This document shows, in pieces, positions 1 through 26,566 of a stretch of 26,566 bases of DNA (positions within the stretch are counted from its first letter, which is position 1; each line of letters starts with the position of its first letter). The stretch covers positions 1-26,566 of the forward strand of contig JAFGDR010000044.1 of the NCBI GenBank assembly GCA_016932035.1, in the 5' to 3' direction. Made by a program: the position numbers and the translations under genes. The notes beneath the pieces were generated by a model. That model made no database searches. It saw only the letters and a program-made list of their open reading frames with translations, and was not told where the DNA came from. The stretch is from Candidatus Cloacimonadota bacterium. GTDB taxonomy: Bacteria; Cloacimonadota; Cloacimonadia; JGIOTU-2.

Positions 1-179
1 ATAGATCATATTTTGAGAAGATTCATTCTCTTGCAAGGAAGCGAGTGAAGGTCTATTCCGGAAACATGGAATTAGACGGTACCGTTCAGTGTGTTACTGA
101 CGAGGGTGCATTGATCGTTGAGACCGAGATGGGAGATCAGGAGATCCTTTCTGCTGAGAAGATTGACATCCTGGAGTGA
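1..179 (+). CDS. birA: Biotin--protein ligase, C-terminal end (partial)
   Basis: The 3' end of a gene entering from the left edge, read in the frame that starts at base 3 and stops at TGA 177-179. About 58 residues are visible. They form the small C-terminal SH3-like domain of biotin-[acetyl-CoA carboxylase] ligase: a basic strand (RKRVKVYSG), then MELDGTVQCVTDEGALIV, then EILSAEKIDIL. This matches the usual family pattern of G-x-V-x-x-I-D-x-x-G-x-L followed by a short strand ending near '[SA]-G-[ED]-[VI]'. The enzyme makes biotinyl-AMP and transfers biotin to the carrier lysine of carboxylases. The catalytic domain lies outside the window, so the call rests only on the tail. The DNA-binding N-terminal domain, which would make it a repressor as well, cannot be judged. 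Confidence 0.7.
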   Translation, partial: RSYFEKIHSLARKRVKVYSGNMELDGTVQCVTDEGALIVETEMGDQEILSAEKIDILE

Positions 180-200
180 GTTTTTCGTTTGTACATCCAA

Positions 201-277
201 GCCCCGGTAGCTCAGAAGGATAGAGCAGCGGTTTCCTAAACCGTTGGTCGGAGGTTCGAATCCTCTCCGGGGTACCA
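201..277 (+). tRNA. tRNA-Arg (anticodon CCT)
   Basis: A complete cloverleaf is readable. The acceptor stem is 201-207 against 267-273 (one G-T wobble at the end), discriminator A274, and the CCA end is encoded at 275-277. The anticodon stem is 228-232/240-244, with loop TTCCTAA and anticodon CCT at 235-237, which decodes AGG. The T arm GAGG-TTCGAAT-CCTC is canonical. It starts 21 bases after the biotin ligase stop codon and may be co-transcribed with it. Confidence 0.95.
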
Positions 278-427
278 GTTTTTAACAATAGATTATTTCA
301 CCGCATTAAGCAGACATCATAGAGAAAAAAACTGAATGAAAAAATAAGAGAATCTCAATCTAGTGACTTAACTTGTTCATCTGCTACTTGGATATTGAAT
401 TTTCCTTGTTGATTATTGGATTTTGGG

Positions 428-2896
428 CTACTTCTTCTTCAACTTATACATTGTCCTGATCAGGAATGAGGGATCATCTTTCATCATGCCGAGTAATTCT
501 ATACTTCCGGGTGTATCGATTTCAAGAAATCCTCGTGCGACAATGACACGTACTTTTTCTGATGGTGAGTCCATATACTCTTTAAGAATGGATATACTTC
601 TATCTGTACCGATCGTACCCAGTGCAGACAGCACACTTCGTGTATATCTCTCATCATGAATAACCTTAAGAAGCGTATCGATCATGGTTGAATCTTTCAA
701 TTCACCGATGAGAGCAATAGTATTGCGAACGGTCACACTATCTTCCAGAGAATGAAGTGCTTTCGGCAGATAATCTTGGAATATATTAGACTCTTTTGTA
801 TAATTCATGATAGCCCGGTATTCGAGTGAACCTTTGGTGTCGAGTTTGTTTTCAAAAATATATTCTGATGCTTCTTCATCTCTTTTCAGCAGAATATCGG
901 CAGCAAGAGAAACTCGTTTGGCAGCACTTCCTACTCCCCATTCAGAAGCAATTGAAAAAATTTCCTTGATGGATGCTAGAGAATCGACTGTCGCCACTTC
1001 TTTTTCCTGCGCTTCTTCCATTGGTTCAACATCTGGAATAACTATACTTGTATCTTTCCCAACACCATATGTGCCGAACATCCATTGAGAATCATTCTTA
1101 TATCGCTCATGATATTCTGAAGAATCAGCATATATCGGGTAGCTGTCTGTTCCTCCTGTATCAAGAAAGATGCCAATGCTGCCGGTATTGCGTGCGGAAT
1201 TTGCATAACCGTAATTGCTTGTGACATTTCTCTCGTAGCGATCATTACCAGAAACATCAAGGAAGAGTGCAACCGAATTTGTCAATCCTAATCCGTTACC
1301 CCCTTCAACAGAATATATGTCATTACCCTTTCTATCAATAAGAAATCCAACTGCATAATCGTGCGCTGCACCTTGCCCCGGACCATGTTTAGAATAGTAA
1401 TGATCCTCTCCTTCCTCATCATACAAAAACCCTCCGGCAAGATGGATACCGCTGCCCTGGGGATAGTACACAGCAGTGTAAAAATCATTACCTGCTTTAT
1501 CTATGATGATCCCAAGCGAATACCAATAGGCAACCGCCTGGCTATACACTGCGCCCTGGTAGGCATCATTTCCAGTTTTGTCATAAATGACACCGATCCC
1601 TCCTCCCATATAAGGACGTATCCCGAATCCAAATCCTTGCGAAAGTGCTCTATGATCGAAAGGTGCAAGCGGTGCATGTAAATATTTCCCGCCTGCATAA
1701 TACATATCACTACCATCTGTATCTATGAGGAATCCAGCTGCGAGAGGTCCGGCGAATCCCTCACCAAGTTCTGTCGTAGAATAGGAATCATTTCCATTCG
1801 TGTCGATAAGCATATTCAAGCCGAATATTGCTGCTGCGATGCTGTTCAATCCTCCTGCATACATGTCATTACCCTGTCTATCATAACAGAGCTGGTATCC
1901 TAAAAATGAACTCAGCGTATAATCATCTCCAACATACAAATCATTGCCGGCACAGTCATACGAAATACCCAAGCCTGCAAAAACGCGAAATAGATTTCCT
2001 ATCTCATTACTTCTATATGTGTCATCTCCTTGAAGGTCGAGTATAACATAAAATGGATTTTCCCAGCCTGTTTTTATGGGTGCAGTGTACACATCATTAC
2101 CTCCCGGATCGACGATAAAGGAATACTGCTCATCATAAATATCATTATAGTACGTTCCAATGCACATCTTACCAAAGGAAGAGTTCTTGGCGAGTTTTTG
2201 TGTATTGTTAAAGAACAGATCATTAATATGACTTTCAAGAACATCAAAACCTTCCTGGAAAACCTGCGCTGCTTGCATCAAATTTCCGAAATTAATTTTT
2301 TTGATGATCGGTATCACATCCTCTTCGATATCGAGACTATCAAACGTGGTAATCATGTTGCTCGCATAGAACTCGTCATACCGAAGCGAATCTTCCTCTT
2401 CCTGCCACAGTGAATATGAAAGATAGGTAAGAATATCTTTTTCATCATCAGAAATTTTATGCCACGCTTGCTGATATAAGTGCTCGGTAATTTCCCACAC
2501 GTACTCAATATATGCGAAAACATCCTGCTCTCTCTGCACATTCTTATCGAAATAATCCTCAAAAATGGCATCATCAAATGCAGTTAACCATCCTGCCTGA
2601 AAGAGAATTTCAGCATAGGTACTGATCATTTCTTCGGGATCATGACGGTCACAAAGTATTTCTGTACTATCTACAAATTTTGGAAATTCTAAGGGATTAT
2701 TCAGAATATCAACGACGATCGGCAGTTTAAATTTTGTGTCTCCTGCCCAGTCTTTTAAAAATTTTAAAGATTGCAGCGACATATCATTATCTTCGAGAAG
2801 ATTTTTTACAAGATCAATTTCCTGGTCCTGCAAGACCTCAGCATTGAGACAAAATGTTAGACTTATAACATAGAGTAAGATGACTATTCTCTTCAT
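428..2896 (-). CDS. Exported repeat protein with twelve D-x-x-G-N-D-x-Y units and HEAT-like tail
   Basis: An 822-residue protein of unknown function. I take ATG at 2896 as the start, because an AAGGA box sits about 6 bases upstream and the product then begins with a clean signal peptide (MKRIVILLYVISLTFCLNA). The longer reading from 2950 would bury that signal behind 18 polar residues. After the signal come roughly 230 mostly helical, acidic residues. Residues about 262-585 hold twelve copies of D-x-x-G-[ND]-D-x-Y (DPGGNDVY, DLQGDDTY, DCAGNDLY and so on to DTGGTDSY), spaced about 22-35 residues apart and separated by hydrophobic, glycine-rich strands. This suggests a solenoid with one acidic turn per coil, reminiscent of the GGxGxD calcium turns of RTX proteins but with a much longer period. 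Residues about 700-822 look like HEAT/armadillo helices (VRNTIALIGELKD, VRVIVARGFLEID). It lies 37 bases downstream of the HAD phosphatase gene on the same strand, probably in one transcript. Location is likely periplasm or cell surface. Confidence 0.8.
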   Translation of the reverse strand: MKRIVILLYVISLTFCLNAEVLQDQEIDLVKNLLEDNDMSLQSLKFLKDWAGDTKFKLPIVVDILNNPLEFPKFVDSTEILCDRHDPEEMISTYAEILFQAGWLTAFDDAIFEDYFDKNVQREQDVFAYIEYVWEITEHLYQQAWHKISDDEKDILTYLSYSLWQEEEDSLRYDEFYASNMITTFDSLDIEEDVIPIIKKINFGNLMQAAQVFQEGFDVLESHINDLFFNNTQKLAKNSSFGKMCIGTYYNDIYDEQYSFIVDPGGNDVYTAPIKTGWENPFYVILDLQGDDTYRSNEIGNLFRVFAGLGISYDCAGNDLYVGDDYTLSSFLGYQLCYDRQGNDMYAGGLNSIAAAIFGLNMLIDTNGNDSYSTTELGEGFAGPLAAGFLIDTDGSDMYYAGGKYLHAPLAPFDHRALSQGFGFGIRPYMGGGIGVIYDKTGNDAYQGAVYSQAVAYWYSLGIIIDKAGNDFYTAVYYPQGSGIHLAGGFLYDEEGEDHYYSKHGPGQGAAHDYAVGFLIDRKGNDIYSVEGGNGLGLTNSVALFLDVSGNDRYERNVTSNYGYANSARNTGSIGIFLDTGGTDSYPIYADSSEYHERYKNDSQWMFGTYGVGKDTSIVIPDVEPMEEAQEKEVATVDSLASIKEIFSIASEWGVGSAAKRVSLAADILLKRDEEASEYIFENKLDTKGSLEYRAIMNYTKESNIFQDYLPKALHSLEDSVTVRNTIALIGELKDSTMIDTLLKVIHDERYTRSVLSALGTIGTDRSISILKEYMDSPSEKVRVIVARGFLEIDTPGSIELLGMMKDDPSFLIRTMYKLKKK

Positions 2897-2933
2897 ATCT
2901 ATCCTTGTGTGCTCTTTTTTATGTATATTCATC

Positions 2934-3758
2934 TCATAACACCCATTCATTGATAACTTTCGCGAATCCGCTGCTCTGGTTCGATGCCGTTACTTTGAAC
3001 CTTTTTCTGAGTTCTTCAGGAGCATTTTCCACAACATAGCTGTGCGCAGTCCATTCGAGGAGATCGAGATCATTGTAATCATTCCCAATGCCTATTGTAT
3101 ATTCCCGTGCAATATTGAGATGGTTGCAGAGCCACTCCGCTGCATGTCCTTTTGATACATTTTGAGGAAATATTTCAATCCACAGTGATTGATGGTCGAT
3201 CGGTGAAGTCGTGCGAATTACCTTCAGACATGAGAGTGTATTCTTTATGATCTCAAATCGCTCAACCTGGTCAGGAATAATTGCCAGCACCTGAGATGCA
3301 TTTTCTATGTCATGCTGATGAGATGGCAGCGGTTTTCCACAATCTGCATAGAATGAAAATCTTTTATCGAAATCATGATTATCTTTACCGAATTTCTGGT
3401 AATGGAATTTATGATTTTCAGGTACGGGTTTATGGATCATATAATCAATATTATGTTCATCGAGAACAGCACGAACGAGATTGATCTCATTTTTTGATAA
3501 AGTGTATGAACACAAAATCTGCTTTGTTGTCCAATCGATGATGCCTACCCCACACGAGAAGATAATATAGTCAAAATGGGGAAAATCAACTTCAATGATT
3601 CTGGCAAGAGAATACAATGATCGCCCTGTTGCCAGAACTCGAACGATCTTCCTTTTTCCCAGTTCATTAAGAACTGAAAGATTATCTGCGCTGATGATAC
3701 GATCATGTCCCAGCAATGTACCGTCGAGATCGGTAAATATAATTTTACAATCTTTCAT
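2934..3758 (-). CDS. HAD-superfamily phosphatase, Cof type
   Basis: A 274-residue haloacid-dehalogenase-type hydrolase. Motif I is FTDLDGTLL (nucleophile D10, acid/base D12). The C-terminal motif GIGNDYNDLDLL supplies the magnesium-binding acidic residues, and the conserved lysine lies in VSKGHAAEWL. The long middle part (about residues 85-190) is the size of the C2-type cap of Cof/YbiV-like sugar-phosphate phosphatases, so the family role is phosphate removal from small cytoplasmic metabolites. The exact substrate cannot be read from sequence; sucrose-phosphate or mannosyl-phosphoglycerate phosphatase-like roles are possible. There is no signal peptide. The ribosome binding site is weak. It is the first gene of a minus-strand pair with the D-x-x-G-N-D-x-Y repeat protein, and it is divergent from the GT9 gene across 119 bases. 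Confidence 0.88.
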   Translation of the reverse strand: MKDCKIIFTDLDGTLLGHDRIISADNLSVLNELGKRKIVRVLATGRSLYSLARIIEVDFPHFDYIIFSCGVGIIDWTTKQILCSYTLSKNEINLVRAVLDEHNIDYMIHKPVPENHKFHYQKFGKDNHDFDKRFSFYADCGKPLPSHQHDIENASQVLAIIPDQVERFEIIKNTLSCLKVIRTTSPIDHQSLWIEIFPQNVSKGHAAEWLCNHLNIAREYTIGIGNDYNDLDLLEWTAHSYVVENAPEELRKRFKVTASNQSSGFAKVINEWVL

Positions 3759-3877
3759 ATAATCACATACTCGTCAGAGATTTTGATAAAATTGAACCGG
3801 ATAATATCTTTGTAAATAAATTTGACCAAATACGTGCTTGTTCAGAAATTGGGCGAAGCATCGAAAAGGATTGAAAA

Positions 3878-5083
3878 ATGGATGTCGAACATATTCGCAA
3901 GATCGATAAATGGCTGGGTATTCCCATGTGCGCTTTTTTATCATTTTTGTATTGGGTACGCACGATCTTCAAGCCATCGCTGAAAAAACCCGTAAACCCA
4001 AAGAATATACTATTTGTTGAACTTTCGGAGATGGGTTCTGCAATTCTTGCCTATTCAACACTACAAAAGACGAAAGTCCTCTTTCCTGATTCGACTATCC
4101 ATTTTCTCATTTTTGAAGAGAATAAGGAAAGTGTTTATATCACAGAATCGATCCCGAAAGAAAATGTTTTAACAATCGATTGCTCAAGTTTCTCCCGCTT
4201 TGTGTTTTCTACCCTTTCTGTTTTGAGAACATTGCACAAGATACCTATCGATACCTATATTGATATGGAGCTTTTCTCAAGAGCAACCAGCATCATTTCC
4301 TATCTTTCGGGAGCGCATAATAGGGTTGGATTTTATAAATTCCACATGGAGGGTCTATACAGGGGAACCTTCCTTACCCATCGAGTTACGTATAATCCGC
4401 ACCAGCATATTTCGTACAATTTTTTCAATCTCCTTTTTTCTTTAATCGCTCCTTTCGATGAGTATCCCAAATTAAAAAAGGATTTTTCTGATGTTCCAAA
4501 AGTACCGCATATTGAATCTACTGATGAACAACTGCGTGCAATTTTTTCGAAATTGCAATCAGAGAATCCTGACATCAAACCTGATTCAAAACTGGTTGTT
4601 TTTAATCCAAATGCAGGCATCCTGCCGATACGTGCCTGGCCACTTGAAAAATACTGCGAACTTGCAAGGCGACTAGCTGAAATCAAATCTGTATTCATCG
4701 TTATCATGGGTGTTAATGATGCATCAAAGGACGCTGAAGTGATAAAAAAAGTTTCACCGAGCAGGATCATCGACCTGACGAATAAAACAACGCTTCGAGA
4801 GATAATCGACCTATTCAATGTCTCTGATGTGCTCGTGACGAATGACTCCGGTCCAGCACATTTTGCAAGCTTAACACCTATCACGAATATTGTTTTCTTC
4901 GGACCCGAAACACCGAAACTTTACGGACCACTCGGGCAAAACTGCCATACACTCTATTCAAATTTTGGATGCAGTCCCTGTGTAAGCGCATTCAATCACA
5001 GAAAAACAACATGCAAAGATAATCAGTGCGTGAAAGTTATCTCTGTTGATACAGTTTACGACCTTGTTGTTAAGAACCTATAG
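3878..5083 (+). CDS. Glycosyltransferase family 9 (heptosyltransferase-like)
   Basis: A 401-residue GT-B enzyme of the ADP-heptose:LPS heptosyltransferase family. The N-terminal half starts with a hydrophobic, probably membrane-associated stretch (WLGIPMCAFLSFLYWV) and a first Rossmann strand (ILFVELSEMGSAIL). The donor-binding half shows FNPNAG at about 242-247 and VTNDSGPAHFAS, with N322-D323-S324-G325-P326, the family hallmark. The C-terminus carries the cysteine-rich segment GCSPC...CKDNQC common in this family. The start is supported by AAAAGGA seven bases upstream. It likely transfers a sugar to lipopolysaccharide or another envelope glycan at the inner face of the cytoplasmic membrane. 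The sugar need not be heptose. The MATE gene follows 57 bases downstream. Confidence 0.9.
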   Translation: MDVEHIRKIDKWLGIPMCAFLSFLYWVRTIFKPSLKKPVNPKNILFVELSEMGSAILAYSTLQKTKVLFPDSTIHFLIFEENKESVYITESIPKENVLTIDCSSFSRFVFSTLSVLRTLHKIPIDTYIDMELFSRATSIISYLSGAHNRVGFYKFHMEGLYRGTFLTHRVTYNPHQHISYNFFNLLFSLIAPFDEYPKLKKDFSDVPKVPHIESTDEQLRAIFSKLQSENPDIKPDSKLVVFNPNAGILPIRAWPLEKYCELARRLAEIKSVFIVIMGVNDASKDAEVIKKVSPSRIIDLTNKTTLREIIDLFNVSDVLVTNDSGPAHFASLTPITNIVFFGPETPKLYGPLGQNCHTLYSNFGCSPCVSAFNHRKTTCKDNQCVKVISVDTVYDLVVKNL

Positions 5084-5123
5084 ATGCATATCTCTTCTTT
5101 TTTAAACTCCTGATTACAACTCA

Positions 5124-5142
5124 ATGAAAGGAATTCTTTCAT
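5124..5142 (+). promoter_or_regulatory. Inverted repeat covering Shine-Dalgarno and start codon of the MATE gene
   Basis: ATGAAAG (5124-5130) and CTTTCAT (5136-5142) are perfect complements around a five-base loop GAATT. The hairpin would hide both the AAAGGA ribosome binding site and the first two bases of the MATE start codon. The same bases also spell a six-codon mini-ORF (ATG at 5124 to TGA at 5142-5144) whose stop overlaps the MATE ATG. It could damp translation, but a seven-pair stem is weak evidence of regulation. Confidence 0.4.
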
Positions 5143-6577
5143 GACCTCCACCGGAATGGATCTGACACAGGGTAATCTTCTCAAGAATCTTGTTAAGCTC
5201 TCGCTGCCTATCATGTTGTCCAATTTCTTTATGACCTTTTACAATCTTACTGACGCATTCTGGCTTGGAAAACTTGGCGAAACTGCTCGTCATGCTGTCT
5301 CGGTAGCTGGTCTTGCATTCCCACTCATATTTTTCCTTTCATCTTTCGGTTTCGGTTTTGTGATCGCCGGCACCTCTCTCATTGCTCAATATAAAGGCGC
5401 CGGGAAGATGGAGAAGATGAAAGAAGTGGTCGGTCAGTTCGTTTTGATCATCGTTGTTTTTTCAATTTTCTTTGTTGTTGTGGGATTGCTTTTTATTAAT
5501 GATATACTCAAATTGCTTCAAACACCCGACGAGATATTCGATCTCGCAAAGCAGTTCATAACGATCATTCTCATGGGCATGATATTCATGTTCATCTTCC
5601 TTTCCTATCAAAGTTTTTCACATGGATTGGGTGACACAATCTCGCCTATGAAGATACAGCTTATATCGGTGGGACTCAACGTCATACTCGATCCCCTCAT
5701 GATATTCGGCATTGGTTTTTTCCCGAGAATGGAAACACTTGGTGCTGCCTGGGCAACACTTATATCACGCATCGTAGCTGCGATCATAGCTGTTATATTC
5801 CTTTTCCGAAAAACGCCTTATATATTACCAGGACTGAAAGAGATCAAACCTGAAAAAAATATGATGAAGCGAATATTGAGGATCAGTATTCCCGCTTCAC
5901 TTGCACAATCCATGACAAGTTTTGGATTTATTTTGCTCCAGGGATTCGTTAATTCTTTCGGAACGGTCGTGATGTCTGCTTATGCCATTAATAATCGTCT
6001 CATCAGTCTCTTTATGATGCCATCGATGGGGATCAGCAACGGGTTGGCTTCGATTGTCGGTCAGAATATTGGTGCACAAAAGTATCGAAGGGCAGAACAG
6101 AGTGTCTCGGTTGCATTCAAACTTGTGATCTCAATTATGTTTGCGGGTTCATTACTGCTTTTCTTTTTCGGCGGTTCTATCACAAAATTCTTTATTAATG
6201 ACCCTGCCGTTATTGCAGTCGGTGTTCGGATGTTCAAGGTCACGCCGATCGCATCCTGCATTTTTGGAGTACTTTTTGTGTTCATCGGAGCATTTAATGG
6301 TTCGGGACATACAAAACCGGTTATGCTCCTTAATGTCGGCCGATTGTGGTTCGTAAGAATTCCGCTGGTTTACATTCTTTCTGGTTCAATCCTTCATCTT
6401 GCATTTCTGAAAGGGAGTTTTTTGTATCCCTTGTTGTATAAATTATCACTCCCTCTTTCAACCTATCCATATGAATCTCTCTGGTGGTCGATGGTTGCCA
6501 GCAATATGATAACAAGTATAATTGCATATATGATTTACAAACGCGGAACATGGAAAAGATCCCAAATAAAGACATAG
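5141..6577 (+). CDS. MATE-family multidrug/cation antiporter
   Basis: A 478-residue integral membrane protein with the two-bundle layout of the MATE (multi antimicrobial extrusion) family. Each half starts with the typical pattern: LPIMLSNFFMTFYNLTDAFWLGKLG near residue 20, and SIPASLAQSMTSFGFILLQGFVNSFG around residue 250. About twelve hydrophobic helices can be counted, and length is normal for NorM/DinF-type proteins. Members use sodium or proton gradients to export cationic drugs or metabolites; the substrate here is unknown. An AAAGGA box lies upstream of the ATG, but box and start codon sit inside a perfect inverted repeat (listed separately). It follows the GT9 gene by 57 bases and may be co-transcribed with it. 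Confidence 0.92.
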   Translation: MTSTGMDLTQGNLLKNLVKLSLPIMLSNFFMTFYNLTDAFWLGKLGETARHAVSVAGLAFPLIFFLSSFGFGFVIAGTSLIAQYKGAGKMEKMKEVVGQFVLIIVVFSIFFVVVGLLFINDILKLLQTPDEIFDLAKQFITIILMGMIFMFIFLSYQSFSHGLGDTISPMKIQLISVGLNVILDPLMIFGIGFFPRMETLGAAWATLISRIVAAIIAVIFLFRKTPYILPGLKEIKPEKNMMKRILRISIPASLAQSMTSFGFILLQGFVNSFGTVVMSAYAINNRLISLFMMPSMGISNGLASIVGQNIGAQKYRRAEQSVSVAFKLVISIMFAGSLLLFFFGGSITKFFINDPAVIAVGVRMFKVTPIASCIFGVLFVFIGAFNGSGHTKPVMLLNVGRLWFVRIPLVYILSGSILHLAFLKGSFLYPLLYKLSLPLSTYPYESLWWSMVASNMITSIIAYMIYKRGTWKRSQIKT

Positions 6578-6683
6578 GCTGATTTCTAATTTATTGACAT
6601 AAACAACATATAATTATTTTTTCAAAGACAAATTATAATGATTACCAAAAATCATAAAAGTTGAAATAAGCCAAGGATAAAAG

Positions 6684-9600
6684 ATGCCAAAATTACCCCT
6701 AAAGATCCTCTATGTTGAAGATGAAACTCTCGTACTTTTTTCAGTCACAGAGATATTACGCCGAAGGGTCGATGAAGTTATTCCTGCGATAAATGGTGAA
6801 GAGGGATTTGAGTTGTTTCAAAAACATGTGCCTGACGTCATTATTACAGATATAAACATGCCGAAAATGAGTGGCCTTGATATGGCACGCAAGATCAAAC
6901 TATTAAAACCCGATATTCATGTATTCTTGCTTTCTGCTTATGCTCAACCGGATTACTTGCTCGATGCAATCGATATTGGGGTGAAAGGTTTCTTAAAAAA
7001 ACCACTCGATAAAGAGAAACTATTCTCAATTCTTCAGGAAATCTCAGAACCTGCAATTTTAAAAAAACGCATTCAAAAAGAGGCAACAGGCAGGGAACTT
7101 GCCGAATCCGCTCTCCATGAAAGCGAAACGAGATATCAAACAATTTTCAACAATCTCAATGATGCCATATTTGTTAATGAAATCGATGAAAATAATATTC
7201 CCGGAAGAACCATAGAAGTTAATGATATTGGATCGATGTATTTGGGTTATTCCAAAGATGAACTTCTTAATATGAACCTTTGGGACCTCATGACCGATGA
7301 TGCTAAAAAACATTTTATGCCAGTACTTAACGATCTTATCAAAAATAAACATCTCACGTTTGAGTTTGAATTATCCACAAAGGATAATGATGTCATTCCT
7401 GTCGAGATCAGTGCTCATATTTTTGAAAGAAATTCTAGGTGCTATGTGATATCAATTATTCGCGATATTACAGAACGACACGAAGCAGCAAAAGGGCAGC
7501 AACTCCACAGCTATGTGTTAAAAAATTTACACGACAATGTCATAATAACCGACCTTAAAGGTAATATAACATACATAAACGATGCAGTACTGAACCTTCT
7601 TGGTTATTCCAAAGATCAAATAATTGGAAAGCATTTAACTGCCCTTGGAGAAGGTATTGAAGATAGCGTCTCCCAGAATGAGATCGTTGAGCGTACCTTG
7701 AAGGATGGACAGTGGCAAGGTGTTGTCACAAATTTCACATCCAAAGGTGAAAAGGTCTACTTTGATTCACATACATGGGTCATGAAAGATAAAGATGAAA
7801 AACCCTTAGCCCTTGTAGGCATATCTCATGATATTACAAATGAGAGATTGAAGGAAAAAGAGCTTCTAGAAAGTGAAAAAAAGTTCCGAACCCTGGCTGA
7901 AAATATTCCGGGAACAGTTTACATCTATGAGATGTGCAAGGATGGTAAATCCCGAATTATGCATTATGTCGGTCCTGGTTTTCGTGAAATGATAGGAGAA
8001 GATTTTGCAAAGGATATCAATTACGATATAAATCTCTTTTTTGATCATGTCCATCCTGATGACTTTGATAAGCTTCAGGAGGCTGCTGAAGAAGCTCTGA
8101 AAAATAATGCTCCTTTGAGTTTTGAATACAGAATGAAATCTAAAAAGGGGCATATCATTTGGGTTCGATCAATATGTAGAGGATCAATCCTTGAAAACGG
8201 GAATACGCTCTGGCAGGGAGTTCTTGTAAATGTCAGCGACAGAAAGTTGGATGAAGAGAAAATCAGAAAAAGTGAAGAACATTATCGGGATCTTTTTGAG
8301 AATTCCCGGAATATTCTCTGGATATCCGATCTTGATGGACGGCTTACAAATATCAATTGGCAATTTAAAGAAATTCTTGGTTATGAGAAAAAACACCTTC
8401 TAGGAAAAAGCATTCACGATATCGTTCAGGATAAGGACAAAGAAAAATCAAAACAGAATTATGAAAGTGTCGCTGAAGGTGAATCTGTTGAATACGAAGT
8501 ACTCGTCAAAACATACTGTGGAAAAGAAAAAAGTATCTGGGTTAGTCTTCGTCCATTATATGAAAACGATAAACTTGTGGCTGTACAGGGCTTTGGAAAT
8601 GACATAACTGTAAGAAAAGCAGTGGTACAGCAACTTCGCGAAAGTGAAAATAAATATCGTTCCCTTTATAACAGTATTAATGATATGATCATGCTTCATG
8701 GCATAAATGATGATGGAACGTTAACCAATTTTATAGAAGTGAATGACGAGACTGCGAATAAGCTTGGATATTCAAAAGAAGAGCTTCTCAAGCTAACACC
8801 CGATCGTATTAGAATCCCTCCCGATCTGAACTATTCCAAAAGAAAGAAGAATGAACTACTTGAAAATCATTCAATATTGTTTGAGACGATCCTCAAATGT
8901 AAAGATGGTTATACATTCCCTGTTGAAATCCACTCACGGATCGTTTACTTCGATGATAAGAAACTCGTTTTAGCAATAGCACGAGATATATCAGATCGTA
9001 AAGAAGCAGAATTTCAAATCCGGGCAAAAGAGGAATTCAGCACAGCTCTTTTTGAATATAACCCGGTCGAGACAATCGTTGTGGACAAGCAGGGTAAGAT
9101 CGTGCGATATAATAATTCAATTGAATTGCATAGAAACCGAGTTCCAAAAATAGGTGATATCATGTATAAAGATTTCGCCTCGAAGCACAAGATAGACATG
9201 TTCGATGTGATGATGAGTTGTATACAAAATAATAAAATGAAGGTCATTCCTGATACAGTATACAGGGAAGGGAAAGCGGGAGAAAAACACCTTCACATCA
9301 CGATCGCACCATTTCCAGAAGGAGCAATCATAACTTCCAGAGATATTACACGTCAGGTAGATGCCGAAGAACAGCTCAAGAGGGAAGTTGAACAGAAAGA
9401 ACTTCTTATAAAAGAGATCAATCATCGTGTAAAAAATAATTTTGCCCTTGTCTCAAGCCTTCTTGCAATACAGCAGCAAAATATCGAGGATGAAAAAGTT
9501 CGCGATATTTTTGAGGAAGCACAAAACAGGATTCAGTCCATCGCGCTGGTACATAAGCAATTATACAGTTCTGAAAATCTGGCGGATATTGATTTTTCAA

Positions 9601-9995
9601 CATACATAAAAACTCTTATTAGACAGCTGATGGGAGGTTTTAATCATCAGTCGGGAAATATTTCGGTTGATGTTGATATTAAAGACGTGAAACTCGACAT
9701 CGCAAAGGCCATTCCTTGCGGACTTATTGTGAACGAGCTTATCACAAATGCATTCAAGCATGGTTTTAAAAAGGACATTAATGGCACTATTACGGTGAAA
9801 ATGGATAAAAAAGGAAAAGCTGAAATTGAACTTATTGTTGCAAATGATGGTGTACCTTTTCCAGATAATGTCGATTTCAGGAATACTCAGACTCTTGGAC
9901 TGCAGCTTGTGACCAGTCTTGTGCAACAGATCGATGGCACGATCCAACTCGAAAAAGCAAACGGTACAAAATTTACCATATCCTTTCAAAATTAA
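6684..9995 (+). CDS. Receiver-PAS(x6)-HisKA_2 sensor histidine kinase
   Basis: A 1103-residue cytoplasmic signalling protein with no membrane segment. Residues 1-125 form a CheY-like receiver: acidic pair E12-D13, phosphoacceptor D56 in IITDINMPKMSG, S84, and K106 before P107. Then come about six PAS units (roughly 145-265, 275-390, 400-520, 530-645, 655-775, 785-890). Several end in the PAC-type phrase 'RDIT/HDIT/NDIT/RDIS'. The kinase is the HisKA_2 type: H914 in KEINHRVKNNFALVSSLL, N-box NELITNAFKH, G1 box VANDGVPFP, and G2 box TLGLQLVTSLVQQIDG. An AAGGAT box lies six bases before the start. The receiver in front implies input from another kinase in addition to ligand sensing by the PAS domains. 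It lies 112 bases upstream of the glycyl radical enzyme gene on the same strand, and it could sense that enzyme's substrate; that is inference. No partner response regulator with an output domain is in the window. Confidence 0.93.
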   Translation: MPKLPLKILYVEDETLVLFSVTEILRRRVDEVIPAINGEEGFELFQKHVPDVIITDINMPKMSGLDMARKIKLLKPDIHVFLLSAYAQPDYLLDAIDIGVKGFLKKPLDKEKLFSILQEISEPAILKKRIQKEATGRELAESALHESETRYQTIFNNLNDAIFVNEIDENNIPGRTIEVNDIGSMYLGYSKDELLNMNLWDLMTDDAKKHFMPVLNDLIKNKHLTFEFELSTKDNDVIPVEISAHIFERNSRCYVISIIRDITERHEAAKGQQLHSYVLKNLHDNVIITDLKGNITYINDAVLNLLGYSKDQIIGKHLTALGEGIEDSVSQNEIVERTLKDGQWQGVVTNFTSKGEKVYFDSHTWVMKDKDEKPLALVGISHDITNERLKEKELLESEKKFRTLAENIPGTVYIYEMCKDGKSRIMHYVGPGFREMIGEDFAKDINYDINLFFDHVHPDDFDKLQEAAEEALKNNAPLSFEYRMKSKKGHIIWVRSICRGSILENGNTLWQGVLVNVSDRKLDEEKIRKSEEHYRDLFENSRNILWISDLDGRLTNINWQFKEILGYEKKHLLGKSIHDIVQDKDKEKSKQNYESVAEGESVEYEVLVKTYCGKEKSIWVSLRPLYENDKLVAVQGFGNDITVRKAVVQQLRESENKYRSLYNSINDMIMLHGINDDGTLTNFIEVNDETANKLGYSKEELLKLTPDRIRIPPDLNYSKRKKNELLENHSILFETILKCKDGYTFPVEIHSRIVYFDDKKLVLAIARDISDRKEAEFQIRAKEEFSTALFEYNPVETIVVDKQGKIVRYNNSIELHRNRVPKIGDIMYKDFASKHKIDMFDVMMSCIQNNKMKVIPDTVYREGKAGEKHLHITIAPFPEGAIITSRDITRQVDAEEQLKREVEQKELLIKEINHRVKNNFALVSSLLAIQQQNIEDEKVRDIFEEAQNRIQSIALVHKQLYSSENLADIDFSTYIKTLIRQLMGGFNHQSGNISVDVDIKDVKLDIAKAIPCGLIVNELITNAFKHGFKKDINGTITVKMDKKGKAEIELIVANDGVPFPDNVDFRNTQTLGLQLVTSLVQQIDGTIQLEKANGTKFTISFQN

Positions 9996-10107
9996 TTTAC
10001 AATATATATTCGGATCCTGGTTTATTGCATAAAAAATATGCTTATTTGATTTTGCTCTTCAGGTAGTCCAATAATCCAAAAAATCTGTTAATTTTTCAGG
10101 AGTATAT

Positions 10108-12603
10108 ATGAATGATAAACAAGAATTTATAAAAAGAGAAACTGTCGGATCGCCTTCGACTAAAAATGTCAGAACCATGCGTGACCGCTATCTTTCAGAA
10201 CCGATGTCGGTCGATGTCGAGTATATGAAATATTATACACAAGCTCATAGAGAATCTGACGGCATGAATTCTATCGAAAGACGCGCACACTGTCATGCTT
10301 TTGCAATGGAAAACCTCACTCCCATGATTCGCGATGGAGAACTATTTGCAGGTAATAAAACACGTTTTGTTCGCGGTGCAATCCCTTATGCAAATTATGC
10401 AACAAATTATATCCTGCGTACGCTGAACAAGGAAGAGCAGGAAGCCCAGGCAAAGCATACTGAGATCGGAACCGGTGGTGGCATTAAACATTCTCACAGG
10501 ATTGCCTCAGAGGGTAAGCATGAGGTTTTTGGGAAAAAGTTCATCATTTCTCATGAAGACAAGATAACCCTTCGCGAGATCGCTGAATACTGGTCAGGAA
10601 AATGTATGCAGGATGTTGCAGATCGTTTTTGGAAACCGGATTATGATAAAGCAAAATATATAGAGGACGGATGGAAGATCGGTCTGTATACTGCACCCCA
10701 CGATCCCGCACCCGAAGGTCGGTATGTGCTGGATTTCGAAACTGCTCTTGCTGAAGGATTTAACGCTATTATTAAAAAAGCAAATAAACTCCTTAAAGAG
10801 ACCGAGATCACGGATTATGAATCTGCTCAAAAAGCATACTTCTGGCGTGCAGGAATGAGAGCACTTAAAGGAACAATTACCTGGGCTCACAACTATGCGA
10901 AAGAAGCACGTCGTCTCGCGAAATCAGAAAAGAATGAACAACGAAAAAAAGAATTACTCGAAATAGCAGAAATGTGTGAATATGTACCAGCACATAGTCC
11001 CCGTACTTTCAAAGAAGCGATGCAGGCGTACTGGTTGATCTATCTTGCGGGACATATAGAAGGTGCGCACCTCGGGTATTCGCCAGGACGATTCGACAGA
11101 TACATGTATCCTTACTATAAAAGAGATATAGAAAAGGGATTAACCACAGATGAAGAAGTGCTCGAACTCCTCGAAGCCCTCCGCGTTAAAATGACTGAGA
11201 TCGAATATATGGCATCCTTCTCGTGGGAAGGACTCGGTTCAGGTAATCTTTACCAGAATATGATACTCGGCGGACTGGATGAAGAGGGGCATCGTTGTGA
11301 TAACGAACTCTCCATCCTCGTGCTTCAATCAGCAATTAATTGCCAGACCACACAGCCGACACTTTCCATCTGGTACGATCCATCACTTTCCGACAAATTT
11401 CTCCTGAAAGCTATCGAGTGTGTTAAAACAGGTGTGGGATTCCCAGCATTCTTCAATCTGAAGATATATATTCAGCATGAGCTTCAAAAGAGTAAACTTC
11501 CTGTTTCTCTAATTCGTAAATACGCTGCAATGGGAGGTTGTACAGAGCCCACCATGGAAGGTATGAGCTACGGTGTAGTACAAGCAGGTTTCATCAATCA
11601 TGCAAAACTCTTTGAACTTGCAATGCTCGGAGGGAAAGACACACAGACAGACATCACGATTGAAAAATCAGATGTCCCACAGACATATAATGAATTAGTA
11701 ACTTCTTATAAATTCCATCTGAGAAATGCCATCAAGAACTGGCAGCGTTACTGGAACTACGTGATGGCGGCGCACCGTGATACCTGCAATCTTATCTATT
11801 CGGGAATGCTGGTTCGGGACTGTCTGAGTAGAGGAAAATCCCTCGACGATAAGGGCGCGATCGTAAATGGAAGCCCAACCACGCTGAGTTCCGGTATGGT
11901 CAATGTCGCAAACAGCCTTGCATCAGTAAAAAAGCTTGTTCGGGACGACAAAAAACTCTCTATGGATGAACTGAGAACGGTTCTTTCTGAAAATTGGGAA
12001 GGGAAGAAAACGCTTCATAAAGCTGCGGTGGATGCACCAAAATGGGGAAATAACGATGATTATGTCGATGTTATATATGAAGAGCTTTTTGATACGTATT
12101 GTGGTTATGTTTCCGAGCAGTTAAATTACCTTGGTGAACCCTACGATCCTTCCATGCTCGCGATCAGCACTCACGCACCTTTTGGGAGAGTATGCGGTGC
12201 TACTCCAGACGGAAGACATGCTGGAGAAACCCTTGCAGATGGAGTTACTTCACCATTTTATGGAACAGACACAAACGGTCCGCTTGCTGTGCTTCATTCC
12301 GCAGGTAAGATCGATCATACAAAGATCCGCGGTGGATTACACAATATGAAATTCCTTCCTTCCACACTCAAAGGTGTGCAGGGTTCGAGGAAACTACTCT
12401 CTTTGATAAAAACATATTTCGACACGCTTGGTTTCCAGCTTCAGTTCAATGTGGTGGACAGTAAGATGCTGCGTGATGCTCAGGAAAATCCGGAACAGTA
12501 CCGCGATCTTATCGTACGTGTGGCAGGCTTCAGTGCATTCTTTGTGGAGCTTGGAACGAGCATACAGAACGAGATCATCGCCAGAACAGAACAGAATTTC
12601 TAA
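10108..12603 (+). CDS. Glycyl radical enzyme, C-x-E dehydratase/lyase type, substrate unknown
   Basis: An 831-residue enzyme of the pyruvate formate-lyase superfamily. The glycyl-radical motif near the C-terminus is RVAGFSAFF (radical G807, 24 residues from the end). The thiyl-radical cysteine is C478 in AAMGGCTEP, followed two residues later by E480. C-x-E with a following proline is the arrangement of the dehydratases and C-N/C-S lyases (glycerol and propanediol dehydratase, choline lyase, isethionate lyase). Pyruvate formate-lyase has C-C instead, and succinate-adding enzymes lack the glutamate. The C-terminal tail EIIARTEQNF is also typical of the dehydratase side. Length fits. A CAGGAG box precedes the ATG. 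The activase follows one base after the stop. No bacterial microcompartment shell, aldehyde dehydrogenase or other pathway gene is nearby, so the substrate cannot be assigned. Confidence 0.93.
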   Translation: MNDKQEFIKRETVGSPSTKNVRTMRDRYLSEPMSVDVEYMKYYTQAHRESDGMNSIERRAHCHAFAMENLTPMIRDGELFAGNKTRFVRGAIPYANYATNYILRTLNKEEQEAQAKHTEIGTGGGIKHSHRIASEGKHEVFGKKFIISHEDKITLREIAEYWSGKCMQDVADRFWKPDYDKAKYIEDGWKIGLYTAPHDPAPEGRYVLDFETALAEGFNAIIKKANKLLKETEITDYESAQKAYFWRAGMRALKGTITWAHNYAKEARRLAKSEKNEQRKKELLEIAEMCEYVPAHSPRTFKEAMQAYWLIYLAGHIEGAHLGYSPGRFDRYMYPYYKRDIEKGLTTDEEVLELLEALRVKMTEIEYMASFSWEGLGSGNLYQNMILGGLDEEGHRCDNELSILVLQSAINCQTTQPTLSIWYDPSLSDKFLLKAIECVKTGVGFPAFFNLKIYIQHELQKSKLPVSLIRKYAAMGGCTEPTMEGMSYGVVQAGFINHAKLFELAMLGGKDTQTDITIEKSDVPQTYNELVTSYKFHLRNAIKNWQRYWNYVMAAHRDTCNLIYSGMLVRDCLSRGKSLDDKGAIVNGSPTTLSSGMVNVANSLASVKKLVRDDKKLSMDELRTVLSENWEGKKTLHKAAVDAPKWGNNDDYVDVIYEELFDTYCGYVSEQLNYLGEPYDPSMLAISTHAPFGRVCGATPDGRHAGETLADGVTSPFYGTDTNGPLAVLHSAGKIDHTKIRGGLHNMKFLPSTLKGVQGSRKLLSLIKTYFDTLGFQLQFNVVDSKMLRDAQENPEQYRDLIVRVAGFSAFFVELGTSIQNEIIARTEQNF

Positions 12604-12604
12604 G

Positions 12605-13537
12605 ATGCCGGACAGCAATCCTTCAGCATTCATCTTTGATATTGAAGATTTTGCCACTCAGGATGGTCCGGGTATTCGAACCGTTCTCTTCTTCAAGGGA
12701 TGCTCACTCCGATGCAGATGGTGTTCGAACCCGGAAAGCCAGAACAACTTCCCCGAAATCCTCTACAGTACCGAGTTATGCCAAAAATGCGGCACCTGTA
12801 TCGAAACCTGTCCTTACGATGCGGTTAGCTTCGATGATCATAACAACCTGATCTTTAAAAGAGAATTCTGCCTGGTCTGCAAAGATAAACCATGTGTTGA
12901 TGCTTGTAATTATAACGCTATTCGTATTGCAGGTAAACGGTGGAAGGTCGATGAGCTTTTTAATAAGGTGATCGTCAATGCCCAGTATTTTGCCAACTCC
13001 GGTGGAGGGATCACTCTTTCTGGCGGCGAACCGTTACTTCAACCGGAATTTGTGAAAGCATTCCTGAAGAAATGTACGGAACTTGGATTTTCTGTCGGCC
13101 TGGAGACCTGCGGATATTTCCAATGGGACAAGGTGAAGGAATTTATATCTGACTTTGACTTTATCTACTTTGATATCAAGTGCCTGAACGATGAACTCAG
13201 CAGAAAGTACACAGGAAAGAGTAATGCAAAAATTCTTGAGAACCTGGAGAAACTTGCAAAGTCAATCGATACTTCAAAGATGATTATCTCTGTCGCACTT
13301 ATTCCGGATATTACTGCAACCGAAGAAAATATTTCTGCCTTGATCCAATTATGCAACACTCTGGGCATCACATCGGTTCGTCTGCTTCCGTACCACACCT
13401 TAGGCAAGGGCAAATATGCCGAACTGGGCAGAGAATATCTGTTGAAGGATGGGTTGAAGATCACTGATGAGGAAGTGGGTAAAATCCAAAATAAAATTGT
13501 GCACGCAAATATTACGTGTATCATTGAGGGATTTTAA
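12605..13537 (+). CDS. Glycyl radical enzyme activase (radical SAM)
   Basis: A 310-residue activating enzyme that uses S-adenosylmethionine and a [4Fe-4S] cluster to place the glycyl radical on its partner. The radical SAM cluster motif is C33-x3-C37-x2-C40 (CSLRCRWC). The SAM-binding stretch is ITLSGGEP. Between them lie two ferredoxin-like cysteine sets: C59-x2-C62-x2-C65-x3-C69-P and C89-x2-C92-x4-C97-x3-C101. These mark the longer activases of dehydratase-type glycyl radical enzymes rather than the short pyruvate formate-lyase type. I place the start at ATG 12605, one base after the upstream stop (TAAG-ATG), because homology begins at once with FDIEDFATQDGPGIRTVLFFKGC. The open frame extends back to 12428, but only inside the upstream gene. 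There is no clear Shine-Dalgarno, so translation is probably coupled to the enzyme gene. Confidence 0.94.
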   Translation: MPDSNPSAFIFDIEDFATQDGPGIRTVLFFKGCSLRCRWCSNPESQNNFPEILYSTELCQKCGTCIETCPYDAVSFDDHNNLIFKREFCLVCKDKPCVDACNYNAIRIAGKRWKVDELFNKVIVNAQYFANSGGGITLSGGEPLLQPEFVKAFLKKCTELGFSVGLETCGYFQWDKVKEFISDFDFIYFDIKCLNDELSRKYTGKSNAKILENLEKLAKSIDTSKMIISVALIPDITATEENISALIQLCNTLGITSVRLLPYHTLGKGKYAELGREYLLKDGLKITDEEVGKIQNKIVHANITCIIEGF

Positions 13538-13565
13538 CTACATAAGTATTTAATTTTATATAAAG

Positions 13566-13587
13566 AGGGCTGAAAACAATCAGCCCT
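13566..13587. terminator. Hairpin between convergent genes, likely bidirectional terminator
   Basis: AGGGCTGA (13566-13573) pairs perfectly with TCAGCCCT (13580-13587) around a six-base loop. It sits 28 bases past the activase stop and about 34 bases beyond the stop codon of the convergent DUF5916 gene. The T tracts on either side are interrupted, so Rho-independent function is plausible rather than certain. Confidence 0.6.
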
Positions 13588-13621
13588 TACATTTTGAGTG
13601 AGTTTTATTATTAAATTATTC

Positions 13622-15763
13622 CTAAAACACATCAAAGGTATAGGAAACTTTTAGAAAATAGGTATCTTTTTTTCTACTATATGTTTTCATCTGGTTAACT
13701 TCAGTTTCATCATCCAATGAAGTAATTCCTGCATACACTGAGATATTTGCATAAGGATTATATACAAATAGTGGGTAAAAATTTAGTGTGGTTTCTACTT
13801 CATCTTCTGTGTATAATTTTGAATGACAATATTGCAATATACCGCGAATCCAGAATTGCTTATTGAACTGGTACTTTAAAGTCAGTTGGTGTACCTGCGC
13901 AGAAAAGATGTTATGTAACTCTTCATATTCTGAACTGATATCCAGATCGATCTTATCGGTGGGACGGATATTGAGAAATACTTCATATTTTCTGTATTGC
14001 TCGATACGAGGATCATCCGCATCAAACCACATATACTCACCAAATTCGAAATCGGTATCGATCACAAAGAGGTCAGAAGGATAGGTCTGGAATGAGATCC
14101 ACGGGGTGTACATGTGATTATCTTTTCCTGCGAAGTGAACCATCTGAAAATTGACACCTGTCCACACCTCGAACCTGCTTCTAAAAATACCTCCAGTATA
14201 GAATTTCAAGAAGTGCTCCTTGATGTAACTGAAATCCAGATCGTATTTGATATTGGCATCATAGCCAAACTCGAGTAATCGAACATACTGCTGGTCATCT
14301 TTGGCATTTTTGTGCCACTCTCCATGACTGAACATGTACTGCTTATTATTCTCAGGAATATAACCCAGATCAGCTTTGAAGTTCTTAGAAATCGCTTCGA
14401 TACCAAGATTTGCAAAGAAGTGCTCATCATCATACCACACCTCGCCCTGGTAGCCATACCCCTTGAACCAGTCTTTCTGCAGATTCTGATCCAGAGAACC
14501 GACAAGCTGGTACTGTCCTCTTAGGTTGCCGAACAATGTGAACCGACCATCGATATCTCCAACAATATTATAGAAATCTTTGAATTTCCTCATTGCAAGA
14601 GCACCACGCGTGTAGGTATTTCCACTTTTTGATTTATTCTCAAAGGAGGTAAACCCGAATAGTGCATTTCCTGTGCCGTCATATCCATTGATAAATCGCG
14701 CACCTTCTGTGTTTTCATCAACCGCGCCGAGTCCAAACATCCTATTCTTACCGAAAGCACCTGAGAATTTTGCACCGAAGATCGGGTCAACGATCTTTCT
14801 GGTATGATAGATCGTAATAGGCGTTCTGAACGGATTCGTACTCTCAATAAAGAAGGGTCGTTTTTCAGGATAATAGATCGGAAACCGCGTATTGACATCG
14901 ATCTCCATGGCATCAGCCTCGATGGTGCTGAAATCAGGATTTATCGTCATGGTCGCTGTCAGCCATGAATTTGGTTCATAGAAGATATTCAGTTCAGGTT
15001 CATATTTTCGAGAAATGTTGTGCGTTCCAGCTTTCTTGTTATGATCATCAGTATAACTCATCAAAAATGATGGGATCAGCTTCAAATTTTGATTGGTAGG
15101 AAGTTCATCAAAAATAAGAATGCCATAGTTATCATAGAAATTAGTTCCGTTTCTGTTTACCTGGGTGGCACTGATCTCTTCTTTACGCTCTTCTATGTGA
15201 CGTTTCATGAAGAAACCCCATTGCACATTCTTCCCGCTTTTATATTTGATATTCTTGAGCGGGATCTTCATCTCGATGGTGTAACCATCATCTGTTAGCG
15301 CTCCGAAGGAATCATAATGAATGTTTATCGAGGTGTCGATGTCATTGATCACGATACCATCTGCCTGCTCACCATAAGCATTTGATCCAAAGTAATATGC
15401 TTTTGCATTTGAGTAGAACGTATCGACAAACAAGAATATCCTGTCAGTGTAATATATCTTATCCCGAATGCAGTGGAACAATCGTATCTTTTCCGGATCA
15501 TCGTAAAAACAGTGCACTGCGCAGTAGAGATAGTCATCATCATATGCAAGATAGCCGACCGTTCTTTCCGATGGCTCAGAATTATCACCCGGAGAAATTT
15601 GATAGAATGTTTCAACAACCGCTGCACCATCCCATTCACCAGTATCGATCATGCCGTCAATTACAGGTGATGGATTCAGTTTTGGAACATGCAATGTTAA
15701 CTTCGCTTGAAGCCCAAGCGGTAACAATACGATTATAAGTAGTAAATAGATAACCTTTTTCAT
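13622..15763 (-). CDS. CBM9-like/DUF5916 outer-membrane beta-barrel protein
   Basis: A 713-residue exported protein. The signal peptide is MKKVIYLLLIIVLLPLGLQA. Residues about 25-215 resemble a carbohydrate-binding family 9-like sandwich (PVIDGMIDTGEWDGA, then LAYDDDYLYCAVHC). The following region is the DUF5916 type, recognisable from NPDFSTIEADAMEIDVNTRF and YYPEKRPFFIES. The rest is alternating polar/aromatic strands ending in a terminal aromatic strand (FLKVSYTFDVF), as in outer-membrane barrels. The function of the family is not established; a surface role in binding or passing a carbohydrate-like ligand is a guess. The RBS is strong (AAAGGGGAG), and the ATG overlaps the stop of the GNAT-fusion gene by four bases (ATGA), so the two are translationally coupled. 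It is the last gene of the minus-strand operon before the hairpin at 13566-13587. Confidence 0.85.
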   Translation of the reverse strand: MKKVIYLLLIIVLLPLGLQAKLTLHVPKLNPSPVIDGMIDTGEWDGAAVVETFYQISPGDNSEPSERTVGYLAYDDDYLYCAVHCFYDDPEKIRLFHCIRDKIYYTDRIFLFVDTFYSNAKAYYFGSNAYGEQADGIVINDIDTSINIHYDSFGALTDDGYTIEMKIPLKNIKYKSGKNVQWGFFMKRHIEERKEEISATQVNRNGTNFYDNYGILIFDELPTNQNLKLIPSFLMSYTDDHNKKAGTHNISRKYEPELNIFYEPNSWLTATMTINPDFSTIEADAMEIDVNTRFPIYYPEKRPFFIESTNPFRTPITIYHTRKIVDPIFGAKFSGAFGKNRMFGLGAVDENTEGARFINGYDGTGNALFGFTSFENKSKSGNTYTRGALAMRKFKDFYNIVGDIDGRFTLFGNLRGQYQLVGSLDQNLQKDWFKGYGYQGEVWYDDEHFFANLGIEAISKNFKADLGYIPENNKQYMFSHGEWHKNAKDDQQYVRLLEFGYDANIKYDLDFSYIKEHFLKFYTGGIFRSRFEVWTGVNFQMVHFAGKDNHMYTPWISFQTYPSDLFVIDTDFEFGEYMWFDADDPRIEQYRKYEVFLNIRPTDKIDLDISSEYEELHNIFSAQVHQLTLKYQFNKQFWIRGILQYCHSKLYTEDEVETTLNFYPLFVYNPYANISVYAGITSLDDETEVNQMKTYSRKKDTYFLKVSYTFDVF

Positions 15764-18700
15764 AGGCGCTCCCCTTTGTTATTACTGTGAGAAAAGGTTA
15801 TATTTCTCAAATCACGAATCTCATCCTGAGAAAGCAATTCTTTTGTCAAGATAAGAAATTTCGGTGTGAGAAATCTTCTCTGGTTGTTATCAATATTTAG
15901 ATAATCATACATCCAGAAGGAAGTAATGTCTTTATTTAATGAGATGTCATTATACTGAGCTTGGTCAGTCCATATCTGTATCATATGATCTCTCAAGGTA
16001 CTCCCGACTGCCCGGACTGTTTGTGGGTAAAGGTCAACCGCTTCTTTGCCGGAATAGTAATCGAACATCTCGTGTTTCGAATTATAAGATCTCACAAAAC
16101 AGTTCCCGATTTTCTCATCTGCATAGGCAAAATAACGAGATATAAACTGGATATTTCTGAGATACCTACCCGTCTCCTGAATTATCTCCGGAACGTAACA
16201 CAGAACCGGTACTTCGGGCAGCATCAGATAATACTGGTTCCATGACAATCCTTTAAACTTTTCAAATTCATTAACGGACACGCTAATTTTTATACCCTTC
16301 CATTCATTTCTGAAATTATCATTGAGTACAACATCTTCAATCGAATAGCCCTCTTTTATAATAGATCGCATCTGCATTTTGTGCGGATAGGAGTTGATCC
16401 CACCGATCCATGGATTCCACCAGGATTTCGGTCCGGGGGCAGGAAAATCAGAATCTATCCATTCCTGATCTTTATACACCAACGAATGAACCGTTGGTGC
16501 ATACTCCTCGGCTGCTTTAATCGAAATCAATTCGTTTGAGCAGGACCATATCTTGTGATCTTCCTCAACGCTTTTGAAGGTTTTTATCTCACCTTTGCCA
16601 GTTGGAAATACAACCCGTTTGATCACCTTATTTGGGGTTTTTCCTTGAATCTTAGCTTGAAGGATATCGTATTCAAGTGCATTATCAATGGTAAGCCAAA
16701 CCGGATGAGTTTCTTTTTTTGATGAATATTCAACCTCTGATGTTTCAAACGATCCATATTTTGCAGAATATTCAACCGGAATATTATAGGGTTTTTCACG
16801 ATATTCTGTTAGGTTTACATAGAATTGCTGATCGATAAAGGGGTTTCCATCATTTACAATAACTTCCAGATAATCAGTGAGATATTTCTGCTCTACTCTT
16901 TTGTCGAGGATGAATGCTCTGAATTCATTCCATTCTTTAAACGTACCAAGCATCAATCTGAACTTTTTCGTATCCTTGGATGAGCGAGAAGGAATGATAC
17001 CAAGATCGGAATCGAATAGAAGTTCTTCTGAAAAGGTCATTTTGAAATCATCTGGCCAGCTTAAACCCATTGTATCTGCAGTGCCATAGTTGAAGATCCA
17101 ATTTTCGTCATACTTTGCAGCTTCGTAAAGCTCTCCCCAGTTCTGCGTATCATGATCGATGTATATGAACTTTCCTTTATACGGGATCACGGTATTTTGA
17201 AACCGTACAAACATTGCATTACTCAAACAGATTTCCTGTGGTGTGTCGACTGCAGAAGCATTCTGAACAGTTGCCCACTTCTCAAGAATCCCATTTGAAT
17301 ATAGTGTGAAATGAAGAATCAAAGTAAGTGTTACTGGTTTCTCAACTTCATACAATAGATGCATTTGTGCAGCATTTTGTTTCATATTGAAATCGACCTT
17401 TGAAGCTTTTTTCTGGTGCAGCTCAGAGGTGTATGGCTTCCCTATCTTTGGAGGAAACATAAACTGCCATGTATGCGCACTTGAGGTTACATCAAAGAAG
17501 CTTACCTCATTGAAGAATTCAATTTGATCAACTTGGACCTGATATCTTCCATTGATAAGTGCGATATGCCGTTCATTCTTTCCGTAGCCTATTCCATTTG
17601 TGGTCTGGAAAATTTCATTGATTGAATCAGAATAAGAAAATGTATCACCATTCTGGAAGGACGCCTTAATAGTTATCTTTTCATGAAGAACACCTGCACG
17701 AAGGAGTCTCATCGGAACAGCAATTGTATTTTGTTCTTCAGATTCAAGTTCAATTTCTATATGATGGTTCTGCCATTGAATAAGGTCAGAATCATTTAGT
17801 TCCCATGAGAATAAAACCTTCTCGTTATAGTTATTCTTCATATTGAAGTGCAACAATTCATCATGATGAGTTGAATAGATCTTATTTTCCCCTACAACCT
17901 TGATCGTAAGAGGAAACTGGGGATCTATGCCGACTTTGAAATCTTGTGATTTACTATTGATGCTGATATCAGCACAAACAGCTGGATAGGTTCTCCATTT
18001 ACTCTGTTTCTCCTTTGGTTCATTCACATAAAAGGTTGCAATGAATATCTCCTCGTCGTGCACTCTCGATTCCCCGTGATAATCAAATACAATATTTCGA
18101 TCATCATAACCATTGATTTTTACGTCGAGTGGTTGTTCAGAAAAATTCCTTATCTTATACATTACTTCGTAAGACTTTCCGAACACTTGTTTCAGCTGAT
18201 CCGTTTCTGCAATGATCTCGAAATCTTTTGTACGTATTTTCTCTATTCCTCTGCTATGTCTGCAAAATTCAACTTCAAGCTCATTTTCATCATTTTTCCA
18301 GTGATATCGATAACACTCAAAGCCGTTATGCTTCTTTCCATCAGGTTCAATTGCGATCTTTCGTTGTGAATCTTCATACCAATCTAAATCAGCGATATAG
18401 TCTTTCAATAATTCACTTGTAAGTACAGTTGGAATAAAATTCATGCAGTGCGTACAGTCGTCTCTATCTACCCAGAAGAATCCAGTTTTTTTATAGAGAG
18501 GTACAGCTTTTGTATTTCCCGTCCATGTATATAGATCGACACGAGGATAGCCAAGCTCAATTGTTTTTTCCACCGCTTTCAGCACGAGCTTCTTTCCTAT
18601 CTTCTTTCCATGATATTCAGGAATCACATTGATCAGATCAATATACAATGCTCCTTCATCTTCTCGATATTCAGAAAGTTTGCAATAACCAATTACCTCT

Positions 18701-18888
18701 TCATCTATCATTGCCAGCCATAGTGCCAGACAATCCGATTGCGCTTCTTCTTGTCGAACAGACTCTTCAGAGATCGCAAGGTTATACCCACCCCAGCAAT
18801 CTCCGCTTTTGTTCCACATATCAGCTATTGCAACTGCGTATATTTCATTATATTCTATTATTTTTAAACTCTGCAATTTATCAATCAT
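15760..18888 (-). CDS. Large protein with N-terminal GNAT acetyltransferase domain
   Basis: A 1042-residue protein without signal peptide or membrane helices. Residues about 8-150 are a GNAT N-acetyltransferase fold: strand VIGYCKLSEYRE, beta-4 LYIDLINVIPEYHGKKIGKKL carrying the acetyl-CoA pyrophosphate loop (HGKKIGKKL at about 92-101), and the C-terminal GNTKAVPLYKKTGF. The remaining ~890 residues look like all-beta material. First come about two Ig-like sandwiches (roughly 200-430). Then follows a long segment that may be a galactose-mutarotase-like supersandwich as found in glycoside-hydrolase-associated proteins (FNMKQNAAQMHLLYEVE, WGELYEAAKYDENW, PAPGPKSWWNPWIGGINSYP). I do not recognise a named family for this part. 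GGAG lies five to six bases before the start. It is 23 bases downstream of the small basic protein and overlaps the DUF5916 gene by ATGA. It may acetylate an amino sugar or aminoglycoside, but no substrate can be read from the sequence. Confidence 0.8.
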   Translation of the reverse strand: MIDKLQSLKIIEYNEIYAVAIADMWNKSGDCWGGYNLAISEESVRQEEAQSDCLALWLAMIDEEVIGYCKLSEYREDEGALYIDLINVIPEYHGKKIGKKLVLKAVEKTIELGYPRVDLYTWTGNTKAVPLYKKTGFFWVDRDDCTHCMNFIPTVLTSELLKDYIADLDWYEDSQRKIAIEPDGKKHNGFECYRYHWKNDENELEVEFCRHSRGIEKIRTKDFEIIAETDQLKQVFGKSYEVMYKIRNFSEQPLDVKINGYDDRNIVFDYHGESRVHDEEIFIATFYVNEPKEKQSKWRTYPAVCADISINSKSQDFKVGIDPQFPLTIKVVGENKIYSTHHDELLHFNMKNNYNEKVLFSWELNDSDLIQWQNHHIEIELESEEQNTIAVPMRLLRAGVLHEKITIKASFQNGDTFSYSDSINEIFQTTNGIGYGKNERHIALINGRYQVQVDQIEFFNEVSFFDVTSSAHTWQFMFPPKIGKPYTSELHQKKASKVDFNMKQNAAQMHLLYEVEKPVTLTLILHFTLYSNGILEKWATVQNASAVDTPQEICLSNAMFVRFQNTVIPYKGKFIYIDHDTQNWGELYEAAKYDENWIFNYGTADTMGLSWPDDFKMTFSEELLFDSDLGIIPSRSSKDTKKFRLMLGTFKEWNEFRAFILDKRVEQKYLTDYLEVIVNDGNPFIDQQFYVNLTEYREKPYNIPVEYSAKYGSFETSEVEYSSKKETHPVWLTIDNALEYDILQAKIQGKTPNKVIKRVVFPTGKGEIKTFKSVEEDHKIWSCSNELISIKAAEEYAPTVHSLVYKDQEWIDSDFPAPGPKSWWNPWIGGINSYPHKMQMRSIIKEGYSIEDVVLNDNFRNEWKGIKISVSVNEFEKFKGLSWNQYYLMLPEVPVLCYVPEIIQETGRYLRNIQFISRYFAYADEKIGNCFVRSYNSKHEMFDYYSGKEAVDLYPQTVRAVGSTLRDHMIQIWTDQAQYNDISLNKDITSFWMYDYLNIDNNQRRFLTPKFLILTKELLSQDEIRDLRNITFSHSNNKGERL

Positions 18889-18911
18889 TAAAACTCCAAA
18901 ATGTATGTCGC

Positions 18912-19049
18912 TTATCCTTTTTTGATATGTCCTTTCTTAAAGCTGGACACCTTATTCGATCCCTTTTTTGAAGATCGACCTTTCTTTGACTGTTTTAGAT
19001 TTTGCTTTACCTGCTTCTCTTTGAGGAAATCCTTCATCCGCTTATTCAT
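18912..19049 (-). CDS. Small lysine-rich basic protein
   Basis: A 45-residue protein of unknown function. The start at 19049 has an excellent AAAGGAGG box six bases upstream, which is the reason to believe it is a gene. The start codon overlaps the end of the ABC-F gene by eight bases (ATGAATAA) in another frame, so it is translationally coupled to it. About a third of the residues are lysine, with four KKG triplets toward the C-terminus and almost no hydrophobic residues. This suggests a disordered RNA- or ribosome-binding peptide. A coding frame this biased can also arise by chance. Alternatively it could be the detached tail of the ABC-F protein, since some ABC-F proteins carry a lysine-rich C-terminal extension. 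Confidence 0.6.
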   Translation of the reverse strand: MNKRMKDFLKEKQVKQNLKQSKKGRSSKKGSNKVSSFKKGHIKKG

Positions 19050-20661
19050 ACAGTACCTCCTTTCGAATGTAATCCATATCAATGATCCTGTCAGCGATCG
19101 TATCAATAAGGAATCTGTCGTGAGTGGCGAAGATTACAGTGCCAGTATATTCCTGCAGTGCCCTTTCCAGGGCTTCACGGGCTGCAATCTCCAGGTGGTT
19201 TGTGGGTTCATCGAGTACAAGCACATTAGATTCTGAAACGATCAGCTTTGCTAATGCCACTTTACTTCGCTCGCCGATGCTCAATGTCTTGATAGGTTGA
19301 TTGATCAGTTTTTCGGGAATATTCAAACATCCTAAAACCGTTCTCGCAAAGGTCTGAATGGTATTATCTCCTTTTATCACCTCTTGCAGTACAGAATTAG
19401 CAAAATTCAGATTTTCATAATCCTGGGAGTAGTACCCGATCTTCGCTTGCGGTGACCATGTAACCGTTCCATCGTATCCATTGATGTGGTTTGTAAGAAT
19501 TTTCAGCAACGTTGATTTTCCGCTTCCGTTATTACCTATGATTGCCAACCGTTCACCTGTATGTACATGCAATTCCAGATTATGAAATACTGTTTTTGAC
19601 GAGAATGTTTTGGTAACCTTGTTACACTGCAAAACAAATCTGCTCTTGACCTCTGAATTATCAAATTGAAAGTGCCGCTTCTTCTCGATGAATGGCTTTT
19701 CTGATTCTGCTTTCTCGATCTCACGCTGAGTTCGACGTTCAAGATTCTTTGCCTGCACCATTGCATTCTTTGCGAAATTCACCAGGTCTTCATAAACAGG
19801 CGCATATCCTTCCGTTCCTGTTTGGGGTTGGTGGGAAATTGCCCATTTTTTTCTTTTGTTTGCAGCTTCTTTCAGCTTTTTGATCTTCTTGTTCTGCTCT
19901 TCATAAATATGGATCTTGCGCTTCTGTTCGAGTTCTTTTTCCTCTTTATAAAAAGAATAATTTCCGGAATATTTCGTTATTCCTCCGCTGGTAAGTTCCA
20001 GGATAGTATTCACACAAGCATCAAGGATAAATCTGTCGTGGCTGATCAAAATATACGGTATATCCAGATCATGAAGGAATTTCTCAAGCCATCTCAGCGC
20101 TTGTATATCCAGATGATTTGTCGGTTCATCCAGTAAGAGCAGGTCTGGATCAGAGAGAAGAATCCTGCATAGTGCAAGACGAGTCTGTTCTCCGCCGCTC
20201 AAAGTTTTTACCTGACGAGATAGCATCTCATTATCAAAGCCGAATCTCGTAATGATCTTCTCCAGTTTTATCTCAAAGTCATAACCGTGGTGAGTCTCAA
20301 ATTCAGAGAATAACCGACTCACTTCATCAGGTGTTTTGTTATCAATATAATCTATCTTATATTTTATTTCACCTAACCGGGGAATACTATTCCACAGAAA
20401 TTGCATTCCGGAAGTTTTGTCCGGCAGATCGAGTTCCTGCGGAAGATATCCGATTGAGAGTTCCGACATATGATGCACAGAACCCTCAATCGGCTGTATG
20501 TTTTTTTGTATGATATCCAACAACGTTGATTTACCGCATCCGTTCTTACCTATCAATCCGATCCTGTCGTGTTCATGCACAGCGAAAGTCACATCCTTAA
20601 ATATGTAATCTGGTTGAGAATCATATCGAAAAGAAACATTATCGCATCTGCATATTTGCAT
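19042..20661 (-). CDS. ABC-F family ATPase (ribosome-associated)
   Basis: A 539-residue protein with two ABC ATPase domains and no membrane segment, the layout of ABC-F translation factors and antibiotic-resistance ribosome protection proteins. NBD1 has GLIGKNGCGKST, signature LSGGEQTRLAL and LLLDEPTNHLD. NBD2 has AIIGNNGSGKST, LSIGERSKVAL and LVLDEPTNHLE. The charged helical linker between them (about residues 240-320; the P-site tRNA interaction motif in this family) contains ELEQKRKIHIYEEQNKKIKK. Both catalytic glutamates are intact. I prefer ATG 20661 because AAAGGAGA sits just upstream; the alternative ATG 20676 would place that box inside the coding sequence. It follows the ABC exporter genes by 14 bases. 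Whether it is a housekeeping (Uup/YheS/EttA-like) or a drug-protection member cannot be told, but its partners favour the latter. Confidence 0.92.
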   Translation of the reverse strand: MQICRCDNVSFRYDSQPDYIFKDVTFAVHEHDRIGLIGKNGCGKSTLLDIIQKNIQPIEGSVHHMSELSIGYLPQELDLPDKTSGMQFLWNSIPRLGEIKYKIDYIDNKTPDEVSRLFSEFETHHGYDFEIKLEKIITRFGFDNEMLSRQVKTLSGGEQTRLALCRILLSDPDLLLLDEPTNHLDIQALRWLEKFLHDLDIPYILISHDRFILDACVNTILELTSGGITKYSGNYSFYKEEKELEQKRKIHIYEEQNKKIKKLKEAANKRKKWAISHQPQTGTEGYAPVYEDLVNFAKNAMVQAKNLERRTQREIEKAESEKPFIEKKRHFQFDNSEVKSRFVLQCNKVTKTFSSKTVFHNLELHVHTGERLAIIGNNGSGKSTLLKILTNHINGYDGTVTWSPQAKIGYYSQDYENLNFANSVLQEVIKGDNTIQTFARTVLGCLNIPEKLINQPIKTLSIGERSKVALAKLIVSESNVLVLDEPTNHLEIAAREALERALQEYTGTVIFATHDRFLIDTIADRIIDMDYIRKEVLYE

Positions 20662-20675
20662 AGAATCTCCTTTCA

Positions 20676-22502
20676 TTATGCAATGAGTAGTTCGGATTCG
20701 CGTTCTTCCACGAACTGGTTCGAATACAATCGGTAGTAATATCCTTTCTTCTTTATCAGTTCATAATGGGTACCCTGTTCGGTTATCTTTCCTTTTTGAA
20801 TGACCAGAATCCTGTCTGCATTTCTGATCGTGGAAAGACGGTGAGCTATAATGAAACTTGTTCGATCTTCCAGTACCTTATGGATTGCATCCTGGATTTT
20901 CTGCTCTGTTTCCGTATCAACTGAGGATGTTGCTTCATCGAGTACAAATATTTTTGGATCGGTGAGAATTGCACGTGCAAAAGAAATGAGCTGTTTTTCA
21001 CCTGTTGAAAGCAGGCTGCCGCTTTCACCAACTTCAGAATCATATCCATCTGTGAGATGAGTAATGAATTCATGAGCATTCACGAGTTTTGCGGCTCCGA
21101 TGATCTCATCCTCAGTAGCATCGAGTCTTCCGTATGCAATATTATCTCTGATCGACCCGCTGAAGAGATGTGGTGTTTGTAACACATATCCAAGATTCGA
21201 ATGCAACCAGAGAAGTGAACGTTCCTTGTAATCAACTCCATCGATCAATACCTCACCTTTCGTCGGCTCATAGAACCTGCATGCAAGATTCACGATCGTG
21301 CTTTTGCCTGAACCGGTTTCTCCAACCAACGCAATGGTCTCTCCGCTTTTCACTTTGAGATTGAAATCATCGAGTACATACTCTCCGTCTTTATAACCAA
21401 ATGAGACATCCTTGAACTCGATATTTCCTTCTATGCATGGCCAGTTCTCGCGTTTGCATTTAGTAATATCACCAAAGGTTTCGATAACTTCAGATGAATC
21501 TTGTATATCCGGTTTTTCATCGATCATCGAGAAAATACGTTCGGCAGATGCCTGTGCATTTTGCAGTTCAGCGAACACGCGTGACAGCTCCCGTAAGGGT
21601 TCAAAAAATTGAACAGTATAAGAAATGAATGCTACAAGGGTTCCGTATGAGATCGTTCCGAGAAGCACGCCATTTCCACCACGCCAGAGCACAAGGCCTG
21701 TTCCAATGCTTCCGAGTGTGAGCACCACTGGCAGATAGAGTGATGAGAATATCGCAGCTCGTACCGATGAGCGATTCATCTTCGTCGTGAGCTCCTGGAA
21801 TTCCAGAAGGTTTTCTTCTTCGCGAACAAGGGTCTTTGTCGTCTTTGCACCTGAAATACCTTCGCTGAAAGCTCCAGTAATCTGAGAATTTATCTTCCTG
21901 ACCTTTCTGTAGGCTTTGAGGATCTTCTTCTGGAAATAGAGACTTATCAACACAAGTACAGGAACAACAGTTAGTGTGATGAGCGCTAGTTTCCAATGCA
22001 TGAAAAGCATCACAAAAACGATGCCGATCATGAGGGAGATACCCCACACCATATCAACCAAACCCCATGAAATGAATTCACCCAACCGCGTGCTGTCCGA
22101 TGTCATTCGAGTCATTATCCAACCCACAGGAGTTTTATCATAATAATTGAATGACAACTCCTGCAAATGCTGAAAGCCCTTCCTGCGGATATCGTAGGAT
22201 ATACCCATCTCGATCTTGCCAGCAATCGCTATGAAGAAGTAGATGTTCAAGCTCTGCAACACGATAAATGCGAAATAGACAATGCCAAAACCGACGATCC
22301 CGTTTGTGTTCTGTGGAACAACAAAATGATCGATAGCATACTTGCTCATCAAGGGCAGAATGACATCCACTCCTGCGAGTGAGAGCATAAAAGCGGCAAG
22401 AACAATCATTCTTTTTTTATATGGTTTTATAAACTGATATAATTTCTTCCAAAGTGAGAAATCAAATCGTTTTGTATATTCTTTTTCTTTAAATACACTC
22501 AT
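20676..22502 (-). CDS. Heterodimeric ABC exporter, catalytically competent subunit (BmrD/YheH-like)
   Basis: A 608-residue half-transporter: six transmembrane helices in the first ~330 residues, then a nucleotide-binding domain. The Walker A is GETGSGKST (394-402) and Walker B is IFVLDEATSSVD with the catalytic E523 present. Its signature is degenerate, LLSTGEKQL, instead of LSGGQ. The partner encoded upstream has the opposite pattern (good LSGGQ, aspartate for the catalytic glutamate). Together they make one consensus and one degenerate ATP site, as in BmrC/BmrD (YheI/YheH) and TM287/288. Substrates of such pairs are usually hydrophobic drugs, and some are lipids. AGGATG precedes the start at proper distance. 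The gap from the partner is 36 bases, and 14 bases separate it from the ABC-F start. Confidence 0.93.
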   Translation of the reverse strand: MSVFKEKEYTKRFDFSLWKKLYQFIKPYKKRMIVLAAFMLSLAGVDVILPLMSKYAIDHFVVPQNTNGIVGFGIVYFAFIVLQSLNIYFFIAIAGKIEMGISYDIRRKGFQHLQELSFNYYDKTPVGWIMTRMTSDSTRLGEFISWGLVDMVWGISLMIGIVFVMLFMHWKLALITLTVVPVLVLISLYFQKKILKAYRKVRKINSQITGAFSEGISGAKTTKTLVREEENLLEFQELTTKMNRSSVRAAIFSSLYLPVVLTLGSIGTGLVLWRGGNGVLLGTISYGTLVAFISYTVQFFEPLRELSRVFAELQNAQASAERIFSMIDEKPDIQDSSEVIETFGDITKCKRENWPCIEGNIEFKDVSFGYKDGEYVLDDFNLKVKSGETIALVGETGSGKSTIVNLACRFYEPTKGEVLIDGVDYKERSLLWLHSNLGYVLQTPHLFSGSIRDNIAYGRLDATEDEIIGAAKLVNAHEFITHLTDGYDSEVGESGSLLSTGEKQLISFARAILTDPKIFVLDEATSSVDTETEQKIQDAIHKVLEDRTSFIIAHRLSTIRNADRILVIQKGKITEQGTHYELIKKKGYYYRLYSNQFVEERESELLIA

Positions 22503-22538
22503 TGTTCATCCTAAATTTTCAATGAATAGGTTATCATA

Positions 22539-24404
22539 TTATGCTGTTTCCAGAGATGTTTCTTCTTTTTCGATACCTATCTGCATAGTACCATTTTTCA
22601 TTTCAGATTCCAGCTCCTCTTCCAGTGAGTTCTGGATCATCCAAATACGTCTGTACAATCCGTCCTGTCCAAGCAGCTCTTCGTGTGAACCGATCTGAAC
22701 AAGTTCTCCATGCTCGAGCACGAGAATGATATCAGCTTCTGAAAGGGTATTCAGTCTATGCGATATGATGAATGTCGTTGCTTTCTGTGCCCGTTTATGA
22801 AGCTGGGCTCGTATCGCTGCATCTGTCTCTGTATCGACGGCGCTCAGGGAATCATCAAAGATAAGGATCGGCGTGTTCATGATCAGTGTGCGAGCCATTG
22901 CTACACGTTGTTTCTGACCACCGGACAATGTTACACCCCGTTCGCCAACTGCTGTTTCATACCCCTTTTGGAAATCCAATATAACATCGTGTACGGAAGC
23001 GATCTGTGCAGCTTCGAAGACATCATCCTCTTCGCAGTCACATCTGCTCATACCGATATTTTCTTTCAGTGTTCGTGAAAACAAGAACGGTTCCTGAAGT
23101 ACGATCCCGACATTTTTTCTGATCGCATGCTTGTCGAGGTCTTTTAATTCTTTGCCATCGATTTTTATTGAACCGCTTGTGTAGTCGTACAATCGCGGGA
23201 GAAGGTGAACAAGCGATGATTTACCTGATCCTGTAGGACCAAGAAGTGCAACGGTCTGTCCCTGTTCTACTGAGAATGAGATGTTCTTCAATACAGGATT
23301 ACCCGGCTCGTACTCGAAACACACATTATTGAATTCGATCTTTCCTTGAACTTGGAGTTTCTGATCCTCTTCAAATTCTTCAATAGGTTCATCGAGAATC
23401 TCGTGAATACGACCAACTGAAACCATTGTCTTTCCCATATCGGTGAGTACTCGTCCCATCTGCCTGATAGGCCAGAGCATCATTCCAACAAATGTTGAGA
23501 AGGCGAGAAGTGTGCCCAGTGTTATCACTCCGGTCGCAGCCCAGTATGTACCAAGAATAAGCACAGCTGCAATCTGGATGAGGGAAAAGAAGTCAGAGAT
23601 CGACCAGTAACACGCAAGAAGCCAGATAAGTCTGTATGTAAGATCGCGATATTCGGTATTTTTCTCATCGAATTTATCGATCTCAAATGCCTGCCGTGCA
23701 AACGCACGAACCACTCGGACACCACTCAGGTTTTCCTGCAGTACTGTTGACATCCTACCTTCAGACTCATCCGATAGCTGGAATGCTTTCTTCACTTTCA
23801 TAAAGAAAACCACTGCAAATCCAAAGATGAAAGGCACGAGTGCCATAGAAACAAGCGTCATCGGAACACTCATTGGAATCATGAAAGAGAGTGCGAAGGC
23901 AATCATGAACAACGCACGACCAACTTCAACGAGTTGTATCGCAAGAAACCGTCGAATGGTCTCCACATCTGATGTACATCGCTGTATGAGATCACCTGTC
24001 TTAGCTTTCACATGATAATCATAGGGTAAAAGCTGAAGATGATCATACACACGATCTCTGACTCCTTGTGCAATGGACTCCGATGCCACAGCAGACCACT
24101 TTCCTTTAAAATAGAGAAACACACCTCGAACCAGCGTGATGCCGATAAGTATCGCACTACATATCCAGAGCTTTGAAACAAGACCGCTGCGTCCTCCAAA
24201 GAACGAGTACGCTCCAGAAAATAAAGGCTTCAGCCAACCTTGTGCTTCAAGCGCTTTTTCCCCTATGATCGAGTCGACGGTGATGCGCAACACCATGGGC
24301 CAGAGGAATGACAGAAACGTTGCCACGCCAATTGCTGTAATTGAGATGATATAAAGAGCTCTATTGCCCTTCATAAATTGCCATAAATAGTATAATTTAT
24401 TCAT
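22539..24404 (-). CDS. Heterodimeric ABC exporter, degenerate-site subunit (BmrC/YheI-like)
   Basis: A 621-residue half-transporter with six membrane helices and a C-terminal ATPase domain. Walker A is GPTGSGKSS (from residue 389) and the signature is the canonical TLSGGQKQR. The Walker B region reads ILIFDDSLSAVD, with aspartate (D518) where the catalytic glutamate should be. This loss is typical of one half of heterodimeric exporters. I choose ATG 24404, which has AAGCAGGT about five bases upstream; ATG 24422 in the same frame adds six residues and has no Shine-Dalgarno. It is the first large gene of the minus-strand operon and lies 87 bases behind a Rho-independent terminator, so its transcription needs read-through or a closer promoter. 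The C-terminus has an acidic tail of about 35 residues after the ATPase domain. Confidence 0.92.
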   Translation of the reverse strand: MNKLYYLWQFMKGNRALYIISITAIGVATFLSFLWPMVLRITVDSIIGEKALEAQGWLKPLFSGAYSFFGGRSGLVSKLWICSAILIGITLVRGVFLYFKGKWSAVASESIAQGVRDRVYDHLQLLPYDYHVKAKTGDLIQRCTSDVETIRRFLAIQLVEVGRALFMIAFALSFMIPMSVPMTLVSMALVPFIFGFAVVFFMKVKKAFQLSDESEGRMSTVLQENLSGVRVVRAFARQAFEIDKFDEKNTEYRDLTYRLIWLLACYWSISDFFSLIQIAAVLILGTYWAATGVITLGTLLAFSTFVGMMLWPIRQMGRVLTDMGKTMVSVGRIHEILDEPIEEFEEDQKLQVQGKIEFNNVCFEYEPGNPVLKNISFSVEQGQTVALLGPTGSGKSSLVHLLPRLYDYTSGSIKIDGKELKDLDKHAIRKNVGIVLQEPFLFSRTLKENIGMSRCDCEEDDVFEAAQIASVHDVILDFQKGYETAVGERGVTLSGGQKQRVAMARTLIMNTPILIFDDSLSAVDTETDAAIRAQLHKRAQKATTFIISHRLNTLSEADIILVLEHGELVQIGSHEELLGQDGLYRRIWMIQNSLEEELESEMKNGTMQIGIEKEETSLETA

Positions 24405-24491
24405 AAAGACCTGCTTGCGCATTATTGATTAATATATTTTTTGCTTTCGAGATAGTTCCGCGGATCTTGTTTTTGTTGGTATAAACGAAAA

Positions 24492-24519
24492 AAGCCACGG
24501 ATTTGCTCGTCCGTGGCTT
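24492..24519 (-). terminator. Rho-independent terminator in the leader of the ABC operon (attenuator)
   Basis: On the minus strand AAGCCACGGA (24519-24510) pairs over ten positions with TCCGTGGCTT (24501-24492) around an eight-base loop. A run of T follows at once (CTTTTTTCGTTT). The T run is only on this side, so it stops minus-strand transcription before the ABC genes begin. No large minus-strand gene ends here; only the 35-codon leader ORF does. This points to attenuation rather than simple gene separation. Confidence 0.85.
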
Positions 24520-24538
24520 ACATTTTTAAAATGTTATA

Positions 24539-24646
24539 TTATATGAACCTCGGACGGGCGGTTTGGGAAACGACTGAAAAGCACACTATTTGATTTTTAG
24601 ACAGACCGGTTGTGTCATTTGGCATAAGTCCGATCAAACTGATCAT
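24539..24646 (-). CDS. Leader peptide of the ABC exporter/ABC-F operon (putative)
   Basis: A 35-codon ORF (ATG 24646, TAA 24541-24539) with a strong GGAGG box at 24659-24655, eight bases before the start. It begins MISLIGLMPNDTTG and ends VVSQTARPRFI. The stop lies 20 bases before the terminator hairpin. Its position between a likely promoter region and a terminator, ahead of a heterodimeric ABC exporter, is the layout of the bmrB leader peptide of bmrCD in Bacillus subtilis; I see no sequence similarity that I can claim. Codons 31-33 (CGT CCG AGG) form the segment that can pair with the terminator's 5' arm. It is too short to be certain from composition alone. Confidence 0.65.
   Translation of the reverse strand: MISLIGLMPNDTTGLSKNQIVCFSVVSQTARPRFI
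24546..24556 (-). promoter_or_regulatory. Putative antiterminator strand inside the leader ORF
   Basis: The minus-strand segment CGTCCGAGGTT (24556-24546) is complementary to the terminator 5' arm and the start of its loop (AGCCACGGACG, 24518 down to 24508 on the minus strand). There are ten pairs including one G-U, with a single A-A mismatch. The inner part GTCCGA (24555-24550) is also perfectly complementary to TCGGAC (24633-24628) in leader codons 5-7. Three mutually exclusive pairings follow, as in classical 1:2:3:4 attenuators. The pairing was found by eye and no folding energy was computed. Confidence 0.55.
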
Positions 24647-24763
24647 GCTATTAACCTCCATCCGAATTATTTTTTTATTTGAACCAAAACTGGCAAACGG
24701 ATGATGAGAGTGTCAAGAAAATATAAAAAATGCTGTGAGTTACCAAATAATTTTTAAGCAATC

Positions 24764-24792
24764 TTGACGGTATTGTTTTGAAATTTTATAAA
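24764..24792 (+). promoter_or_regulatory. Sigma70-type promoter of the chitinase gene
   Basis: TTGACG (24764-24769) and TATAAA (24787-24792) are separated by exactly 17 bases, close to the consensus. Transcription would start near 24799, about 30 bases before the chitinase ATG, with a TTCAGGAG ribosome binding site in between. The rest of the gap 24660-24763 holds a TTGACA on the minus strand (24716-24711) that may belong to the leader promoter, though no matching -10 box was found for it. Confidence 0.65.
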
Positions 24793-24829
24793 AAAACAGT
24801 TTTATAGAAAATTTCTTTCAGGAGTTTTC

Positions 24830-26206
24830 ATGAAAAGAATATTCACTTTTAGTTTTTGGAATATGTCATTCATTCTTTTGTTCCTCAGCTCTTCACTCGC
24901 TTTTGCAGAAATCCCTAACAAAGCCCTCATCGGTTACTGGCATAACTGGCAATATCCAAATCCCACGCCGCTTCTACTGGATGAAATCCCATTAGCATAC
25001 GATGTGATCGATGTTGCCTTTGCCACGCCCGATGTTCCGCTCGGAACGAATATGCAGTTTACGCCTGACCCTGGTATGTATCCCGATCCTCAGGGTTTTA
25101 TCGATGATGTCCTCTATCTTCAATCGCTTGGAAAAGCAGTGCTCATATCGATTGGCGGTGCAACAGCCCCTATCCATTTTGATAACAGTACTGATGTGCT
25201 GGAATTTATTTCATCGATGTCATCCATAATAGACACGTATGGTTTTGACGGTATGGATATCGACCTCGAAGGAGGTTCTCTTTTCCTTGATGCAGGAGAT
25301 AATGATTATCGTTATCCGACAACGCCCAATATTGTATTTCTTATTGAAGCGGTACAGGGATTGCTCGATCTTTATTCCGATGATTTTATACTTACAATGG
25401 CACCCGAGACTGCGTATGTTCAGGGTGCTTACTTCACTTATGCCGGTGTATACGGTTGGTACTTGCCGCTTTTGCATGCTGTGCGAGATGTTCTCTCAAT
25501 GATATATGTGCAGCACTACAATACCGGATCAATGTACGGTTCTGACGGAAATATCTACTATCCACCGACTGCTGATTTTCATGTTGCGATTGCGGATATG
25601 CTGCTGGGTGGTTTTATCGTTGATTTCTATGGACAGCATATTCCTTTTGATCCCCTCCTTCCAGAGCAAGTTGCTATTGGTTTGCCTGCCTGCCCGGATG
25701 CTTCAAGCAGCGGATATACGTCACCGGATGTTGTGCATGAAGCGCTGAATTATATTGTTCTAGGAGAATCCTTTGGAGGACTATATCAGCTCACCAATCC
25801 CGATGGTTATCCGAATTTCCGAGGTCTGATGACCTGGTCTATCAACTGGGATGTGTATTCATCCTGTTCGTTCTCCGATGCGCATAGAGCCTATCTGGAC
25901 AGTCTTGTGCCTTATGCTACCGATGGAGTTTTTCAAGAAGAACCATTCTCATTTACACTTTCGCCCAATCCGGTGCGTGATAATATCTCAATCAATTTCA
26001 CACTAGCAAACATGGATAAGGTGGATATCTCAGTGTATAATTGTAAGGGACAATTAGTCAAATCTCATACAGAGAATATCCCTGATCCGGGAGAGCACTC
26101 GATCATTATTCCTGCAAAAGACCTTTCGAATGGAATTTATTTCCTGAAAGTCCAAACTGATCACCATCAAAAATTCTCAAAACTTATTGTTGCGAAACAA
26201 AAATAA
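24830..26206 (+). CDS. Secreted GH18 chitinase-like glycosidase with T9SS-type C-terminal tail
   Basis: A 458-residue exported enzyme. The signal peptide ends near SSSLAFA (about residue 26). The GH18 barrel follows: KALIGYWHNWQ at strand 1, AVLISIGGA (the SxGG strand), and the catalytic motif D140-G-M-D143-I-D145-L-E147, with E147 the general acid. MIYVQHYNT comes later, and LMTWSINWD at the last strand carries the substrate-stacking tryptophan. These are the features of bacterial chitinases that act by substrate-assisted catalysis on N-acetylglucosamine polymers. Residues about 375-458 form a separate Ig-like tail: FTLSPNPVRDNISINF, VDISVYNCKGQLV, AKDLSNGIYFLKVQ, FSKLIVAKQ. This matches type IX secretion sorting domains of the FCB bacteria, so the enzyme is probably released to or anchored at the surface. 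It has its own promoter and is divergent from the ABC operon leader. Confidence 0.92.
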   Translation: MKRIFTFSFWNMSFILLFLSSSLAFAEIPNKALIGYWHNWQYPNPTPLLLDEIPLAYDVIDVAFATPDVPLGTNMQFTPDPGMYPDPQGFIDDVLYLQSLGKAVLISIGGATAPIHFDNSTDVLEFISSMSSIIDTYGFDGMDIDLEGGSLFLDAGDNDYRYPTTPNIVFLIEAVQGLLDLYSDDFILTMAPETAYVQGAYFTYAGVYGWYLPLLHAVRDVLSMIYVQHYNTGSMYGSDGNIYYPPTADFHVAIADMLLGGFIVDFYGQHIPFDPLLPEQVAIGLPACPDASSSGYTSPDVVHEALNYIVLGESFGGLYQLTNPDGYPNFRGLMTWSINWDVYSSCSFSDAHRAYLDSLVPYATDGVFQEEPFSFTLSPNPVRDNISINFTLANMDKVDISVYNCKGQLVKSHTENIPDPGEHSIIIPAKDLSNGIYFLKVQTDHHQKFSKLIVAKQK

Positions 26207-26218
26207 TAACATATAATA

Positions 26219-26248
26219 TTGACCTGAGCTTTAAAAAATATATATAAA
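26219..26248 (+). promoter_or_regulatory. Candidate promoter of the small zinc-ribbon gene
   Basis: TTGACC (26219-26224) and TATAAA (26243-26248) are 18 bases apart. The start point would be near 26255, giving a leader of about 80 bases that contains the hairpin at 26279-26315. The region is very AT-rich, so the -10 match is less telling than at the chitinase promoter. Confidence 0.45.
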
Positions 26249-26278
26249 TAATCAATAATTTTATCACCGATGAAAAAC

Positions 26279-26315
26279 TTGACACCAGTCCTTACGCACA
26301 GGACTTATGTGTCAA
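26279..26315 (+). promoter_or_regulatory. Two-part hairpin in the leader of the zinc-ribbon gene
   Basis: TTGACAC (26279-26285) pairs with GTGTCAA (26309-26315), and AGTCCT (26287-26292) with AGGACT (26300-26305), closing a seven-base loop. An asymmetric bulge separates the two stems. The element ends a few bases before the AAGGAG ribosome binding site. It has no trailing T run, so it is not a standard terminator. It may be a translational control element or a protein-binding site. Confidence 0.5.
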
Positions 26316-26333
26316 TTCAAAAAGGAGTTGAAA

Positions 26334-26531
26334 ATGCCGAAAGTAAGAACCTTTGCAGCTAAATTAGCTCATGCAAGTGCCGGTAAGAGAAAAGTCGTCT
26401 GCCCAGTATGTAATACCGAAATGACTACCATAAAAGTTATCCGAAATAGACATAATGAAGATGGTAAATGGTCTCCTAAAAGAGAAGTTGTTCAAATATG
26501 CAAATGTAATGAGAAGGAGATCTTAGGATAA
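26334..26531 (+). CDS. Small zinc-ribbon-like protein
   Basis: A 65-residue cytoplasmic protein. The start at 26334 follows an AAAAAGGAG box at a spacing of about seven bases. The longer reading from 26307 would run through the leader hairpin and the ribosome binding site, so I reject it. It has a basic N-terminus (MPKVRTFAAKLAHASAGKRK) and two cysteine pairs, C23-P-V-C26 and C56-K-C58, which could bind one zinc ion as a small ribbon. The strand between them is rich in arginine and lysine. This composition fits a nucleic-acid or ribosome-associated protein, but I recognise no family. Confidence 0.75.
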   Translation: MPKVRTFAAKLAHASAGKRKVVCPVCNTEMTTIKVIRNRHNEDGKWSPKREVVQICKCNEKEILG

Positions 26532-26566
26532 GATTGTTATTTTCATAATTGCATTTGGTTTTTTAC

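Follow-up and report, generated by a model that had tools for sequence, protein, structure and literature searches.

Described leader attenuators and the Cloacimonadota operon

In the trp-type attenuators of enterobacteria, mutually exclusive 1:2, 2:3 and 3:4 pairings are read by ribosome position, and the signal is a shortage of charged tRNA at control codons. Drugs are the inducers of bmrB-bmrCD in Bacillus subtilis, where translation of the leader is needed and lincomycin, erythromycin and chloramphenicol induce; the terminator lies within the 53-residue bmrB ORF, and all three alternative structures fall within bmrB nucleotides 60–162 (PMC4191407). In vmlR of the same species, stalling on an upstream ORF (uORF) prevents formation of an anti-antiterminator, so that the antiterminator forms and the antibiotic-resistance ABC-F (ARE ABC-F) is expressed; this uORF is a tripeptide whose Shine-Dalgarno (SD) sequence is single-stranded ahead of SL-1 (PMC9226507). 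The toiL uORF of Escherichia coli toiL-topAI responds to ribosome-targeting antibiotics of several classes, with stalls at different positions, and controls a downstream RBS and, indirectly, Rho termination rather than an intrinsic terminator (PMC12121999).

The DNA analysed here is a contig of a Cloacimonadota genome (G000:C44; 26,566 nucleotides, referred to as a whole as the window). The operon of interest and its divergent neighbour comprise:

22539–24404, minus strand: ABC exporter half 1 (Pfam ABC_membrane/ABC_tran)
20676–22502, minus strand: ABC exporter half 2 (TmrAB/TM287-288/BmrD-like)
19042–20676, minus strand: ABC-F ribosomal protection-like protein, with a one-base frame overlap with half 2
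15760–18888, minus strand: 1042-aa protein with an N-terminal GNAT domain (Pfam), 153 nt downstream of the ABC-F gene
24830–26206, plus strand: divergently oriented gene for a family 18 glycosyl hydrolase that carries a type IX secretion sorting domain

On comparison with same-genus relatives we moved the start of half 1 from 24422 to 24404, which is probably the true start since no relative has an ATG at 24422 and all keep AGCAGG..ATG at 24404. The two halves adjoin and would form a heterodimeric drug ABC exporter of the bmrBCD type. The nearest bacterial PDB chains to half 2 are TmrA and TM_0288; the window exporter also matches B. subtilis BmrD (YheH), but the TmrAB- and TM287/288-type chains score higher. 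The ABC-F scores 475 bits against the NCBIfam model for ribosomal protection-like ABC-F proteins (NF000355, cut-off 380), and its best PDB sequence matches include ExpZ/VmlR and other ARE ABC-Fs besides EttA. Gene spacing suggests that this ARE ABC-F is co-transcribed with the exporter and so, as in vmlR, would sit within the regulated transcript; the GNAT-domain gene, on the same strand as the ABC-F gene, is a probable further member of the operon. The gene content fits a response to ribosome-targeting drugs. Elsewhere in the window (10108–13537) a putative glycyl-radical-enzyme-like protein is followed, by eye, by an overlapping radical SAM activase-like ORF.

At one same-genus locus, L026 (3013–4137; contig also G111:C119, L085), an in-frame deletion fuses the exporter halves into a hybrid of ~375 aa, joining half 1 residues 1–109 to half 2 from about residue 337. 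The leader switch and the ABC-F are intact at this locus despite the collapsed exporter, which represents either natural exporter loss with the regulated ABC-F retained or a misassembly.

Leader, terminator and two competing pairings

Upstream of half 1, the leader region contains the following elements, all on the minus strand:

24711–24716: TTGACA, 70 nt ahead of the leader start codon and without a clear TATAAT -10; probably the -35 box of a promoter for the leader
24677–24693: near-invariant block CCAGTTTTGGTTCAAAT between the -35 box and the leader, from sequence comparison
24653–24666: segment 1, the leader ribosome-binding site TTCGGATGGAGGTT, which pairs with segment 2 (anti-antiterminator, or RBS lock)
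24655–24659: GGAGG SD of the leader ORF, inside segment 1 and 8 nt before the ATG
24539–24646: leader ORF of 35 codons plus stop, from ATG 24646 to TAA 24541–24539, peptide MISLIGLMPNDTTGLSKNQIVCFSVVSQTARPRFI
24548–24563: segment 2, late leader codons AACCGCCCGTCCGAGG, which pairs with segment 1 or segment 3
24508–24519: segment 3, terminator 5' arm and first loop bases AAGCCACGGACG, antiterminator partner of segment 2
24519–24510 and 24501–24492: terminator stem of ten pairs with loop 24509–24502, from terminator scan and fold
24488–24501: segment 4, terminator 3' arm and T run to 24488

The 35-codon ORF, GGAGG box and ten-pair terminator with T run reported in an earlier sequence-only reading of this DNA are all present. 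The terminator begins 19 nt past the leader stop codon, and 87 nt separate it from the exporter/ABC-F operon. The region thus holds what defines ribosome-mediated transcription attenuation, namely a translatable leader with an RBS, an intrinsic terminator and a mutually exclusive antiterminator that overlaps the leader, and in our model the state of translation would alter read-through. That reading had proposed a search for conservation in related genomes, and the ORF, terminator and complementary segments are kept among same-genus relatives: GGAGG is invariant and the terminator kept in six of six loci, and the leader frame is open in all six, both indels being multiples of three.

Complementarity between late leader codons and the terminator 5' arm had been proposed and was borne out. 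The codons CGTCCGAGG (24556–24548) match CCACGGACG (24516–24508) with one A-A mismatch, and the best duplex of segments 2 and 3 has an energy of -17.7 kcal/mol (p about 0.01, dinucleotide shuffles of the late leader). Segment 2 also pairs with the leader RBS, through TTCGGATGG (24666–24658) with CCGTCCGAG (24557–24549) and GGTT (24656–24653) with AACC (24563–24560), at -19.0 kcal/mol (p about 0.01, dinucleotide shuffles). The joint p of the two pairings is below 1/2000 (2000 dinucleotide shuffles of the late leader). The RBS-lock helix and the terminator occur together in the minimum-energy fold of the leader, which as a whole folds only mildly better than shuffles (z = -1.55). The lock is kept in all five same-genus relatives, with a G-U to G-C change in L004 and L026 (TCGGATGG to TCGGACGG).

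The sequence-only reading had assigned the protecting role to codons 5–7. The 6-bp match that these offer (TCGGAC/GTCCGA) exists, but it overlaps 9 nt that are inserted in the window alone and missing from all five same-genus relatives, and we rejected codons 5–7 as protector. On sequence comparison the conserved protector is the leader's own RBS, whose pairing is the stronger of the two. The overall attenuator interpretation therefore stands as regards attenuation and the antiterminator pairing, with the protector reassigned.

As a control, 1.016 Mb of the same genome, sampled by stretches, was scanned for candidate leaders, defined as any RBS-preceded ORF of 8–45 codons ending within 70 nt of a terminator. 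Of the 179 terminator-like sites in the sample, 25 had such a leader, and the window site ranked first among these (summed energy -37.9 kcal/mol; next -27.2). Thresholds of -12 kcal/mol or better for both duplexes and an overlap of at least 6 nt were passed by two of the 179 terminators, one being the window site, and by 13 of 64 regions upstream of exporter homologues whose ORFs were not hand-picked; since the scan and its thresholds were written after homologues had been seen, these figures are a contrast and not a formal test.

A promoter downstream of 24492 had been named as evidence that would count against the switch, and the promoter signals point upstream instead. Every one of the 36 Cloacimonadota leaders examined (kinds A, B and C, below) has a TTGAC 55–83 nt ahead of its ATG, and inspection found no TTGAC-type box between the window terminator and the exporter, so transcription probably starts upstream of the leader. 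A pattern scan of the window leader region found no strong sigma-70 pair. The block CCAGTTTTGGTTCAAAT, identical in five of six same-genus loci and with a single substitution in L026, is possibly a promoter -7 region or the transcript start. A second block, TTAATCAAT, is invariant in the window (24424–24432) and the same-genus loci, just upstream of the exporter RBS, and might be a second promoter or a standby site.

If TTAATCAAT belonged to a second promoter, the hairpin could be a plain terminator with chance complementarity and the exporter could be transcribed from within 24491–24405. We consider this highly improbable: the upstream gene (24830–26206) lies on the other strand, which leaves no transcript from upstream on this strand for a terminator to end, a TTGAC box precedes the leader, and the pairings both beat shuffles and recur in distant homologues.

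Leader regions of exporter homologues

An exporter homologue at E 1e-150 or better was found in 48 of 124 Cloacimonadota genomes, and three kinds of leader region (A, B and C) precede these genes. Kind A, that of the window, was found at 11 Cloacimonadota loci: six from one genus, which are hence not independent, and L048, L051, L083, L054 and L057 from other genera or families. All 11 leaders have 31–35 codons. Despite peptides that are unrelated between genera, complementarity of the late codons to the terminator arm is kept, in most cases together with complementarity to the leader RBS. Double complementarity is present in L051 (RBS helix -23.6 kcal/mol), L083 (GTCCGTGG with CCGCGGAC) and L057 (TGTGTCCGC with GCGGACACA). 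Two loci have one pairing only: in L054 the RBS GGACGGA pairs with TCCGTCC and the best late-leader match to the terminator arm lies outside the RBS-pairing segment, and in L048 the duplex test found no RBS helix, this locus passing the scan through a different ORF than the hand-listed one. A second terminator-like hairpin and T run follow the first in L048, L051, L054, L057 and L004; the window retains only CCGCGGA of it.

A DNA search of the phylum with the window leader matched the genus and three further genomes, the latter weakly and partially. Kind A leaders also occur in Clostridia/Bacillota (L087, the same site as L015; L088; L016; L086) and in Izimaplasma (L024), with a joint p of 0.0005 or less for the four Bacillota loci and 0.016 for L024. 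Close exporter homologues were present in 4 of 299 genomes of a phylum-wide sample around the Clostridia genome. At the Spirochaete loci L012 and L013, inspection by eye suggested a leader whose late codons are complementary to its own RBS. The sequence-only reading knew of no described example in this kind of organism; in the papers searched we likewise found no report of attenuators in Cloacimonadota, but the architecture itself is widespread and not confined to this phylum. The proposed parallel to bmrCD and ABC-F genes is, like attenuation and the antiterminator pairing, supported by this conservation, by the recurrence of both pairings, with other sequences, in unrelated leaders, and by the controls.

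These comparisons also bear on whether the ORF is incidental to a switch that works without ribosomes, such as a riboswitch, a protein-binding RNA or a thermosensor. The RNA segments are indeed conserved more than the peptide. At the gathering threshold, however, Rfam matched only a tRNA in the window and no family in 19 homologue loci; the RBS, start, frame and length are kept among leaders, and the switch segment ends 0–30 nt from the leader stop codon, as control by the ribosome requires. We give a ribosome-independent switch very little credence.

Kind B comprises 20 loci (L005, L007, L008, L014, L022, L025, L034–L038, L044, L046, L047, L049, L050, L052, L053, L055 and L068) with leaders of 10–15 codons, many ending PQG(S/T)S. 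After the leader come a segment 3–8 nt from its stop codon, a first hairpin (GGTGGGAT...ATCCCACC) with TTTTTG behind it, and a second, strong terminator; the segment pairs with the 5' arm of the first hairpin. Duplex tests replaced column-based pair counting for this kind, whose post-stop segment misaligns between subgroups. The stop-proximal pairing beat shuffles in all 10 subgroup representatives tested (p 0.0005 to 0.06), and its segment varies (ACCAATCC, ACTGATC, ACTGGTCCC, ACCGGTT); pairing of the first-hairpin 3' arm with the second-terminator 5' arm reached p < 0.05 in only 4 of 10. Since a ribosome at the stop codon would cover the first segment, we hypothesize that kind B may share the logic of kind A, a finished leader meaning OFF.

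Kind C comprises five loci (L072, L073, L074, L075 and L078), with leaders of 26–29 codons starting MR (MRQ.., MRK.., MRH..). In each of the five, the 135–186 nt behind the leader are richer in C than in G and end near a shared GACCCGTT. The scan of the 450 nt upstream yielded a single, unplaced terminator in L072 and none in the other four. Rho-dependent control of kind C is possible. Among more distant exporter homologues, in place of a leader ORF, L071, L077, L080, L081 and L082 have a tRNA-like gene and a GC-rich hairpin of small size immediately ahead of the exporter.

Ribosome position as the predicted signal

Taken together, our data make it very probable that the locus is a ribosome-mediated transcription attenuator that senses the progress of ribosomes along a short leader ORF. 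Segment 2 would pair alternatively with the leader RBS (segment 1) or with the terminator 5' arm (segment 3). Were a ribosome to stall on the first codons, it would cover the RBS, allowing 2:3 to form, so that no terminator folds and the exporter/ABC-F operon is ON. At the stop codon the ribosome would instead cover segment 2, the terminator would fold and the operon would be OFF. With the ribosome gone or never loaded, segment 2 would lock the RBS, favouring termination and limiting further translation of the leader. From the ABC-F and exporter content, together with bmrCD (PMC4191407) and vmlR (PMC9226507), we infer that the natural signal would be translation-inhibiting drugs, countered by the ABC-F and the exporter.

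In our model a ribosome hides 15 nt on the upstream side of its P-site codon and 12 nt on the downstream side. For RNA that still lacks the terminator 3' arm, placing the P site on codons 1–3 gave a predicted antiterminator probability of 1.0 and an RBS-lock probability of 0, whereas from codon 28 onwards the ribosome blocked the antiterminator; it is on these outcomes that early stalling is read as ON and a finished leader as OFF. Stalls at codons 4–26 changed the balance little relative to no ribosome. The comparison of alternative folds suggested with the sequence-only reading favoured the OFF state for full-length RNA without a ribosome (lock plus terminator -50.5 vs antiterminator -42.6 kcal/mol). 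Before the 3' arm emerges, however, the equilibrium probabilities were 0.79 for the antiterminator and 0.20 for the RBS lock, and OFF without translation would therefore depend on persistence of an earlier-formed lock. In the model this is the weakest step of the mechanism.

Some drug-sensing leaders, such as that of msrD, encode an arrest peptide (PMC10314930), and a drug-specific peptide of the ErmCL/MsrDL type, stalling in the tunnel with a particular drug while the RNA switch reads the stall, could explain why the codons ATA-GTG-TGC-TTT (IVCF) are invariant within the genus. Yet the third positions of these codons are kept too, and the predicted fold pairs the block with the start region, so constraint on the RNA can explain its invariance. 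Within the genus, leader codon positions 1, 2 and 3 vary equally (13, 14 and 14 of 33) and pN/pS is 0.44–1.03, close to neutral for the peptide; across genera and phyla the peptides are unrelated while the RNA logic persists. We regard an arrest peptide as unlikely and do not favour it. Because the peptide is near neutral while frame, RBS, length and pairing segments persist, the signal is likely to be ribosome position.

With bmrB-bmrCD the locus shares a short translated leader, a terminator/anti-terminator/anti-anti-terminator set and a downstream heterodimeric multidrug ABC exporter. It differs from the published description of bmrB in that the terminator lies past the stop codon and the protector, the leader RBS, before the ORF, and in that the operon also has an ABC-F. 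Like vmlR, it would place an ARE ABC-F under uORF-stall control through an antiterminator and anti-antiterminator, but its leader is much longer (35 codons, with segment 2 at the far end), and the SD region itself supplies one arm of the predicted anti-antiterminator. Like toiL-topAI, it would use a uORF to sense ribosome-targeting drugs, but here an intrinsic terminator is the predicted target of control. Mutually exclusive pairings read by ribosome position are common to trp-type attenuators and this locus, which has no codon run and for which drug sensing is a prediction. The mechanism class is thus already known from bmrCD and vmlR, while the RBS lock, the phylum and the breadth are new here.

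A broader reading, on which we are evenly divided, is that of a self-locking attenuator in which the leader RBS serves as anti-antiterminator arm and a single RNA segment distinguishes a ribosome at the start from one at the end and from none at all. Without conserved sequence, such logic would have been kept or reinvented before the same exporter family in several phyla, and other Cloacimonadota would have swapped to a second, cascade-type attenuator. A leader whose late codons can pair with its RBS as well as with the terminator arm would then provide a sequence-independent signature for genome searches. Since the peptides differ while the RNA logic stays, sensing of ribosome position would be separable from sensing by an arrest peptide. 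If the proposed mechanism is true, it would extend antibiotic-type leader attenuation to the uncultured phylum Cloacimonadota, and suggest an old link between ribosome stalling and this exporter family, widespread beyond the model Firmicutes.
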